The notes beneath the pieces were generated by a model that ran no database searches, had not been told where the DNA came from, and was given only the letters and a program-made list of their open reading frames with translations. Both the position numbers and the translations under genes were made by a program. Below, in pieces: positions 1 through 64,000 of a stretch of 64,000 nt of DNA. Numbering within the stretch: position 1 is the stretch's first letter; each line of letters starts with the position of its first letter. The DNA comes from Marivita sp. S6314 (GTDB lineage Bacteria > Pseudomonadota > Alphaproteobacteria > Rhodobacterales > Rhodobacteraceae): contig NZ_JALKAO010000008.1 of the NCBI RefSeq assembly GCF_023015985.1, positions 1 through 64,000 of the forward strand. Direction: 5' to 3'.

Positions 1-194
1 TCCCGTCCTGCGTCCCGTTGTGCGCCTCAGCGCCGCCGGTGAAGGGGTATTTAGAGTCACCTCCAAACATCCGCAAGCACAAAAATCAGGAAAATCGCAT
101 TTTTTTTCGTTTTTTCATTTTCTGCACAAAAACAGGTGTTTGGCGTAATTATCTGTCGCGAGACAGCCCGTGCGCGACGCTTTTTGATCGCGCA
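1..194. other. Non-coding window edge
   Basis: I find no convincing gene here. The first 60 bases are GC-rich and contain a phrase reading GTGAAGGGGTATTTAGAG. Bases 80-130 are unusually AT-rich, with long T runs. A small hairpin with CTGTC/GACAG arms lies at 153-166, just past the end of msrQ on the minus strand, and could act as a weak terminator. What lies to the left cannot be judged. Confidence 0.4.
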
Positions 195-869
195 TCAATA
201 TCTGGACGATTGGGACAGCTCGCCCCCTAGACCTGCCCCTGATCTGGCCGGGTTTTCCCGGTGCGAAGCCCGTTGGCGAGTCCAGAGAGCGTCCCAGCGG
301 ACGCGCATGGCCAAAAGGCCAGCAATCACGGCCGCGTAGATAATGGGTTCCCACTGAAAGCCTTTGACCAACAGCAGAAAGTGTAGCGCCGCCAGGAGCG
401 CAATCGGATAAACGAGTCGGTGGAGCCTGCGCCACGCGCCCGCTCCGATCTTTCGTATGCTGCGATTGTTGGAGGTGACGGCCAATGGCACCATCAGGAC
501 AAACGCCGCCATTCCAACCGTAATGTACCAGCGCTTGACGATATCGGCCCAGACATTCTGGAACTGCACATCAAGCACCAGCCACGTCAGAAGGTGCGCC
601 AGGACATAGAAGAACGCCGTCACCCCGATGGCGCGGCGGAACTTGAGCAGGTTTACCCCGGCAAAGCGGCGCAGCGGGGTGACCGCCAGCCCGGCGATAA
701 GCAGCCAGAGGCTCCAGATACCAAGCTGGTGTTCAATCACCTTGGCCGGATCGACACCCAACTGACCGGTGAGGCCCAGATAGTATATCCAGACCACCGG
801 CACCGGGGCCATCAGATACAAGGCCCACGCAGGCACGTGGCGCAGTCCGGTATTGAGCGCATGCACCAT
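195..869 (-). CDS. msrQ: MsrQ, heme-binding membrane subunit of the methionine sulfoxide reductase MsrPQ
   Basis: The 224-residue protein is a polytopic inner-membrane cytochrome b of the YedZ/ferric-reductase-like family. It passes electrons from the quinone pool or a flavin to the periplasmic partner MsrP, which repairs oxidised methionines. Hydrophobic segments lie at about 12-30, 45-63, 80-100, 115-131, 152-168 and 174-188. Histidines at 92, 150 and 163 sit where the family has its heme ligands. It begins 2 bases after msrP ends, so the two form one operon in the usual order msrP-msrQ. The polar tail after residue 195 is probably cytoplasmic. Confidence 0.93.
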   Translation of the reverse strand: MVHALNTGLRHVPAWALYLMAPVPVVWIYYLGLTGQLGVDPAKVIEHQLGIWSLWLLIAGLAVTPLRRFAGVNLLKFRRAIGVTAFFYVLAHLLTWLVLDVQFQNVWADIVKRWYITVGMAAFVLMVPLAVTSNNRSIRKIGAGAWRRLHRLVYPIALLAALHFLLLVKGFQWEPIIYAAVIAGLLAMRVRWDALWTRQRASHRENPARSGAGLGGELSQSSRY

Positions 870-871
870 CG

Positions 872-1777
872 TCAGATGAACTTGGTCAGGTCCATGCCGT
901 CATATAGCGGCGCGACCTCGTCTTCGTATCCGTTGAACATCAGAGTCGGATGGCGCTTGGCGAACAGGCCACCGCCGATCCGCCGTTCCGTCGCCTGCGA
1001 CCAGCGCGGGTGATCCACGTTGGGGTTCACGTTACTATAGAACCCGTATTCGCGCGGGTTGGCGATGTTCCAGCTTGCAGGGGGTTCGTCTTCGGTCAAC
1101 GTGATGCGCACGATCGACTTGATCGATTTGAATCCGTATTTCCACGGCACCACCAGACGCATGGGCGCGCCGTTCTGCTTGGGGATGTCACGGCCATAGA
1201 TGCCCGTGGCCATCATCGTGAGCGGATGCATCGCTTCATCCAGGCGCAGACCTTCGACATAGGGCCAGTCCAGAACCGGGCTTGCAACACCGGGCATCTC
1301 ATCGGGACGCAGGGCTGTTTCAAACGCCACGTATTTGGCCGAGGATTGCACCCCGACCCAATCCAGCAGATCCGCCAGCTCGAACCCGTTCCACGGAATC
1401 ACCATCGACCACGCTTCTACGCAGCGAAAGCGGTAAATCCGTTCTTCAATGGTCATCTGGGACAGGATATCGGCAAAGCTGTAATCGCCCGGCTTGTCGA
1501 CCAGCCCGTCAATCCGCACGGTCCAGGGGTCAATGGTCAAACGATGCGCATTGCGCGCCGGATCTTCCTTGCCGGTGCCGAACTCGTAGTAGTTGTTATA
1601 GGTGGTGATCTCTTCCCAGGTGTTGGGCTCCAACGCCTCTTGCGCGCGGGCTGACACCGGAAGTGCCCCCGCTATCGCGCCAGCCGCAGCACCCGCCATC
1701 AATTGCCTGCGGTTCAGGAAAGCCGAGTAAGGGGTCACCGCGTCAGCCGTCAGCGTGTTTTTCCAGCGATATGCCAT
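872..1777 (-). CDS. msrP: MsrP, periplasmic molybdopterin methionine sulfoxide reductase
   Basis: The 301-residue protein is the catalytic subunit of MsrPQ and reduces methionine sulfoxide in periplasmic proteins. The N-terminus has a twin-arginine signal (RRQLMAG at 23-29, hydrophobic stretch, probable cleavage near ARA-Q at 45/46), as expected for a molybdenum enzyme folded before export. Cys119 in the FRCVEAWSM motif is the expected molybdenum ligand of the sulfite-oxidase-fold family. The start ATG at 1777 follows an AGAGGAC ribosome site. It is the first gene of the msrPQ operon, and the 111-bp gap upstream should hold the promoter. Confidence 0.95.
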
Positions 1778-1888
1778 GTCGTCCTCTGTCTATCGTTCTC
1801 TCTGGATATAGAGGGGCCATGCACCCGGACCAAAGCAACTCGGCTCACATTGGTGTAAGGGTGTTGAAATGTTTGCGACTGAGGTCGG

Positions 1889-2224
1889 CTACGCTTTGAC
1901 CGGATACCGGTCGGCCTCTGCAAAGACGTCGATCGCACGTGTCCCTGCCTTGATCCGTGCGCCATGCTCCACACCGGCGGGAATGTCATAGCTGTCGCCG
2001 GGTCGGTACGTCTTGGTCACACCGCCGATTGTGAGTTCGATCTCGCCCTCGATCACAGTCCCCCATTGGGCACCGTGGGCGTGGGGAGGAAGCTCCATAT
2101 CCTTGTCAAAGGTAAAGAACGCGACAAGCCCGTGATCAGAACGGATCACATTGGTCTGCACAACGTCCTCTGGAAACGGTACATCAAGGGCGGGAAAGGA
2201 CTCAATAAACTCTGGGTACGGCAT
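1889..2224 (-). CDS. Small cupin-domain protein
   Basis: The predicted 111-residue protein is a single cupin barrel. It shows the first cupin motif (PPHAHGAQWGTVIEGEIEL) and the second (YRPGDSYDIPAGVEHG), whose histidines and glutamate would bind a metal. There is no signal peptide, so it is presumably cytoplasmic. A longer reading frame extends upstream to 2308. I chose the ATG at 2224 because AGGAGA precedes it at good spacing and the fold begins there. Its substrate is unknown; such one-domain cupins include isomerases, dioxygenases and sensory proteins. It lies between msrP and the divergent riboswitch-ribH2 unit. Confidence 0.75.
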   Translation of the reverse strand: MPYPEFIESFPALDVPFPEDVVQTNVIRSDHGLVAFFTFDKDMELPPHAHGAQWGTVIEGEIELTIGGVTKTYRPGDSYDIPAGVEHGARIKAGTRAIDVFAEADRYPVKA

Positions 2225-2345
2225 GACGTTCTCCTGAATAATCGCGGATGACAGTGGCACATCCCGCTCTGCGATGCGCGCATTTTCTGGGCCCGCGCGC
2301 AACACCACGTCTTGCGAACAGGCTTCAAGTCTGCGACCGATGCCA

Positions 2346-2486
2346 TGTTCTCAGGGCGGGGCGGAATTCCCCACCGGCGGTAAGCGGCGAAATCCGTAAG
2401 CCCGCGAGCGCCTTTCGATCAGAAAGGGTCAAGCAGATCAGGTGCAATTCCTGAGCCGACGGTCACAGTCCGGATGAAAGAGAATG
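2346..2486 (+). ncRNA. FMN riboswitch (RFN element)
   Basis: The conserved blocks of the RFN element appear in the right order. They are TTCTCAGGGCGGGG at the 5' arm, then CCCCACCGGCGGTA, GCCCGCGAGCGC, a GGTGCAATTCCTGAGCCGAC block, and CAGTCCGGATGAAAGAGAA at the 3' end. The element binds flavin mononucleotide and lowers expression when flavin is plentiful. It lies 76 bases upstream of ribH2 on the same strand. No strong U-tailed terminator follows, so control of translation initiation at the AGGAG site (2551) is more likely than attenuation; this is inference. Confidence 0.95.
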
Positions 2487-2562
2487 TGCAACCAACCTGT
2501 CCGCAGGTCCGGGCTGCATGTGATCGCCTTGGGTGACGTGTCACTGTGAAAGGAGATCCGAA

Positions 2563-2997
2563 ATGACACACACCCGATATGCCTTTATCAAGGCCAGCTG
2601 GCACCACGACATTGTCGATCAGGCGCTGGTTGGGTTTCTGGAGGTTGTTCCCGAAAGCCAGGTTGATGTCTTTGATGTGCCCGGCGCGTTCGAAATGCCG
2701 CTCTTGGCCCGCGATCTGGCGCGAACGGGGCGTTACGGTGCCATCGCGGCGGCGGCGTTTGTCGTGGATGGGGGCATCTACCGGCACGATTTCGTCGCGC
2801 AGGCGGTGGTCAATGGCTTGATGCAGGTCGGGCTTGAAACAGATGTGCCGGTTCTGTCCGTCTCCCTGACCCCGCATCAGTATCAAGAGACCGAGCATCA
2901 CACCCGCATCTACCGCGACCACTTTGTCCTGAAGGGCCGCGAGGCCGGAGAGGCGGCATTGAAGATGACGCAGCTTCGGCTGTCCAACGCGGCATGA
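2563..2997 (+). CDS. ribH2: RibH2-type 6,7-dimethyl-8-ribityllumazine synthase
   Basis: The 144-residue enzyme condenses 5-amino-6-ribitylaminouracil with 3,4-dihydroxy-2-butanone 4-phosphate to give the riboflavin precursor ribityllumazine. Motifs typical of the family include VPGAFEMPL near 43-51 and the IYRHDFVAQ loop. Its divergence from the usual RibH1 sequence fits the alphaproteobacterial type II enzyme (decameric in Brucella and Mesorhizobium). In Brucella the RibH2 gene is also behind an FMN riboswitch. The ATG at 2563 follows AGGAG; an in-frame ATG at 2533 lacks one. No other rib gene is adjacent. Confidence 0.9.
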   Translation: MTHTRYAFIKASWHHDIVDQALVGFLEVVPESQVDVFDVPGAFEMPLLARDLARTGRYGAIAAAAFVVDGGIYRHDFVAQAVVNGLMQVGLETDVPVLSVSLTPHQYQETEHHTRIYRDHFVLKGREAGEAALKMTQLRLSNAA

Positions 2998-3002
2998 CAG
3001 AT

Positions 3003-3030
3003 GGCAGGCGACGAAACCGCGTCGCCTGCC
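3003..3030. terminator. Bidirectional hairpin between ribH2 and the glutamate-synthase-like gene
   Basis: An 11-bp perfect stem (GGCAGGCGACG with its complement, 6-base loop) fills the gap between two convergent genes. It touches the stop codon of the minus-strand gene at 3031. There is no clear U-tract on either side. Confidence 0.7.
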
Positions 3031-4512
3031 TTACGCCGCCGACTGCGGCCACAAATCCGACATCAGGATCGTGCGTCCATCCGGCTGCACCACCCGCACA
3101 TGGTTGCGGCGCATCAGGCGGGGTTCGGCCACGCCGACGGAATGGGCGATGGTTTCAACTTCTTTGACGATCTCTTTGGCATAATTGGCCACGCGGGTTT
3201 CCTTGTCGGCCACGACAAGACCTTCCTGAAAGCGTGGATCATGGGTCGTGATCCCCGTCGGGCAGGTGTTCTTGTTGCACTTGAGCGCCTGGATACAGCC
3301 CAGCGCGAACATGAACCCCCGGGCCGAGGTGACGAAATCCGCGCCTGTCGCCAACGCCCAGGCCACATCCCCGGGATTGACCAACTTTCCGCTGGCCACC
3401 AGGGCGATCCGATCCCGAAGCCCATGCGCGTTGCGCAGATTGGCCACCAGGGGCAGCGCCTCGCGGATGCTCATCCCCACGAGGTCAATCAGCGGCATGG
3501 GTGCCGCACCGGTTCCGCCTTCGCCCCCGTCCAACGTGATAAAGTCCGGTGCAGACGCGGCACCGCGCTCCGAGATTGCCGTGAACAACCCCGCGACGCC
3601 GTCTTCGGAGCCGACCACCATCTTGATCCCCGTGGGTTTGCCCGTCACCTCCCGCACCCGCGCAATCATGTCGAGCAGATCGTCCCAGTCGTCCACCTCT
3701 TCGTGGCGGTTCGGGGAAATGCTGTCTTTGCCCACCTCGATGCCCCGGATCTTGGCGATCTCGGGCGTGATCTTTTCGCCAGGCAGGATTCCCCCTTTGC
3801 CGGGCTTGGCCCCTTGGCTGAGCTTGATTTCGAACATGCGCACGGTGTCATGCGCCGCAATCGCGCGCAGCTTGTCTTCGTCCAGCTTTCCTTCGGCGTC
3901 GCGCACTCCGTACTTTGCCGTGCCAATCTGAAAGACAATGTCGCAGCCCCCTTCAAGGTGGTACGGCGACAACGCCCCTTCCCCGGTGTTCATCCAGATC
4001 CCGGCCCGTTTGCAGCCCCGGCTCAGCGCCTGCACCGCCGGTTTTGAAATCGCGCCATAGCTCATGCCCGACAGGTTAAAGAAAGACCGGGCCGTAAAGG
4101 GCACCCGGGCCCCGGCCCCGATCACTTTTGGCTCTGAACTGGCAAACTGGTTGTCCACCGGCGGAAACGGCGCGTTCACGAAAATCGGTGTGCCGACCAC
4201 GCTCAGGTTGCGCGTCGATCCAAAGGCAACCGTATTGCCATGATCATCCGCCGCCCGCTTGACCCATTCGCGCTGCGCCCGGTTGAAGGGCAGTTCTTCC
4301 CGGTCCATGGCAAAGAAATACTGCCGGAAAAATTCGCCCAAAGTCGAAAAGATATGACGAAACCGCCCCAGCACCGGATAGTTGCGGCGAATGGCGTCCT
4401 CGGTCTGGGTGCGATCAATGACGAACAGGATGATGCCCACCAGCGCCGCCAGACCGATGGCCCCGACAAACAGCAATGCCAGAAAGTTCAACGCATACAT
4501 GGCTACGCCCAT
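3031..4512 (-). CDS. Membrane-anchored FMN-binding glutamate-synthase-family protein
   Basis: The 493-residue protein contains the FMN-binding TIM-barrel domain of glutamate synthase (GltB central part) without the amidotransferase domain. C406, C412 and C417 form the C-x5-C-x4-C pattern that binds the 3Fe-4S cluster, and the glycine-rich ITLDGGEGGTGAAP phosphate-binding segment is present. One transmembrane helix at about 7-27 would tether it to the inner membrane facing the cytoplasm. The true substrate of this stand-alone family is not established. I set the start at 4512 because GAGGT lies just upstream; ATGs at 4539 and 4614 are possible but poorly supported. Confidence 0.85.
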   Translation of the reverse strand: MGVAMYALNFLALLFVGAIGLAALVGIILFVIDRTQTEDAIRRNYPVLGRFRHIFSTLGEFFRQYFFAMDREELPFNRAQREWVKRAADDHGNTVAFGSTRNLSVVGTPIFVNAPFPPVDNQFASSEPKVIGAGARVPFTARSFFNLSGMSYGAISKPAVQALSRGCKRAGIWMNTGEGALSPYHLEGGCDIVFQIGTAKYGVRDAEGKLDEDKLRAIAAHDTVRMFEIKLSQGAKPGKGGILPGEKITPEIAKIRGIEVGKDSISPNRHEEVDDWDDLLDMIARVREVTGKPTGIKMVVGSEDGVAGLFTAISERGAASAPDFITLDGGEGGTGAAPMPLIDLVGMSIREALPLVANLRNAHGLRDRIALVASGKLVNPGDVAWALATGADFVTSARGFMFALGCIQALKCNKNTCPTGITTHDPRFQEGLVVADKETRVANYAKEIVKEVETIAHSVGVAEPRLMRRNHVRVVQPDGRTILMSDLWPQSAA

Positions 4513-4612
4513 GAGGACCTCATATTCAATTCGTTGCATTTGAGTGTCGTTTCGCACTACTGTTGGCGGGACACATCTTTCGTGTCGATACGCTGCCACA
4601 AAAGGATGCGCC

Positions 4613-5059
4613 ATGAAACGCTTGCTGACTACACTTGCCCTGACCTTTGCGACATCGGCTGTTTCGGCAGCAGATATCGTGACCTACGACACCGACCAGT
4701 CCTTTGACGATATCACCTTCGGTCTGGAAAGCGCAATTCTTGACGCGGGATTGGTCATCGACAGCGTCAGCCACACCGGTGACATGCTGGAACGCACCCG
4801 GATGGATGTGGGCTCTGATGTCGTTCTGTACGAAAAAGCCGATATCTACAGCTTTTGTTCGGCCAAGATTTCGCGCGAAGTGATGGAAGATGATCCAATG
4901 AACATCGTCTACTGCCCCTACGACATCTTTGTGATGGTCCGCCCCGAAACGCCGGACATGACCACCATTGGTTTCCGCACCTTCCCGGACGGCGCAATGA
5001 AGAAGGTTGAGACCCTTCTGGACGACCTGTCCCGCGCCGCAATCGGCCTGTCTGACTGA
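4613..5059 (+). CDS. Secreted DUF302 protein
   Basis: The 148-residue protein begins with a Sec signal peptide (MKRLLTTLALTFATSAVSA, cleavage before ADIV) and continues as a DUF302 domain, a small alpha/beta fold of unknown function found in periplasmic proteins. The mature part contains two cysteines (in YSFCSAK and IVYCPYD) that could pair. AAAGGA precedes the ATG. It is divergent from the glutamate-synthase-like gene with about 100 bp between starts, so the two may share a promoter region. No pathway can be assigned. Confidence 0.8.
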   Translation: MKRLLTTLALTFATSAVSAADIVTYDTDQSFDDITFGLESAILDAGLVIDSVSHTGDMLERTRMDVGSDVVLYEKADIYSFCSAKISREVMEDDPMNIVYCPYDIFVMVRPETPDMTTIGFRTFPDGAMKKVETLLDDLSRAAIGLSD

Positions 5060-5241
5060 CACATCAATCACGTGAAATAACAAGAATTTCAGTTGATTGC
5101 GTGAAACCCTCTGGCTTAGTCGGCATTAACGTGCCGTCAAGACCCACCGGCGGAAATCCCCGGTGATCTAAAGCGGAGTCTGTCCCGTTTAACCCTGTAG
5201 ATACCAGCGAGGTATCCAACTTGTTTCAGGAGGACGACATA

Positions 5242-5727
5242 ATGTTCCGCAACACAACACTCGCCGTCACCGCCGCCGCCGCTCTGATGGCAACAACCGC
5301 CTTCGCAGGCTCCATGAAGAAAGACATCGTCGACACAGCGGTCGAAGCCGGATCGTTCGAAACGCTCGTCGCTGCCGTACAGGCGGCCGATCTGGTCGAT
5401 ACGCTGAAAGGCGATGGCCCGTTCACAGTCTTCGCGCCCACTGATGAGGCCTTTGCCGCGCTGCCGGAAGGCACCATTGAAAACCTGCTGCTGCCCGAAA
5501 ACAAGGACCAGCTGGTCGCAATCCTGACCTACCACGTTGTGCCCGGGAAAGTGATGTCCACTGACCTGACCGACGACATGGAAGCCGCAACCGTACAGGG
5601 GTCGAACGTGATGATCGATCTCGACGACGGTGTGAAAGTCGAAGAAGCGTCGGTTGTGACAGCCGACATCGAAACATCGAATGGCGTCATCCACGTCATC
5701 GACACGGTCATTCTGCCGGACAGCTAA
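5242..5727 (+). CDS. Secreted fasciclin (FAS1) domain protein
   Basis: The 161-residue protein has a signal peptide of about 22 residues ending AFA-G, then one FAS1 domain. The two conserved FAS1 boxes are visible: [15 protein letters not shown] near 61-75 and the C-terminal [16 protein letters not shown]1 domains mediate adhesion or protein contacts outside the cytoplasm. AGGAGG lies at ideal distance from the ATG at 5242, and an in-frame ATG exactly there matches the signal peptide start. It stands alone between the DUF302 gene and the terminator shared with clpB. The 182 bp upstream carry its promoter, which I cannot assign to a sigma factor. Confidence 0.9.
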
Positions 5728-5747
5728 AGCCACCTGACAGAAACCAC

Positions 5748-5773
5748 AAAGGGCCGCCTCAGGGCGGCCCTTT
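5748..5773. terminator. Bidirectional rho-independent terminator between the fasciclin gene and clpB
   Basis: The stem AAAGGGCCGCC with its complement around a 4-base loop gives A-rich and T-rich flanks on both strands, so it can stop transcription from either convergent gene. Confidence 0.9.
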
Positions 5774-5793
5774 GATGTTCATTATCAGGTTGG

Positions 5794-8409
5794 TCAGTGA
5801 ACCACGGCATCATCCGGGCGCGGACGGTTTGACGCCGCCACGCGATCCCCGATGATCAGACCTTCGGCCCCCGCTGTCACAGGCACCAGATCCCCATCGG
5901 CGATATCCCCGGCCAGCAACATTTCAGCCAGCGGATCCTGCAAAGCACGCTGGATCACCCGCTTCAAAGGCCGTGCGCCGAACACCGGATCATAGCCTTC
6001 CTCGGCCAGCCACTTGCGTGCACCATCATCCAGTTCAAGGTCGATTTTCCGCGCCGCCAACCGCTTGAGCAACCGCGCCATCTGGATATCGACGATCCCT
6101 GCCATATCCTCGCGCTTGAGGCGGTCAAAGATGACGGTCTCGTCCAGACGGTTGAGGAACTCGGGCCGGAAATGCGCCCGCACCGCGTCCATCACGTCAC
6201 GTTTGGCTTGCGACGGGTCCGCCCCGTCAGGCAGTTGCGACAACGCCTGCGACCCAAGGTTCGACGTCAGGATGATCAACGTCTGCTTGAAGTCCACAGT
6301 CCGCCCCTGACCATCGGTCAGCACGCCATCATCCAAAACCTGCAACAGCACGTTGAACACATCCGGGTGCGCCTTTTCGACCTCGTCGAACAGCACAACC
6401 TGATACGGACGCCGCCGCACCGCTTCGGTCAACACGCCGCCCTCGTCATAGCCGACATAACCCGGAGGCGCGCCGATCAGACGGGCAACCGCGTGTTTCT
6501 CCATGAACTCCGACATGTCGATGCGCACCATCGCGTTGTCGTCATCAAAGAGGAACTCAGCCACAGCTTTGGTCAGCTCGGTTTTCCCGACGCCGGTGGG
6601 GCCAAGGAACAGGAACGATCCCAAAGGACGGTTCTCGTCATTCAGACCGGCCCGCGCACGGCGCACCGCATTGGCAACCGCCCGCACCGCCTGTTCCTGA
6701 CCGATCACCCGCTTGTGCAGACCATCTTCCATCCGAAGCAGCTTTTCGCGTTCGCCTTCCAGCATCTTGGACGTGGGAATCCCCGTCCAACGCTCGACCA
6801 CACCCGCGATCTGTTCGGGGCGCACGGCCTCTTCGACCATGACATCGTCGTCGTTGCTTTCGGCCTCGGACAGTTGCTTTTCAAGCTGCGGGATTACGCC
6901 GTAAGACAGCTCCCCCGCCTTGGCGAGATTGCCTTCACGCTTGGCGATTTCCAACTCGGCCCGTGCGCGATCAAGTTGCTCCTTGATCTCACGCGCGCCC
7001 GCCAGCTTGTCACGTTCAGCCTGCCATTTGGCCGTCATCTCTGCCGATTGCTGCTGCAACTCGGACAGGTCTTTCTCCAACTTCTCAAGCCGGTCTTTCG
7101 ACGCCTGATCATCCTCAAGCCGCAACGCTTCGCCTTCGATCTGCAATTGCAATATCTGACGGTCCAGCGCGTCGAGTTCCTCGGGCTTGGAATCAACCTC
7201 CATCCGCAGACGGCTTGCCGCTTCGTCCATCAGGTCGATGGCTTTGTCCGGCAAGAAACGGTCGGTGATATAGCGATGCGACAGGGTTGCCGCCGCCACC
7301 AGGGCACTGTCCGAAATCCGCACACCATGGTGCAGTTCGTACTTCTCCTTGATCCCGCGCAGGATGCTGATCGTGTCCTCGACCGTCGGTTCCTGCACCA
7401 CAACAGGCTGGAACCGCCGCGCCAAAGCCGCATCTTTTTCAACGTGTTTGCGGTATTCATCGAGTGTCGTCGCACCCACACAGTGCAATTCGCCCCGCGC
7501 CAAGGCAGGCTTGAGAAGGTTCGACGCATCCATCGCGCCATCGGCCTTGCCCGCGCCAACAAGCGTGTGCATTTCGTCGATGAACAGGATGATCTCACCC
7601 GCCGCCGCCGTGACTTCGGACAGAATGCCTTTCAGCCGTTCCTCGAATTCCCCGCGATATTTCGCACCCGCAATCAACGCGCCCATGTCGAGCGACAAAA
7701 GCCGCTTGTTGCGCAGGGATTCAGGCACGTCGCCATTGACGATCCGCAAGGCCAAGCCTTCGGCAATCGCGGTTTTACCCACGCCCGGTTCCCCAATCAG
7801 AACAGGGTTGTTCTTGGTACGACGCGACAGCACCTGCATTGCGCGACGGATTTCATCGTCGCGGCCGATGATCGGGTCGATCTTGCCCTCGCGCGCCCGC
7901 TCCGTCAGGTCCATCGTGAACTTCTTGAGCGCCTCGTACTGGTCCTCTGCCGACGCAGAATCCGCTGTCCGCCCCTTGCGAATATCGTTGATTGCAGTGT
8001 TCAAGGCCTGCGCATTCACAGCACCCGCTTCCAAAGCCTCTTTTGCAGGGCTTTTGACCATCGCAAGCGCCATTAGGATGCGTTCGACCGGGACAAAACT
8101 GTCCCCCGCCTTTTTCGCGATCTTTTCCGCTTCATCGAGCACTTTGCCCGTGGCGGAATCCAGATAGACCTGCCCCGCATCGCCGGACACTTTCGGGATT
8201 TTGGCAATCTTGCCATCCAGCGCCTGCACCACGCGTTGCGGCGCACCACCGGCGGCCGTGATCAGGTTGGTCGCCAACCCCTGATCGTCGTCCATCAGTG
8301 CTTTGAGTATATGTTCGGGTGCCAACCGCTGGTGGCTTTCCCGCATCGCAATCGTTTGTGCAGCCTGAATAAAACCGCGCGACCGCTCCGTGAACTTCTC
8401 TAAGTTCAT
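5794..8409 (-). CDS. clpB: ClpB, ATP-dependent disaggregase chaperone
   Basis: The 871-residue chaperone works with DnaK to pull proteins out of aggregates. It has the full layout: two Clp N repeats (1-150), a first AAA+ domain with Walker A GEPGVGKT near 205, a long coiled-coil middle domain (about 410-530, rich in E, K, L and Q), and a second AAA+ domain with GPTGVGKT near 605. Its length matches the family. The ATG at 8409 follows AAGGAGA. A heat-shock promoter lies about 80-110 bp upstream on the minus strand. It is monocistronic and ends at a strong terminator. Confidence 0.98.
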
Positions 8410-8487
8410 GGCATTCTCCTTCTGCTAAGCGCCCATTTTCGTGAAACCCCCGCTTGGCAGCAGGTCTCTGTACGGGCCTTCGTGTAA

Positions 8488-8520
8488 GAAGATGGAAACG
8501 GTCGCGCCCGGCTTCAAGAG
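8488..8520 (-). promoter_or_regulatory. Sigma-32 (RpoH) promoter of clpB
   Basis: On the minus strand CTTGAA (complement of 8513-8518) is followed after 17 bases by CCATCT (complement of 8490-8495). This matches the heat-shock sigma factor consensus CTTGAA and CCCATnT, with TTCCATCTT read as the extended -10. Its place upstream of clpB, a classic RpoH target, makes the assignment strong. Confidence 0.8.
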
Positions 8521-8553
8521 CTTGTGATCAGATGCGACGAAAAAGTCGTCCGG

Positions 8554-8588
8554 GGAACCTTTTGAACGCGTCTGGCGTTCCCCATTTA
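8554..8588 (+). promoter_or_regulatory. Overlapping sigma-32-like and EcfG-like promoter for the 99-residue gene
   Basis: TTTGAA (8561-8566), 13 bases, then CCCCATTTA (8580-8588) closely follows the sigma-32 pattern. Superimposed on it is GGAACC (8554-8559), 16 bases, CGTTCC (8576-8581), which matches the GGAAC-N16/17-CGTT consensus of the alphaproteobacterial general stress sigma factor EcfG. Only one may be real. Either would give a short leader before the ATG at 8618. Confidence 0.55.
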
Positions 8589-8617
8589 CCTAAGAACCAA
8601 CAACAAAGAGCAGTCTC

Positions 8618-8917
8618 ATGTGGTACAAGGCAAACGCAACGCAGATCACGCATGACGCGGAAACCGGCATGTTCGAAGCAAATGTCACGCTGGAAAAGGA
8701 CGGTGTCACCACCGGTCACGTGGTTCAGGTGCCTGGTCCGATTTCGACCCCGTTCGAGGCATTGCGCCCCGCGCTGATCCAGGCCGCGATTGGCAAACGA
8801 CACAGCGGTCGGTTCGAGTTTCGGCAGGAAAATCGCCCAAGCGTTCAGGAAGAGCTTGTCGATGCGCTTTTCTCAGGGCCAAGCCTGCTTGATACGGTTT
8901 TGGGCCGCGCGGCTTGA
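8618..8917 (+). CDS. Small conserved-type protein of unknown function, stress-promoter linked
   Basis: I do not recognise a family for this 99-residue protein. It is soluble, with no signal peptide or membrane segment. The first half reads as beta strands (NVTLEKDGVTTGHVVQVPG) and the second as helices, ending with a VQEELVDALFSGPSLLDTVLG tail. The gene is divergent from clpB and carries its own heat-shock-like promoter 30-60 bp upstream, so it may be made under heat or general stress. The ribosome site is weak (AAGAG 9 bases before ATG). pyrF follows 56 bp later on the same strand and could be cotranscribed. Confidence 0.7.
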   Translation: MWYKANATQITHDAETGMFEANVTLEKDGVTTGHVVQVPGPISTPFEALRPALIQAAIGKRHSGRFEFRQENRPSVQEELVDALFSGPSLLDTVLGRAA

Positions 8918-8973
8918 CCACAGGGCACGGCCACGCCTAGAAGGCGCAGGTTTGCCTGACAGGAGTTGCCTTA

Positions 8974-9669
8974 ATGTCCGATGATCGCCTGATCGTAGCC
9001 CTTGATGTTCCCAACGCGCTTGAGGGTCTCCAACTGGCCCAGCAGCTTGGCGAAACGGTTTCGTTTTACAAAATCGGTCTCGGAATGCTCACCGGCGGTG
9101 GGCTCGCTTTGGCAAATGAACTGAAGCAGGACCACGGCAAACGCATTTTCCTCGATATGAAGTTGTTCGACATCGGCGCGACGGTCGAAGCCGCCGTACG
9201 TGGGCTCGCGCAATTCGATCTCGACTTTCTGACAGTCCACGGCGACCCCCATGTCGTGCGCGCCGCCAAAGAAGGTGCCTCCGGCTCCGATCTCAAAATC
9301 CTTGCTGTCACCATCCTGACCTCTCTTGACCGGCAGGACCTCGACGACAGCCTGATCCAAACCGGCGACATCCCGGATCTTGTCACGACCCGCGCGGGCC
9401 GCGCATTCGACGCGGGCGCGGACGGCGTCATCGCCTCGCCCAACGAAGCTGCCATGATCCGCGCATTGCCCGAGGCAACCGGACGATTGATCGTAACACC
9501 GGGTGTGCGCCCCGCAGGGGCCGATCTTGGCGATCAAAAGCGCGTGGCGACACCGGCCGGCGCGATTTCAAATGGGGTGGATCATATCGTCGTCGGACGC
9601 CCCGTCTGGCAGGCCAACGATCCGCGTGCGGCGGCACAGGCCATCGTGACCGAGATGCAAGCCGCCTGA
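8974..9669 (+). CDS. pyrF: Orotidine 5'-phosphate decarboxylase
   Basis: The 231-residue TIM-barrel enzyme converts OMP to UMP, the last step of de novo pyrimidine synthesis. The catalytic lysine-aspartate network is visible as D61-x-K63-x-x-D66 in LDMKLFDIG. The C-terminal GVDHIVVGRPVWQ holds the phosphate-binding glycine-arginine. AGGAG precedes the ATG. The length is typical for the bacterial short form. It converges with the NUDIX gene, leaving 20 bp between stop codons. Confidence 0.96.
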   Translation: MSDDRLIVALDVPNALEGLQLAQQLGETVSFYKIGLGMLTGGGLALANELKQDHGKRIFLDMKLFDIGATVEAAVRGLAQFDLDFLTVHGDPHVVRAAKEGASGSDLKILAVTILTSLDRQDLDDSLIQTGDIPDLVTTRAGRAFDAGADGVIASPNEAAMIRALPEATGRLIVTPGVRPAGADLGDQKRVATPAGAISNGVDHIVVGRPVWQANDPRAAAQAIVTEMQAA

Positions 9670-9689
9670 TCTGCATTTTGAAACACGAC

Positions 9690-10091
9690 TCACGCACGCG
9701 TGGCCAGGTACGTCCTGACCATCCGGGCAAAATGGGGAATGGCTTTGGGATGCGTCGCGTAGTCCTGCGGCGTCATCAAGGCCCATCCGATCCCTTCTGA
9801 CCCGAACACGATATCCATCTCGCGGTGCGCCTTAAGATGCGCCGCAAAGAACACACCTCGATTCAGCTGCGCGCACCAGACCAAATCACGCGGGTCAAGC
9901 TGCAAACCAATTTCTTCCTGAGCTTCCCGCAAAACGCAGGCCTCGGCGCTTTCGTCCTGTTCACGCCCGCCGCCAGGCAGATCAAGATAGCCGGGCCAAG
10001 GGATGCCATCGGCATGATCGCGTTCGATCACAACAATTCTTGGCCCGATGAACAGGATGAGCTTCGCGCCCCCGAAATCGGCCAGCGCCAT
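9690..10091 (-). CDS. NUDIX hydrolase
   Basis: The 133-residue protein is a single NUDIX domain. The box GGREQDESAEACVLREAQEE fits G-x5-E-x7-RE-x2-EE-x-G and would bind Mg2+ to cleave a nucleoside-diphosphate-linked substrate. The substrate itself cannot be read from the sequence. It is the last gene of a three-gene unit (stomatin, NfeD, NUDIX) joined by overlaps or gaps of a few bases, so it is translationally coupled. The ATG at 10091 is 3 bases inside a GTG alternative at 10094. Confidence 0.88.
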   Translation of the reverse strand: MALADFGGAKLILFIGPRIVVIERDHADGIPWPGYLDLPGGGREQDESAEACVLREAQEEIGLQLDPRDLVWCAQLNRGVFFAAHLKAHREMDIVFGSEGIGWALMTPQDYATHPKAIPHFARMVRTYLATRA

Positions 10092-10094
10092 CAC

Positions 10095-10382
10095 CTAATC
10101 GTTGATATCATGGTCGAATGTCTTGACCTGGCCGCGCTGCACGCCAAGCGATTTACGCAACACCAGCCACGCTGCCAATGACACAACCGCAAATGCCAGC
10201 AGCGTGACCGGCAAAGTTGCAGCCATCCATGCCGCAAACGGACCTCCGAACCAAAACAACCCGGCAATAATCGCCGCACCGCCTGCAAAGCCCAGAAACA
10301 GGTAGGCGGGAACAAAAACCTCCAGCACGGCAAGCACGATTGCCGCTGCCGCCCAGATCCACCATTCCGTCCACCACGCCAT
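10095..10382 (-). CDS. NfeD-like membrane protein, partner of the stomatin
   Basis: The 95-residue protein has two or three hydrophobic helices (about 5-30 and 35-70), and its short C-terminal tail is probably cytoplasmic. Small NfeD proteins (NfeD1b type, with little or no OB domain) are encoded beside band-7/SPFH proteins in many bacteria and are thought to assemble with them. The start overlaps the stop of the upstream stomatin gene in a TGATG arrangement. A GTG 3 bases upstream is an alternative start. Confidence 0.85.
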   Translation of the reverse strand: MAWWTEWWIWAAAAIVLAVLEVFVPAYLFLGFAGGAAIIAGLFWFGGPFAAWMAATLPVTLLAFAVVSLAAWLVLRKSLGVQRGQVKTFDHDIND

Positions 10383-11275
10383 CACACACGCCCTTTCAGC
10401 ATCTGGAACGCCTTGCCAAAGGCATCGGCCGCGTCAGCAGGCACGATGATCGTTTGTGACCCTTCGCCCTGCCCAATTTTTGCCAGCGCTTCGACCTGCT
10501 TGAGCGCCACCTGATACTGCGCCGCTTCAAGCCCGTTTTCCTTGATCGCTTCGGCCACAACCCGCGTGGCATACGCTTCGGCATCAGCCAGAACGCGGCG
10601 GGCTTCGGCATCTTTCTGCGCCGCATACAGATCCGCATCCGCCTGCAATTCAACCGACCGTTTCAGACCTTCCGCCTCGGTCACCTGCGCACGGCGCGCG
10701 CGTTCCGCATTCAATTGCTGAAGCATCGCATCGCGCGTCGCCTGATCCAGGTTCACATCCAGAATCTCGGCCCGGGTAACCTCGATCCCCCAGTCATCCA
10801 CCGCATCCTCGACGCTTTCCTTGATCTGACCAATCAACTGCGCGCGGTTCGATTGCACCTCGTCCAGGTCCATCTTGCCGATATTGGCCCGCACGATCCC
10901 GGCCACGGTTGTGGCAATCGCCGCATCCACATCGCGGATCCGGTACACCGTTTTTTCCGGCTCAAGGATGCGGTAAAACACGCTTGTGTCGATCTGCACC
11001 AACACGTTGTCCTTGGTGATCGCGTCCTGCGTGGCGTTCGGCAACTGGCGCTCAAGAATCGAGATCTTATGCGCCACGCGGTCCAGAAACGGCACGATAA
11101 AGTTGATGCCTGGACCCAGGACAACGCGCAGCCGCCCAAAGCGCTCCACCACGAATTTCTGGCTTTGTGGCACAATGCGAATGGCCAGAAACAGGCACAG
11201 GATGATAAAGCCTGCCAGAAGCAGGGTCACGATGTCCCCACCGGCCAGATCCGTTAAAAGCGTTTCGATATCCAT
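10382..11275 (-). CDS. qmcA: SPFH/band 7 (stomatin, QmcA-like) membrane protein
   Basis: The 297-residue protein has one N-terminal membrane helix (about 13-33), a band 7 domain (about 35-200), and an alanine/glutamate-rich helical region (about 190-270). It resembles QmcA and slipin/paraslipin proteins, which form large rings at the inner membrane and affect protease FtsH or membrane microdomains. Its neighbour NfeD is the usual genomic partner. Which protease or membrane process it serves here is inference. The 94-bp gap upstream is shared with the divergent dinB. Confidence 0.9.
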   Translation of the reverse strand: MDIETLLTDLAGGDIVTLLLAGFIILCLFLAIRIVPQSQKFVVERFGRLRVVLGPGINFIVPFLDRVAHKISILERQLPNATQDAITKDNVLVQIDTSVFYRILEPEKTVYRIRDVDAAIATTVAGIVRANIGKMDLDEVQSNRAQLIGQIKESVEDAVDDWGIEVTRAEILDVNLDQATRDAMLQQLNAERARRAQVTEAEGLKRSVELQADADLYAAQKDAEARRVLADAEAYATRVVAEAIKENGLEAAQYQVALKQVEALAKIGQGEGSQTIIVPADAADAFGKAFQMLKGRV

Positions 11276-11369
11276 CTGCGCGGCCCTTCGTCTGTTTGCT
11301 GCGAAATATCACCTGTAGAGTGCGGCGTGTTCCCTTATATGTGGGATGTGTAAACAATGACGCAAGCTG

Positions 11370-12623
11370 ATGCCCGCCCTTTGCCGTGATTGCCTGACCG
11401 AGTTCGAGACCACGCCACGCTGCCCCGTTTGCCGGTCGCCGCGCGTTCTGGCGCATGACGAACTGTATGATCTGAGCATTGCGCATATGGACTGCGACGC
11501 GTTCTACGCCTCGGTCGAAAAGCGTGACAATCCGGATCTGGCGGACAAACCCGTCATCATCGGCGGCGGTCGGCGCGGCGTTGTATCGACCGCGTGTTAC
11601 GTGGCCCGGATCAGGGGTGTGCGCTCTGCCATGCCGATGTTTCAGGCGCTCAAGCTGTGCCCGGACGCGGTGATCATCAAACCGCGCATGGCCGCGTATG
11701 CCGAAGCCTCCAAGGCGATCCGGGGATTGATGGAGGAACTGACACCGTCCATTGAACCACTGTCACTGGACGAGGCCTTTCTTGACCTGACCGGCACCGC
11801 GCGCCTGCACGGGCATCCGCCGGCGGTGATGCTTGCACGATTGGTCAAACGCATGCGCGAAGAACTGGGGCTGACGGGGTCGATCGGGCTGAGCCACAAC
11901 AAGTTTCTCGCCAAGATCGCGTCCGACCTCGACAAACCGCGCGGGTTTTCGGTCATCGGAAAGGCAGAAACCAAAGCGTTCCTGCGCCCGAAACGGGTGC
12001 GCCTGATCTGGGGCGTTGGTCTGGCCACACAAGAGTCGCTTGAAAAAGCCGGGATCCGGACCTTCGACGATTTGTATCGCTGGGACAGACAGGATCTCAC
12101 CGCTCGATTTGGCAGCATGGGGGACCGGCTGTGGCACCTGGCGCGCGGTCAGGACCATCGGCGCGTCTCTGCCCATGCTCCGATGAAATCAATCTCGAAC
12201 GAGACCACGTTCCACGAAGACACCAACGATCCCGATCTGCTGGATGGGCATCTGTGGCGCATGTGCGAAAAGGTGTCGGACCGCGCCAAGGCCAAGGGGC
12301 TGGCGGGGCGTGTTGTGACTCTGAAACTCAAAACGTCCAAGTTCACGCTCATCACAAAGCGCACATCGCTGACCGACCCCACCCAGATTGCCGACCGGAT
12401 GTACCGCACGACGCGGGCCTTGTTTGATCAGGTGGATGACAAAGGGCCGTATCGGCTCTTGGGGGCCGGGATCAGCGATCTCAGCCCTGCCGAAGGTGCG
12501 GATGTGTCCGGTGATCTGCTTGACCCGCAAGGCGTCCAACGCGCCAGAGCGGAACGGGCGACGGATGCGATCCGGGATCGTTTCGGGCCGGATGCAATTC
12601 TCAAGGGGCGGGCGTTGAGGTAA
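11370..12623 (+). CDS. dinB: DNA polymerase IV with an N-terminal zinc-ribbon extension
   Basis: The 417-residue Y-family polymerase copies past damaged bases. Catalytic acids appear as D41 in HMDCDAFYASVE and D134/E135 in SLDEAFLD. Helix-hairpin-helix motifs and a little-finger domain follow. The unusual part is the first 35 residues, with C5-x2-C8 and C18-x2-C21, a likely zinc ribbon absent from E. coli DinB. I see no alphaproteobacterial LexA box (GTTC-N7-GTTC) in the 94-bp upstream gap, only a single GTTC. The tail RDRFGPDAILKGRALR may hold the clamp-binding element. Confidence 0.93.
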   Translation: MPALCRDCLTEFETTPRCPVCRSPRVLAHDELYDLSIAHMDCDAFYASVEKRDNPDLADKPVIIGGGRRGVVSTACYVARIRGVRSAMPMFQALKLCPDAVIIKPRMAAYAEASKAIRGLMEELTPSIEPLSLDEAFLDLTGTARLHGHPPAVMLARLVKRMREELGLTGSIGLSHNKFLAKIASDLDKPRGFSVIGKAETKAFLRPKRVRLIWGVGLATQESLEKAGIRTFDDLYRWDRQDLTARFGSMGDRLWHLARGQDHRRVSAHAPMKSISNETTFHEDTNDPDLLDGHLWRMCEKVSDRAKAKGLAGRVVTLKLKTSKFTLITKRTSLTDPTQIADRMYRTTRALFDQVDDKGPYRLLGAGISDLSPAEGADVSGDLLDPQGVQRARAERATDAIRDRFGPDAILKGRALR

Positions 12624-12644
12624 CGCGCCTGAATAAATTTTTTT

Positions 12645-12679
12645 TGGGGATGCCCCAGAATCTTCGTACGAAGATTCTG
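12645..12679. repeat. Tandem palindromes downstream of dinB
   Basis: A short palindrome (TGGGG-ATG-CCCCA, 12645-12657) runs directly into a perfect 24-bp one (12656-12679, arms CAGAATCTTCGT and complement). A T8 tract comes before rather than after, so this is not a standard terminator for dinB. GTTATTAAA follows shortly. The element belongs to the set of paired palindromes described in the findings. Confidence 0.8.
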
Positions 12680-12755
12680 AGCCCTCGTTATTAAATTCTG
12701 GTGTACGCGCGGCGCCAAAAAGTCTCAGCGAACACACACCCTTCCACGCCCGTTC

Positions 12756-13073
12756 TCACATCAACTGGTTTTCTTCGTCCACCGCAGAAATGCCCAACGC
12801 ATCCAATCCCGCTTCCAGATGATCCGCCAGGTGCGGTGTTCCGATCAGGTAATCCGCCGTCGGCGTGGTCGCCTCATTCACAGCGGTCGCATACGCCTCG
12901 TCCCATTCATCGACGTCAAACGCCCCGCGGCCGATCCACATGATCGACACAAGCGCGGCTTGTTCTTCCTCGTCCATGCGGTCGATGAACCCGCGCATTT
13001 CACCTTCGGCGCGGCTAAGCTCCCGGGCCATCACGATGACGGCGGCGACTTTGTTGGCACTGATTTTTTCCAT
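12756..13073 (-). CDS. DUF3775 family protein
   Basis: The 105-residue, strongly acidic protein matches the DUF3775 pattern common in Rhodobacterales: a helical core with DRMDEEEQAALVSIMWIGRG and a TADYLIGTPHLADHLEAGL segment. The function of the family is unknown. There is no signal peptide. It lies 60 bp downstream of the SDR gene on the same strand and may be the end of the ufaD operon, though the spacing leaves room for its own promoter. Convergent dinB lies beyond the palindromes. Confidence 0.8.
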   Translation of the reverse strand: MEKISANKVAAVIVMARELSRAEGEMRGFIDRMDEEEQAALVSIMWIGRGAFDVDEWDEAYATAVNEATTPTADYLIGTPHLADHLEAGLDALGISAVDEENQLM

Positions 13074-13133
13074 GGCGACTCTCCCATCCCTTTTTACTCA
13101 GGATGAAGCGAAGTCAGCGACGCCGCTTTGATC

Positions 13134-13865
13134 TTACGCAAATAGCCGGTAGTAGAGCCAATCCGGCAAAAACTGGCTGCCCCGGAACACCCATGAAAAC
13201 ACCGTCGGAAAGCTGCGCTTGAAGTTATCGGTGTTCATATGTTCGAAAAATTCCTGCGCCGCCTGTTCCGGTTCCATAATGAACGGCATCGAAAAATCGT
13301 TCTTGTCGGTCAAACGCGTCTTGATGAAACCGGGGTTAACCAGTTGCACTTTGACGTTGGTGCGCCACAAATCCGCGTAAAGTGATTCCGCCAGTGTCAT
13401 CACCGCGGCCTTGGACGACGTATAAGCCGCCGCATTTGGTAACCCCCGGAACCCGGACAGCGACCCGGTCAGAACGATATGCCCGGAATCGCGCGCAACG
13501 AACTTTGGTACGACTTCGCCCACAAGGCGCATCGCGCCCGTGAAATTGATGTCAGCCATGGTGTTTGCCTGCTCTGCGTCCCAGTCGGACGCCCCGAACG
13601 GCCAATACACACCGGCCAGTTGCACCATGCCGTCAATATCGCCAACAGCCTCGGCTGCCGCCTTGACCGACTCGCCATCCGACACATCCAGCGGCACAAC
13701 CTCGGCCCGCCCTGGCAAGGCCTCTGACAGCGCGTGCAGCTTGTCTTCGTTTCGGGCGGACAGGATCAGATGCACGCCAGCCGCGCTCATCTTATGTGCC
13801 AGCGCCTCGCCTAAACCTTCGCTCGCACCAACCAACCAGTATTTTTTGCCCGCCCAATCACTCAC
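13134..13865 (-). CDS. Short-chain dehydrogenase in the RpoE-linked operon
   Basis: The 243-residue NAD(P)-dependent oxidoreductase has the glycine-rich GASEGLGEALA motif near 13-23 and the active site Ser in LTGSLSG, followed by YTSSK (Tyr and Lys). The C-terminus (VFRGSQFLPDWLYYRLF) is hydrophobic and may touch the membrane. Its start overlaps the DUF3833 stop by 4 bases. In R. sphaeroides the equivalent gene closes the RSP_1091-1087 operon controlled by RpoE. The substrate is unknown; an oxidised or branched fatty acid intermediate is a guess from context. Confidence 0.9.
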   Translation of the reverse strand: MSDWAGKKYWLVGASEGLGEALAHKMSAAGVHLILSARNEDKLHALSEALPGRAEVVPLDVSDGESVKAAAEAVGDIDGMVQLAGVYWPFGASDWDAEQANTMADINFTGAMRLVGEVVPKFVARDSGHIVLTGSLSGFRGLPNAAAYTSSKAAVMTLAESLYADLWRTNVKVQLVNPGFIKTRLTDKNDFSMPFIMEPEQAAQEFFEHMNTDNFKRSFPTVFSWVFRGSQFLPDWLYYRLFA

Positions 13866-14428
13866 GCCACTTCCTTCCTTCGCATTGTCGCCACAAGTTC
13901 TGCGACCTTGATCCCGAATTTACGAAACTGACTTCGGTTCACGATGGTTCCATTGGGCGCAAGATACATCCAGTCCGTGGTGTCCAGAACATGCCCGCCC
14001 TGGCTTTCGGGCAGTTGGTATTTGTATTTCAATTGCACGGTTGGCCCGCTCTGGATGCCGGCACCTTCGCCCACCACATCCGATGCGGTTGCGCGGATGC
14101 GTCCGTCATTGCCCAGCGTCAGGTTCCATTCGCGGTGCACCTCATCGCCGTTGCAATAGGTGAAATGCTCTTTCATCACACCGCGATTGCCACTCCATTC
14201 CGCTTCGAAATCACCCACGAAGCGCGACGTCACGCGCCCGGTTGGCCCGTAGATCACCCCTTCGCAGACAATCGGTCCGTCAAGATGTGTCCGCAGGTCA
14301 AACGGCTCACCGCCCGCGTCGGCGTAGTCGTTCGGGGATTGGCCGGCGAACCCGAAATAGCGGCTTTTGAGATAACCCAAAACCGCCATCAGGCTCGCCC
14401 CGAGAAGTACAAGAAAGACTGTCTCCAT
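13862..14428 (-). CDS. DUF3833 protein
   Basis: The 188-residue protein starts with a hydrophobic segment (about 1-17) that is either a signal anchor or a signal peptide. The rest is a DUF3833 beta-rich domain, a lipocalin-like fold found beside ECF-sigma operons. The ATG at 14428 follows AAGGA; the frame could extend to a TTG at 14446, which I reject. It follows the MFS gene by 4 bp and overlaps the SDR gene. A role in membrane lipid damage repair is suggested only by its neighbours. Confidence 0.82.
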   Translation of the reverse strand: METVFLVLLGASLMAVLGYLKSRYFGFAGQSPNDYADAGGEPFDLRTHLDGPIVCEGVIYGPTGRVTSRFVGDFEAEWSGNRGVMKEHFTYCNGDEVHREWNLTLGNDGRIRATASDVVGEGAGIQSGPTVQLKYKYQLPESQGGHVLDTTDWMYLAPNGTIVNRSQFRKFGIKVAELVATMRRKEVA

Positions 14429-14432
14429 GACG

Positions 14433-15665
14433 TCATTCCTTCCCAATAGGCGTGGCGACCAGAAGGCCGATCGCCACCAGTTTCAAAGCGCAGGGCACCC
14501 CTGCGTAGAGTAGTGTCAGTGTTCGTAAAGCGGTTTCCGAATTGTCTGGTCCCGAGACAAAACCGCTGGCTTCCAGGATCGGAAGTAGGGCGATGGCCGC
14601 AAAGGCCAATGTGAACTTGGAGACAAAGCCCCAAAGCGCGAACCCTTCGGCCGCGCTGGGCGCGACTGTCTCCATCCGCTTGGCAAAGATGGCGGGCAAC
14701 AACGTCAGATCTGCGCCCACCGCCGCACCGGACGCAAGACAGATGATGGCGAACAGAACCGTATCACCGGTGCCCAGCATCATCGCAAAGCTGAACGCGA
14801 TGATGGCCAAAACCATCGCCGCAAGCAGCGTGCGCTTGGCCCCGATCCGTTCAGCCAGCGCGCTCCACATCGGAGCGGCTGCGGCCGCCGCAACGAAGAA
14901 CAACAGCAGCAACGGCCCTTCCCACCCCGGCGCGTCCAGACGGCTTTCGACGAAGAACAAAAACAGCGTTGAACTGACGGCGACCGGGGCCGCGTTGACC
15001 AATGCAATCAGCAGCAACCGCCGCGAGATCTTGTCTTGCAGCACAACCCCGAACCCGGCAGAGGGCTCAATCGTGCTGCCGCGCCACTCCACGTGCATCG
15101 CGACACCCGCAACAACGCAGGCCAGCGCGAAAACCAGTGCGTAAGACACGAATTCGGGCCAGGCCAGCGCAAGGAAAATTGACGGCATCACCGATGCCAC
15201 GCAAACACCCAAAAGCGCGCCGGTTTCGCGCCAGCGGGCCAGCCGCAGATACCCGGTCTCACCACCAAGAGCATCCGCCTTTTGCACACCGCGCGCATAG
15301 AAGTTGATGGTCAGAAAGCTGAACGCCGAAAACACCAGCGTCAGCATCACCGCAAACCACAAAACCGGATTGGTGGGTGGCGTCACGGCAAAAAGCCCGA
15401 TCATGGCAAGCCCCATCACCGCAAGTGTCACCGCAATCGCCATCCACTGAAAACGGCGCACCGCCACGGCCAATTTGCCCAGCAACGGGTCCTGCACCAC
15501 GTCGATCAGGCGCAGGACGAACAGGACCGTGCCCAGCGCGGCAAGGCTCACGCCGTATTCATCCACATAAAATTTCGGCGCATGAATATAGATCGGCAAA
15601 CCCGCCGCTGCGAGCACAGCCGCAAAGAGGGCATACCCCCCAAGGTTTTGCCGAACGGCAGCCAT
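14433..15665 (-). CDS. MFS transporter of the GPH (glycoside-pentoside-hexuronide) type
   Basis: The 410-residue protein shows about twelve hydrophobic helices and the GPH/MelB-like signature (LIDVVQDPLLGKLAV after the second helix). GPH members move sugars or lipids with a cation. In this operon next to lipid-modifying enzymes, a lipid substrate is more plausible than a sugar, but that is inference. The start at 15665 overlaps the DUF1365 stop (TGATG). A frame extension to 15728 lies inside the upstream gene and looks non-coding. Confidence 0.88.
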   Translation of the reverse strand: MAAVRQNLGGYALFAAVLAAAGLPIYIHAPKFYVDEYGVSLAALGTVLFVLRLIDVVQDPLLGKLAVAVRRFQWMAIAVTLAVMGLAMIGLFAVTPPTNPVLWFAVMLTLVFSAFSFLTINFYARGVQKADALGGETGYLRLARWRETGALLGVCVASVMPSIFLALAWPEFVSYALVFALACVVAGVAMHVEWRGSTIEPSAGFGVVLQDKISRRLLLIALVNAAPVAVSSTLFLFFVESRLDAPGWEGPLLLLFFVAAAAAAPMWSALAERIGAKRTLLAAMVLAIIAFSFAMMLGTGDTVLFAIICLASGAAVGADLTLLPAIFAKRMETVAPSAAEGFALWGFVSKFTLAFAAIALLPILEASGFVSGPDNSETALRTLTLLYAGVPCALKLVAIGLLVATPIGKE

Positions 15666-16420
15666 CAGCGGCTGACTTCTTCCAAAGGTGGTTCCGGACG
15701 TGTCCGGTATTTCGACCCCTTCCACCACAGCTTGAGCGCCTGCCAGTGGATCAGCGCCAGAACCCGGCGCGACCCCAGCGGGCGGCGAATCAGAGACCAG
15801 AGGATCGACCCATTGCTGATCGTCCTGCGCGGCCCTGTGAGTGTCGCGATCAACCCGCCTGCTCCTTGGGTGTAATCGATCCAGATCCCGATCTTGTCGG
15901 GGCGGATGTCAAAGCGAAACTCGTACCCCCCTTCAACCGGCTGGAACGGGGACACGTAAAAGATCTTTGTCGCCTGCAACCGGTCGGTCGATGCAATCGG
16001 CGATCCATCCGGCTTGTGACACAAGTAGGAATGGCGGTCACCAAAGGTGTTTGTCACCTCTGCAATCACCGCAATCAGGTGACCCGCGTCGTCATGGGCC
16101 AACCAAAAGGACACCGGATTAAAGACATGTCCCAGCACCCGTGGCTGGGCAAGCAGCATTAACGCACCGCTGGCGCGCACCTGATGCGCTTCCAGCACGG
16201 CGCGGGCCCATCTGGCCCCCGTACCTTCGCCCGGCGCGCCCCCATGATCGCTGTCATGCAGACTGGAGACGTTGCCACCATTGCGGGAAAACAGCCACGG
16301 CGTCTTCAGCTTGGCTTCGGCATCCAGCATCACGTAATCAATGGAGTACCGAAATGCGTTGTCGATACCGCCTTTGCGCCCGTGATAGGTGTGGCCGATG
16401 ATATGATCGACGCCGGTCAT
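15665..16420 (-). CDS. DUF1365 protein
   Basis: The 251-residue DUF1365 protein has conserved blocks HTYHGRKGG near the N-terminus, FNPVSFWLAHD in the middle and YVSPFQPVEGGYEFRF later. The family is nearly always encoded beside a flavin amine-oxidase-like desaturase and a cyclopropane-fatty-acid-synthase-like methylase, and its own activity is not settled. The start overlaps the ufaD stop (TAATG), giving tight coupling. Translation upstream of 16420 is an artefact of overlap with ufaD. Confidence 0.88.
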   Translation of the reverse strand: MTGVDHIIGHTYHGRKGGIDNAFRYSIDYVMLDAEAKLKTPWLFSRNGGNVSSLHDSDHGGAPGEGTGARWARAVLEAHQVRASGALMLLAQPRVLGHVFNPVSFWLAHDDAGHLIAVIAEVTNTFGDRHSYLCHKPDGSPIASTDRLQATKIFYVSPFQPVEGGYEFRFDIRPDKIGIWIDYTQGAGGLIATLTGPRRTISNGSILWSLIRRPLGSRRVLALIHWQALKLWWKGSKYRTRPEPPLEEVSR

Positions 16421-17718
16421 TATTCCGCCGCCACGGCAACTGCGCTGCGGGCGCGGATCGCGTCGACAACATCGACCGCGCTCGACAATCCGTCTTCGTG
16501 AAAGCCGTTCTTCATCCATGCGCCACAGAACCACGTGCGGTTCGTGCCGTTCATGTCCCGCATGGTGTGCTGGGCATCCAGCGCCTCAAGGTCATAGACC
16601 GGATGGCGCAATGTGCATTCGTCGTAGATCAGGTCTTCCCGGATCGGACGCGCGGTGTTCAGCGTCACGAAATGCGGATCGCTCTCCGGGATCGGTTGCA
16701 GGCTGTTCATCCAGTAGGTGAGATCAATGGTATTCATCTCTTTCCTGGCGCTCTCGGTGTAGTTCCACGATGACCAGCACTTCCGCCGCTTTGGCATAAT
16801 TGAAGCGTCCGCGTGCAGCACAACCCGGTTGGGTTGGTACTTGATGGCCCCCAGTGCTTTTTTCTCCAACGGCGACGCATCCGACAGCAGCCGCAGGCTG
16901 TCATCCGAGTGGGTGGCAAAAACCACTTCGTCAAACCGCTCCCACTCGCCGCCTTGCGCCTTGACCTCGGCCCCAAAGCCGTCGCGCCGAACCCCATCAA
17001 TCGGGGCCCCCAGCCGCAGCACGGCACCCCGCGCTCTCAAGGATGTTTCCAACCGGCGCACATATTCAATCGACCCACCCTGGACCGTGTACCACTGGTG
17101 TTGCCCCGTATAGGACAAAAGCGCGTGGTTCTCCATGAACTGCACCAGCGCGTGCGCCGGAAAGTCCATGACCTTGTCTGTCGGCGTCGACCAGATCGCG
17201 CCGGTAAATGGCAGAAGATAGTAATCCCGAAACCAGTCACCGGTGCCCAGCTCGTCCAGAAACGCCCCAAGGCTCAGGCTCCGGTCACGCGTCGCATCCA
17301 GCGCATGTTTGTTGAATTTCACGATGTCCCGCAACATGCGCAGGAACTTCGGGTTCAGCGCATTGCGCTTCTGCGCAAACAAGGACCCCAGCGTTGCCAG
17401 CGCATATTCGAACCGCCCGTCGTCAAAACTGGCCGCAAAGCTCATGTTGCTTGTCGTGACAGGCACGTCCAGCGCTTTGAACAATGCGGCCAGGTGCGGA
17501 TAGTTGGCATAGTTGAAGACGATAAACCCGGTATCCACCGGCTGATCCCCGTTTTTCCCCGCCATAATCGTCCGCGCATGCCCGCCCAGCCGTGGCTCGG
17601 CTTCGAACAAGGTGACGTGATGGTCTTCGGACAGCATATGTGCGGCCCCCAATCCCGATATCCCTGCGCCGATGACGGCAATTTTCTTGGGTGCGCTGGC
17701 GCGGGCTTCAAAAGGCAT
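16420..17718 (-). CDS. ufaD: UfaD-like flavin-dependent fatty-acid desaturase
   Basis: The 432-residue flavoprotein of the amine-oxidase fold has the dinucleotide motif IGAGISGLGAAHML at 16-29 and a C-terminal FAD segment (TWFCGAWMKNGFHEDGLSSA). By position next to rpoE-chrR and by operon partners it corresponds to R. sphaeroides RSP_1091 (UfaD), reported to desaturate methylated acyl chains on the route to furan fatty acids that scavenge singlet oxygen. The methylase UfaM is not in this window. It is the first gene of a five-gene operon divergent from rpoE and probably under RpoE control. Confidence 0.87.
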   Translation of the reverse strand: MPFEARASAPKKIAVIGAGISGLGAAHMLSEDHHVTLFEAEPRLGGHARTIMAGKNGDQPVDTGFIVFNYANYPHLAALFKALDVPVTTSNMSFAASFDDGRFEYALATLGSLFAQKRNALNPKFLRMLRDIVKFNKHALDATRDRSLSLGAFLDELGTGDWFRDYYLLPFTGAIWSTPTDKVMDFPAHALVQFMENHALLSYTGQHQWYTVQGGSIEYVRRLETSLRARGAVLRLGAPIDGVRRDGFGAEVKAQGGEWERFDEVVFATHSDDSLRLLSDASPLEKKALGAIKYQPNRVVLHADASIMPKRRKCWSSWNYTESARKEMNTIDLTYWMNSLQPIPESDPHFVTLNTARPIREDLIYDECTLRHPVYDLEALDAQHTMRDMNGTNRTWFCGAWMKNGFHEDGLSSAVDVVDAIRARSAVAVAAE

Positions 17719-17750
17719 AGTGGTCTCGCTCTTCTAGGTGTCTAGTTTGG

Positions 17751-17778
17751 TTTACGGCATGACCGGGCAATCGGATGC
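17751..17778 (-). promoter_or_regulatory. Candidate RpoE promoter of the ufaD operon
   Basis: On the minus strand GCATCC (complement of 17773-17778), 16 bases, then CGTAAA (complement of 17751-17756). The divergent candidate for rpoE has TGATCC, exactly 16 bases, CGTATC. The -35 differs from the RpoE hexamer TGATCC at its first positions, so this one is the weaker of the two. Confidence 0.5.
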
Positions 17779-17799
17779 AAAAAGAAAAAACTATTTCTG

Positions 17800-17827
17800 T
17801 GATCCAAACCCGGTGTGGCGGCGTATC
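17800..17827 (+). promoter_or_regulatory. Candidate autoregulatory RpoE promoter of rpoE-chrR
   Basis: TGATCC (17800-17805), 16 bases, CGTA (17822-17825) fits the -35 known for the ECF11 sigma factor RpoE of R. sphaeroides. A transcript would begin near 17832, about 118 bases before the preferred rpoE start. Confidence 0.6.
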
Positions 17828-17950
17828 CCTTGTATGATTTCGGCGGACGCCCTTCTTTCGGACTGCGACCCGACGCCTGTTGCCAACGGGCTGAAGATGC
17901 GCGACTCCAAAGACGACACAAGGGCTGGAAGCAGAATTTTGAACGACGGA

Positions 17951-18490
17951 ATGCATAACGACGTTGCGTTGTGGGTCGATGATATGTGCCGGATCCGGGA
18001 TAACCGGGACGAAGGCGCGTTCATCAAGGTGTTTCAACACTTTGGCCCCCGCGTAAAAGCGTTCCTGATGAAAACGGGAATGGATGCCGCACTGGCAGAA
18101 GAGTGCGCGCAGGAAGTGCTCGTGACGGTTTGGAACAAGGCGCATCTCTACGATGCGTCACGGGCAAGTCCATCAACATGGATTTTCACCATTGCCCGGA
18201 ACAAGAAAATCGACGTTCTGCGCAAGCAGAGACGTCCGGAACCCGAAGACCTGCCATGGGGGCCCGAAGCGGAACCCGATCAGGAAGATGTCCTTGGGCT
18301 CCAACAGGAGAGTGCGCAATTGGGTCGCGCGTTACGCGACCTGCCAGAGAAACAAAGGGAATTGATCGAAAAAGCCTATTTCGGAGACCTGTCGCACAGC
18401 GAAATCGCAGAGCAAACCGGCCTCCCTTTGGGAACGATCAAATCCCGCATCCGATTGGCGCTGGAACGACTGCGTCATTCGCTGAAGTGA
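17951..18490 (+). CDS. rpoE: RpoE, ECF11 sigma factor of the singlet-oxygen response
   Basis: The 179-residue ECF sigma factor has region 2 (AEECAQEVLVTVWNKA and TWIFTIARNKKID) and region 4 (LSHSEIAEQTGLPLGTIKSR). Resemblance to R. sphaeroides RpoE is close throughout, including WGPEAEPDQEDV between the two domains. It is held inactive by ChrR and freed by singlet oxygen. I chose the ATG at 17951 because similarity to RpoE starts there. In-frame ATGs at 17834 and 17897 exist; 17834 falls almost at the predicted transcription start and could act on a leaderless message. The stop overlaps the chrR region. Confidence 0.93.
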   Translation: MHNDVALWVDDMCRIRDNRDEGAFIKVFQHFGPRVKAFLMKTGMDAALAEECAQEVLVTVWNKAHLYDASRASPSTWIFTIARNKKIDVLRKQRRPEPEDLPWGPEAEPDQEDVLGLQQESAQLGRALRDLPEKQRELIEKAYFGDLSHSEIAEQTGLPLGTIKSRIRLALERLRHSLK

Positions 18491-18498
18491 TGAACGAT

Positions 18499-19152
18499 AT
18501 GACTGTAAAACATCATCTGACAGACGACCTGTTGATGGCATATTCTGCTGGCGATCTGCCGGAAGCCGTGAACCTGATCGTCGCGACACACATCTCGTTA
18601 TGTGATGAATGCCGGGCCTCGCTTGATGCCTATGACGCGGTTGGGGGCGCCGTGCTTGATACGTGCGACACAGCCATGTTGTCGCCGGGCAGTCTGGACG
18701 CGGTGCTGAACATGATCCACGCGCAGGACAGCGCTGTGACGGATCGTCCGACACCGGCCTCAAGAAATGACAGCATTCTGCCAGCGCCGCTGGCAGATTA
18801 CGTGGCCGGTGGCTTGGAGAACGTCAAATGGCGTCCCGTTGGCATGGGTGTAAAGCAAGCCGTTCTACCCACATCTTCCGAGGCCAGTGCGCGGCTGCTT
18901 TACATCCCTGCGGGAACTGCAATCCCCGACCACGGCCATACCGGCATCGAACTGACGCTGGTTCTGAAAGGGGCGTTCCAGGACGATGACGGATATTTCG
19001 CCCGCGGCGATATCGAGATCGCGAGCGAGGATGTGCATCACACCCCGGTCGCCGACATTTCGGAAGACTGCATCTGCCTCGCCGTGACGGACGCGCCTTT
19101 GAAATTCAAAGGTTTGGTCCCGCGCATTGCACAACCGTTTCTTGGCATATAA
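18499..19152 (+). CDS. chrR: ChrR, zinc anti-sigma factor of RpoE
   Basis: The 217-residue protein binds and silences RpoE. The N-terminal zinc anti-sigma domain has H6, H31, C35 and C38, the same positions as the R. sphaeroides ligands, which supports this start; an ATG at 18490 overlapping the rpoE stop is the alternative. The C-terminal cupin (about 95-215) has H145, H147, E151 and H180/H181 as metal ligands and C191-x-C193, matching the pair conserved in ChrR. Singlet oxygen triggers release and degradation of ChrR. A U-tailed terminator follows at 19157. Confidence 0.95.
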   Translation: MTVKHHLTDDLLMAYSAGDLPEAVNLIVATHISLCDECRASLDAYDAVGGAVLDTCDTAMLSPGSLDAVLNMIHAQDSAVTDRPTPASRNDSILPAPLADYVAGGLENVKWRPVGMGVKQAVLPTSSEASARLLYIPAGTAIPDHGHTGIELTLVLKGAFQDDDGYFARGDIEIASEDVHHTPVADISEDCICLAVTDAPLKFKGLVPRIAQPFLGI

Positions 19153-19156
19153 CAAA

Positions 19157-19184
19157 AGGCCCTCGCACATGCGGGGGCTTTTTT
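19157..19184 (+). terminator. Rho-independent terminator of rpoE-chrR
   Basis: The stem GCCCTCGC/GCGGGGGC, which has one G-U pair, is followed by six T. It ends just before the small membrane gene at 19189, so that gene must be transcribed by read-through or from a promoter inside chrR. Confidence 0.85.
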
Positions 19185-19188
19185 CGCT

Positions 19189-19395
19189 ATGACACCCAAA
19201 CCGATCCTGAAACTTGCACTTGGCTTCACCGTGCTCGCCATTCTCTGCGGCACACTTGAAGCGATGTTCTTTGGCGGGCGGGTGAGTGACGACGGTGTGG
19301 TTCAGGAAAGCTTGTTCCTGCCGCTCGCTTTTATCTTTGCAGCGATGGCCGTGACGTCCGTGGTCTTTGCCGTGCTGCGCGTCTTCCTGAAATAA
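19189..19395 (+). CDS. Two-helix small membrane protein of unknown function
   Basis: The predicted 68-residue protein has two hydrophobic helices (about 7-27 and 43-66) joined by a short acidic loop (GGRVSDDGVVQES). I recognise no family. It has no clear ribosome site; the sequence just before the ATG is the T-tract of the chrR terminator, so expression is uncertain. It ends before a strong G/C hairpin with a T tract (19438-19470), which argues that it is a real transcription unit. Confidence 0.55.
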   Translation: MTPKPILKLALGFTVLAILCGTLEAMFFGGRVSDDGVVQESLFLPLAFIFAAMAVTSVVFAVLRVFLK

Positions 19396-19437
19396 GGCGT
19401 CCAGAGCTTCTCTGTTTCAGAAATACCTTCGGGGGGT

Positions 19438-19470
19438 TTGGGGGGCCGACAGCCCCCCAACTCATTTTTT
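19438..19470 (+). terminator. Rho-independent terminator after the small membrane gene
   Basis: The perfect stem TTGGGGGGC/GCCCCCCAA with a 5-base loop is followed by CTC and six T. It also lies at the 3' end of the convergent lpd gene. Confidence 0.85.
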
Positions 19471-19497
19471 AAAGCGTCCCGAAGGGACACTCTCAGA

Positions 19498-21237
19498 TCA
19501 CGCTTTTCGCTTCTTCGGCGGCATCAGGTCAGTGATCGTGCCTTCGAACATCTCGGCGGCGAAGTTCACCGTTTCCGAAAGCGTCGGGTGCGGGTGGATC
19601 GTGTGACCAAGGTCCGTCGCATCCGCGCCCATCTCAATGGCCAGCGCCACTTCCGAGATCAGATCGCCCGCGTTGGTGCCAACGATGCACGCGCCGATGA
19701 CCCGTTCATCTTCGGGATCAAAGAGCAGCTTGGTGATGCCCTCATTGCGCCCGTTTGACAGGGACCGGCCGGAGGCCGCCCAGGGGAAGACACCTTTCTC
19801 GTACTTGATGCCGTCTGCTTTGGCCTGCGTTTCGGTCACGCCGCACCATGCCACTTCCGGGTCGGTGTAAGCGACCGACGGGATCAGTTGCGCGTCGAAG
19901 AAGCGTTTGTGACCCGCACAAACCTCTGCAGCGACCTTGCCTTCGTGCACAGCCTTGTGCGCCAGCATCGGCTGGCCCACCACGTCACCAATCGCAAAGA
20001 TATGCGGCACACCTGTGCGTTGCTGGTTGTCCACGGCGATAAACCCACGATCATCCACCGCCACACCGGCCTTTTCGGCATCAATCAGCTTGCCATTCGG
20101 CTTGCGCCCAACAGCGACCAGCACCTTGTCAAAGGTTTCATCGAACGTGTCGCCCTTGGCATCCTCGAACGTGACCTTGAGACCCTTCTTCTGCGCCTCA
20201 ACCGCCGTGACCTTGGTCTTGAGCCAGATGTTCTCGTACCGACCTTCGATGCGTTTGTGCAGGGGTTTGACGATGTCCTTGTCCGCCCCCGGCATCAGCT
20301 GATCCATGAATTCAACGACCGAGATCTTCGATCCCAAGGCGTCGTACACACAGGCCATTTCCAGACCGATGATGCCACCGCCAAGGATGAGCATCTTCTT
20401 CGGAATGTCGCGCAGTTCCAGCGCACCCGTGCTGTCGATCACCCGCTCGTCGTCATGCGGTATGAAGGGCAGTTGCACCGGCTCGGAACCGGCGGCGATG
20501 ATGCACTGGTCAAAGCTGACCTTGGTGATGCCATCGTCGGTCTGCACCTCGATCATGTTCGGGCCAGTGAAGCGGCCATAGCCCTGCACGGTCGTCACTT
20601 TGCGGCCCTTGGCCAGACCACCCAGACCGCCGGTCAACTGACCGATGACGCTGTTCTTGAAGTCGCGGAGTTCATCAAGGTCGATCTTTGGCTTGCCAAA
20701 GCTGACCCCGTGGCTGCCCATTTCCTCGGCCTCGGTGATCACCTTGGCCACATGAAGCAGCGCCTTGGACGGGATACAACCCACGTTCAGGCAGACACCG
20801 CCCAGATCGGGATACTTCTCGATCAGAACGGTCTTCTTGCCCAAATCCGCCGCCCGGAACGCTGCCGTATAGCCGCCGGGTCCAGATCCCAGAACGACGA
20901 CTTCGGCATGGATGTCGCCTTGGCCGGTGGCTGTGCCCGTCGCGGCAACAGCCGTCGGCGCAGCGGGAGCCGCCTCTTTTGGTGCCTCGGCAGGCGCATC
21001 ACCCGCATCCGCGCCTTCCAGAACCATGATGACCGTGCCTTCCGACACCTTGTCGCCTTCGCCGACCTTGATCTCTTTGATCACACCTGCGGCGGGCGAT
21101 GGGACTTCCATCGTGGCCTTGTCGGATTCCAGTTCCAGCAACGGGTCCTCTTCGGCCACCGTGTCGCCCACGCTGACCAGAACCGAGACGACGGGAACGT
21201 CCGTGAAATCCCCGATATCGGGTACTTTAATGTCCAT
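19498..21237 (-). CDS. lpdA: Dihydrolipoyl dehydrogenase (E3) with fused lipoyl domain
   Basis: The 579-residue protein is the E3 subunit of pyruvate dehydrogenase and reoxidises dihydrolipoamide with NAD+. It carries a full lipoyl domain at 1-75 (acceptor K40 in ELESDKATMEV), an Ala/Pro linker (about 78-107), then the flavoprotein with redox pair C149-x4-C154 in GGVCLNVGCIPSK and a C-terminal His-Glu segment (HTIHPHPTLSE). E3 with its own lipoyl domain occurs in several bacteria and may replace extra lipoyl domains on E2. It is the last gene of aceE-aceF-lpd, 12 bp after aceF. Confidence 0.95.
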   Translation of the reverse strand: MDIKVPDIGDFTDVPVVSVLVSVGDTVAEEDPLLELESDKATMEVPSPAAGVIKEIKVGEGDKVSEGTVIMVLEGADAGDAPAEAPKEAAPAAPTAVAATGTATGQGDIHAEVVVLGSGPGGYTAAFRAADLGKKTVLIEKYPDLGGVCLNVGCIPSKALLHVAKVITEAEEMGSHGVSFGKPKIDLDELRDFKNSVIGQLTGGLGGLAKGRKVTTVQGYGRFTGPNMIEVQTDDGITKVSFDQCIIAAGSEPVQLPFIPHDDERVIDSTGALELRDIPKKMLILGGGIIGLEMACVYDALGSKISVVEFMDQLMPGADKDIVKPLHKRIEGRYENIWLKTKVTAVEAQKKGLKVTFEDAKGDTFDETFDKVLVAVGRKPNGKLIDAEKAGVAVDDRGFIAVDNQQRTGVPHIFAIGDVVGQPMLAHKAVHEGKVAAEVCAGHKRFFDAQLIPSVAYTDPEVAWCGVTETQAKADGIKYEKGVFPWAASGRSLSNGRNEGITKLLFDPEDERVIGACIVGTNAGDLISEVALAIEMGADATDLGHTIHPHPTLSETVNFAAEMFEGTITDLMPPKKRKA

Positions 21238-21249
21238 CAGATCGCCCCC

Positions 21250-22515
21250 TTACCACATCAACTTGCGCATATCGCCAAGCAGCGTCTTGAGCGTCACGCA
21301 GAACCGCGCGGCCAAGGCGCCGTCGACGGCACGGTGATCGTAGGACAGCGACAGGGGCTGCATCAGGCGCGGTACAAACTCTTCGCCGTTCCAGACCGGG
21401 GCCATCTTGGACCGTGTGAGGCCCAGAATGGCCACCTCGGGCGCATTCACGATGGGCGTAAAGCTGGTCCCGCCAATGCCGCCCAGCGACGAGATCGTGA
21501 AGGTCGCGCCCTGCATGTCCTTGGACTTCAGGTTGCCTTCACGGGCAGCCTTGGACAGCTCCATCAGCTCTTTCGAGATGTCGACCAGACCTTTGCGGTC
21601 GGCGTCCTTGATCACAGGGACCATCAGACCGTTCGGCGTGTCCGCCGCGAAACCGATGTTGTAGAAGTCCTTTTTGATCAGCTTGTCGCCATCCGGGTGG
21701 ATTGAGGAGTTGAACTCCCAATGCTCTTTCAACGCAGACACCGACGCCTTGATGACAAAGGACAGCAGGGTCACGCGATAGCCATTTTCCTTGGCCATCG
21801 TGTCCATTTCCTTACGGTACTTGTCGAGCTCGGTAATATCCGCCTCGTCGTTGTGTGTGACATGCGGGATGTTGAGCCAGGAGCGGTGCAGCGCGGGACC
21901 AGAGATTTTCTTGATCCGGGGCATTTCGATCTCTTCGATCGGCCCGAACTTGGAGAAATCGACCGCCGGGATGGGCGGGATGCCCATGCCGCCAGACACG
22001 GCACCACCGGCTGCGGCCGCAGGAACGGTCGCCGCTTTCAGAGCCTTTTCCACGTCTTCGCGCAGGATACGGCCCTTGCGGCCCGATCCGTTGACGGTGG
22101 CCAGATCAACCTCAACCCGGCGCGCATAGGCCCGCACAGAGGGGGAGGCGTGGACCTTGCCGAACCCGGCATCTGTCTTGGCCGGGGCAGGTGCGGGGGC
22201 CGGAGCCGCCGCTGGGGCTGCTGCTGGTGCGGCTGCCGGGGCTTCGGCCTTGGGCGCTTCGGCCGGGGCTGCTGCCGCGCCGTCGCCTTCGACAATCAGG
22301 ATCACAGAGCCTTCGGACACCTTGTCGCCTTCGGCAACCTTGATCTCTTTCACCACACCCGCAGCGGAGGATGGGACTTCCATCGTCGCCTTGTCGGATT
22401 CCAGTTCAACAATCGGGTCTTCTTCGGCAATCGTGTCACCCACGCTGACCAGAACGGTCACAACCGGGACATTGTCAAAATCGCCAATGTCGGGAACTTT
22501 TACTTCAGTCGTCAT
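21250..22515 (-). CDS. aceF: Dihydrolipoyl acetyltransferase (E2) of pyruvate dehydrogenase
   Basis: The 421-residue E2 has one N-terminal lipoyl domain (acceptor K42), a long Ala/Pro linker (about 78-112), a peripheral-subunit-binding domain (VRAYARRVEVDLATVNGSGRKG broken across 129-150) and the catalytic domain, with DHRAVDG near the C-terminus carrying the active His and Asp. E2 from gamma-proteobacteria often has two or three lipoyl domains; here there is one, and a second is fused to E3. A GGAGGAG ribosome site precedes the ATG. The gene lies 22 bp after aceE. Confidence 0.95.
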   Translation of the reverse strand: MTTEVKVPDIGDFDNVPVVTVLVSVGDTIAEEDPIVELESDKATMEVPSSAAGVVKEIKVAEGDKVSEGSVILIVEGDGAAAAPAEAPKAEAPAAAPAAAPAAAPAPAPAPAKTDAGFGKVHASPSVRAYARRVEVDLATVNGSGRKGRILREDVEKALKAATVPAAAAGGAVSGGMGIPPIPAVDFSKFGPIEEIEMPRIKKISGPALHRSWLNIPHVTHNDEADITELDKYRKEMDTMAKENGYRVTLLSFVIKASVSALKEHWEFNSSIHPDGDKLIKKDFYNIGFAADTPNGLMVPVIKDADRKGLVDISKELMELSKAAREGNLKSKDMQGATFTISSLGGIGGTSFTPIVNAPEVAILGLTRSKMAPVWNGEEFVPRLMQPLSLSYDHRAVDGALAARFCVTLKTLLGDMRKLMW

Positions 22516-22537
22516 AGTCTTGTTCTCCTCCCCGGCC

Positions 22538-25198
22538 TTACACGAGACGCGGGTTCGGCTTGTCGCCGTCGATGTCGTATTTCTTGAGAGCGGTCTTGAG
22601 GTCTTTCTCGGTCACGGCACCCTCTTGGTAGAGGTCCACCATGGCCGCCGCCGCGATGTGGTTCGCGTCGACCTCGAAGAACCGGCGCAGGTTCACACGG
22701 CTGTCAGACCGCCCATAACCGTCGGTACCCAGAACTGTGAAGCGGCCCGGCACAAAGGCACGGATCTGTTCAGCATAGTTCTTCATGTAGTCGGTCGCGG
22801 CGATGATCGGGCCTTTGGCCTGCTCAAGCTGCTGCGTGACATAAGGCACTTTTGGATCGCTGAGCGGGTTCAGGCGGTTGTGACGGACACAATCCTGACC
22901 ATCGCGGGCCAATTCGTTCAGCGACGTGGCCGACCAGATGTCGGACGTGACACCAAAATCTTCCTTCAGCATTTCCGCCGCCTTCATCGCCTGAACAAGG
23001 ATTGTGCCGGAGCCCAGAAGGTTCACATGCTTCTTGCCCGGTTTTGCGGTTTTCGAGAAACGATAGAGACCTTTGATGATTCCTTCTTCCGCGCCCATCG
23101 GCATCTCGGGATGTTGGTAGTTCTCGTTCATCAGGGTCAGATAGAAATAGACGTCTTCCTGATCTGCAAACATCCGCTGCAAGCCGTTCTGCACGATGAC
23201 CGCGACTTCATAGCTGAAGGTCGGGTCGTAGCTGATGCAGTTCGGGATGGTGCTGGCAAGGATATGGCTGTGCCCATCTTCGTGCTGCAGGCCTTCACCA
23301 TTCAACGTGGTCCGCCCGGCAGTCCCGCCCAGCATGAACCCACGTGCGCGGCTGTCGCCTGCGGCCCAAGCCAGATCGCCGATCCGCTGGAAGCCGAACA
23401 TCGAATAGTAGATGAAGAACGGGATCATCGGCACGCCGTGGTTCGAATACGACGTCGCCGCCGCAATCCAATCCGCCATCGCGCCCGCTTCGTTGATGCC
23501 TTCCTGAAGCACCTGACCGGATTCCGACTCCTTGTAGTAGGACATCTGATCGCGGTCTTGCGGCGTGTATTGCTGACCCATCGGGTTGTAGATCCCAACC
23601 GACCGGAACAATCCTTCCATCCCGAAGGTGCGGCTTTCGTCGGGCACAATCGGAACCACGTTCTTGCCGATCTGCTTGTCGCGCAGCAGCGTCGTCAGGA
23701 TGCGGACAAAGGCCATCGTGGTCGAAATTTCACGGTCGCCTGTGCTTTCAAGCTGTCCCTTGAACTTGTCGAGCGCCGGAATGTCGAGCTTTGGCGCATC
23801 ACGCCAGTCGCGTTTGGGAAACTCACCGCCCAATTCCTTGCGCCGATCCGCCAGATAGGCCTTCTGCGCATTGTTCAGGCTGACAAACGGGATGTCCTTG
23901 TCCAGCTCTTCGTCGGTGACAGGAATCTGGAACCGATCCCGCATCGCTTTAAGCTGATCGAGCTGCATTTTCTTCTGCTGGTGGGTCGTGTTCTGACCTT
24001 CGCCAGCGGTGCCCATGCCGTAGCCTTTGACCGTCTTGATCAACAGGCACGTCGGGCTGCCTTTGGCCTGCGTTGCTCGCAGGAAGGCGTTGTACACCTT
24101 CTTGGGGTCATGCCCGCCCCGGCGCAGCGCCCAGATCTGATCGTCGGTCCAGTCTTCGACCAATGCCGCTGTTTCCGGGTATTTGCCGAAGAAATGCTCG
24201 CGGATATACGCGCCGTCTTTGGATTTGAACGTCTGGTAATCGCCATCGACGGTTTCATCCATCAACTGCCGCAGCTTGCCCGAGGTATCCCGTTCCAGCA
24301 GCTCGTCCCAGCCTTTGCCCCAAAGCAGCTTGATCACGTCCCAACCGGCACCGCGGAAGTCACCTTCAAGCTCTTGCACGATCTTGCCATTGCCGCGTAC
24401 CGGGCCGTCAAGACGCTGCAAGTTGCAGTTCACAACAAAGATCAGGTTGTCGAGCCCCTCGCGCTTGGCAAGGTCAATGGCGCCCCGGCTTTCCGGTTCG
24501 TCCATTTCGCCGTCACCAAGGAAGCACCAGACCTTGCGATCGGCGGCATCAATCAGGCCCCGGTTGTGCATGTATTTCATGAACCGCGCCTGGTAGATCG
24601 CCATGAGCGGACCCAGCCCCATCGACACGGTCGGGAACTGCCAGTAATCCGGCATCAGCCACGGGTGCGGGTAAGAACTCAGACCACCGCCATCAACTTC
24701 TGACCGGAACGCTTCAAGCTGTTCGGTGCTGATGCGGCCTTCCATGAACGAGCGCGCGTAGATGCCCGGGATCACGTGGCCCTGAAAGAACACCAGATCA
24801 CCACCGTGGATCGCGGATTTCGACCGCCAGAAGTGGTTGAGCCCAATGTCATAAAGCGCCGCTGACGAAGCGAAGGACGCGATATGCCCGCCATATTCGC
24901 TGCTGACCTTGTTGCGCTTCACAACAGTCGCCATCGCGTTCCAGCGGTTGATGGTGCGGATGCGCCATTCCATTTCCGTATCGCCGGGGATGTCTACTTC
25001 GTCATCCGGGTCAATCGTGTTCTGGTACGGCGTGGTCGCCGAAAACGGCAGCTTTGCACCATTGGCGCGCGCCTGTTGCACCGCCTTGTCGAGCAGGTAA
25101 TGCGCACGATCCGCGCCATCCCGAAGGATCACGTCTTCAATCGCGTCTTGCCATTCCTGGGATTCGACCGGGTCAATATCGTTCGGGCTGTCTTTCAT
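22538..25198 (-). CDS. aceE: Pyruvate dehydrogenase E1, homodimeric type
   Basis: The 886-residue thiamine-diphosphate enzyme decarboxylates pyruvate and loads the acetyl group on lipoate. The TPP-binding motif is visible (GDGEMDEPES near 230-240), and the length is that of E. coli-type AceE, not the split PdhA/PdhB form usual in many alphaproteobacteria. GAAGAGGGA precedes the ATG at 25198. It heads aceE-aceF-lpd. The 181-bp gap after dld carries hairpins and an operator-like dyad, so this operon probably has its own promoter. Confidence 0.97.
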   Translation of the reverse strand: MKDSPNDIDPVESQEWQDAIEDVILRDGADRAHYLLDKAVQQARANGAKLPFSATTPYQNTIDPDDEVDIPGDTEMEWRIRTINRWNAMATVVKRNKVSSEYGGHIASFASSAALYDIGLNHFWRSKSAIHGGDLVFFQGHVIPGIYARSFMEGRISTEQLEAFRSEVDGGGLSSYPHPWLMPDYWQFPTVSMGLGPLMAIYQARFMKYMHNRGLIDAADRKVWCFLGDGEMDEPESRGAIDLAKREGLDNLIFVVNCNLQRLDGPVRGNGKIVQELEGDFRGAGWDVIKLLWGKGWDELLERDTSGKLRQLMDETVDGDYQTFKSKDGAYIREHFFGKYPETAALVEDWTDDQIWALRRGGHDPKKVYNAFLRATQAKGSPTCLLIKTVKGYGMGTAGEGQNTTHQQKKMQLDQLKAMRDRFQIPVTDEELDKDIPFVSLNNAQKAYLADRRKELGGEFPKRDWRDAPKLDIPALDKFKGQLESTGDREISTTMAFVRILTTLLRDKQIGKNVVPIVPDESRTFGMEGLFRSVGIYNPMGQQYTPQDRDQMSYYKESESGQVLQEGINEAGAMADWIAAATSYSNHGVPMIPFFIYYSMFGFQRIGDLAWAAGDSRARGFMLGGTAGRTTLNGEGLQHEDGHSHILASTIPNCISYDPTFSYEVAVIVQNGLQRMFADQEDVYFYLTLMNENYQHPEMPMGAEEGIIKGLYRFSKTAKPGKKHVNLLGSGTILVQAMKAAEMLKEDFGVTSDIWSATSLNELARDGQDCVRHNRLNPLSDPKVPYVTQQLEQAKGPIIAATDYMKNYAEQIRAFVPGRFTVLGTDGYGRSDSRVNLRRFFEVDANHIAAAAMVDLYQEGAVTEKDLKTALKKYDIDGDKPNPRLV

Positions 25199-25379
25199 AA
25201 TCCCTCTTCCCTTGGTCAGGCCCTAAAGGCCCATAGTTTATCGCTGAACCAGTTGCGAAACGCTTGGCTCATCTGAATGAACGCCGTTTAGCACGCCGGG
25301 TTCCCTCGCGGCAGTGGCGCGGCGGCATACCGCCCATGCGCACGGCGCATGACAAATTGGTTTAATGCTAAACAATCAT
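25199..25379 (-). promoter_or_regulatory. Regulatory gap between dld and aceE
   Basis: Read toward aceE, the gap first holds a dyad (25357-25375, TTGGTTTA and TAAACAA arms) that resembles an operator of FadR/PdhR-type regulators. Next comes a palindrome CATGCGC/GCGCATG (25335-25351), directly joined to GGCGG/CCGCC (25321-25334). The remainder up to the aceE start shows no clear -35/-10 pair. No T tract follows the hairpins, so they are not ordinary terminators of dld. Confidence 0.45.
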
Positions 25380-27062
25380 TCACGCGTAGTGCTTGCAACG
25401 CGACATCTTGCCAATACCGGGGTTGAACGAATTGGTCGGATCAATGGATTTGTAGAAATCCGCCAGGTCCGGCTTGGCCTTATAGATATGCCCCACGTTG
25501 TGTTCCGCAGGGTATTCCGCGCCGCGCTGGTCCAGCAGATCAAGCATGTCCGCCTTCAACGCCGCCACATCCACCCCCTTCTTCACGATGTAATCCTGAT
25601 GAAGAACGTGGCAGAAAAAGTGCCCGTAATAAAGCTTGTACACCAGCTTGTCCGAAATATGCGCCGGCAGGTCTTCAAGCCACGCGCGTTCATTCCGCTT
25701 CAATGCGATATCGAGCGCAAGGATATCCTCAACCTCACCCTGATGGATGTTCTGATACCGAATCGCAGCCCCTGCGGCGGCAAAGCGGTTCAAACCGGCA
25801 ATCTTGCCTTCGCGCGGCGTGCATTCGAAATAGTCGCCGTCACGCTCCGCAAAAAACGCCTTGAGGAACGACCGCGCCTCGGCAACACCGCCATCCCGCA
25901 TCTTCAGGATCAGGTGATGCTCGTACCGATCCCGATATTCCGTCAGGCGCTTGGGCAGAACCTTGGGCATGACGCTGGCGAACAACTGCATGAACTTGTC
26001 CGTGAACCCACGCGTCAGCTTGAACTTGTTCAACCGCGCATCCACCGCGCCCTTCATGGCAAAGAACATGGGCAGTTTGTCCGTTCCCAGCCAGTCGATC
26101 ATCAGCACCGTATCTTTGCCGTACTTTTCGGAGATGTCGAAAATCTCGCGCTGCATGTACTCGCCGGAAACCGGTAGGCTGTCGAACGCGGTCAGGATAT
26201 GCCGCCGCAGATCGGTCAGAACATGGGGGTCATTGGTCCCGATATAAAAGGTCTGCTCATCAGTATTGATCGGATAGGTGTCCAGCCGCACCGCGAATAC
26301 CGCCAGTTTCCCGGCACATCCCGCAGCCTCGTAAAGCCGCCGCTTATCCGCATTGAACCGCGCGGGGCTGTCGGCATCCACGTCGCGCACGCGGCGATGA
26401 TATTCGGTGTCCGACGCGCGCTTGTTGGTCGGCTCCAGATCGGCGTCTGTAAACGTGCCATTCTGAACGCGGGTCAGGATCTCCTCTGGGCTGTCACCCA
26501 GAGCAATCCCAAGATGATTGACCAATTCAAGCTGACCGTCCTCGGTGATCCGCGCGAACAATGACAACTCGGTATAGCTCGGTCCCCGCTCAATCAGCGC
26601 CCCGCCGGAATTGTTGCACACGCCGCCAATGATTGACGCGCCGATGCAGGACGACCCAATCACCGAATGCGGCTGGCGACCAAGCGGTTTCAGCAGCTTT
26701 TCCAGAGCAAACAGCGTCGCCCCCGGAAGGCTGACCACCTGCTCCCCGCCCTTCACCGTATGGATCGCATCCATGCGGCGGGTGTTGATCAGGACCACAT
26801 CGCGATCATAGCTGCCCTTGGGCGTTGACCCTTCGGTCAGCCCGGTATTGGCAGCTTGCATGATGACGATCTTGTCCGCCGCCACGCAGGCCTTGAGCAC
26901 GTTCCACTGTTCCAGAACGGTTGCGGGTTGGACCACGGCAAGCGCATCCCCCTCACCCGAGCGGAACCCTTTGCGGAACCGCTCGGTCTGTTTGTCGCCG
27001 GTCAGGACATGTTTCGCCCCAACAGCCTCGCGCAATTCACGTAGAAGGTCGTCGTCCGTCAT
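25380..27062 (-). CDS. dld: Quinone-dependent D-lactate dehydrogenase
   Basis: The 560-residue FAD enzyme oxidises D-lactate to pyruvate and passes electrons to quinone at the membrane. It resembles E. coli Dld along its length: an N-terminal FAD domain with PANTGLTEGSTP-like sequence (QAANTGLTEGSTPKG near 69-83) and IGGVCNNSGGALIERG near 146-161, then the Dld-specific cap and a membrane-binding region. GAAGGAG precedes the ATG. It lies 22 bp after the TRAP permease gene, which suggests that the transporter imports lactate or a related acid. Confidence 0.95.
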   Translation of the reverse strand: MTDDDLLRELREAVGAKHVLTGDKQTERFRKGFRSGEGDALAVVQPATVLEQWNVLKACVAADKIVIMQAANTGLTEGSTPKGSYDRDVVLINTRRMDAIHTVKGGEQVVSLPGATLFALEKLLKPLGRQPHSVIGSSCIGASIIGGVCNNSGGALIERGPSYTELSLFARITEDGQLELVNHLGIALGDSPEEILTRVQNGTFTDADLEPTNKRASDTEYHRRVRDVDADSPARFNADKRRLYEAAGCAGKLAVFAVRLDTYPINTDEQTFYIGTNDPHVLTDLRRHILTAFDSLPVSGEYMQREIFDISEKYGKDTVLMIDWLGTDKLPMFFAMKGAVDARLNKFKLTRGFTDKFMQLFASVMPKVLPKRLTEYRDRYEHHLILKMRDGGVAEARSFLKAFFAERDGDYFECTPREGKIAGLNRFAAAGAAIRYQNIHQGEVEDILALDIALKRNERAWLEDLPAHISDKLVYKLYYGHFFCHVLHQDYIVKKGVDVAALKADMLDLLDQRGAEYPAEHNVGHIYKAKPDLADFYKSIDPTNSFNPGIGKMSRCKHYA

Positions 27063-27083
27063 CGGTCTTCTCCTTCCTTAGGC

Positions 27084-29150
27084 TTAGTACGCGACTGACG
27101 GCAGCCAGGTCGCAAGCCATGGCATGAAGAATACCAATGCAAGCCCGGTCAACTGCAACAGGACAAATGGCACCACCCCACGATAGATGTGGCTCAGCTT
27201 GATCTGAGGAGGGCACACGCCTTTGAGGTAGAAGAGCGCAAAGCCAACCGGCGGCGTCAGGAACGAGGTTTGCAACGTCACCGCGACAAGGATCACGAAC
27301 CAGACCAACGCGGCCTCATCCACCACCCCGAAACCGGGGATATCCAGACCCAGCGCATTCACAATCGGACGCATCAGGGGCAGCACGATCAGCGTGATCT
27401 CGATCCAGTCAAGGACAAAACCCAGCAGGAACACCAGCGCAAGGATCATCAGGACCGTGCCATTCGGACCCAGACCTGCACCCAGAATGATGTCTTCGAT
27501 CAACTGGTCGCCACCAAGTTCGCGCAGAACATAGCTGAACACGGTCGCGCCCAGGAAGATGGCAAAGATGTACGCCGTGGTGTTGAAGGTCGACTTCAGC
27601 ACATTGATCAGCTTGGTCATCGTCAACTTGCGATATCCCAATGCCAAGGCCGTCGCCCCCAATGCGCCAACGCCAGAGGCCTCGGTCGGGGTACAGATAC
27701 CTGCAAAGATCGACCCAAGCACTGCAAGGATCAGACCAAGCGTCGGCAACACCGCCTTGAGCACATCCAGAACCGCGTTCCAATCCGGGCGCACAGCACC
27801 TTCGGGTGTTGGGGCCACGTCAGGTTTGATGGCCGAGATGATGAAGATGTAGGTCAGGTACAGAAACCCGATCAGAACACCCGGCAACATCGCCGCCATG
27901 AACAGATCACCCACAGACAGGGCCATCTGGTCGGCCATGATCACCAACATGATCGACGGCGGGATCAGAATGCCAAGCGTACCAGACGCCGCAACCACAC
28001 CTGTGCCAAGCATTGGCGAATACTTCTGCTCCATCATTGTGGGCAGCGCCAAAACGCCCAGCAGAACAACAGACGCGCCGATGATGCCGGTGGATGCAGC
28101 AAGGATGATGCCGATCATGGTGACCGTGATCGCCAGACCGCCACGCGTTTTGCCAAACAGCTTCTGCATTGAATTCATCAGACGTTCGGCCACACCGGAT
28201 TCGTCCAGCATCAGCCCCATGAAGATAAACATCGGCAGGGCGACCAGAACCGCGTTCGACATCGTCGCGTAGACCCGGTTCACCACTGCGCCTAGGGCAA
28301 GGTAATCCAGACCAACCAGCGTTTCCTCAAGCCCGGTCCAGTTCATCATGCCGTTGTCGAACATGTAGGCCAGACCACAATAGGCCACGCCCGTCCCGGC
28401 CAGCGTCCACGCCACCGGGAACCCGGTGAAGAGCAGCGCGATAAAGGTCAGGAACATCGCGATGACCAGCTTTTCCTCGGTCGTATGCACAAGGAAGGTC
28501 AGCGCGGTGGCCACAACCGCAAACCCAACAAGCGCCCAAAGGATCAGGCGCAGGTCCTTGCCCTGCCGCTCTTCCGCGCCTGCCGTTGCCAAGGCATGCA
28601 CATCATGGATCAGACGGGCCAATGCGGCGAGCGACAGCAGAACAAAGGAAATCGGGATGATCGCCTTGAACGCCCAGCGCGCAGGCAGCCCGGTCGGCGA
28701 AGCAGAGCGTTCATCGACGCGCCACGACTCATAGAAGTAATCCCACCCCTGATCGACCATCAGATACAGGAAGGGTGCGACCAGCGTCAGGATGCCCAGC
28801 ACTTCGATAATCCGCTGCGCACGGCGGCTGAGTTGCAAATGCAGGATATCAACCCGCACGTGGCTGTCCGTGACCAAGGCGTAAGAGATGCCGATCATCG
28901 TCACGAGGCCATAAAAGTGCCACTGCAACTCGTCCAGCTTGGGATAGTTTTCGTTCAGCAGGTAGCGGAACAGCACCTGCGCGACGATGGCCGCGATCAG
29001 AAAGACGTTGGCCCACATCACGACGTGGCCGACGCCTTTAACGAATTTATCAATCCCGACCGCAACCGCCTGAGTGTCCTTGTCCTCGTGTTCAAGGATC
29101 TGCTCATAGGTTTCAATCGGGTCTTCTATGGCTTGGATTGTCTCTGACAT
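27084..29150 (-). CDS. dctQM: TRAP transporter permease, fused DctQ-DctM
   Basis: The 688-residue polytopic protein joins the small (DctQ, four helices, about 30-200) and large (DctM, about 215-680) permease parts that are separate in many TRAP systems. Uptake is driven by a sodium or proton gradient with a periplasmic binding protein. DctM features include FIFMGLMLDESGVAERL and IGASVVLLGVLALPTM. The start ATG at 29150 has AGGAGG; a GTG 3 bases earlier is possible. It sits between dctP and dld in one operon. Confidence 0.93.
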   Translation of the reverse strand: MSETIQAIEDPIETYEQILEHEDKDTQAVAVGIDKFVKGVGHVVMWANVFLIAAIVAQVLFRYLLNENYPKLDELQWHFYGLVTMIGISYALVTDSHVRVDILHLQLSRRAQRIIEVLGILTLVAPFLYLMVDQGWDYFYESWRVDERSASPTGLPARWAFKAIIPISFVLLSLAALARLIHDVHALATAGAEERQGKDLRLILWALVGFAVVATALTFLVHTTEEKLVIAMFLTFIALLFTGFPVAWTLAGTGVAYCGLAYMFDNGMMNWTGLEETLVGLDYLALGAVVNRVYATMSNAVLVALPMFIFMGLMLDESGVAERLMNSMQKLFGKTRGGLAITVTMIGIILAASTGIIGASVVLLGVLALPTMMEQKYSPMLGTGVVAASGTLGILIPPSIMLVIMADQMALSVGDLFMAAMLPGVLIGFLYLTYIFIISAIKPDVAPTPEGAVRPDWNAVLDVLKAVLPTLGLILAVLGSIFAGICTPTEASGVGALGATALALGYRKLTMTKLINVLKSTFNTTAYIFAIFLGATVFSYVLRELGGDQLIEDIILGAGLGPNGTVLMILALVFLLGFVLDWIEITLIVLPLMRPIVNALGLDIPGFGVVDEAALVWFVILVAVTLQTSFLTPPVGFALFYLKGVCPPQIKLSHIYRGVVPFVLLQLTGLALVFFMPWLATWLPSVAY

Positions 29151-29202
29151 CACGGTGCCTCCTGTCCCTCGTCGGGCGAAATGGCCCGGCGTCTACCAAC
29201 CG

Positions 29203-29255
29203 AAAAAAGTGAAAAACGAATAAAGGGGGCGGCGACCCATCGCGGGATCGCCGCC
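29203..29255 (-). terminator. Intercistronic hairpin between dctP and dctQM
   Basis: On the minus strand a GGCGGCGAtCCC-type stem with one bulge (29228-29255) is followed by a T-rich stretch (complement of 29203-29225). It probably acts as a partial terminator or mRNA-stabilising hairpin, so that the binding protein is made in excess over the permease. Confidence 0.65.
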
Positions 29256-29266
29256 GCTACGCAAAT

Positions 29267-30319
29267 TTACTTGCGCGGGAGGAAAGCGTTCTCTTTCCAC
29301 ATGGAATAGCCGTCCCGGAATTCGGTCATGTCGGCCAGAACCTTGGCGAAGAATGCGTCATTTGCCGCTTCTTCTTCGGCAACCGCATCCCAGGTCGCTT
29401 CGAATGTCGCCAGCATTTCTTCAGACCACTGCTTCATCTCAACACCGTTGTTTTCAACGTTGTCGATCAGTGCCGCGTGCTGGATCGCTTCACCTTCGGC
29501 AAAGCTGTCGGCCATGGAGGCTTTGCAGGCGTTGGTGATGATCGCCTGATGCTGCTCGGAGGCTTCGTTCCAGACGTCTTTGTTGATCATCAGCTCGAAC
29601 ACGGTCGCCTGCTGGTGCCAGCCGGGGAAGTAGTTGTACTTGACCAGTTTGTGGAACCCAAGGCGCGCATCAATGGCGGGCATGGAGAATTCGGTCGCGT
29701 CAATCGCGCCTTTTTCCAGCGCCGGGAAGATCTCACCACCCGGCAGGAGCGATGTTGCAACACCCAGCTTTTGCATGACTTTGCCGCCCAGACCGAAGAA
29801 CCGCATCTTCAGACCTTCAAGGTCTGCCGGTGTGTTGATCTCTTTCGCGAACCAACCGGACGTCTCGGGCGCGATGATCGCACATGGCATGACATGGACG
29901 TTGAACCCCGCCTGATCGTACATCTCCTGGTACAGGTTCATGCCGTTGCCATAGTAGAGCCACGCCATGTATTCGCCCGCTTCGGGGCCAAATGGCACCG
30001 CCGAAAACAGCGGGGCCGCCGGGATTTTGCCAGCCCAGTACCCGGCTGTTGTGTAGCCCGAGTTGATCTTGCCCGTGGAGACTGCATCCAGAATTTCGAA
30101 CGGCGGGACCAGTTTGCCCGGCTCATACACCTTCATGCGCAGCGTGCCGCCGGACATCAGGTCCAACTGTTCAGCCACGCGCGGGATCGGAGAGCCAAGC
30201 CCCGGAAGCGCTGTCGAGAACGCGATGGGGGTCTTGAGCAGCAGCTTGTCAGCCGCCTGCGCCGCAGGGGCTGTCAGAACAGCGGCGGCCACGGCCAGGC
30301 TTGTGAGTACGTTTTTCAT
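29267..30319 (-). CDS. dctP: TRAP transporter solute-binding protein (DctP family)
   Basis: The 350-residue periplasmic protein has a signal peptide of about 22 residues (MKNVLTSLAVAAAVLTAPAAQA). The DctP fold follows, with the conserved segment LEGLKMRFFGLGGKVMQKLGV (about 169-189) that contributes the carboxylate-binding Arg, and LEKGAIDATEFSMP. The subtype resembles binding proteins for lactate, pyruvate or other monocarboxylates. The neighbouring dld and pyruvate dehydrogenase genes favour lactate. AGGAGG precedes the ATG. It is the first gene of the operon dctP-dctQM-dld. Confidence 0.92.
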   Translation of the reverse strand: MKNVLTSLAVAAAVLTAPAAQAADKLLLKTPIAFSTALPGLGSPIPRVAEQLDLMSGGTLRMKVYEPGKLVPPFEILDAVSTGKINSGYTTAGYWAGKIPAAPLFSAVPFGPEAGEYMAWLYYGNGMNLYQEMYDQAGFNVHVMPCAIIAPETSGWFAKEINTPADLEGLKMRFFGLGGKVMQKLGVATSLLPGGEIFPALEKGAIDATEFSMPAIDARLGFHKLVKYNYFPGWHQQATVFELMINKDVWNEASEQHQAIITNACKASMADSFAEGEAIQHAALIDNVENNGVEMKQWSEEMLATFEATWDAVAEEEAANDAFFAKVLADMTEFRDGYSMWKENAFLPRK

Positions 30320-30636
30320 ATTTCCTCCTCAGGGTCGTCCGGCGGGGCCGGGAAAAACACCGGGCTCCAATCCCGGGATGAGTTGGTTCATATTATTTAC
30401 CACTTGAGCAAATCAACGATTTTGTGACCACTCGGCCTGCGATCGCATCAAAATCAGGGAATTGCCGAACAGCGCTGAACAGAATTCCGCACAGTATGTT
30501 TTCCGCCAAATAATTGTTTTACATATGATTTAAGGACAACGCAGATAGTCTGCGTGCGCATAGCTGCGACATTTACGTTGCATTCACAAAAGGAGCACTT
30601 AATTTACCACTAAGCACTGCAGACATTGGGAGCGAC
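30320..30636. promoter_or_regulatory. Divergent control region of the dctP operon and its regulator
   Basis: This 317-bp gap has no gene. It is AT-rich in the middle. The 10-mer ATTTACCACT occurs twice in the same orientation, at 30395-30404 (75 bp from the dctP start) and 30602-30611 (25 bp before the regulator ATG). The first copy is preceded by TTGGTTCAT, giving a TGGT...ACCA dyad with an 11-base centre, the form used by FadR-family repressors. These are likely operators for the adjacent GntR protein. Confidence 0.5.
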
Positions 30637-31425
30637 ATGCCGGATTCAGTGAAAAACCTGTTTGGTCCAGTGGGCCACGAATCGGTTGCCGACACAATCA
30701 TCCATCATATCGAGGAACTGATCGTGTCCGGTGTGCTCAAGGACGGCACGCGTCTTCCGTCAGAACGGGCGCTCGCGGAAGAGATGAAAGTGTCCCGCCC
30801 CAAGGTGCGCGAGGCGCTGAAGCGGCTGGAGGACGACGGCCTGATCATCGTGCGCCACGGCGAAGGCAATTTCGTGGCCCCGCTGATTGGCTCTGCCATG
30901 TCACCCGCGCTGGTCAATCTGTATGCTCGGCATGTCACCGCTTTCGAGGATTACCTCGAATTTCGCCGAGAACAGGAAAGCTTTGCCGCGATGCTGGCCG
31001 CCGAACGCGCCACCACCGAGGACCGCGAGGCGCTTGCCGACCTCGTCAACCAGCTGGAAGCCGCGCACGAGGCCGAAGATGCAGACGCCTCCCGCGATGC
31101 CGATGTCCGCTTTCACGCCACCATCGTGGATGCCAGCCACAATTCGCTGATGGTGCACACCATGGCCGCGATCTACCAGTTGATGGCCCGCAACGTGTTC
31201 TACAACCGCGACTTCCTGCGCGCGATCGACGGCACCGGTGACATGCTCTTGCAACAGCACAAGGACATCGCCAACGCAATCATTGCAGGCCAGTCCGAAA
31301 AAGCCTCTGACGCCGCAGCCGACCACATCGACTTCGTCGCCCGCAGCTTCCGCGTCGGCCGCGCGCAAGACCGGCGCGAAACCGTCTCACGGCGCAGAAA
31401 AGCGCTTTTGGACATGCGGACGTGA
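30637..31425 (+). CDS. FadR/PdhR-type GntR transcriptional regulator
   Basis: The 262-residue regulator has a winged helix-turn-helix (about 16-82, with LPSERALAEEMKVSRPKVREAL) and a C-terminal FCD helical domain (about 95-235) with ligand histidines in RFHATIVDASHN and DHIDFVAR. FCD regulators of the PdhR/LldR group bind pyruvate or lactate. Divergent placement from dctP-dctQM-dld and nearness to aceEF-lpd make it the likely controller of lactate uptake and pyruvate use. GGGAG precedes the ATG. The very basic tail (about 240-262) is unusual. Confidence 0.9.
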   Translation: MPDSVKNLFGPVGHESVADTIIHHIEELIVSGVLKDGTRLPSERALAEEMKVSRPKVREALKRLEDDGLIIVRHGEGNFVAPLIGSAMSPALVNLYARHVTAFEDYLEFRREQESFAAMLAAERATTEDREALADLVNQLEAAHEAEDADASRDADVRFHATIVDASHNSLMVHTMAAIYQLMARNVFYNRDFLRAIDGTGDMLLQQHKDIANAIIAGQSEKASDAAADHIDFVARSFRVGRAQDRRETVSRRRKALLDMRT

Positions 31426-31477
31426 TCTAGCCAGCAGGCGTCAAAGTTTTGCCAAACTGCTGCGCAAATCTGCACAG

Positions 31478-32194
31478 ATGACACAGCACGCAACATTCCA
31501 AGACACGTCCAAACGCGTCGCCGTTTTTGTGGACGGCGACAATCTGAACGCCGATTGGGCGGAAACCATTCTTGTACATGCCAAGAAATTCGGGCGTATC
31601 GACACGTCACGCGTCTATACAAATTACGACCATGCGCCCAACTGGAAGGATACCACCGGCTTTCGACATGTCAGTTCCGGTTGCGGCAAGAATGCGACCG
31701 ATATCATGCTGTGTATTGACGCAATAACCCTAGCCCTGACCGAAAGCACCAATACCGTCGTTATTGGCACGTCAGATCAGGATTTCAGACATCTCGCCCA
31801 CTCTTTGAAAGAACGCGGCATTATGGTTGTCGGCATTGGAACAACAGTCGCGCCGCCCGCATTCCGAGACGCCTGCCACATCTTCAGGGAGCTGATATCG
31901 CCCTTATCTTCTGACACGTCTTGCGAGGCGCAAGGTCAACGCCCCTCAAGCAAGTTCGACCGTAATGTCTGCCATATTATTGCACAACATGCACCATCGC
32001 CACATGGGTTGCCGCTTACAGCGTTAAACCCTCTCATGACAAGGCAGTTCAATACACGCATCTCAGACCAGCCAGACAAGCAATGGCGCACGTATCTGGA
32101 GCGGCGCAACGACCTCTATGCGCTTGATCCGAGAGGGCCCAACGCAAAGGTGCGCCTGACCAAGACGGCCCGCGCCGCCTTAGTGAAAACCTGA
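31478..32194 (+). CDS. NYN (PIN-like) ribonuclease-type protein with a C-terminal LOTUS-like domain
   Basis: The 238-residue protein has a NYN domain at about 12-145 with the acidic residues expected of a metal-dependent nuclease: D19 and D21 in FVDGDN, D in TDIMLCIDA and D in IGTSDQDF. The C-terminal 80 residues (GLPLTALNPLMTRQF, then KQWRTYLERR) resemble the OST-HTH/LOTUS RNA-binding fold. This is the LabA/limkain-type architecture. Its target RNA is unknown. I chose ATG 31478 because the fold begins soon after; the ribosome site is poor. It lies 52 bp after the regulator and ends against a palindrome pair. Confidence 0.85.
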   Translation: MTQHATFQDTSKRVAVFVDGDNLNADWAETILVHAKKFGRIDTSRVYTNYDHAPNWKDTTGFRHVSSGCGKNATDIMLCIDAITLALTESTNTVVIGTSDQDFRHLAHSLKERGIMVVGIGTTVAPPAFRDACHIFRELISPLSSDTSCEAQGQRPSSKFDRNVCHIIAQHAPSPHGLPLTALNPLMTRQFNTRISDQPDKQWRTYLERRNDLYALDPRGPNAKVRLTKTARAALVKT

Positions 32195-32238
32195 CACCAA
32201 ACGCGTCGACGCGTTTGGTGCGCTCCGTCGACGGAGCG
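32195..32238. repeat. Tandem perfect palindromes directly after the NYN gene
   Basis: A perfect 26-bp palindrome (32195-32220, arm CACCAAACGCGTC) starts on the base after the TGA stop and is joined without a gap to a perfect 18-bp palindrome (32221-32238, arm CGCTCCGTC). The second contains the 16-bp core GCTCCGTCGACGGAGC that recurs at 46244-46259. No T tract follows. Confidence 0.85.
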
Positions 32239-32245
32239 CCCGCGG

Positions 32246-33034
32246 CTAAAGATCAAATGTCGCAAACACCGGCGCGTGGTCGCTGGGCTTTTCCCAGCCA
32301 CGCGCGTGTCGCAAAACCCGGCTTGAATGCGCAGCGTTCGAAATATCCGGCGTGGCCCAGACATGGTCCAGCCGACGGCCCTTATCCGCCGCATCCCAAT
32401 CCCGCGCGCGGTACGACCACCACGAATACAGCATCCCCTCGGGAATATCCTTGCGGGTCACATCCACCCAGCCCCCGGCGTCCTGCGTCTCGGCCAGATG
32501 CTCGACCTCGACCGGCGTGTGGCTGACCACCTTGAGCAGTTGCTTGTGTGACCAGACATCATCCTCGCGCGGTGCGATGTTCAAATCGCCGACCAAGACG
32601 GCTTTCTCAGGTCGTTCAGCCTTAAACCAGTCTCGCATGTCCGTCAGGTAATCAAGCTTCTGACCGAATTTCTCGTTCACCTCCCGGTCCGGCACATCGC
32701 CCCCGGCAGGCACATAGAAATTATGGATCGTCACCCCGTTCTCCAACCGCCCCGCCACGTGCCGCGCATGGCCCAGACCGGCAAAATCCTGATCCCCCAC
32801 GTCTTCGATGGGCAGCTTCGACAGGATCGCAACGCCGTTATACCCCTTTTGCCCGCGCGCGATCATGTGACCATAGCCCAGCGCTGCAAATTGTTCCGTG
32901 GGGATTTTCTCAACCGGGCTTTTGCACTCCTGCAGACACAGCACATCCGGCGCTTCTTCGGACAGCAGCTTCGCCACCAAGCCTTCGCGCAGGCGGACGG
33001 AATTGATGTTCCAGGTGGCAAGGGTAAACGGCAT
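32246..33034 (-). CDS. xthA: Exodeoxyribonuclease III
   Basis: The 262-residue AP endonuclease/3'-exonuclease acts in base excision repair. Motifs of the family are present: TWNINSVR near the N-terminus, LCLQECK with the metal-binding Glu, GDLNIAP, and SDHAPV at the end with the catalytic Asp-His. I start it at ATG 33034, which has GGAG upstream and begins MPFTLATWNINS. A longer frame to 33052 is unlikely. It converges with the NYN gene across the palindrome pair. Confidence 0.95.
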   Translation of the reverse strand: MPFTLATWNINSVRLREGLVAKLLSEEAPDVLCLQECKSPVEKIPTEQFAALGYGHMIARGQKGYNGVAILSKLPIEDVGDQDFAGLGHARHVAGRLENGVTIHNFYVPAGGDVPDREVNEKFGQKLDYLTDMRDWFKAERPEKAVLVGDLNIAPREDDVWSHKQLLKVVSHTPVEVEHLAETQDAGGWVDVTRKDIPEGMLYSWWSYRARDWDAADKGRRLDHVWATPDISNAAHSSRVLRHARGWEKPSDHAPVFATFDL

Positions 33035-33107
33035 GGCAACACTCCGGGTCAAACACCGGCAGACACTGCCCCCGCCAGCCTGTCACCGCAACCCGGAATC
33101 CGGCACA

Positions 33108-33143
33108 AAAAAACGCCCCGGGAGGGAGGAGCCCCGGGGCGTA
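33108..33143 (-). terminator. Rho-independent terminator of the LysR gene
   Basis: On the minus strand the stem has ACGCCCCGGG-type arms and a run of seven T follows (complement of 33108-33114). It lies 34 bp past the LysR stop codon. Confidence 0.9.
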
Positions 33144-33176
33144 AGGATGTCTGCGAACAGACGAGGGAAGATGTCA

Positions 33177-34082
33177 TTACCAGTCGCGCGGACCCTTGTC
33201 GCCAAACTGGTGAACGAGGAAATCAATAAACGCGCGCACCTTTGGCTGCGTGAACCGACCCGGCGGGTAAACGGCATAGATGCCTTGCGTGTCGACCGGC
33301 AGATCCGGGATCGCGTCTTCGACGAGCCCTTTCTCCATCGCCTCGGCGTACAGGAATGACGGCAGATAGGCGATGCCCAGCCCCGCCACACAGGCGTTCA
33401 ACAGGGATTGCCCGTCATTCACCGACAACCAGCCCGCGGTGCGCACCTGGCGCTTTTCGCCGGACGGGGCGGTCACTTTCCAGACATTGCCGCTCGACTG
33501 GTTCGAATAGTGCAGCAACTTGTGTTCATTCAGATCGTCAATCCGGCGCGGACGCCCGTATTCCTTGAAATATCCCGGCGACGCGATCATCCGCTTTGTT
33601 GTCTCGGTCAATTTGCGCGCGCGCAGGGTGCTGTCTTCCAGCTCTCCAATACGCACAGCCATGTCGAAGCCTTCGGAAATCAACTCAACATAACGGTTGT
33701 TCAGAACCATGTTCACCGTGATGTCCGGGAAATCCGTCAGGAACTCTCCCAGCACCGGGGACAAATGGTTCACCCCGAAATCCGTGGCCACAGAGATGCG
33801 CAACAGGCCGGATGGCGCAGATTGCATCGAGGTGACAAGCGCATCCGCCTCCCCCGCATCGTTCAGAACACGGCGCGCACGGTCGTAATAGGCGAGACCA
33901 ATCTCGGTCGGGCTCACCCGTCGCGTGGTGCGGTTCAGCAACCGCGCACCAAGGCGCGCCTCAAGGCTGGACACGTGTTTTGACACGGCAGATTTGGAAA
34001 TCCCCATTTTCTTCGCCGCGTCAGTGAAGCCACCCTGATCCACAACCGTGGCAAAGGCCTCCATTTCGGTAAGACGGTCCAT
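33177..34082 (-). CDS. LysR-family transcriptional regulator
   Basis: The 301-residue protein has the N-terminal helix-turn-helix (about 3-60, GGFTDAAKKMGISKSAVSKH) and a LysR substrate-binding domain. The pattern LLNRTTRRVSPTEIGLAYYDRAR is that of the CrgA/AaeR-like group, which often regulates quinone or oxidant response genes. The target is not evident. The nearest divergent gene is the DUF4399 gene, 211 bp away, and regulators of this group often control the gene opposite. Confidence 0.9.
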   Translation of the reverse strand: MDRLTEMEAFATVVDQGGFTDAAKKMGISKSAVSKHVSSLEARLGARLLNRTTRRVSPTEIGLAYYDRARRVLNDAGEADALVTSMQSAPSGLLRISVATDFGVNHLSPVLGEFLTDFPDITVNMVLNNRYVELISEGFDMAVRIGELEDSTLRARKLTETTKRMIASPGYFKEYGRPRRIDDLNEHKLLHYSNQSSGNVWKVTAPSGEKRQVRTAGWLSVNDGQSLLNACVAGLGIAYLPSFLYAEAMEKGLVEDAIPDLPVDTQGIYAVYPPGRFTQPKVRAFIDFLVHQFGDKGPRDW

Positions 34083-34293
34083 GCGTATTCCTCGTTATTT
34101 GTTGAGGACGGTATGTCGTCTAAATCGGGCGCGACTTGGGCGCTGCGCAGACAATATCTGGGTTTTCTTGGGCAGTGTCGTGCAATCGGAAACAGCACGA
34201 GGCACCTCATATGACATTTGGCCTTTGGTGTTTTTCGCCTATCTTGACGTGGGGGGAGGCGCGAAATGCCTCCCCCGCTCAGGGAGGAAAGCC

Positions 34294-34737
34294 ATGAAAC
34301 ACATCATCCTTGGCGCGGCCTTGGCGCTTGCCACCGCCGTGCCCTCATTCGCCAGCGACACGGCCGCCCCCGACGGGGCAGAGCTTTACATCATCAATCT
34401 CGAAGACGGTGCCAGCGTTGCATCGCCGGTTCTGGTGAAATTCGGCCTGCGCGGCATGGGCGTTGCCCCCGCCGGCGTTGAAAAGGACCATACCGGCCAT
34501 CACCACATCTACCTCAACCGCCCCCCGTTCGGAGAGGCCGAAGGCGATGCCGAGATCGCGGCCAACGGCATCCCCAGCGATGACAACCATATCCACTTCG
34601 GCGGTGGTCAGACCGAGGTCTCGCTGGATCTCGACCCGGGGGAACACACGATCCAGCTTGTGCTGGGCGATCATTTCCACGTGCCGCACAGCCCGCCGGT
34701 GGTCAGTGACCGCATCACCATCACCGTGACCGAATAA
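34294..34737 (+). CDS. Secreted DUF4399 protein
   Basis: The 147-residue protein has a signal peptide ending SFA-S near 20 and a DUF4399 domain that is rich in histidine. The cluster KDHTGHHHIYLN, then DDNHIHFGGGQTEV and LVLGDHFHVPH would bind a metal such as copper or zinc. Function is unknown; members are periplasmic and often named as rod-shape-determining or metal-related without evidence. AGGGAGGA lies just upstream of the ATG. A terminator follows the stop. Confidence 0.85.
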   Translation: MKHIILGAALALATAVPSFASDTAAPDGAELYIINLEDGASVASPVLVKFGLRGMGVAPAGVEKDHTGHHHIYLNRPPFGEAEGDAEIAANGIPSDDNHIHFGGGQTEVSLDLDPGEHTIQLVLGDHFHVPHSPPVVSDRITITVTE

Positions 34738-34738
34738 A

Positions 34739-34763
34739 AAAAGCCGGGCGCGTGGCCCGGCTT
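34739..34763. terminator. Bidirectional terminator between the DUF4399 and DJ-1 genes
   Basis: The stem AAGCCGGGC/GCCCGGCTT has a 5-base loop, with A-rich sequence before and TCTCCGTTTT after. It serves two convergent genes. Confidence 0.85.
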
Positions 34764-34780
34764 CTCCGTTTTGGAAGGCG

Positions 34781-35341
34781 TCACGCAGCTTTGCGCTGGT
34801 GTTTGCCCTCTTCGATCTCTTCCACGATCTTGCTGACAAACGCCTTGAGATCCTCGGGCTGGCGGCTGGTGACAATCGCCTGATCCGCCACCACGTCGCT
34901 GTCCTGCCAGGATGCGCCTGCATTGATCACATCCGTTTTGATCGAATGATAAGACGTCGCGTTACGCCCCTTCAGGATACCGGCCTCCACCAGCACCCAC
35001 GGTGCATGACATACGGCGGCAATGGTTTTGCCCTGATTGTGGAAGGTCTTCACCAGATCAAGCACAGACTGATCGGTGCGCAGGATGTCGGGGTTGATTT
35101 GCCCGCCCGGAATCACCAGCGCATCATAATCATCCGCCGAGACATCCGCGATCTTGGCATCCGCGTCGGCCATCCGGCCCCAATCATCGCCGTTCCAGCC
35201 TTTCACGGCCTCTCCGTCCAGCGTTGCAACATGTACCGTCGCGCCCTTGGCGCGCAGTTGGTCACGTGGAAATTCCAGTTCGGACTGTTCGAACCCGTGG
35301 GTCGAGATGATCAGGACTTTGGCATTATCGATATTCGGCAT
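34781..35341 (-). CDS. DJ-1/PfpI family protein
   Basis: The 186-residue protein of the class I amidotransferase-like fold has nucleophile C111 in AAVCHAPWVL, followed by His112, and an acidic residue in HGFEQSELEF. PfpI/YhbO-type members are described as deglycases or glyoxalase-like stress proteins, and the exact reaction is debated. There is no signal peptide. AGGAGG precedes the ATG. It lies 89 bp upstream of fadH on the other side of a small hairpin, with no obvious functional link. Confidence 0.9.
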   Translation of the reverse strand: MPNIDNAKVLIISTHGFEQSELEFPRDQLRAKGATVHVATLDGEAVKGWNGDDWGRMADADAKIADVSADDYDALVIPGGQINPDILRTDQSVLDLVKTFHNQGKTIAAVCHAPWVLVEAGILKGRNATSYHSIKTDVINAGASWQDSDVVADQAIVTSRQPEDLKAFVSKIVEEIEEGKHQRKAA

Positions 35342-35430
35342 GGTTGGCCTCCTATACGTTCTGGACCGTTGAGCCGCGCCGCATGCGCTGCTCTTCGGGT
35401 CACTAACGCAACAGGCCCGCCTGCGTTCCG

Positions 35431-37503
<2,073 letters not shown>

Positions 37504-37521
37504 TCACGCCTGAACGTCACG

Positions 37522-38709
37522 TCACGGGCGGTTAAACTCCGCAGCGTGCCGACCGGCCCACCGGCCCGTCGCAAAACAGGCGGTCAGCAGATACCCTCCG
37601 GTGGGCGCATCCCAGTCCAGCATTTCGCCCGCGCAGAACGTCCCTGGCCGGTCCCGCAGCATCAGCGCGTCATCCAGCGCGTCAAACGACACCCCCCCGG
37701 CGGTCGAAATCGCCTCATCCATCGGGCGCAACCCGGCGTGACGCACCGGGATGGCCTTGATGGCCTGCGCAAGCGCAGCTTGTGTGTCCGGCAACGGCGA
37801 CACAAATTCCCGCAGCATGGCCTGCGCGGCGGACGACAGTTTGAGCGTCTTGCGCAGGAAACTGGACAAGCTTTGTTTGCCGCGCGGTTTGGCCAGCCGC
37901 GCCGTGACCGTGTCCAATGGCAGGTCGGGCACCAGATCAAGATGCAACGTGTGCCCCTCTCGAAGCTGTGGCGTCAGGGTGTAGATCCCCCCACCTTCCA
38001 GACCGCGTTTCGAGATCACCACCTCACCCCGCGAGATCTGCCCCCCGGCGGTAAGCGCGATGTTCTTGAGAGGCGCGCCGAAATGCCTGTCCATATGGTC
38101 CGACCAGTCCACCAACAGACCCGCATTCGAGGGCTGAAACGGCGCAAGGCCGATCCCGTTCGCAGCGAACTGTTCGGCCCACGCGCCATCTGATCCCAGC
38201 CGCGCCCAGCTTGACCCGCCCAGCGCAAACACCGTCACGCGCGGGGTCAGCACGCGTTGACCATCGGGTGTGTCAAACAGACAGGCATTGGCATCCCACC
38301 CCGTCCAGCGCCAGCGGGTGTGGCGGGTCAGGCCCATGCCATCCAGCCGTTCAAGCCATGCACGCAAGAGCGGCGAGGCCTTCATCACCTTTGGAAACAA
38401 CCGCCCCGTTGATCCCGTGAAGGTCGCCTGCCCCAAATCTTCGGCCCAGTCGCGCACCGCTTCCGGATCGAACGCGTGCAACGCATTGCGCAGGCCGGGC
38501 TTCTGCCCCAAGCCACCACCATAGGCCGACAGGAACGGGCCAAAGGGTTGCATCTTGGTCAGGTTCAACCCCGACTTCCCGGCCATGAGAAACTTGCGCC
38601 CGATCGACGGTTTCGCCTCGACCAGCGTCACCGCGCGCCCCGCCGACAGCAAAGCGTCTGCCGCCATCAGGCCCGCAGGTCCACCCCCGATCACCAGCGC
38701 GTCGGTCAT
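37522..38709 (-). CDS. HI0933-like (TIGR03862-type) flavoprotein
   Basis: The 395-residue FAD-binding protein starts with VIGGGPAGLMAADALLSAGR and has the GRKFLMAGKSGLNLTK segment diagnostic of the HI0933/YhiN family. The C-terminal GEMLDWDAPTGGYLLTACFATG closes the FAD site. These flavoproteins are widespread and their substrates unknown. The start codon overlaps the end of the mechanosensitive channel gene (ATGA), with GGAGG inside that gene, so the two are translated together. Confidence 0.9.
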   Translation of the reverse strand: MTDALVIGGGPAGLMAADALLSAGRAVTLVEAKPSIGRKFLMAGKSGLNLTKMQPFGPFLSAYGGGLGQKPGLRNALHAFDPEAVRDWAEDLGQATFTGSTGRLFPKVMKASPLLRAWLERLDGMGLTRHTRWRWTGWDANACLFDTPDGQRVLTPRVTVFALGGSSWARLGSDGAWAEQFAANGIGLAPFQPSNAGLLVDWSDHMDRHFGAPLKNIALTAGGQISRGEVVISKRGLEGGGIYTLTPQLREGHTLHLDLVPDLPLDTVTARLAKPRGKQSLSSFLRKTLKLSSAAQAMLREFVSPLPDTQAALAQAIKAIPVRHAGLRPMDEAISTAGGVSFDALDDALMLRDRPGTFCAGEMLDWDAPTGGYLLTACFATGRWAGRHAAEFNRP

Positions 38710-40031
38710 GCCTCCGGCGCGGTGCGCATTTCGATGACGCGGCGGGGATACGGGATTTCGATGTTGTTCTCTTTCAGCGCGTTCCAGATCAGGAACAGCA
38801 CGTCCGAGGCGTATTTGTTCTTGCCGTCGTCGATGCCGTTGACCCAGAACTCCACGCCAAAGTCGATGCCCGACTCTCCGAACCCGCGCAGTTCGACATC
38901 TGGCGGTTCCGGGTCGTTCAGAACACCGGGATGTTTCGCAACGGCCGCTGCAACGATGTCGGGGATCAGGTTGATGTCGGTGTCATAGCTGACGGAAAAA
39001 TCCACCTCGTAGCGATTGGCACTGCCCTGATCGGAATAGTTGATCACACGGGTGGTGATGAAATCCTCGTTCGGGACCACGATCCAGCGGCCATCAAACG
39101 TCTCAAGGATCATCGCGCGGGCGGTGGTTTTGACGATGGTGCCGGATTCGCCATTGTCCAACTCGACGTAGTCACCCACGGTCGCCTGCCCTTCAAGCAG
39201 CAGGATCACACCCGAGATGTAGTTCGACGCGATTTTCTGTAGGCCAAAGCCAAGGCCCACACCAATGGCCCCCCCGAGCACCGCAAGCGACGTGAGCGGC
39301 ACGCCCATGATGTTCATCAGCACGATGAACGCGATGCCAAAGATCACCAGTTCCGCCGCTTTCGCAGCGAGCTGCCGGGTGGCGGGGCGCATTTCCTCTT
39401 GCTTGTTGATGTAGGCGGCAGATTGGTCATTCGACCAGCGCCCCAGCCAGAACAGCAGCGATCCGGCGATCAGGCCGCGCAGCAGCGCCATCACCGAAAA
39501 CGAGATATTGCCAAGGGCAATCGTGGTTTCCGACAGGCGCAAGATCAGGTCGTCAAGCAGGCCCAGCGCATACAGCGCCGCAACAGGCAGCAGGACGTAG
39601 CGGCCCAGAACCTTGAGGAACGGGTCCTTGATAATCTCGCGCACAAGGATGCGTGCGGCAAGGAACAGGAACAGGCGTTTGCCAAACGCGATCACCGCAC
39701 CTGATCCGAACACCGACCGCGTGACCTGTTCGCCGATGCCGGTGAACAGGTAGGCGAGAAGCGGCAACAGAAGTGGGAACCCCATCAACAGAAACCGCCG
39801 CGCCGAGGACAGCATATCCGTCGCCCCGTCCTGCGGGGTCAACACGCGTGTCAGCGGCGCGCGCAACCGGCGGGTGACGTAAATCGCCAGCAGATACGCC
39901 ACAACCAGTAGCGCGAATTGCGACCATGCGGCGGGCGACAGCAACCACGTCATCGCCAAATCATAGCCCTGCTGCGCATAGCCCGCGGCCTGTTGAACGA
40001 TTTGCGGCTGATCGGACAGATCAAAGTCCAT
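38706..40031 (-). CDS. Mechanosensitive ion channel of the MscS family
   Basis: The 441-residue protein has about six hydrophobic helices (about 35-55, 85-105, 120-140, 150-170, 185-205, 225-245) and the MscS pore and cytoplasmic core: LAVLGGAIGVGLGFGLQKIASNY, then VGDYVELDNGESGTIVKT and VVPNEDFI. It releases solutes when turgor rises. It is longer than E. coli MscS (286) but shorter than MscK. It is cotranscribed with the HI0933-like gene. It diverges from the HNH gene, with 90 bp between starts. Confidence 0.93.
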   Translation of the reverse strand: MDFDLSDQPQIVQQAAGYAQQGYDLAMTWLLSPAAWSQFALLVVAYLLAIYVTRRLRAPLTRVLTPQDGATDMLSSARRFLLMGFPLLLPLLAYLFTGIGEQVTRSVFGSGAVIAFGKRLFLFLAARILVREIIKDPFLKVLGRYVLLPVAALYALGLLDDLILRLSETTIALGNISFSVMALLRGLIAGSLLFWLGRWSNDQSAAYINKQEEMRPATRQLAAKAAELVIFGIAFIVLMNIMGVPLTSLAVLGGAIGVGLGFGLQKIASNYISGVILLLEGQATVGDYVELDNGESGTIVKTTARAMILETFDGRWIVVPNEDFITTRVINYSDQGSANRYEVDFSVSYDTDINLIPDIVAAAVAKHPGVLNDPEPPDVELRGFGESGIDFGVEFWVNGIDDGKNKYASDVLFLIWNALKENNIEIPYPRRVIEMRTAPEA

Positions 40032-40121
40032 GGCGATTCCCTTGAATTCTCATCGCGGTGTGACAGCTTGATGCCCGCACCCACGCCCGCACACAAGGCC
40101 TGCGCCCGGGGGAAAAACCGA

Positions 40122-40439
40122 ATGGATGACACCGACCCGATCTGCCCACTCTGCCTGCGCCCGATCCCGCCGGGTGTGAAGCAAAGCCATCATCACCTGA
40201 TTCCAAAGCTGAAAGGCGGCAAAGGCGGGCCAACAATCCTGATCCACCAGATGTGCCACAATGAGATCCACGCGACCCTGACCGAAGCTGAACTGGCGCG
40301 CGAGTACAACACGCCCGCCGCATTGCGCGCGCACCCCAAGCTGGGGGCGTTTTTCGAATGGGTCGGAAAGCGCCCGGCGGAGTTCCATGCCCGCAGCACA
40401 CGGAGTTTGCGCAAACAGAAATCACGCAAGCGCAGATAA
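40122..40439 (+). CDS. Small HNH endonuclease-domain protein
   Basis: The 105-residue protein has a zinc-binding CPLC near the N-terminus and an HNH core SHHHLIPKLKGGKGG...HQMCHNEIH, typical of HNH endonucleases. The C-terminus is very basic (RSTRSLRKQKSRKRR), which fits nucleic acid binding. There is no partner methylase, phage gene or toxin-antitoxin gene beside it. I chose ATG 40122, just before the CPLC motif; an in-frame ATG at 40071 is possible. Confidence 0.85.
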   Translation: MDDTDPICPLCLRPIPPGVKQSHHHLIPKLKGGKGGPTILIHQMCHNEIHATLTEAELAREYNTPAALRAHPKLGAFFEWVGKRPAEFHARSTRSLRKQKSRKRR

Positions 40440-40521
40440 GTCCGGTTTGGCAGCGGGCTGTCCGCCCGCTCTCACCTCAAACTGTTCGCCGGGTTCATTC
40501 GCCGTCGGCCAAACCGCTCAA

Positions 40522-40560
40522 AAATGTTTCGCGCGCGAAACATTTGGTCCGGTTCGGACC
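40522..40560. repeat. Tandem palindromes between the HNH and alcohol dehydrogenase genes
   Basis: A perfect 24-bp palindrome (40522-40545, arm AAATGTTTCGCG) is followed directly by GGTCCG-GTT-CGGACC (40546-40560) and then TATTAACCAATTG. A further hairpin AGCGGGC/GCCCGCT lies at 40452-40470. The rest of this 156-bp convergent gap holds nothing else I can name. Confidence 0.8.
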
Positions 40561-40595
40561 TATTAACCAATTGTTCACAAATTCGGGTCGAACAC

Positions 40596-41759
40596 TTACC
40601 AGATACGCTGATAGATTTCGATTATCTCGTCCGCCGTCGGAACGCGCGGGTTGTTTTGCGGTGACCCTGACGCAAGCGCCTGTTCGGCCATAAGCGCAAA
40701 TTTTTCCGGGTCCGCCGCGTGGCCAAGGCTGCTTGGACTTGGCACGTTCAGGTCATCGTTCAGGCGGTGCAACCCCTCGACCAGTTTTCCGCAGGCGGCC
40801 CCATCGCTGTCGCTGTCCGCTGCCCAGCCCATCACGCGCGCGCAGGTGGCATAGCGGTCGGGTGCGGCATCGACAGAGAACCGCGTGACCTCGGGCAAGA
40901 GCATGGCATTCGACAGGCCATGCGCGACGTGGAAATGCGCGCCGATTGGGCGGCTCATCCCGTGGACAAGCGCAACCGACGCGTTGGAAAACGCCATTCC
41001 GGCCTGAGAGGCCGCGAGCATCAGAGCTTCGCGCGCTTGGGCGTTTTCAGGATCGGCGCAGGCGGTGCGCACATGCGTAGCAATCGCAGGCATCGCGGCA
41101 AGCGCAAACGCATCGGTATAGGGAAACGCCTTGCGGCTGACATAGGCTTCAATCGCGTGGGTCAGGCTATCAACCGCGGTGTCCGCTGTGATGCGCCACG
41201 GTTTTGTTGTTGTGAATGTCCAATCGATCAAGGCAGCGGTTGCCACGCAGGCAAGGCCCGAGAGGTTGTATTTCTCGGTGCGCACCGTGTCGGTGATCAC
41301 GCACCAGCGGGTGAGTTCCGACCCTGTTCCGCCGGTTGTCGGGATCAGGATGACCGGGGGGCCGCAGCGGTCGATCTGGGTCGGGGCCTTGTAATCGCGC
41401 ACGTGACCGGGATTGACGGACATGAAGCTGATCGCCTTGGCGGTGTCCATCGGACTGCCGCCACCAAACCCGATGACACAGTCATAATCGCCTGACTTGA
41501 ACGCAGCGAGGCCCGCGTCGAGACAGGTATCGGTGGGGTCTTCGACCACGCCGTCGAATATCGCGTGGCGGATGCCTGCACGGTCCAGGATATCGGTGAG
41601 TGTCTGCACATGCCCCAGCGCGACCAGCTTGGTATCGGTGACAATCAGCGGGCGCGACAGGCCAAGCTGGTTCAGAACCTCTGCCGTCTCTGCAGCAACG
41701 CCGCCACCAATGCGGATGATACGCGGGGATTGCACACGGCCGATATTGGACAGGGTCAT
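40596..41759 (-). CDS. Iron-containing alcohol dehydrogenase
   Basis: The 387-residue group III alcohol dehydrogenase has the NAD-binding GFGGGSPMDTAKAISF (residues near 97-112) and PTTGGTGSELT. Metal ligands are in the HAIEAYVSR and HGMSRPIGAHFHVAHG segments (Asp and three His). It would reduce or oxidise a small alcohol, aldehyde or hydroxy acid; the exact substrate cannot be read. It lies 15 bp downstream of the VOC gene on the same strand. Confidence 0.92.
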   Translation of the reverse strand: MTLSNIGRVQSPRIIRIGGGVAAETAEVLNQLGLSRPLIVTDTKLVALGHVQTLTDILDRAGIRHAIFDGVVEDPTDTCLDAGLAAFKSGDYDCVIGFGGGSPMDTAKAISFMSVNPGHVRDYKAPTQIDRCGPPVILIPTTGGTGSELTRWCVITDTVRTEKYNLSGLACVATAALIDWTFTTTKPWRITADTAVDSLTHAIEAYVSRKAFPYTDAFALAAMPAIATHVRTACADPENAQAREALMLAASQAGMAFSNASVALVHGMSRPIGAHFHVAHGLSNAMLLPEVTRFSVDAAPDRYATCARVMGWAADSDSDGAACGKLVEGLHRLNDDLNVPSPSSLGHAADPEKFALMAEQALASGSPQNNPRVPTADEIIEIYQRIW

Positions 41760-41774
41760 AATACGCCTTTGCGG

Positions 41775-42194
41775 TCAGTCCTGGGTGTCGATGATCTGGT
41801 GAACTTCGATCACGTTGCCGTCCGGATCGTAAAAGAAGATCTGGTGCCAGCCCTTCACCGCGTCGCTGCCCCAGTCAGAATAGGGAACACCCTTGTCTTC
41901 GAGATGCTGCTTGAACGCATCGATATCATCCGTGCGATAGGCAATATGGCCGCGTTCCAGCGGGTTGACGACATGTCCGGACTGGAACGAATTCAGCACG
42001 TCGCGCGGGGTGAGGTGCATCTGGATGTCACCGTCCGTGACAAACGAGACATCGCCGACCAGCCCCTTGTCCTGATTGACCGGCGGCAGATTGGCGGGAT
42101 CGTCATCTCCGAGGGTCAGGACGTCGCGATAGAAGCTGTCCATTGCCGGGACGTTGGTGGAGCAGAGATTGATGTGATGCAGTTTGAGTTTCAT
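41775..42194 (-). CDS. VOC (glyoxalase/dioxygenase-fold) protein
   Basis: The 139-residue single-domain protein of the vicinal oxygen chelate superfamily has an N-terminal KLHHINLCSTNVPAMDSFYRDVL strand-helix and C-terminal FYDPDGNVIEVHQI, which supplies the metal-binding Glu; the other ligand is probably His in LHHINL. The start is ATG 42194; a TTG at 42212 is less likely. It is probably cotranscribed with the alcohol dehydrogenase. A glyoxalase-like or dioxygenase role is possible. Confidence 0.85.
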   Translation of the reverse strand: MKLKLHHINLCSTNVPAMDSFYRDVLTLGDDDPANLPPVNQDKGLVGDVSFVTDGDIQMHLTPRDVLNSFQSGHVVNPLERGHIAYRTDDIDAFKQHLEDKGVPYSDWGSDAVKGWHQIFFYDPDGNVIEVHQIIDTQD

Positions 42195-42229
42195 CCCGGA
42201 AGCGTGACGCAAAGCCCGGGTGAACGCAA

Positions 42230-42556
42230 TCAGCTGGCGTTCACACGTTCCACGTAAGCGCGCATTTCCTCGGCTTCGTGGCGCGCATCGCGCAGGCCTT
42301 CCATGGCGGCGGACAGCTCTGCTTCGGTCTGGGCAAGCTGGTTGGTCAGTTCGGCTTCGCGCTGCTGCAGGTAGGTGATCGCCTGATCACGGGTTTCTTC
42401 GGCTTCGTGCAGTTCCTGGCTCATGCGCTCAAGCTGGTCCATGTCCGCCTGGCTGACCCGCGTGAAACGGTGGACCAGCCAGTTGGCGAACCAGCCCAGG
42501 CAGAACGCCACAAACAGAATGATCGCCGTTGTGATAACAAACTCAGTTCTGTTCAT
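42230..42556 (-). CDS. Membrane-anchored coiled-coil protein, partner of the OmpA-like protein
   Basis: The 108-residue protein has one N-terminal transmembrane helix (about 8-28) followed by a strongly predicted coiled coil (about 38-105, rich in E, Q, A and L). Its start lies 14 bases inside the end of the OmpA-like gene, with GAGG at proper distance, so translation is coupled. I recognise no named family. A role in envelope structure with the OmpA protein is inference from the overlap. Confidence 0.8.
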   Translation of the reverse strand: MNRTEFVITTAIILFVAFCLGWFANWLVHRFTRVSQADMDQLERMSQELHEAEETRDQAITYLQQREAELTNQLAQTEAELSAAMEGLRDARHEAEEMRAYVERVNAS

Positions 42557-44459
42557 CGGTGGATTCCTCTGCGCCGTCGCTGTCGGCTGTTTCGCCCGTT
42601 GGCGCGGATTGTTCAATACTCTCCAGCGTCGTCTCTGTCTCGGGGATGGGTTCCGGTTGACGAAGTTTGAACTCGATCCGGCGGTTGGCCTCGCGGCCTT
42701 CCTCGGTGTCATTGCTGGCGATCGGACGTTCCTCGCCATAGCCGCGCACCTGGTAGCTGGAGGTCAGCACCCGACGGTCGCGCAGAGCGTTGAGCACCGA
42801 TTGCGCGCGGTCCTGGCTGAGTTGCTGGTTCATCACTTCGCGGCCCTGGCTGTCAGTGTGGCCGGCGATAACAAGCGGAATGTCACCGCACAGCTTCAGC
42901 AGGTCCGCGATTTCATCCATGATATCCTGCGTCGAGGCGTCAAGCGTGGCGGATCCCGGCTCGAACGAGATCTTGCGGTCGCCGATGATCTCGACGATCT
43001 GGGCTTCGCATTCCTCTGGTGTCGGGATGCCCAGAAGCGGGTCCAGCTTTTCTTGATAAGTGACCGAGATTTCGTATTCCTCGGAATCGCCCAGCTTCTC
43101 GGCCAGCAGCCCGGCGATTTCAGAGCTCGCATTCTGGTTTCCGGTATTGCCGGAAACCGACAGGGTGTCCGGCGTCACAAGCACGGCACCGTTGGACAGG
43201 CGCGACAGGGCTTCAAGACCGGCCAGCACGCGGCTCGCCCAAGAGGCGGGCAGGTTTTCATCAACCCGCGCGGTGGTGCGCACGGTGCTGGACCCGAACG
43301 CGGCACGGGCAAAGCTGTCAGCAGTCTGGCGGGCGATTTCGCTGTTCACGCGGCCGCGCAGCTGCACATCCCCTTCGGGTGACCGGGTTGCGGTGAACTC
43401 CGGGATGCCTTCCGATTCGGCGGCGGGCGGTTTTGGCAGGGTGGCCTTGACCACGAAAACACCGGGCAGATCGGCTTCCAGCGCGCCGACCACGCGGTCG
43501 AACAGGCTCTGGTCGGTGCCTTCCAGTGCAAACAGCGTGACGTCGACATCGGCGAAGGTGATGCTGCCGCCGCCAAGTTCGTTGATCGCGGCAATGCCCA
43601 TTGCCGCCGCATCCCCCCATTCGCTGGTGGGTGTGCCCAGCCCCAGACGGCAGTCGATCTTGCCTGACATGCCCGCGACTGCCGCGGCTTCGAGGATGAT
43701 GGTGCGATCCTCGTCTGTCGGGGCGGAACACGCATCGAAACGCGCGCCATCGGCATCCTGGATGAACCGCAAGGTGAACGGCGAGATTACCGGGCGCGGC
43801 GCGGTGATTTCCAGCGCAAGACGCAGGTCATCCGGTGTGCGACGGGCCAGATCGGCTTCGACACGGCGTCGGGTGTCTTCGCTTTCGACAGCGCCCTTGA
43901 TCGACACCCGCCCCGCTTCGATCGAGATCTTGGACCGGTCCAGCACCCGCAGGACGGACACGGAATATTCTAGCGAGTCGTTCCATCCGTCGGGCACGGG
44001 GTAGTCAGCCACTTCCAGCAGGTCCGCCACCGGGGTATTCGGAACGGCGCGCTCGATATCGGCCACAAGCTGTGCGCGGTCTGTGCTGGTGGGCATCAGG
44101 CCAATCAGGGAAATGCCGTCATCGGTGCGCAGCATCTCGATGGAAAACCGGGGCGGCGCGATGCTGTCTCCGTCTTCGATATCAATCTGGTCGATGACGC
44201 GCGCGGTATCCACCACCCGTCCCGCCGCGCTGAGCGCTTGGAACCGGGCGGCTTCCGTCGGGGCGGTGCCAATCAGGAACACCTGCAATCCGTTGGTGTC
44301 CACATCCGCCCATGTCAGCGCATCGCGGTCCAGTTCGGTGCGCACCGCACGTTCAGAGCTTTCTTCCACAACGCCGGCCGACAACCACGCGGCAGCAAGG
44401 CTAAGCACAGCGGCGGCCAGGAAGGCCGCGACAACGATAAAGACAGAAGACAGGCGCAT
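42543..44459 (-). CDS. Large OmpA-family envelope protein
   Basis: The 638-residue protein has an N-terminal helix (about 5-29) that serves as signal anchor. Several repeated alpha/beta units of about 80-120 residues follow, with GxxxLxGxVxS-type strands (VSIKGAVESEDTRRRVEADL, VQLRGRVNSEIARQT) that look like BON domains. The OmpA C-terminal peptidoglycan-binding domain comes last (about 505-605, FEPGSATLD, AGHTDSQG, RAQSVLNALRDR, GYGEERPIASN). The tail is acidic. It probably links the inner membrane to peptidoglycan. Confidence 0.9.
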   Translation of the reverse strand: MRLSSVFIVVAAFLAAAVLSLAAAWLSAGVVEESSERAVRTELDRDALTWADVDTNGLQVFLIGTAPTEAARFQALSAAGRVVDTARVIDQIDIEDGDSIAPPRFSIEMLRTDDGISLIGLMPTSTDRAQLVADIERAVPNTPVADLLEVADYPVPDGWNDSLEYSVSVLRVLDRSKISIEAGRVSIKGAVESEDTRRRVEADLARRTPDDLRLALEITAPRPVISPFTLRFIQDADGARFDACSAPTDEDRTIILEAAAVAGMSGKIDCRLGLGTPTSEWGDAAAMGIAAINELGGGSITFADVDVTLFALEGTDQSLFDRVVGALEADLPGVFVVKATLPKPPAAESEGIPEFTATRSPEGDVQLRGRVNSEIARQTADSFARAAFGSSTVRTTARVDENLPASWASRVLAGLEALSRLSNGAVLVTPDTLSVSGNTGNQNASSEIAGLLAEKLGDSEEYEISVTYQEKLDPLLGIPTPEECEAQIVEIIGDRKISFEPGSATLDASTQDIMDEIADLLKLCGDIPLVIAGHTDSQGREVMNQQLSQDRAQSVLNALRDRRVLTSSYQVRGYGEERPIASNDTEEGREANRRIEFKLRQPEPIPETETTLESIEQSAPTGETADSDGAEESTDEQN

Positions 44460-44518
44460 GAACGTTCCGCGTCAGAAACAGGTGGCCCAGCGATACGCCG
44501 CAGGGCGCAGGAGTGCAA

Positions 44519-45484
44519 TCATACCAACAGGGCGATGGCGAAAAACAGCACAGGCAATAACCCGGCATTTCGGTTGGATCGGAACAGGGCCACCAGCAGA
44601 TCCCCATCATCCAGCTTCAACCGCCGCAATTGCCACACCATATGCCAGCCCATCGCCCATGGCCCGGCAAGTGCCACCAACAGGGCAAAAATCTCGCCAC
44701 GCGGAGCCGCCAGAACGATGGCATAGCCCATCAGGGCCACGGTGATGACCAGAAACCACGCCAGGTATTTCGGGGTCTGATCACCGAACAACCGCGCGGT
44801 GGATTTGATGCCGATCAGGGCGTCGTCCTCGACATCCTGATGGGCGTAAATCGTGTCGTAGAACAGCGTCCAGGACAGCCCCGCAAGGTACAATGCAACC
44901 GCCGGCCATTGCAGCGTGCCCGTATGGGCCGTCCAGGCCAGCAAGGCCCCCCAGTTGAACGCAATGCCCAGAAACACCTGCGGCCACCACGTAAACCGCT
45001 TGGCAAAGGGATAGAAGGCCACCGGAACCAGCGCGACAATCCCCAAGACGATGGCCTGCAACGGAAATGTGATCAGGATCAGAAACGCCAGAAGCGATTG
45101 AACCACCGCCCAAAGCAGCGCTTTCTTGACGGTGACCTGATCGGACGGGATGGGCCGCGACGCGGTGCGGGCGACCGATCCGTCGAAATCGCGGTCGGTG
45201 ATATCATTCCAGGTACACCCGGCGCCCCGCATCAGAAACGCCCCGATGCCACAGCCAATGATGATCCACAGATCGAACACCCGCATCTCGCCGGTGAAAA
45301 ACATCGCCAGCAACGTGCCCCAGACACACGGCAGATAAAGCAGCCAAGTGCCAATCGGCCGGTCCGCGCGTGACAACCTGAGATAGGGGCGGGTCCAGTC
45401 CGGCGCGTATGTATCGACCCAATTGCCGGTCACAGCGTCTGAGACCTGACCGCTCTGGTCTGGTGTTGTCTGCGGGCCGGACAT
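44519..45484 (-). CDS. ubiA: 4-hydroxybenzoate polyprenyltransferase
   Basis: The 321-residue membrane enzyme attaches the polyprenyl chain to 4-hydroxybenzoate in ubiquinone synthesis. It has the first Asp-rich motif NDITDRDFD and the second DTIYAHQDVEDD, with eight or nine hydrophobic helices. The preferred start at 45484 lies in a CATATG that is also read on the other strand, and rsmE begins 12 bp away. Sequence further upstream in this frame is antisense to rsmE and is not coding. Confidence 0.95.
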   Translation of the reverse strand: MSGPQTTPDQSGQVSDAVTGNWVDTYAPDWTRPYLRLSRADRPIGTWLLYLPCVWGTLLAMFFTGEMRVFDLWIIIGCGIGAFLMRGAGCTWNDITDRDFDGSVARTASRPIPSDQVTVKKALLWAVVQSLLAFLILITFPLQAIVLGIVALVPVAFYPFAKRFTWWPQVFLGIAFNWGALLAWTAHTGTLQWPAVALYLAGLSWTLFYDTIYAHQDVEDDALIGIKSTARLFGDQTPKYLAWFLVITVALMGYAIVLAAPRGEIFALLVALAGPWAMGWHMVWQLRRLKLDDGDLLVALFRSNRNAGLLPVLFFAIALLV

Positions 45485-45496
45485 ATGTGTTGCTCC

Positions 45497-46216
45497 ATGA
45501 GTGCGAAGATCAGGCTTTTTGTAGAGCAGCCGCTTGGGGCGGCACAAGCCGTCCCTCTGACGCGGGAGCAGGCGCATTACCTGTTTGGTGTGATGCGTCT
45601 GACGGTTGGTGGACATGTGGCGCTGTTCAACGGGACAGATGGCGAATGGCAGGCCGACATTGTCGAGGCTGGCAAACGCAAGGGCGTGTTGGTCTGCCGC
45701 GCGCAATCGCAACCGCAATCCCTGCCCCCGGATCTTTGGTTGCTGTTCGCACCGATCAAGAAAGCGCGCACCGATTTTATCGTGGAAAAGGCCGTGGAGA
45801 TGGGTGTGCGGCGCATCCTGCCGGTGCAGACCGCCTTCACCAATTCAGAGCGCATCCGGCAGGACCGGCTGCAGGCCCATGCGATTGAGGCGGCGGAACA
45901 ATGCGGTGCCACTTTTGTGCCCGAGGTCGCGGCCCTGACCAAGCTGGAGCGGGTTCTGGACCGATGGGACACCAGCCGTCAGATCGGCTTTTGCGATGAG
46001 CGTCTGGCAGGCGAGACCGGGCATTTGCCGGATGTTCCGGGGCCGTGGGCGCTCCTGATCGGGCCGGAAGGCGGGTTCTCTGACGACGAACGCGCGCGGC
46101 TGCGCGGGCTGGAGGCATCGCATGCGCTCAGCCTTGGCCCGCGTATTCTGCGCGCCGACACGGCGGCTGTTGCGGCGCTGACCCTGTGGCAATCGACGTT
46201 GGGAGACTGGGCATGA
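45497..46216 (+). CDS. rsmE: 16S rRNA (uracil-1498-N3)-methyltransferase
   Basis: The 239-residue SPOUT-class methyltransferase modifies U1498 of 16S rRNA with S-adenosylmethionine. The family blocks are clear: an N-terminal PUA-like region (IRLFVEQPLG), the KKARTDFIVEKAVEMGVRRI segment, and the knot LLIGPEGGFSDDERA followed by LSLGPRILRADTAAVAAL. I use ATG 45497, matching the MSAKIRLFVE start usual in relatives; 45485 is in frame. There is no room for a promoter between it and ubiA, so its promoter must lie inside ubiA. Confidence 0.95.
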   Translation: MSAKIRLFVEQPLGAAQAVPLTREQAHYLFGVMRLTVGGHVALFNGTDGEWQADIVEAGKRKGVLVCRAQSQPQSLPPDLWLLFAPIKKARTDFIVEKAVEMGVRRILPVQTAFTNSERIRQDRLQAHAIEAAEQCGATFVPEVAALTKLERVLDRWDTSRQIGFCDERLAGETGHLPDVPGPWALLIGPEGGFSDDERARLRGLEASHALSLGPRILRADTAAVAALTLWQSTLGDWA

Positions 46217-46218
46217 CA

Positions 46219-46262
46219 GGTTTTTGGTCGACCAAAAACCGCAGCTCCGTCGACGGAGCTGC
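46219..46262. repeat. Tandem perfect palindromes after rsmE
   Basis: A perfect 22-bp palindrome (46219-46240, arm GGTTTTTGGTC) begins 2 bases after the rsmE stop and is joined to another perfect 22-bp palindrome (46241-46262, arm GCAGCTCCGTC). The inner 16 bp of the second are identical to the second palindrome at 32222-32237. The downstream gene begins 18 bp later. Confidence 0.85.
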
Positions 46263-46280
46263 GCCCCACGGGAGAGGCCG

Positions 46281-46811
46281 ATGAGCTTTGTGCGCCCCGG
46301 TGCCAAAAACGTGATCCTACGCTGGCGCGAAGCGTTGGTGGGAGCGGCGATCCTTGGTCTTGGGGTCTATTGGAGCTTTGGGGTCACGCCCGGGATCCTG
46401 TCGTGGATCGGCTATCTGGCCGTCTTGCTTGGGGCCGCCTTGTTCTTTGCCGGGCTGCAAAAAGGACGCTCGCGGCTGGGCGGCGGTGGACCGGGTGTGG
46501 TGCAGGTGATCGAACGGCGCATTGGCTATTTCGGCCCGCTGAACGGTGGTTTGGTGGATCTTGATGCCGTCACGTCGCTGAATTTCGACCCAACAGAACA
46601 CCCGGCAACCTGGGTCATCACCCATGACGCGGGACCGGCTTTGCACATTCCCGTCAATGCCGAGAACGCGGATGTCCTGTTCGATGTGTTTGCCAGCCTG
46701 CCGGGCCTGAGTCCGGGGCGGGTTGCCTCTGTCTCGCGGCAGGAAGGCACGCGTCCCATTGTGCTTTGGCGCAGGGCTGATCTTCAGCAACGCATTGCCC
46801 GCTTGCATTGA
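46281..46811 (+). CDS. Two-helix membrane protein of unknown function
   Basis: The 176-residue protein has two transmembrane helices (about 20-36 and 40-58) and a cytoplasmic domain of about 115 residues, rich in beta strands (VVQVIERRIGYFGPLNGGLVDLDAVTSLNF). I recognise this as a type seen in Rhodobacterales genomes but know no function. GAGAGG precedes the ATG. It lies downstream of rsmE beyond a palindrome pair and 63 bp before gshA, so the three may form one transcription unit. Confidence 0.75.
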   Translation: MSFVRPGAKNVILRWREALVGAAILGLGVYWSFGVTPGILSWIGYLAVLLGAALFFAGLQKGRSRLGGGGPGVVQVIERRIGYFGPLNGGLVDLDAVTSLNFDPTEHPATWVITHDAGPALHIPVNAENADVLFDVFASLPGLSPGRVASVSRQEGTRPIVLWRRADLQQRIARLH

Positions 46812-46874
46812 CACCCCGAAGAAATCGGCTCAAGGCTGGCCGCGATTGTCGAGCAGAGAAACCGGAGACGCGCC

Positions 46875-48245
46875 ATGTCCATTCCGCAGTCGGGCGGCGG
46901 GCCCATCGAACACCACGACCAGTTGGCCCAGTACCTGGCCGAGGGCTGCAAGCCCAAGGAAGATTGGCGCATTGGCACCGAACACGAGAAATTCGGGTAT
47001 TGCAAAGACACATTGAAGCCGCTGCCCTACGAGGGAGAGCGCTCTATTCTGGCGGTACTGAGTGGCCTGCGCGACCGGCATGGCTGGGCGCCTGTCATGG
47101 AAGCCGACAACCTGATTGGCCTGGAAAAAGACGGCGCGAATATCTCGCTTGAGCCCGGAGGCCAGTTGGAGCTGTCCGGCGCGCCGCTTGAGACGATTCA
47201 CCAGACCTGTGACGAGGTGAACACCCATCTGGTCGAGGTGAAATCCATCGCCGACGAGATCGGTGTGGGCTTCATTGGCCTGGGGGCTGCGCCGATCTGG
47301 ACCCATGACGAGATGCCGTTGATGCCCAAGGGGCGCTATGCCCTGATGGACAAGTACATGCAGGAGGTCGGCACATCGGGCACCACGATGATGCGCCGGA
47401 CCTGCACGGTTCAGGTGAACCTCGATTTTTCGTCCGAGGCCGACATGGTGCAGAAGATGCGCGTCGCACTGGCGTTGCAACCAGTGGCCACGGCTCTGTT
47501 TGCGACGTCGCCGTTCTTTGAAGGCAAGGTCAACGGCCACAAAAGCTGGCGGTCGCGTGTCTGGCGGCATCTGGACGATGATCGCACCGGGATGTTGCCG
47601 TTCGTGTTCGACGACGGGTTCGGGTTCGAGGCCTGGGTGCAATATGCGCTCGATGTGCCGATGTATTTTGTCTACCGCGATGGCGTGTACCACAACGCGC
47701 TTGGGCAATCGTTCCGCGATTTCCTGAAGGGCGAACTGCCCGCGCTGCCCGGTGAGACGCCGACCCTGTCGGATTGGGCGGACCACCTGACAACGATTTT
47801 CCCCGAAGCGCGGGTGAAGAAGTTTATCGAGATGCGCGGGGCCGACGGTGGGCCTTGGCGGCGTCTATGTGCGCTGCCTGCGTTCTGGGTGGGCCTGACC
47901 TATGATCAAGGCGCGCTGGATGCGGCGTGGGATCTGGTGAAGGGCTGGGATGCGGAGACGCGCGAGGCGTTGCGGGTTGCGGCCTCGGTTGACGGGCTGC
48001 AGGCCAATGTGAACGGTATCAAGATGCATGATCTGGCCAAAGAGGTTCTGGACATCGCCGAAGCAGGCCTCGTGGCCCGCGCCCGCCCAGGTGCGGGCGG
48101 GCTTGTGCCAGACGAGACGCATTTCCTGAACGCGCTCAAGGAAAGCGTCGAAAGCGGTCAGACGCTTGCCGACGAGTTTCTTGAGCATTTCAACGGCGAC
48201 TGGAACGGCGACCTGACGCGCATCTATGGCGAATACAGCTACTGA
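46875..48245 (+). CDS. gshA: Glutamate-cysteine ligase, plant/alphaproteobacterial type
   Basis: The 456-residue ATP-dependent enzyme forms gamma-glutamylcysteine, the first step of glutathione synthesis. The length and the segments IGTEHEKFGY near 32-41, ISLEPGGQLELSGAP and MMRRTCTVQVNLDF match the class related to plant GSH1. GAAACCGGAGACGC precedes the ATG. The gene is followed by a hairpin and then by the convergent gamma-glutamyltransferase gene, so synthesis and breakdown of gamma-glutamyl compounds sit side by side. Confidence 0.95.
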   Translation: MSIPQSGGGPIEHHDQLAQYLAEGCKPKEDWRIGTEHEKFGYCKDTLKPLPYEGERSILAVLSGLRDRHGWAPVMEADNLIGLEKDGANISLEPGGQLELSGAPLETIHQTCDEVNTHLVEVKSIADEIGVGFIGLGAAPIWTHDEMPLMPKGRYALMDKYMQEVGTSGTTMMRRTCTVQVNLDFSSEADMVQKMRVALALQPVATALFATSPFFEGKVNGHKSWRSRVWRHLDDDRTGMLPFVFDDGFGFEAWVQYALDVPMYFVYRDGVYHNALGQSFRDFLKGELPALPGETPTLSDWADHLTTIFPEARVKKFIEMRGADGGPWRRLCALPAFWVGLTYDQGALDAAWDLVKGWDAETREALRVAASVDGLQANVNGIKMHDLAKEVLDIAEAGLVARARPGAGGLVPDETHFLNALKESVESGQTLADEFLEHFNGDWNGDLTRIYGEYSY

Positions 48246-48256
48246 GCTCCTTTAGG

Positions 48257-48282
48257 TCGGGCAGGTGTTCCAACCTGCCCGA
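48257..48282. terminator. Hairpin between gshA and ggt
   Basis: The 10-bp perfect stem TCGGGCAGGT/ACCTGCCCGA has a 6-base loop and lies between two convergent genes. There is no T tract. It probably ends both messages or stabilises their 3' ends. Confidence 0.65.
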
Positions 48283-48286
48283 AGGT

Positions 48287-49867
48287 TCAGTACCCGATGG
48301 CGCAGCCATCCTTGCGAGGGTCGGACGCGCCTTCCAGCACGCCGTTGTCGCGGATCAGAATGGCCTGCGCGCCGCCAATCCCCGTGGCCGGGACAGAGAC
48401 GGTGTGGCCCAGATCGGCCAGACCTTGATGCACCGCGTCAGAGTAGCCTTTCTCGACCTTCATATCGCCATATTCGCTAAAGCAGCGCGGAGCGTCGATC
48501 ACCACTTGCGGGTCCATGCCATAGTCAACGAAGTTGGTCACAAACCGCGCGTGGCCGGTGGATTGGTATTGCCCGCCCATCACGCCGAAGGGCATCAGCA
48601 GCTTGCCGTTCTGCCGCAACATGGCCGGAATAATCGTGTGCATCGGGCGCTTGCCGCCATCGGCTTCGTTCGGGTGCCCCTCTTCCAGCGTGAACCCCGC
48701 GCCGCGGTTCTGAAACAACACGCCGAATTTGTCCGACGCCACACCCGAGCCGAAATCCTTGAACACCGAGTAGATCAGCGAGACCGCCATGCGGTCCCGG
48801 TCGATCACGGTCAGGTAAATGGTTTCCTTGTGTACCGCTTCGGTCAACGGCCGTGCGCTTGGCATCGCGCGGGTCGGGTCGATTAACGCCGCGAGCTTTT
48901 CGCCGGTTTTCGGGTCGAGCATATGCGCCAGCCGCGTCATGTGATCCATGTCGCACAGGAACCGGTCGCGTGCGTCATAGGCGAGTTTGGTCGCCTCGGC
49001 CTCAAGATGCGCGCGTTCCAGCCCGAACGGGTCCATTGAAGGCAGATCGAATTGCGCAAGAATGTTGTTGAGGAGGATCGCCGTTGCGCCCTGCCCGTTT
49101 GGCGGATGCTCAACCAGTTCGATCCCCTTGTAGGTGCCGCTGATCGGGGTGGTGTAGTCGCAGCGCGTGTTGGCGAAATCCTCTAGCGTGTGCACACCGC
49201 CGATCGCGCGCAGCGATGACACCATGTCTTCGGCCACCTCACCTTCGTAAAACCCTTTGCGACCCTCGGCAGCGACACGGCGCAGCACCTCGGCCATCAT
49301 GGGATGGCGGAACAGATCACCTACTTGGGGCGGGTTGCCCCCATCGGTGTAAAACTGCCGCGCCGCGCCGTGCAGGTTCTGATGGTAGTGAAACCAGTCG
49401 AACCCGGCGCGCGGCGCCACGGGCACACCCTCTTCTGCATAGTGAATCGCGGGCGCAAACACGGCATCAAGCCCCAGCCGCCCATAATCGTCGGACAATT
49501 GGCAAAACGCATCGACCGCACCGGGGATCGTGATCGGCTCGGGTCGGCCAAACAAGGGCATCTTGTCCAGCCCAGAGGCCCGCAGCGCGGCACCGGACAA
49601 GGCGGCGGGCGCGCGCCCCGAGCCATTCAGGCAGACGATGTCTTCGGTTCCCGCAGGCTTGACCATCACGAAGCAATCGCCACCGATCCCGGTCATCGCC
49701 GGTTCGCACAGGCCCAGCAGGACCGCACCGGCAATGGCCGCATCCACCGCATTGCCACCGCGCTTGAGCATATCAATCGCGGCTTCAGCGGCCAGCGGGT
49801 GTGACGTTGCGCAAAGGCCATTGGCGGCCATGACTGCGGAACGACCCGGCAAATGGAAATCTCGCAT
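48287..49867 (-). CDS. ggt: Gamma-glutamyltransferase family protein without signal peptide
   Basis: The 526-residue Ntn-hydrolase-fold protein resembles the YwrD-like branch. The expected autoprocessing Thr is in HKETIYLTVIDRD, which aligns with the Thr that starts the small subunit of E. coli Ggt. Other conserved parts are GGNAVDAAIAGAVLLGLCEPAMTGIGGDCF and FGVMGGQYQSTGH. E. coli Ggt is periplasmic, but here the start at 49867 (GGGGAGA upstream) gives no signal peptide, so a cytoplasmic enzyme is likely. Hydrolysis of glutathione or another gamma-glutamyl amide is plausible. Confidence 0.88.
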   Translation of the reverse strand: MRDFHLPGRSAVMAANGLCATSHPLAAEAAIDMLKRGGNAVDAAIAGAVLLGLCEPAMTGIGGDCFVMVKPAGTEDIVCLNGSGRAPAALSGAALRASGLDKMPLFGRPEPITIPGAVDAFCQLSDDYGRLGLDAVFAPAIHYAEEGVPVAPRAGFDWFHYHQNLHGAARQFYTDGGNPPQVGDLFRHPMMAEVLRRVAAEGRKGFYEGEVAEDMVSSLRAIGGVHTLEDFANTRCDYTTPISGTYKGIELVEHPPNGQGATAILLNNILAQFDLPSMDPFGLERAHLEAEATKLAYDARDRFLCDMDHMTRLAHMLDPKTGEKLAALIDPTRAMPSARPLTEAVHKETIYLTVIDRDRMAVSLIYSVFKDFGSGVASDKFGVLFQNRGAGFTLEEGHPNEADGGKRPMHTIIPAMLRQNGKLLMPFGVMGGQYQSTGHARFVTNFVDYGMDPQVVIDAPRCFSEYGDMKVEKGYSDAVHQGLADLGHTVSVPATGIGGAQAILIRDNGVLEGASDPRKDGCAIGY

Positions 49868-50165
49868 GACGTGTCTCCCCCTCTTTGCCCGCGAACGTAA
49901 CCGGTGCGGAGGCAAGGTCAAATGGATGATCTGGGGGGAAAGACGTAACCTCGACGCCGCACACTGGGTGGGGGCTATTAACGGCACGGCGTCGAGGTGA
50001 AGCTATAAGCAGCTACCCTTCTCTTTTGACCTGCAACCGCGCCCAAAATTCGGAACGATTGGGGCCATTGTGCGACATTGCCGGCGAATCCGTGAACAGC
50101 ACCCCCCAAATGCCGCTTATTGCCTACAATTATTGAATAATTCGCCGATAATTGTGTTGAGCCTG
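49868..50165. other. 298-bp gap upstream of ggt with a long-looped inverted repeat
   Basis: No gene is visible. An inverted repeat with perfect 12-bp arms (ACCTCGACGCCG at 49948-49959, complement at 49987-49998, 27-base loop) lies 81 bp upstream of the ggt start. A second dyad, ACAATTAT/ATAATTGT, lies at 50127-50155, next to the end of the anti-sigma gene. Either may be a regulator site or an RNA structure. The ggt promoter must be in this gap. Confidence 0.5.
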
Positions 50166-50618
50166 TCAGCGCTGGCACCCTCCGGGGCGCGCCTGAATCA
50201 GCGTCACCTGATTGCACCCGGCGCTCCGGTGATACCGCACCTCTGACATGAGGGTCTGAATCAAGAACCACCCGTACCCGCCTTCGGCGTGATTGTCCGG
50301 ATCAGGGGCGTCTGGACAAGGCACAGACCCGCCCGGCATGGCGCGGCCCCAATCCGTGATCTGCAGGCGCAGCGCGTCTGGCGTGCCAACGATGGACAGC
50401 GCAATCGCCCCGAAAGACTGTCCGGCATAGGCATGTTCCACCACGTTGTTCAGCGCTTCGGCCAGGGCAATCAGGATATTCTCCCGCATGTCGGTCAATG
50501 CATGTTTGTTCAGGGTGGCATCGACACGCGACAAGATATCAGGTGTGACCACGTTCAGGGCGGGCCAGCACAGGGACAAAAGGCGTGTTTGCTGTGATTT
50601 ACCCGTCTTCGACGACAC
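50166..50618 (-). CDS. SpoIIAB/RsbW-type ATP-binding anti-sigma kinase
   Basis: The 150-residue GHKL-fold protein has an N box (ENILIALAEALNNVVEHAY near 46-64), a G1 box (DWGRAMP) and a G2 box (GGYGWFLIQTL). Such proteins phosphorylate a STAS-domain antagonist and bind a sigma factor or other partner. The start overlaps the upstream STAS gene by 20 bases, so the two are produced together. No sigma factor or PP2C phosphatase gene is next to them, so the output of the switch is encoded elsewhere. Confidence 0.9.
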   Translation of the reverse strand: MSSKTGKSQQTRLLSLCWPALNVVTPDILSRVDATLNKHALTDMRENILIALAEALNNVVEHAYAGQSFGAIALSIVGTPDALRLQITDWGRAMPGGSVPCPDAPDPDNHAEGGYGWFLIQTLMSEVRYHRSAGCNQVTLIQARPGGCQR

Positions 50619-50937
50619 AGGCCACGTCCGCTGAGTCGTGTATTGTGAAGATCGTGTCCATGCGTGTCAGGCGGAACACCTTTTCGACAATCGGCTGCAA
50701 CGCGGCCAGTTCAAGCGTTTGTCCGGAGCGCAACTGTTTCATGGACGCCACCACAGCACCCAGACCGCTCGAGTCGATAAAATCGACCTGCGCCAGATCA
50801 AGAACGATGCGCCCATCGGGATCCGCCGTCAGGGACCGCATGTCTTCCTTGAACTGAAGCGCCGTTGGCGCGTCGATTCGGGACGCGTTGACGCGAATCA
50901 CGGTTGCGGTTGGCGTGGTGTCGACAGTCAGTTCCAT
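50599..50937 (-). CDS. STAS-domain anti-sigma-factor antagonist
   Basis: The 112-residue SpoIIAA/RsbV-like protein has the phosphorylation site DFIDSSGLGAV with Ser56 and Ser57 as candidates. When dephosphorylated it would bind the neighbouring kinase and release that protein's partner. It overlaps the kinase gene by 20 bases, with the antagonist first. The pair resembles the partner-switching modules tied to biofilm or surface responses in proteobacteria, but no target can be named here. Confidence 0.9.
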   Translation of the reverse strand: MELTVDTTPTATVIRVNASRIDAPTALQFKEDMRSLTADPDGRIVLDLAQVDFIDSSGLGAVVASMKQLRSGQTLELAALQPIVEKVFRLTRMDTIFTIHDSADVACVVEDG

Positions 50938-51029
50938 AGAGCCTCGGCAGATAGATGTGCCGCCACCCTAGACGCCATTCGTTACCATCCGGTATGCAAG
51001 GCCCTATAACTCGGACACTGGGGAATAAC

Positions 51030-52193
51030 ATGGCTGATGTAATGATCACGGGCGCTTCGCGCACCGCGATGGGGGGCTTTCAAGGCGCGTTTTTATCTGC
51101 AACCGCGTCCGATCTGGGCGGCGCGGCGATCCGCGCGGCGCTGGATCAGGCGGGCCTGTCGACGGTTGATGAACTCCTGATGGGGTGCGTGCTGCCCGCC
51201 GGTCAGGGTCAGGCCCCGGCGCGCCAGGCCGGGTTTGCCGCCGGTCTGGGCGAAGAGGTTCCCGCCACGACGCTGAACAAGATGTGTGGATCGGGCATGA
51301 AAGCGGCGATGATGGCGTTTGATGCCATTGCCCTGGGCCGGGCGCAGGCCATTGTTGCGGGCGGCATGGAAAGCATGACCAACGCGCCGTACCTGTTGCC
51401 CAAGATGCGCGCGGGCGCGCGGATCGGGCATGGCGAGGTGGTCGATCACATGTTCCTTGATGGGCTGGAGGATGCCTATGACAAGGGCCGCCTGATGGGC
51501 ACCTTTGCCGAGGATTGCGCCGAGGCGTTTCAGTTCACCCGTGAAGCCCAGGACGCCTACGCGTTGAAGTCCCTGTCGAATGCGCTTGAAGCGCAGGCCT
51601 CGGATGCGTTCGCGGCCGAGATCACGCCCGTCACCGTAAAGACGCGCAAGGGCGAGGTGACGGTCGCCGAAGACGAACAGCCGGGCACGGCGCGGCCGGA
51701 CAAGATCCCGCTTCTGAAACCGGCGTTCCGCAAGGACGGGACCGTGACACCAGCCAACGCGTCGTCGATCTCGGACGGTGCGGCGGCGCTTGTCCTGACC
51801 AGTGCCGACACTGCCGGATCACAGGCGCGGGCGCGGATCGTCGGCCATGCAAGCCACGCTCAGGCACCGGGCCTGTTCACAACCGCCCCCGTGCCTGCGG
51901 CGCAGAAACTGCTGGCGCAGATCGGGTGGTCGGCCTCGGATGTGGACCTCTGGGAAGTGAACGAGGCGTTTGCCGTGGTTCCCATGGCCTTCATGCACGA
52001 AATGGGGCTGAGCCGGGACATCGTGAACGTCAATGGCGGGGCCTGTGCTTTGGGTCATCCCATCGGGGCCTCTGGCGCACGGATCATCGTGACCTTGCTC
52101 AACGCGCTTGAGACGCGCAATCTCAGCCGTGGGGTGGCCGCGATCTGCATCGGCGGCGGCGAAGGCACGGCCATCGCCATCGAACGCGTCTGA
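51030..52193 (+). CDS. Acetyl-CoA acetyltransferase (thiolase)
   Basis: The 387-residue thiolase has the active Cys86 in NKMCGSGMKA, the second-site His in NVNGGACALGHPIGASGARI and the last motif CIGGGEGTA. It either joins two acetyl-CoA or cleaves 3-ketoacyl-CoA. The substrate range cannot be told from these motifs, since PhaA/AtoB and FadA types share them. GGGAATAAC precedes the ATG at 51030. It stands alone, 58 bp ahead of the GAF gene. Confidence 0.93.
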   Translation: MADVMITGASRTAMGGFQGAFLSATASDLGGAAIRAALDQAGLSTVDELLMGCVLPAGQGQAPARQAGFAAGLGEEVPATTLNKMCGSGMKAAMMAFDAIALGRAQAIVAGGMESMTNAPYLLPKMRAGARIGHGEVVDHMFLDGLEDAYDKGRLMGTFAEDCAEAFQFTREAQDAYALKSLSNALEAQASDAFAAEITPVTVKTRKGEVTVAEDEQPGTARPDKIPLLKPAFRKDGTVTPANASSISDGAAALVLTSADTAGSQARARIVGHASHAQAPGLFTTAPVPAAQKLLAQIGWSASDVDLWEVNEAFAVVPMAFMHEMGLSRDIVNVNGGACALGHPIGASGARIIVTLLNALETRNLSRGVAAICIGGGEGTAIAIERV

Positions 52194-52251
52194 CTTTCTA
52201 CTTGCCCGACATATCCCGAGGGTGCGGGGGCTGGCCCCCGCACGGACAAAC

Positions 52252-52707
52252 ATGGCCGATTACAAAACACTCGCGCAAACCCTGCACTCGCTGACCGCTG
52301 GCGAAACCGACACCGTGTCACTCATGGCGACGGTCGCCTGCGAGGTGCACCATTCTGATGAACGCTTCGACTGGACCGGGTTCTACCGTGTGACGGGGCC
52401 GGAGATGCTCAAGATCGGGCCCTATCAAGGCGGGCATGGATGCCTGCACATCCCGTTTTCAAAGGGTGTGTGCGGGGCAGCGGCCCGCACCGGCACCATC
52501 CAGTTGGTTCCGGATGTGGAGGCTTTTCCCGGGCATATCGCCTGCGCGTCGTCGACCCGGTCGGAATTGGTTTTGCCCGTCTGGAACGGGCGCGGGCGGC
52601 TATTGGGGGTGTTTGATCTCGACAGCGATCAGCCGGAGGCGTTTACGCAAGAGGATGCCGACGCGTTACAGTCCATATTGGCCGACACGTTTCGCGGCGT
52701 AAGGTGA
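52252..52707 (+). CDS. msrC: Free methionine-R-sulfoxide reductase (GAF fold)
   Basis: The 151-residue GAF-domain enzyme of the fRMsr group has Cys64, Cys74 and Cys98 with spacings of 10 and 24, the same as the catalytic cysteines 84, 94 and 118 of E. coli fRMsr. Context motifs agree: KGVCGAA, DVEAFPGHIAC, RSELVLPV. It repairs free methionine-R-sulfoxide with thioredoxin. The start is ATG 52252; the frame continues upstream inside the thiolase gene's end region without support. Together with msrPQ at the left end, the window holds two methionine-repair systems. Confidence 0.92.
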   Translation: MADYKTLAQTLHSLTAGETDTVSLMATVACEVHHSDERFDWTGFYRVTGPEMLKIGPYQGGHGCLHIPFSKGVCGAAARTGTIQLVPDVEAFPGHIACASSTRSELVLPVWNGRGRLLGVFDLDSDQPEAFTQEDADALQSILADTFRGVR

Positions 52708-52765
52708 GCGGCTGGAAGAAGACACCGGCGTCGCGGCCAAACCGCCTTCATACAGCAACGGCTCC

Positions 52766-52829
52766 ATGAAAAATCCTTTGGAATTTTCACCAAACCGTGC
52801 CATGAAAATTTCGTAGGAATTTTCATGGC
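52766..52829. repeat. Two related inverted repeats upstream of the XRE-cupin gene
   Basis: TGAAAAATCC-TTT-GGAATTTTCA (52766-52789, one mismatch) and GCCATGAAAATT-N7-AATTTTCATGGC (52799-52829, perfect arms) share the AAAATT/AATTTT arms. The second ends 6 bases before the XRE start codon and covers its only purine-rich ribosome-site candidate (AGGA at 52815). They may be autoregulatory operators or a translation-control hairpin. Confidence 0.7.
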
Positions 52830-52835
52830 CGACTC

Positions 52836-53408
52836 ATGCAGCATGACGCCACCTTCTCGAACAAGACCTTGGGCGCGGATCTGCGGGCGCTTCGCAAGGC
52901 GCGCGGACTGACATTGCAGGATATCGCGGACCAGATGGATCGGTCGGTCGGCTGGGTCAGCCAGATCGAGCGTGACCTGTCGGAACCGTCGATCACGGAC
53001 CTGCGCCAGATTGCCAAGGTGCTTGATGTGCCGATTTCCCTTCTGTTCGGACAGGCAAATGCCAAGGCGGACGAAGCCGGGATCGTGGTGCGCGCCGGGG
53101 CGCGGCGGCCGATTGGCAGCCGTACTGCGGGCCTGATCGAAGAGTTGCTGTCGCCCGACCTGTCGGACGATTTCGAAGTGGTGCATTCGACATTCCAGCC
53201 GCACAGCCGCGCGGGCGAGATGATCACCCGCCCCACGCAGGAAGTCGGATATGTGGTTTCAGGCGCGCTGGACATGGTGATCAGCGGGCAGCGATTCACG
53301 TTGAACCCCGGCGACAGCTTCCGGATCAAGGAAGAGCCACATGAATGGATCAATCCCTATGACGCCCCGGCCGTGGTTGTCTGGGTAATCGCGCCCCCGG
53401 TGTACTGA
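52836..53408 (+). CDS. XRE-family regulator with C-terminal cupin
   Basis: The 190-residue regulator has an HTH (about 12-66, ALRKARGLTLQDIADQMDRS, then IERDLSEPS) and a small-ligand cupin domain (about 110-185, EVGYVVSGALDMVISGQ and LNPGDSFRI). XRE-cupin proteins such as PuuR-like factors sense amino acids, amines or their breakdown products. Its stop codon overlaps the first LysE start, so it is the first gene of the seven-gene operon and probably its own regulator. Inverted repeats lie just before the start. Confidence 0.92.
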   Translation: MQHDATFSNKTLGADLRALRKARGLTLQDIADQMDRSVGWVSQIERDLSEPSITDLRQIAKVLDVPISLLFGQANAKADEAGIVVRAGARRPIGSRTAGLIEELLSPDLSDDFEVVHSTFQPHSRAGEMITRPTQEVGYVVSGALDMVISGQRFTLNPGDSFRIKEEPHEWINPYDAPAVVVWVIAPPVY

Positions 53409-54034
53409 TGACGCTCGAAGGCTGGACCATATTCGCGGTATTCTGGGTGGTTTTCGTGACCTCGCCCGGCCCCAATGCGGTCAACTGCATCCAGAACGGC
53501 ATGACGCATGGGTTCGTGAAATCGCTGTGGGGGGTGCTTGCCATCCTGACCCAAGCGCTGCTGTTCCTATGCCTGTCCGCCCTTGGCGTGACAGCGCTGA
53601 TCGCAGCGTCGCCTACGGCGTTCCTGGTGGCCAAGATCTTCGGCGCGGCGTTTCTGATCTGGCTGGGTGCGCGCGCGTGGATCAACGCGCAGAGACCACT
53701 GGCAGCAGCGGACGTCTCCAACGGATCAATATACAGACGGGCTTTTGCCATTGCCACGATCAATCCCAAAAGCGTGGCGGGATACCTTGCGGCCTTCTCG
53801 CAATTCGTCATGCCGGACGTGCCGGTGGCGCAGCAGATGTGGGTCATCGTACCCACGGCGCTGACAATCACGGCGGCCAGCTATGTCACGTACACGGCGC
53901 TTGGCGCTGGCCTTGGGCGTGCGGCGCTGGGGGTCGTGGCCAACGTGGTCCTGCGCCGGGTGCTGGCCGTGTCGTTTATCATCTACGGTGTGTTGCTGGG
54001 CAGCACGGCGGTGCCACAAGGGGGACGTGTATGA
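53408..54034 (+). CDS. LysE-family exporter, first copy
   Basis: The 208-residue protein has six hydrophobic helices and the LysE/RhtB N-terminal motif FWVVFVTSPGPNAVNCIQNG, with Pro-Gly-Pro in helix 1. These proteins export amino acids or their analogues. It overlaps the regulator gene and the GFA gene at both ends (TGATG and ATGA), so the three are coupled. The substrate may be an amine or amino acid handled by the downstream dehydrogenases. Confidence 0.9.
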   Translation: MTLEGWTIFAVFWVVFVTSPGPNAVNCIQNGMTHGFVKSLWGVLAILTQALLFLCLSALGVTALIAASPTAFLVAKIFGAAFLIWLGARAWINAQRPLAAADVSNGSIYRRAFAIATINPKSVAGYLAAFSQFVMPDVPVAQQMWVIVPTALTITAASYVTYTALGAGLGRAALGVVANVVLRRVLAVSFIIYGVLLGSTAVPQGGRV

Positions 54035-54402
54035 AGGGACGGTGTCTATGTGGCGCAGTGACATACACCGTGACCGGGACGCCCGGCGCACCGGCAGCGT
54101 GCCATTGCACGCAGTGCCGCAAGCAATCGGGGCATGTCTGGGCGTCCTCTTATACCGAGGATGGCACGCTCGACATACAGGGCGACGTGCGCTGGTATCA
54201 GTCCTCAGAAAAAGCCCGGCGCGGGTTTTGCCCGACCTGTGGATCGGCGCTGTTCTGGGATCACGAGGATGATCCGTTCATCTGCTTCTCCACAGGGTCG
54301 ATTGATGGACCCACCGGGCTCACCCTGCGCGAACATATCCATACGCGCACCAAGGGCGATTATTACGAGATCAACCCCAGTGACCCGCAGCGAGAGGAGT
54401 GA
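54031..54402 (+). CDS. GFA-family (CENP-V fold) zinc protein
   Basis: The 123-residue protein shows the family zinc sites: CLCG near residues 5-8, CHCTQCRK near 24-31, and CPTCGS further on. The group includes glutathione-dependent formaldehyde-activating enzymes, although many members have other or unknown roles. Demethylation of methylated amines by the neighbouring flavoproteins can release formaldehyde, so a link to C1 handling is reasonable but unproven. It starts inside the LysE stop (ATGA) and is followed after 3 bp by the second LysE gene. Confidence 0.88.
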   Translation: MKGRCLCGAVTYTVTGTPGAPAACHCTQCRKQSGHVWASSYTEDGTLDIQGDVRWYQSSEKARRGFCPTCGSALFWDHEDDPFICFSTGSIDGPTGLTLREHIHTRTKGDYYEINPSDPQREE

Positions 54403-54405
54403 GCG

Positions 54406-55029
54406 ATGATCGAGCTTGCCCTGTCCATTCCAGTGATCACCTACGTGACGTTCATGGGCGCGGCCGTGTTGCTGTACCTGACCCCCGGTGCCGATATGAT
54501 GTTCACCATCGCAAGTGGGATGCGCGGCGGCGCTGCGTCGGGTATCGCGGCGGCGGGCGGGATCGGGTTGGGCGTGATGGGCCATGTGGTGATCGCCGCA
54601 GGTGGGTTGGCGGTCCTCTTGCTGACCTATCCCATTGCCTATGACGCGCTGCGCTATGCGGGTGCGGCCTATCTGTTGTGGCTGGCGTGGCACAGCTGGA
54701 CCGACACCACACCGCCGGAACAGCGCGAAGGCCGCCGCGACATCTGGCGCGCGTTTCGGCGCGGATTTCTGACCAACATCCTGAACCCCAAGGTCGGGCT
54801 TTTCGTGCTCGCCTTCCTGCCGCAATTCGCGGATCCCGCTATCGGGCCTGTCTGGCAACAGATCCTGCTGCTCGGCACGCTGCTCGCGATTGGTGAACTC
54901 GCCACCTACTGCGTGCTGGGTGCCTTTGCCGGGCTGGCCGCGACCCGCATCAAACGCGCATCCCGCTGGATGGGCAAACTATCTGCAATCGTTTTCGGTG
55001 GACTGGCCGTCCGCCTTGCCTGGAACTGA
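54406..55029 (+). CDS. LysE-family exporter, second copy
   Basis: The 207-residue protein has six predicted helices. The N-terminal motif AVLLYLTPGADMMFTIASGM has Thr-Pro-Gly-Ala in place of Ser-Pro-Gly-Pro in the first copy, so the two copies have diverged and probably carry different substrates. GAGAGGAG precedes the ATG at 54406. It is part of the same operon, 10 bp ahead of the first GcvT-flavoprotein gene. Confidence 0.9.
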   Translation: MIELALSIPVITYVTFMGAAVLLYLTPGADMMFTIASGMRGGAASGIAAAGGIGLGVMGHVVIAAGGLAVLLLTYPIAYDALRYAGAAYLLWLAWHSWTDTTPPEQREGRRDIWRAFRRGFLTNILNPKVGLFVLAFLPQFADPAIGPVWQQILLLGTLLAIGELATYCVLGAFAGLAATRIKRASRWMGKLSAIVFGGLAVRLAWN

Positions 55030-55039
55030 GGAGAGACCC

Positions 55040-57487
55040 ATGTCTGATTTCCCCACCACAGCCCGCGTTGTCATCATCGGGGGCGGCGTTGTCGGCACCT
55101 CGTCGCTCTATCATCTGGCCAAAGCAGGCTGGACCGATTGCGTTCTGCTGGAAAAGAACGAACTGACCGCAGGATCGACATGGCACGCGGCGGGCAATTG
55201 CCCGTCCTTCAGCACGTCCTGGGCGGTGATGAACATGCAACGCTATTCGCTTTCGCTGTATCGGACGCTGGCGGACGAAGTTGACTACCCGATGAACTAC
55301 CACGTCACCGGGTCGATCCGTTTGGGCCATTCCAAAGAACGCGTGATGGAATTCGAACGCGCGCGGGCGATGGGGCGGTATCAGGGGCTGGACCTTGAGA
55401 TGATGCAGGTCTCGGACATGAAAGACCGCTATCCGTTCATGGAAACACATGACTTGGCGGGCGGTTTGTACGACCCCGACGACGGCGACATCGACCCGGC
55501 GCAGTTGACGCAAGCCTTGGCCAAGGGCGCACGTCAGATGGGTGCGCGGATCGAACGGTTCTGCCCCGCCACGGGTGTCAGCCGCGATGGTGACGAATGG
55601 ATCGTGCACACCGAAAAGGGCGACATTCGTTGCGAAAAAGTGGTGAACGCGGCGGGTTACTATGCCCAGCGCGTCGGCGAATGGTTCAAACCTTACGGCG
55701 GGCGCACGGTGCCGATGACGGTGATGAGCCACCAGTTTTTCCTGACCGAACCCGTGGCCGAGCTTGAGGCATGGTCCAAGGAAAACGGCAAGCTGCCCCT
55801 GCTGCGCGACGTGGATTCCAGTTACTACCTGCGGCAGGAAAAGTACGGTCTGAACCTTGGACCGTACGAACGCAACTGCAAGGCGCACTGGATCACACCA
55901 GACGATCCGATGCCCGAGGATTTCAGCTTTCAGCTTTACCCCGACGACCTTGAACGCCTCGAATGGTACATTGAGGATGCAATGGCCCGCGTGCCGATCC
56001 TTGGTGCCTCTGGTGTCGGGCGTGTGATCAACGGCCCGATCCCCTATGCGCCCGATGGTCTGCCCCTGATTGGCCCGATGCCGGGTGTGCCAAACGCCTT
56101 TGAGGCCTGTGTCTTTACCTTCGGCATCACCCAAGGCGGCGGTGCGGGCAAGGTGCTGGCCGAATGGGTCACCGAAGGCCAGACCGAGTGGGATATGTGG
56201 GCCGTCGATCCGCGCCGCTATACCGATTACACCGATCAGGATTACTGCAACCAGAAGGCCATTGAGGTCTACGGCCACGAATACGCCATGCATTTCCCGC
56301 ATCACGAATGGCCCGCCGGGCGCGACAAGAGGCTGTCGCCGGTGCATGACAAGGTCAAGGAACTTGGTGGCGTCATGGGGGCCTATAACGGCTGGGAACG
56401 CGCCAACTGGTTCGCCAAACCAGGTGACGACACGTCCGAGGACAGCACCCACACCTGGGCGCGTACAGGACCGTGGGAACAGCGCGTGCGCGAGGAATGC
56501 GAAGCGGTGCGCGATCATTGTGGCGTTCTCGACCTGCCCGGATTTTCGCGCTTCAAGATTCAGGGCCCGGGTGCGGATAACTGGCTGCGCGGGCTTGTGA
56601 CCGGGGCACTTCCCAAGATCGGCCGGGTCGGGCTTGTCTATTTCGCCGATGATCGCGGGCGGATCGTGACGGAAATGTCGGTGACGCGCGAAGCCGAAGA
56701 CCTGTTCGTTCTTGTCACCGCCGCCTCTGCCCAATGGCACGACCGCGAATGGCTGGAACGCCATATGCCCAAAGACGCGGCGTTCACGCTGGAAGACTGG
56801 ACAACACGCATGTCCACCCTGATCGTCACCGGCCCTGCCGCGCGGGACTGTCTTGGCAAGATATGCACTGGCGACCTGTCTCTCCCTTGGTTGAGCTTTC
56901 AGGAAAGCGAAATCGCGGGCGGCTGGGTTGCGTTGTTGCGGGTGTCCTTCGCGGGCGAACTTGGCTGGGAAATCCATGCCGAAAACGCCGATATGCCCGC
57001 AATTTACGATGCGGTTCTTGGCGCAGGGGCGAAGCCCTTTGGCATGTATGCGCTGAACTCGCTGCGTCTGGAAAAGGGATATCGCGCGTGGAAAGGGGAT
57101 CTTTCCACGGATTACAGCCTTCTCGAAGGTGGGTTGGACCGCTTTGTCAAACTGGACAAGCCGCAGGACTTCCCGGGCAAAGCCGCACTGTTGAGCGAAA
57201 AGCAACAGGGCGTGAAGAAGCGCTTCGTGACGTTGACCGTGGATGCCGGAGACTGCGACGCGCCTTACATGTCGTCGCTCTGGCACAACGGTGAGGTGGT
57301 GGGGGAAACCACCTCCGGCGGCTGGGGCTACCGGGTGAACACATCCATCGCGCTTGGGATGCTGCGCAGCGATCTGGCCACACCCGGCACCGAGATCAAC
57401 GTAGAAATCTTTGGTGAGATGCGCAGAGCGGTGGTCCAGAAGGACGCACCGTTGTGGGATCCGCAAGACGAAAGGCTGCGCGCATGA
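55040..57487 (+). CDS. GcvT-fused FAD-dependent dehydrogenase (dimethylglycine/sarcosine dehydrogenase type), first copy
   Basis: The 815-residue protein has an N-terminal FAD domain (VVIIGGGVVGTSSLYHLAKAG at 9-29), with His49 in STWHAAG where dimethylglycine dehydrogenases bind FAD covalently. Middle domains (FAO_M type) follow, then a C-terminal GcvT/aminomethyltransferase half from about 430 (FAGELGWEIHAEN, RLEKGYRAWKGD). It would oxidise an N-methylated amino acid and pass the one-carbon unit to tetrahydrofolate. GAGGAGAG precedes the ATG. The stop overlaps the methyltransferase start (ATGA). Confidence 0.9.
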   Translation: MSDFPTTARVVIIGGGVVGTSSLYHLAKAGWTDCVLLEKNELTAGSTWHAAGNCPSFSTSWAVMNMQRYSLSLYRTLADEVDYPMNYHVTGSIRLGHSKERVMEFERARAMGRYQGLDLEMMQVSDMKDRYPFMETHDLAGGLYDPDDGDIDPAQLTQALAKGARQMGARIERFCPATGVSRDGDEWIVHTEKGDIRCEKVVNAAGYYAQRVGEWFKPYGGRTVPMTVMSHQFFLTEPVAELEAWSKENGKLPLLRDVDSSYYLRQEKYGLNLGPYERNCKAHWITPDDPMPEDFSFQLYPDDLERLEWYIEDAMARVPILGASGVGRVINGPIPYAPDGLPLIGPMPGVPNAFEACVFTFGITQGGGAGKVLAEWVTEGQTEWDMWAVDPRRYTDYTDQDYCNQKAIEVYGHEYAMHFPHHEWPAGRDKRLSPVHDKVKELGGVMGAYNGWERANWFAKPGDDTSEDSTHTWARTGPWEQRVREECEAVRDHCGVLDLPGFSRFKIQGPGADNWLRGLVTGALPKIGRVGLVYFADDRGRIVTEMSVTREAEDLFVLVTAASAQWHDREWLERHMPKDAAFTLEDWTTRMSTLIVTGPAARDCLGKICTGDLSLPWLSFQESEIAGGWVALLRVSFAGELGWEIHAENADMPAIYDAVLGAGAKPFGMYALNSLRLEKGYRAWKGDLSTDYSLLEGGLDRFVKLDKPQDFPGKAALLSEKQQGVKKRFVTLTVDAGDCDAPYMSSLWHNGEVVGETTSGGWGYRVNTSIALGMLRSDLATPGTEINVEIFGEMRRAVVQKDAPLWDPQDERLRA

Positions 57488-58365
57488 GCACGGTAACAAT
57501 CCTTGATGGCGGCATGGGACAAGAGCTTCTGCGCCGCTCGGGCGCAGAGCCGACGCCGCTCTGGGCCACGCAGGTGATGATCGCCGCCCCGTCTTTGGTG
57601 CGCGACATTCACGCCGATTACTTCACCGCAGGCGCGCAGATCGCCACCACGAACACCTATGCCCTGCACCGCGACCGGTTGGAGGGAACGGCGTTCGAGA
57701 CGGATTTCGAAAAACTGTACCGCACCGCGCTCGACATGGCCTTGGAAGCACGCGACGCCCATGGTGGCGGGCAGATCGCCGGCAGCATCGGGCCTTTGGG
57801 CCAATCTTACCGCGCCGATGTGCAGCCCGAACATGACAAGGCGGTTGACCTTTTTGCCGAAGTTGCCCGCATCCTGGCCCGCGAGTGCGACCTGTTGCTG
57901 CTGGAAACGGTGGCGTCCATCGCACAGGCGCGCGCTGCATTGGAAGGGGTGTCCGGCCTGGGTAAACCCGTCTGGATTGCCTTCACCGTCGACGACGAAG
58001 ACGGCACGAAACTGCGCTCTGGCGAGGCCCTTGTGGATGCCGTGGCAGCCAGCGGAAAGGCGGACGCATTGCTGGCCAACTGTTCGGCCCCCGAAGCGAT
58101 GCCGGACGCGCTCGATATCCTTGGTTCTACAGGCAAGCCGACCGGTGCCTACGCCAATGCGTTCACACAGATCACCAAGGATTTCCTGAAGCGCAAACCG
58201 GTGGTCGACGTTCTGACCGCCCGCCGCGATCTTGGCCCCGATGCGTATGCTGATCACGCTGAAACTTGGCGCGCAAAGGGTGCCACGATCATCGGCGGAT
58301 GTTGCGAAACCGGCCCGGACCACATTGCAGAACTCGCCCGCCGCTTTGCGCGCGACGACGGTTAG
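57484..58365 (+). CDS. Homocysteine S-methyltransferase family protein
   Basis: The 293-residue TIM-barrel enzyme has the zinc cysteines in LLANCSAPEAM and IIGGCCETGPDHI and the N-terminal ILDGGMGQEL. The family includes betaine-homocysteine, S-methylmethionine-homocysteine and cobalamin-dependent enzymes. Placed between two dimethylglycine-dehydrogenase-like genes, the betaine type is the best guess. It would turn glycine betaine into dimethylglycine, which the flavoproteins then demethylate. The start overlaps the upstream gene by 4 bases. Confidence 0.88.
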   Translation: MSTVTILDGGMGQELLRRSGAEPTPLWATQVMIAAPSLVRDIHADYFTAGAQIATTNTYALHRDRLEGTAFETDFEKLYRTALDMALEARDAHGGGQIAGSIGPLGQSYRADVQPEHDKAVDLFAEVARILARECDLLLLETVASIAQARAALEGVSGLGKPVWIAFTVDDEDGTKLRSGEALVDAVAASGKADALLANCSAPEAMPDALDILGSTGKPTGAYANAFTQITKDFLKRKPVVDVLTARRDLGPDAYADHAETWRAKGATIIGGCCETGPDHIAELARRFARDDG

Positions 58366-58444
58366 TGCGCCACCGCATGCTTCTTCTTTTTCCAAATATG
58401 CCAACACCGCGCTTTGCCACGCGCGCCCGGATCGGAGATCGCTC

Positions 58445-60889
58445 ATGACCCTTCCCACCCACGCCCGCGCCGTCATCATTGGTGGTGGCGTTATCGGATG
58501 CTCCGTCGCCTACCACTTGGCAAAACTGGGCTGGACCGATGTGGTTCTGCTGGAACGCAAGCAACTGACATCCGGGACAACCTGGCACGCCGCCGGCCTG
58601 ATCGGCCAGTTGCGCGCGTCGTCCAACATGACCAAACTGGCGAAATATACTGCGGACCTGTATTCCACCATCGAAGAGGAAACGGGCGTCGCCACGGGGT
58701 TTCGCAAGACCGGGTCAATCTCTGTCGCCCTGACGACCGAACGCCACGAGGAACTGCGCCGCAGCGCCGCCATGGCGCGGGCGTTTGGCGTGCCCGTCGA
58801 GGAAATCGACACCGCCGAGATCAAGGCAAAATACGCCCATCTGAACACCGACGATGTGGTGGGCGGCGTGTTCCTGCCCAGTGACGGTCAGGGCGATCCG
58901 GCAAACATTGCCTTGGCGATGGCCAAGGGCGCACGCCAGATGGGGGCGAGGATCGCCGAACGCACCAAGGCAACCGGCGTGGCCCGCGACGGGCGGCGGA
59001 TTACAAGCGTCGATTGGGAGGCCGAGGACGGCACGTCGGGCACGATCACCTGCGATCATGTCGTCAACTGCGCGGGCATGTGGGGCCGCGAGGTAGGGCA
59101 GATGCTGGGCGTCAACGTTCCGCTGCAGGCCTGCGAGCATTTCTACATCGTATCGGAACCGATCAAGGGATTGGAAAGCCTGCCGGTGCTGCGGGTCCCG
59201 GATGAATGCGCGTATTACAAGGAAGACGCCGGAAAGATGATGCTGGGCGCGTTTGAACCCACGTCGAAGCCTTGGGCGCTTGACGGGATCCCCAAGGATT
59301 TCGAGTTTGACCAGCTTCCCGAAGATTTCGACCACTTTGAGCCGATATTGGAGGCAGCCGTGAACAGGATGCCGATGCTGGCCGAGGCGGGGATTCATAC
59401 GTTCTTTAACGGCCCGGAAAGCTTTACCCCCGACAATGCCTATCACCTGGGTCAGGCCCGCGAGATGGACAATGTCTGGGTTGCGGCCGGGTTCAATTCA
59501 ATCGGCATCCAGTCTGCAGGCGGCGCGGGCATGGCGCTGGCGCAATGGATGGAGGATGGCGAAAAGCCGTTTGATCTGGGCGATGTGGATATTGCGCGCG
59601 CACAGCCGTTTCAGGGCAACCGGCGCTTCCTGAAAGAGCGCGTAACCGAGACGTTGGGGTTGCTCTATGCGGACCACTTCCCCTACCGCCAGAAAGCCAC
59701 CGCGCGCGGGGTGCGGCGGACGCCGTTCCATTCCCATCTGTTGCAGCACGGTGCGGTGATGGGCGAAATCTCCGGCTGGGAACGCGCCAACTGGTTTGCG
59801 CGCGACGGTCAGGCTCCGGAATATGCCTATAGCTGGAAGCGGCAGAATTTCTTTGACAATGTCGCCGAAGAACACCGCGCGATCCGCGAAAATATCGGGA
59901 TGTACGACATGTCGTCCTTTGGCAAGATCCGTGTCGAAGGGCCGGATGCAGAGGCGTTTCTGAACTTCGTCGGCGGTGGTGATTTCTCGGTCCCCGTGGG
60001 CAAGATCGTCTACACGCAATTCCTCAATTCCAAGGGTGGGATCGAAGCGGATGTGACCGTGACGCGGCTGTCGGACACAGCCTATCTTGTTGTGACACCC
60101 GGCGCGACGCGGGCGGCAGATCAGACGTGGATGCAACGGCATATCGGCGATTTGCGGGTTGTGCTGACGGACGTGACCGCGGGTGAAGGCGTTCTGGCGG
60201 TGATGGGTCCCAATGCGCGCAAGCTGTTGCAGATGGTGTCACCCAATGATTTCTCGAACGCGGTGAACCCGTTTGGTACGGCGCAGGAGATCGAGATTGG
60301 CCTTGGCGTCGCGCGGGCGCATCGGGTGACCTATGTCGGAGAACTGGGTTGGGAGATTTACGTCTCGTCGGATCAGGCGGGCCATGTGTTCGAAACCCTG
60401 CACGCGGCGGGTCAGGACCTGAACCTCACGCTGTGCGGCATGCACATGATGGACACCTGTCGGATCGAAAAGGGTTTTCGGCATTTCGGCCATGACATCA
60501 CGTGCGAGGATCATGTGCTGGAAGCAGGCCTTGGCTTTGCGGTTAAAACCAAGAAGCCGGATTTCGTTGGCCGTGACGCGGTGTTGCGCAAGCTGGAGGC
60601 GGGGTTGAGCAATCGTCTGGTGCAGTTCAAGCTGACCGATCCGGAGCCGCTTTTGTATCACAATGAACCTGTGCTGCGGGATGGGGAGATTGTCGGATAT
60701 CTCAGCTCCGGCGCGTATGGTCACCATCTGGGGGCGGCGATAGGGCTGGGCTATATTCCTTGTGAAGGGGAATCCGCCGAACAGGTTCTGTCCTCGCGCT
60801 ACGAGATTGACGTGGCCGGAAAACGGGTGGTGGCGGAGGCATCGTTGAAGCCGTTTTACGATCCGACCTCGGCGCGGGCTAAGGCGTGA
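58445..60889 (+). CDS. GcvT-fused FAD-dependent dehydrogenase, second copy
   Basis: The 814-residue protein has the same architecture as the copy at 55040: FAD motif AVIIGGGVIGCSVAYHLAKLG, His48 in TTWHAAG, and a C-terminal GcvT half with YVGELGWEIYVSS and RIEKGFRHFGHDI. The two copies differ clearly around the FAD site (TWHAAGLIGQLRAS here, TWHAAGNCPSFSTS in the first), so they probably act on different substrates, for example dimethylglycine and sarcosine. The 79-bp gap after the methyltransferase gene is the largest within the operon. The stop codon overlaps a palindrome. Confidence 0.9.
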   Translation: MTLPTHARAVIIGGGVIGCSVAYHLAKLGWTDVVLLERKQLTSGTTWHAAGLIGQLRASSNMTKLAKYTADLYSTIEEETGVATGFRKTGSISVALTTERHEELRRSAAMARAFGVPVEEIDTAEIKAKYAHLNTDDVVGGVFLPSDGQGDPANIALAMAKGARQMGARIAERTKATGVARDGRRITSVDWEAEDGTSGTITCDHVVNCAGMWGREVGQMLGVNVPLQACEHFYIVSEPIKGLESLPVLRVPDECAYYKEDAGKMMLGAFEPTSKPWALDGIPKDFEFDQLPEDFDHFEPILEAAVNRMPMLAEAGIHTFFNGPESFTPDNAYHLGQAREMDNVWVAAGFNSIGIQSAGGAGMALAQWMEDGEKPFDLGDVDIARAQPFQGNRRFLKERVTETLGLLYADHFPYRQKATARGVRRTPFHSHLLQHGAVMGEISGWERANWFARDGQAPEYAYSWKRQNFFDNVAEEHRAIRENIGMYDMSSFGKIRVEGPDAEAFLNFVGGGDFSVPVGKIVYTQFLNSKGGIEADVTVTRLSDTAYLVVTPGATRAADQTWMQRHIGDLRVVLTDVTAGEGVLAVMGPNARKLLQMVSPNDFSNAVNPFGTAQEIEIGLGVARAHRVTYVGELGWEIYVSSDQAGHVFETLHAAGQDLNLTLCGMHMMDTCRIEKGFRHFGHDITCEDHVLEAGLGFAVKTKKPDFVGRDAVLRKLEAGLSNRLVQFKLTDPEPLLYHNEPVLRDGEIVGYLSSGAYGHHLGAAIGLGYIPCEGESAEQVLSSRYEIDVAGKRVVAEASLKPFYDPTSARAKA

Positions 60890-60908
60890 AATCTTCGGAG
60901 AAGATTTC
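60888..60908. repeat. Palindrome overlapping the stop codon of the second GcvT-flavoprotein
   Basis: Perfect arms GAAATCTTC/GAAGATTTC with a GGA loop begin on the second base of the TGA stop codon. The sequence after it (AGACCGTCGCTAATAAATC) resembles the one after the dinB palindrome (GAGCCCTCGTTATTAAATT). There is no T tract. Confidence 0.8.
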
Positions 60909-60980
60909 AGACCGTCGCTAATAAATCGTTGAAAGCCGTGGCGCTTGTTTCGCTGTGGCAAGCTGCGTAAGACCGGGTGG

Positions 60981-61625
60981 ATGACAGACTATGCTCCGCC
61001 CGATACGCCGCTCGACATCCTGCACGAGGATCACGAGATCCTGGCGGTCAACAAACCGGCCGGATTGCTGTCCGTACCCGGCAAAGGGCCAGAGCTGGCA
61101 GATTGCCTGATCACCCGTCTTCAGGCTGTCTACCCCCAGGTTCTGCTGGTGCATCGGTTGGATCGGGACACATCGGGCGTGATGATCTTTGCCCTGACCC
61201 CACATGCCCAGCGCCATCTGGGCCTGCAATTTGAAAAGCGCCAGACCAAGAAAACCTACGTCGCGCGCGTTGCCGGGCGGGTCACCCCGAAAACCGGAAC
61301 CATCGATCTGCCGCTGATTGTCGACTGGCCCAATCGCCCCTTACAGAAGGTCGATCACGAGACAGGCAAGCCTGCCGTCACCGATTGGCGGGTGCTCAAA
61401 GCCAACGACACCGAAAGCCGCGTTCAGTTATTTCCACAAACCGGGCGCAGCCATCAGTTGCGGGTCCACATGCTGTCACTGGGCCATCCGATCCTTGGGG
61501 ATCCGCTCTATGCGCCGGACACCGCAGCGCACCATCCACGGATGATGTTGCATGCCGAAGAGCTGCGCCTGCGCCATCCCGATGGCGGTGTCGGCACCCG
61601 GTTCCGCATAAAAGCACCCTTCTGA
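60981..61625 (+). CDS. RluA-family pseudouridine synthase
   Basis: The 214-residue pseudouridine synthase has the catalytic Asp61 in HRLDRDTSG and the RluA-type NKPAGLLSVPGKG near 24-36. C-terminal QLFPQTGRSHQLRVHMLSLGHPILGDPLY contains the conserved Arg-Leu-His pattern. There is no S4 domain, which favours RluA (23S U746 and tRNA U32) over RluC/D. It could also act on another RNA site. The start is ATG 60981. Confidence 0.92.
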   Translation: MTDYAPPDTPLDILHEDHEILAVNKPAGLLSVPGKGPELADCLITRLQAVYPQVLLVHRLDRDTSGVMIFALTPHAQRHLGLQFEKRQTKKTYVARVAGRVTPKTGTIDLPLIVDWPNRPLQKVDHETGKPAVTDWRVLKANDTESRVQLFPQTGRSHQLRVHMLSLGHPILGDPLYAPDTAAHHPRMMLHAEELRLRHPDGGVGTRFRIKAPF

Positions 61626-61728
61626 GGTGCATGCATTTGCCGCATAGGGGCTTGCCGGGACAAGGGGATGTAACCCCTGCCGCTATTGCTTACATATCCA
61701 TTGACCACAGTAATAAAGGAGGTGTCTC

Positions 61729-62382
61729 ATGGCACTGCGCATCAACGACGAAATTCCGAACCTGACGGTTGAAACAGACCACGGATCGATGAATTTGCAT
61801 GATTGGATTGGCGATAGCTGGGCGATCCTGTTTTCGCATCCAAAGGACTTTACGCCGGTCTGCACCACGGAATTCAGTGCAGTGGCGCAATTGGCCGACG
61901 AATGGGAAAGGCGCGGCACCAAGGTGATGGGCATTTCCGTCGATGGCGTCGAGGACCACAAGAAGTGGAAAGGCGACATTGAAAGCTATGGCGGTGCCAA
62001 GGCCGGCTTTCCGATCATCGCTGATGACGATCTGACCGTGGCCAAGGCGTTCGACATGCTGCCTGCCGAATATGCGCTGCCGGACGGTCGCACCCCGGCA
62101 GACAGCGCCACGGTGCGCGTGGTGTTTATCATTGGCCCCGACAAAAAGCTGAAGCTGTCGATGACCTACCCGATGACCGTTGGCCGTAACTTTGCCGAAG
62201 TACTGCGCGCGCTGGACGCGTTGCAGACATCCGCCAAGGAAAACGTCGCAACACCGGCCAACTGGACCGTTGGCGAAGATGTCATTGTTCCGACATCGGT
62301 CAGCGATGACGACGCGATTGCCAAATACGGGTCGATCGAAACCGTGCTGCCGTATTTGCGCAAGGCCAAGCTGCCCGCATAA
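61729..62382 (+). CDS. 1-Cys peroxiredoxin (Prx6 type)
   Basis: The 217-residue peroxidase has the peroxidatic Cys45 in DFTPVCTTEF and the long C-terminal domain (about 165-217) of the Prx6/AhpC-TSA 1-Cys group. The second resolving Cys of 2-Cys enzymes is missing. It reduces hydrogen or lipid peroxides with a thiol partner. AAAGGAGG precedes the ATG. It is a single gene; the 103-bp gap upstream should hold its promoter. Confidence 0.95.
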   Translation: MALRINDEIPNLTVETDHGSMNLHDWIGDSWAILFSHPKDFTPVCTTEFSAVAQLADEWERRGTKVMGISVDGVEDHKKWKGDIESYGGAKAGFPIIADDDLTVAKAFDMLPAEYALPDGRTPADSATVRVVFIIGPDKKLKLSMTYPMTVGRNFAEVLRALDALQTSAKENVATPANWTVGEDVIVPTSVSDDDAIAKYGSIETVLPYLRKAKLPA

Positions 62383-62442
62383 GCGTCACACCCCAAAGCA
62401 AGATGCGCGGCCGACCCGGTCGCGCATCCCACACGGTGCAGG

Positions 62443-63390
62443 TTATTGGACCGAAATCAAAACCGCCTCGACGCGCCGGTTTGCCTCCCGGCCCTCTGGT
62501 GTCAGGTTGCTGGCACGGGGCGATAGAAAGCCAACACCATCTGCGGCCACTTGCGCGGCCGCAACACCGCGCTGGACCACGTAGGCTCGGGCCGCGTCTG
62601 CCCGACGCCGCGACAGCGCCACGTTGCCTGCCAGCGATCCAGTGGCATCGGTATGCCCGACAAAGGTGATCTCGCGGTTCGGGTTGGCCCGCAGATACGC
62701 GACGATTGCATCCAGTGACGCGAGATTTCCGTCCCCGAGGGACGATGACCCGCTGGCAAATTCGAGATCTGACAACACCGCGTGACCAGCACTTTCCAAC
62801 TGGGCGATGATATCGCCAGATGCCGCCGAAACCGGGCGCGCCGCGTTGGCTGTGACCGAGACCGCTGATCGTCCCGGCGGGCCAACCTCGATCAGTTGCA
62901 CAAAGATGATATCGCCATCGCGGCTGACCAAAAGGCTCAGCGCGCGGGTGGCATCGGGGGCTTTTGCGGATAGGAAATGATAGTCGGTCAGATCGACATA
63001 CATATTCGGCGCTTTCAGCACGTCTGTCCCAAAGCGGAAATCGAACCCACCGCAACTGCGGGCAGTGCATTCGAAGATGATGTCGTACTGACCTGCCAGC
63101 AATTGATCCCGCAACGGGCCGATCACCTGACCCGTCGTGATGCCAAGACCGGTGATGCGCCACGCCTTGCGCACCACTTCGCCTTGCAACCGTGCGACGG
63201 GCACGCCAACATCCGGGGTCCAGGTGCCGATGGGCAAAGCATAGCTTGCGTTATCAGACCGCTCGGCCACCGTTTCGCGTGCGCCCAGGGGCAGAGACAG
63301 GTCAACCGGCCATGCCGCCGTTGCCACGACGCAAACCGCAGCAGAAAAAAGCCAGACGCGCCGGTCAGCGCGCCTGCGCGTGATAGGCAT
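62443..63390 (-). CDS. OmpA-family outer-envelope protein
   Basis: The 315-residue protein has a basic N-terminus and hydrophobic signal segment (about 12-28). The middle domain (about 40-190) is of unknown type, with one probable disulfide (ECTARSCGGFDF). The OmpA C-terminal domain (about 205-315) shows FASGSSSLG, FVGHTDATGS, SRRRADAARAYV and GVGFLSPRASN. It would bind peptidoglycan from the outer membrane or periplasm. It overlaps the upstream peroxidase-like gene by 26 bases. Confidence 0.9.
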   Translation of the reverse strand: MPITRRRADRRVWLFSAAVCVVATAAWPVDLSLPLGARETVAERSDNASYALPIGTWTPDVGVPVARLQGEVVRKAWRITGLGITTGQVIGPLRDQLLAGQYDIIFECTARSCGGFDFRFGTDVLKAPNMYVDLTDYHFLSAKAPDATRALSLLVSRDGDIIFVQLIEVGPPGRSAVSVTANAARPVSAASGDIIAQLESAGHAVLSDLEFASGSSSLGDGNLASLDAIVAYLRANPNREITFVGHTDATGSLAGNVALSRRRADAARAYVVQRGVAAAQVAADGVGFLSPRASNLTPEGREANRRVEAVLISVQ

Positions 63391-63937
63391 CGTTTGGCCG
63401 CATATCGGTGGCGCTGGCCACGCGGTTCGTCATATTGAAGAAACCTGCAACATTCACGATGTCCCAGATGTCACGGTCGGAAAAGCCTGCATCCCGCAGC
63501 GCTTCGCGGTCAAACTCGGCGATTTCCGCGCTGGTTTTCGTGACCTTTTCCACGAAAGCAAGCATCGCGCGGTGACGGTGTTCAAGGTCGGCCACGCGCC
63601 AGTTCATCACAAGCATTTCGCCCAGCTTGGGATCACCGGACAGCTCTCGCACAGCCGCGCCGTGGGCGGTCAGACAGTAGAAACACTTGTTGATCGAACT
63701 GACGACCACCGCGATCATCTCGCGTTCCAGTTTGCTCAGCCCGCTGCCCGCCAGCATCAGGTCATTATACATCGCGGTGAACGCGTTGAGCTTGTCGATA
63801 TCGAAAGCATAGGCTTTCAGAACATTCGGGACCATGCCCAGCTTGTCCTGACAAACGTCGAAATATTTCTGCGTTTCAGGGGGCAGCGGATCTGCCATCG
63901 GCAGGTTCAATGCTGTCGGAAGGGTGTCTTTGGTCAT
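63365..63937 (-). CDS. AhpD-like peroxidase-related protein (carboxymuconolactone decarboxylase family)
   Basis: The 190-residue all-helical protein has the AhpD-type active site C85-x2-C88-x3-H92 in NKCFYCLTAH, as in alkylhydroperoxidases that use a thiol couple. It matches the uncharacterised peroxidase-related branch (tail NVAGFFNMTNRVASATDMRPNDAY). It may cooperate with the peroxiredoxin 1 kb away, but they are on opposite strands. The start overlaps the stop of the next gene (ATGA) and its own end overlaps the OmpA gene. Confidence 0.9.
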   Translation of the reverse strand: MTKDTLPTALNLPMADPLPPETQKYFDVCQDKLGMVPNVLKAYAFDIDKLNAFTAMYNDLMLAGSGLSKLEREMIAVVVSSINKCFYCLTAHGAAVRELSGDPKLGEMLVMNWRVADLEHRHRAMLAFVEKVTKTSAEIAEFDREALRDAGFSDRDIWDIVNVAGFFNMTNRVASATDMRPNDAYHAQAR

Positions 63938-64000
63938 TCAGGTTCGCTCGGTTTGGGCAAAATGCGGTAGTGGTACTGTCCCACAACCGTCATGCCGAGG
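63934..64000 (-). CDS. C-terminal end of an unidentified gene cut by the window edge
   Basis: An open frame runs in from the right edge and reads GMTVVGQYHYRILPKPSEPE before a TGA that overlaps the start codon of the AhpD-like gene. The 4-base ATGA overlap is typical of this genome's operons, so it is probably the end of a real gene, or a very short gene starting at the ATG near 63993. Too little is visible to name it. Confidence 0.5.
   Translation of the reverse strand, partial: LGMTVVGQYHYRILPKPSEPE

Follow-up and report, generated by a model that had tools for sequence, protein, structure and literature searches.

Palindromic repeats of the general kind described here are already known, and the Marivita pairs stand out among them by a register that is unusually fixed and by arms that covary freely. 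Rhizobium-specific intergenic mosaic elements (RIME) are palindromic intergenic repeats of alphaproteobacteria, which by description alone resemble the Marivita family. For REP-like palindromes it is still argued whether they protect RNA 3′ ends, act on DNA topology or reflect only mutation and spread. In E. coli, REPs are described as 14–40 nt long (PMC12306157), and REP/BIME elements in the broad sense of that source share with the Marivita family that they are extragenic, palindromic, short, built on a common motif, present in many copies and near gene ends. The nearest in kind are the CGTC-tagged alphaproteobacterial REPs, for which PMC3733652 gives a stem of 8–9 bp, a loop of 4–5 nt and an arrangement in dimers as criteria; the words Rhodobacter, Roseobacter, Ruegeria, Sulfitobacter and alphaproteobacteria are absent from its main text. 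The 3′ stem-loops of trimmed Rho-terminated RNAs likewise are hairpins after a stop codon without a U tract, and the passages that deal with them in PMC9927376 and PMC8269248 do not describe them as a repeated sequence family or as double hairpins. We found no description of the Marivita family in the open-licence literature, a scope that mostly leaves out subscription journals.

The window analysed here is the whole stretch of 64,000 nucleotides from Marivita sp. S6314. It holds a pair of palindromes between two convergent genes, and this pair belongs to a genus-specific repeat, a REP-like dimer of two different palindromes that is dispersed behind genes. The locus contains the following features.

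31478..32194, + strand: NYN-domain gene (PF01936, E 1.3e-22); its stop TGA at 32192-32194 touches the pair
32195..32220, no strand assigned: first palindrome of the NYN/xthA pair, 26 bp, perfect; B-type arm with core AACGCG-TCGA-CGCGTT
32220..32239, no strand assigned: second palindrome of the NYN/xthA pair, 20 bp, perfect; A-type arm with core GCTCCG-TCGA-CGGAGC
32246..33034, - strand: xthA-like gene of the endonuclease/exonuclease/phosphatase family (PF03372), convergent to NYN; ends 6 bases from the pair

The gap between the two genes is 51 bases long, 45 of which (32195–32239) are taken up by the two palindromes, with their centres 22 nt apart. A preliminary description of this DNA had reported palindromes of 26 and 18 bp, directly joined and beginning on the base after the stop. 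The first is indeed a perfect 26-bp palindrome that starts right after the NYN TGA; the second measures 20 bp, and the two overlap, base 32220 being common to both. The T tract said to be missing is indeed absent on the NYN strand, but on the xthA strand TTTT starts 5 nt past the hairpins (TCAGGTTTTC).

A second pair lies behind an rsmE-like gene, between genes pointing the same way.

45485..46216, + strand: rsmE-like RNA methyltransferase gene (PF04452, PF20260), upstream of the second pair; stop at 46214-46216
46219..46240, no strand assigned: first palindrome of the rsmE pair, 22 bp, perfect; A-type arm
46240..46263, no strand assigned: second palindrome of the rsmE pair, 24 bp, perfect; carries the shared 16-mer
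46281..46811, + strand: ORF without Pfam match, starting 17 bases after the rsmE pair

This pair does not adjoin the rsmE stop but begins two bases behind it. The 16-mer GCTCCGTCGACGGAGC is present at 32222–32237 and 46244–46259 and, according to an exact genome-wide search, nowhere else in the 3,767,503-base genome. Its exact repeat 14 kb off, in the second palindrome of a pair, had been seen beforehand and was found so. Both copies are real; as a link between the two loci they are less telling, as both pairs belong to a more extensive family of paired palindromes. The 16-mer itself is not dispersed as an exact sequence, having two copies only in the genome. The same applies in the genus to the exact sequences of the rsmE hairpins, of which hairpin A is found in 9 of 17 genomes, never in more than 2 copies, and hairpin B, always single, in 7 of 17, both mostly at rsmE. 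Perfect palindromes of at least 20 bp number six in the window, against about 0.2 per window expected from 50 first-order Markov simulations. A single perfect 24-bp palindrome, CAGAATCTTCGTACGAAGATTCTG, stands unpaired at 12656–12679.

The family follows the plan of a REP-like double hairpin, in which arm A (GTTTCCG-N4-CGGAAAC) and arm B (GATGCG-N4-CGCATC) have their centres 22 nt apart; the NYN/xthA pair shows this plan in B-A order. Single palindromes are 18–26 bp long and the dimer spans about 45 nt. A 1.18-Mb sample of the genome, drawn from 61 sources that include the window, contained 32 tandem hairpin pairs, compared with 2 in a single replicate of a third-order Markov control. The spacings in this unsupervised list are unbiased, and its classes were assigned by eye: among the 12 family-plan pairs the centres are exactly 22.0 nt apart in 10 and 21.0 nt apart in 2, with stems of 7–11 bp. 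Spacings of copies found by model R1 are biased, since R1 was trained at spacing 22. The covariance model R2, built from 21 copies (alignment A2), recovered 19 distinct sites in the sample at E ≤0.01, 10 inside and 9 outside its training set, and gave 71 raw matches on both strands of the whole genome. It matches the NYN/xthA copy, which is in the training set, at 32194–32243 with 60.6 bits.

A dispersed 3′-end element had been proposed in the preliminary description, with a count no higher than in shuffled sequence or a lack of 3′ enrichment named as grounds for refutation. Run on the 1.18-Mb sample, this check did not refute the proposal, which is supported by the 32 tandem pairs against 2 and by the position of all 19 family sites behind at least one gene. 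The partition-protein site suggested alongside it is unlikely, because copies lie on at least 10 contigs of the assembly and the family is nearly confined to one genus.

How does the family compare with the described systems? Four points of the five-point REP definition (PMC12306157) are found in it, namely that it is palindromic, short, multicopy and built on a common motif. With regard to the remaining point, extragenic and usually transcribed, none of the 19 sample sites lies in a gene body, and two overlap the predicted last bases of a gene (L137 by 4, L151 14014 by about 25). The family forms predicted stem-loops; its members were mostly chosen by palindromy, the rsmE orthologues not. The Marivita unit differs from REP/BIME in being a dimer of two different palindromes in near-fixed register, the arms of which covary at orthologous sites. 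A Y1 transposase (RAYT-type) domain, PF01797, had no match in the genome, and the same search was positive in 5 of 14 control genomes; a RAYT-driven REP is ruled out by this absence. With the CGTC-tagged REPs, as described in PMC3733652, the family shares stems of about 8–9 bp, 4-nt loops, tens of copies and the lack of a dedicated transposase. Those REPs too are often heterodimers, and the Marivita unit is a dimer by definition, with stems mostly of 7–11 bp and 4-nt loops. Its CGTC lies inside the paired centre CGTCGACG instead of forming an unpaired end tag, and by eye we saw no unpaired CGTC tag in the few flanking columns of the 21 copies. Unlike U-tract intrinsic terminators, members of the family are mostly not followed by a T-rich tract. 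A known Rfam element is ruled out, as there was no match at gathering score at either pair or at the copies in the 19 loci scanned. Rfam models did recognise an FMN riboswitch in the window (2343–2489, + strand; RF00050, 113 bits) and an L2-Alphaproteobacteria ribosomal protein leader in L117 (3459–3551, + strand; RF03142, 56 bits).

Among the 19 sample sites, 10 are convergent, 8 codirectional and 1 at a contig edge, none is divergent, and 16 lie within 22 nt of a stop codon. The 863 gaps between predicted genes in the sample comprise 141 convergent, 167 divergent and 555 codirectional ones, based on gene calls from a simple hexamer script that missed rsmE and called a spurious ORF there (the rsmE site was set by hand from homology). 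Compared with these gaps, the convergent excess has a P of 3e-4 and the absence of divergent sites a P of 0.017; with gaps of at least 45 bases only, the values are 1.6e-4 and 0.0018. The NYN element folds with -31.3 and -31.9 kcal/mol on the two strands, into two hairpins each, and the rsmE element with its flanks with -35.2 kcal/mol. The corresponding z-scores are -3.7 and -3.1 for the two strands of the NYN element and -4.1 for the rsmE element.

The role that we consider most likely, with a probability of about 0.48, is that of a hairpin barrier at mRNA 3′ ends that lacks a U tract and can be used from both sides. If the gene is transcribed, its RNA would form two back-to-back hairpins of about 7–11 bp right after the stop codon. 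The hairpins themselves would not be U-tract terminators; transcription would end further downstream, by Rho or at another terminator, and the hairpins would then block 3′-to-5′ exonucleases, so that the mRNA 3′ end would be set and protected. Because each unit is a palindrome, one copy could serve both convergent genes, here NYN and xthA. Perfect pairing would be kept both by selection on the hairpins and by template switching, through which one arm corrects the other. The family with its architecture and placement, the covariation of its arms, its nearly exclusive occurrence in one genus and its variable presence among genomes are observed. We infer the transcription of the pair, the exonuclease barrier and the upkeep of pairing, and the barrier role is taken over by analogy from REP hairpins, which at mRNA ends hinder decay (PMC12306157), and from E. 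coli Rho-terminated RNAs, which are trimmed back to a stem-loop (PMC9927376). A role of the Marivita pair in RNA stability is plausible, and it is supported by the position behind stop codons, by stable hairpins on either strand and by the loops considered below. Behind xthA the NYN/xthA copy is not needed, since it is absent there in 15 of 15 other genomes.

All 17 Marivita genomes match R2, with 19 to 114 raw both-strand matches each, 150 candidates having been scored in every genome. Of 197 other genera of the Rhodobacteraceae, each represented by one genome and searched under stricter filters (E ≤0.001; 30 candidates scored per genome), two matched; 8 raw matches came from G213 and 1 from G018. 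Within the reach of these searches, the double palindrome of Marivita is a lineage-specific repeat family. A strict two-site pattern, CGTCGACG-N13..16-CGTCGACG, matched in 14 of 198 genomes and says little across the Rhodobacteraceae, because outside this genome and G213 its 17 matches stand against 13 in the reversed-pattern control.

An rsmE relative was found in 41 of 41 genomes searched, and the pair after its stop codon is kept in 16 of the 17 genus genomes, G015 being without it. In named genomes the pair is present at 12 of the 13 closest rsmE loci (one badly worn; 9 of the 13 loci from Marivita) and at 0 of 67 further loci of the Rhodobacteraceae. In Marivita hallyeonensis rsmE runs directly into the next start codon, and by eye many other genera are alike; this arrangement is likely the empty state of the site. 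We then scanned seven further genes with a copy in this genome, with a cut-off of at least 13 of 18 positions paired at spacing 22. In 300 random sequences the best pairing score had a mean of 9.2, was at most 11 in 95% and had a maximum of 13, the cut-off itself. The pair was detected behind trpD in 15 of 17 genus genomes, prfB in 9 of 17, the M3 peptidase gene in 8 of 16 (one more sequence was too short) and panC in 4 of 10, counts that are to be read knowing that seven of the eight sites with orthologue counts were picked because this genome carries a copy. The xthA/NYN pair was present in 1 of 16 genomes, this one only. At the same cut-off the hemC pair was found in 0 of 16 other genomes, and the pncB pair in 0 of 17 at the spacing-22 setting, the copy in this genome having spacing 21. 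Several prfB and panC sites below the cut-off resemble worn remnants. In G015, NYN and xthA are convergent with 21 bases between their stops and no pair, which represents the empty NYN/xthA site. Behind the M3 peptidase gene we observed GTCGAC centres at spacing 21 in G006, G008 and G013 and TTCGAA centres at spacing 22 in G012; both arms differ between genomes yet are complementary in each.

The patchy presence at xthA, hemC and pncB and the joint rewriting of the arms behind the M3 peptidase gene would suit a palindromic repeat that spreads without a host function, is tolerated only behind genes and owes its perfection to template switching during replication, with one arm copied onto the other. 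Template switching can create and maintain perfect hairpins (PMC8794818) and can homogenise arms (PMC8604942), and the stems, as detailed below, show no G-U preference. Nevertheless, we regard mutation and spread as an unlikely explanation, as the pair is kept at rsmE and trpD in nearly all genus genomes, the 22-nt register is fixed, the inner arms are conserved and the convergent excess goes beyond mere promoter avoidance. In addition, no mobilising enzyme was found, the genome having been searched for PF01797 only. At the gene ends examined in the 17 genus genomes, this one compact double palindrome is in some cases conserved or worn and in others missing or altered in step in both arms. The genus therefore offers a natural experiment that separates selection from upkeep by template switching, and the copies provide a target list for Term-seq in culturable marine bacteria.

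At the rsmE pair (alignment A1, 16 sequences) 96.2% of pair cells are standard pairs. Both sides have changed in 9 of 18 base pairs, compared with 2.6 in shuffles and a maximum of 4 on sliding; the score for covariation is 0.261, against 0.095. A1 consists of rsmE orthologues and is not circular, whereas the pairing statistics of A2 are, because most of its copies had been chosen as hairpins. Changes at orthologous sites affect the two arms together and keep them complementary; outer arm positions vary freely while remaining complementary, as seen in A1 and, with partly circular evidence, in A2. The orthologue pairing count leaves out rows below 60% identity (panC excepted) and stretches that were too short, which removed one M3-peptidase row (L342). 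Stem mismatches over five orthologous sites are 16 G-U and 15 A-C, and at the three sites that are codirectional in this genome (rsmE, prfB and trpD) 7 G-U and 12 A-C. Judged by this lack of asymmetry, a sense-only RNA hairpin was rejected, which made us less confident of the RNA reading, and nothing points to selection acting on the transcribed strand alone. Watson-Crick pairing in the palindrome is maintained regardless of the coding strand, which fits a function on both strands, a function of the DNA or arm-on-arm template switching.

A function of the DNA would mean that a double palindrome with centres two helical turns apart is bound by gyrase or a nucleoid protein, or extrudes into a cruciform, at places behind genes, and above all between convergent ones, at which positive supercoils accumulate. 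The 22-bp centre spacing, the convergent excess and the mismatches without strand preference are in line with such a site. E. coli REPs have been linked to DNA topology and nucleoid structure (PMC12306157), and REPs can bind gyrase and DNA polymerase I (PMC2873474). However, a dimer that reads sequence does not need complementary outer arms that vary freely, the central four bases often break the dyad (TCAA, TTGA, TGGA, GCGA), and 16 of the 19 sites hug a stop codon. We consider a DNA-level site improbable, slightly more so than mere mutational spread.

The loops return us to the RNA barrier. At rsmE, prfB and trpD an NNRA loop is present in the sense strand only in 13 cases, in the complement only in 4, in both in 58 and in neither in 5, with a P of 0.025 calculated on related sequences. 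Informative loops at sites that are convergent in this genome are split 1 to 3 (sense to complement) at panC and 2 to 0 at the M3 peptidase gene. A further reading makes more of these features and takes the unit as a structure-reading module, with hairpins 22 nt apart, NNRA-type loops, a position behind a gene and arms exchangeable wholesale. A dedicated hairpin-binding factor would read it on both strands and define 3′ ends, and related TCGA-centred pairs would have arisen in parallel in other genera. This we hold to be very doubtful.

That the paired hairpins alone stop RNA polymerase from both sides, as intrinsic terminators without a U tract, is similarly hard to credit: strong hairpins do stand directly after stops and between convergent genes, and in a GC-rich Streptomyces structured 3′ ends that lack U are common (353 of 1,427 mapped ends; PMC8269248), but TTTT is absent from the next 10 nt at 21 of 22 sense-strand ends (the exception lies at the NYN copy, on its xthA side; the count excludes 5 of the 19 sites, where no strict pair was obtained), hairpins followed by TTTT also occur at gene ends of this genome (31 in the sample, a script count with duplicates kept), and the next ORF begins so close behind the rsmE pair that complete termination would split what is likely an operon. 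At trpD orthologues and at 2 of the 19 sample sites (L150 and L151) a different hairpin element, GGGGGCGCTGCCCCC...ATTT, follows the pair, and therefore the pair need not be a terminator.

Several other repeats were noticed. 3′ elements of the type GGGGGCGCTGCCCCC...CCCCCGAGGTATTT number 17 in the sample and 0 in one Markov control, likewise a single replicate, and 11 of the 17 have a same-strand stop no more than 200 nt upstream. A third palindromic repeat, TGTTTCGCGCGCGAAACA, occurs five times in exact form in the 1.18-Mb sample, either between genes or behind them, and is usually flanked by inverted repeats of the GGTCCG..CGGACC type; in L004 this repeat and a member of the double-palindrome family are about 30 bases apart. 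The pattern TTTCGAAA-N13..17-TTTCGAAA occurs in 13 of 198 genera, with 41 matches against 6 in the reversed control. G213 carries pairs or triples of GTCGAC-centred hairpins with very different arms, spaced about 23–24 nt apart, at loci L290, L292, L294 and L296. A second set of hairpin pairs in this genome, mostly TTCGAA-centred and close behind genes, combines an AAGCCC..-type arm with a ACGCGGTT..-type arm, and in L009 four hairpins of this set stand in a row.

L151 4484; L150 9795 (minus strand); L121 19455: elements of the GGGGGCGCTGCCCCC...CCCCCGAGGTATTT type, among others
Window 40522-40560; L004 18431; L115 16631; L122 10123; L130 9813: copies of TGTTTCGCGCGCGAAACA
L008 9776-9820; L009 5937-6027; L117 14460-14504; L124 1105-1146; L132 10906-10949; L140 13631-13676; L144 4545-4590: TTCGAA-type pairs
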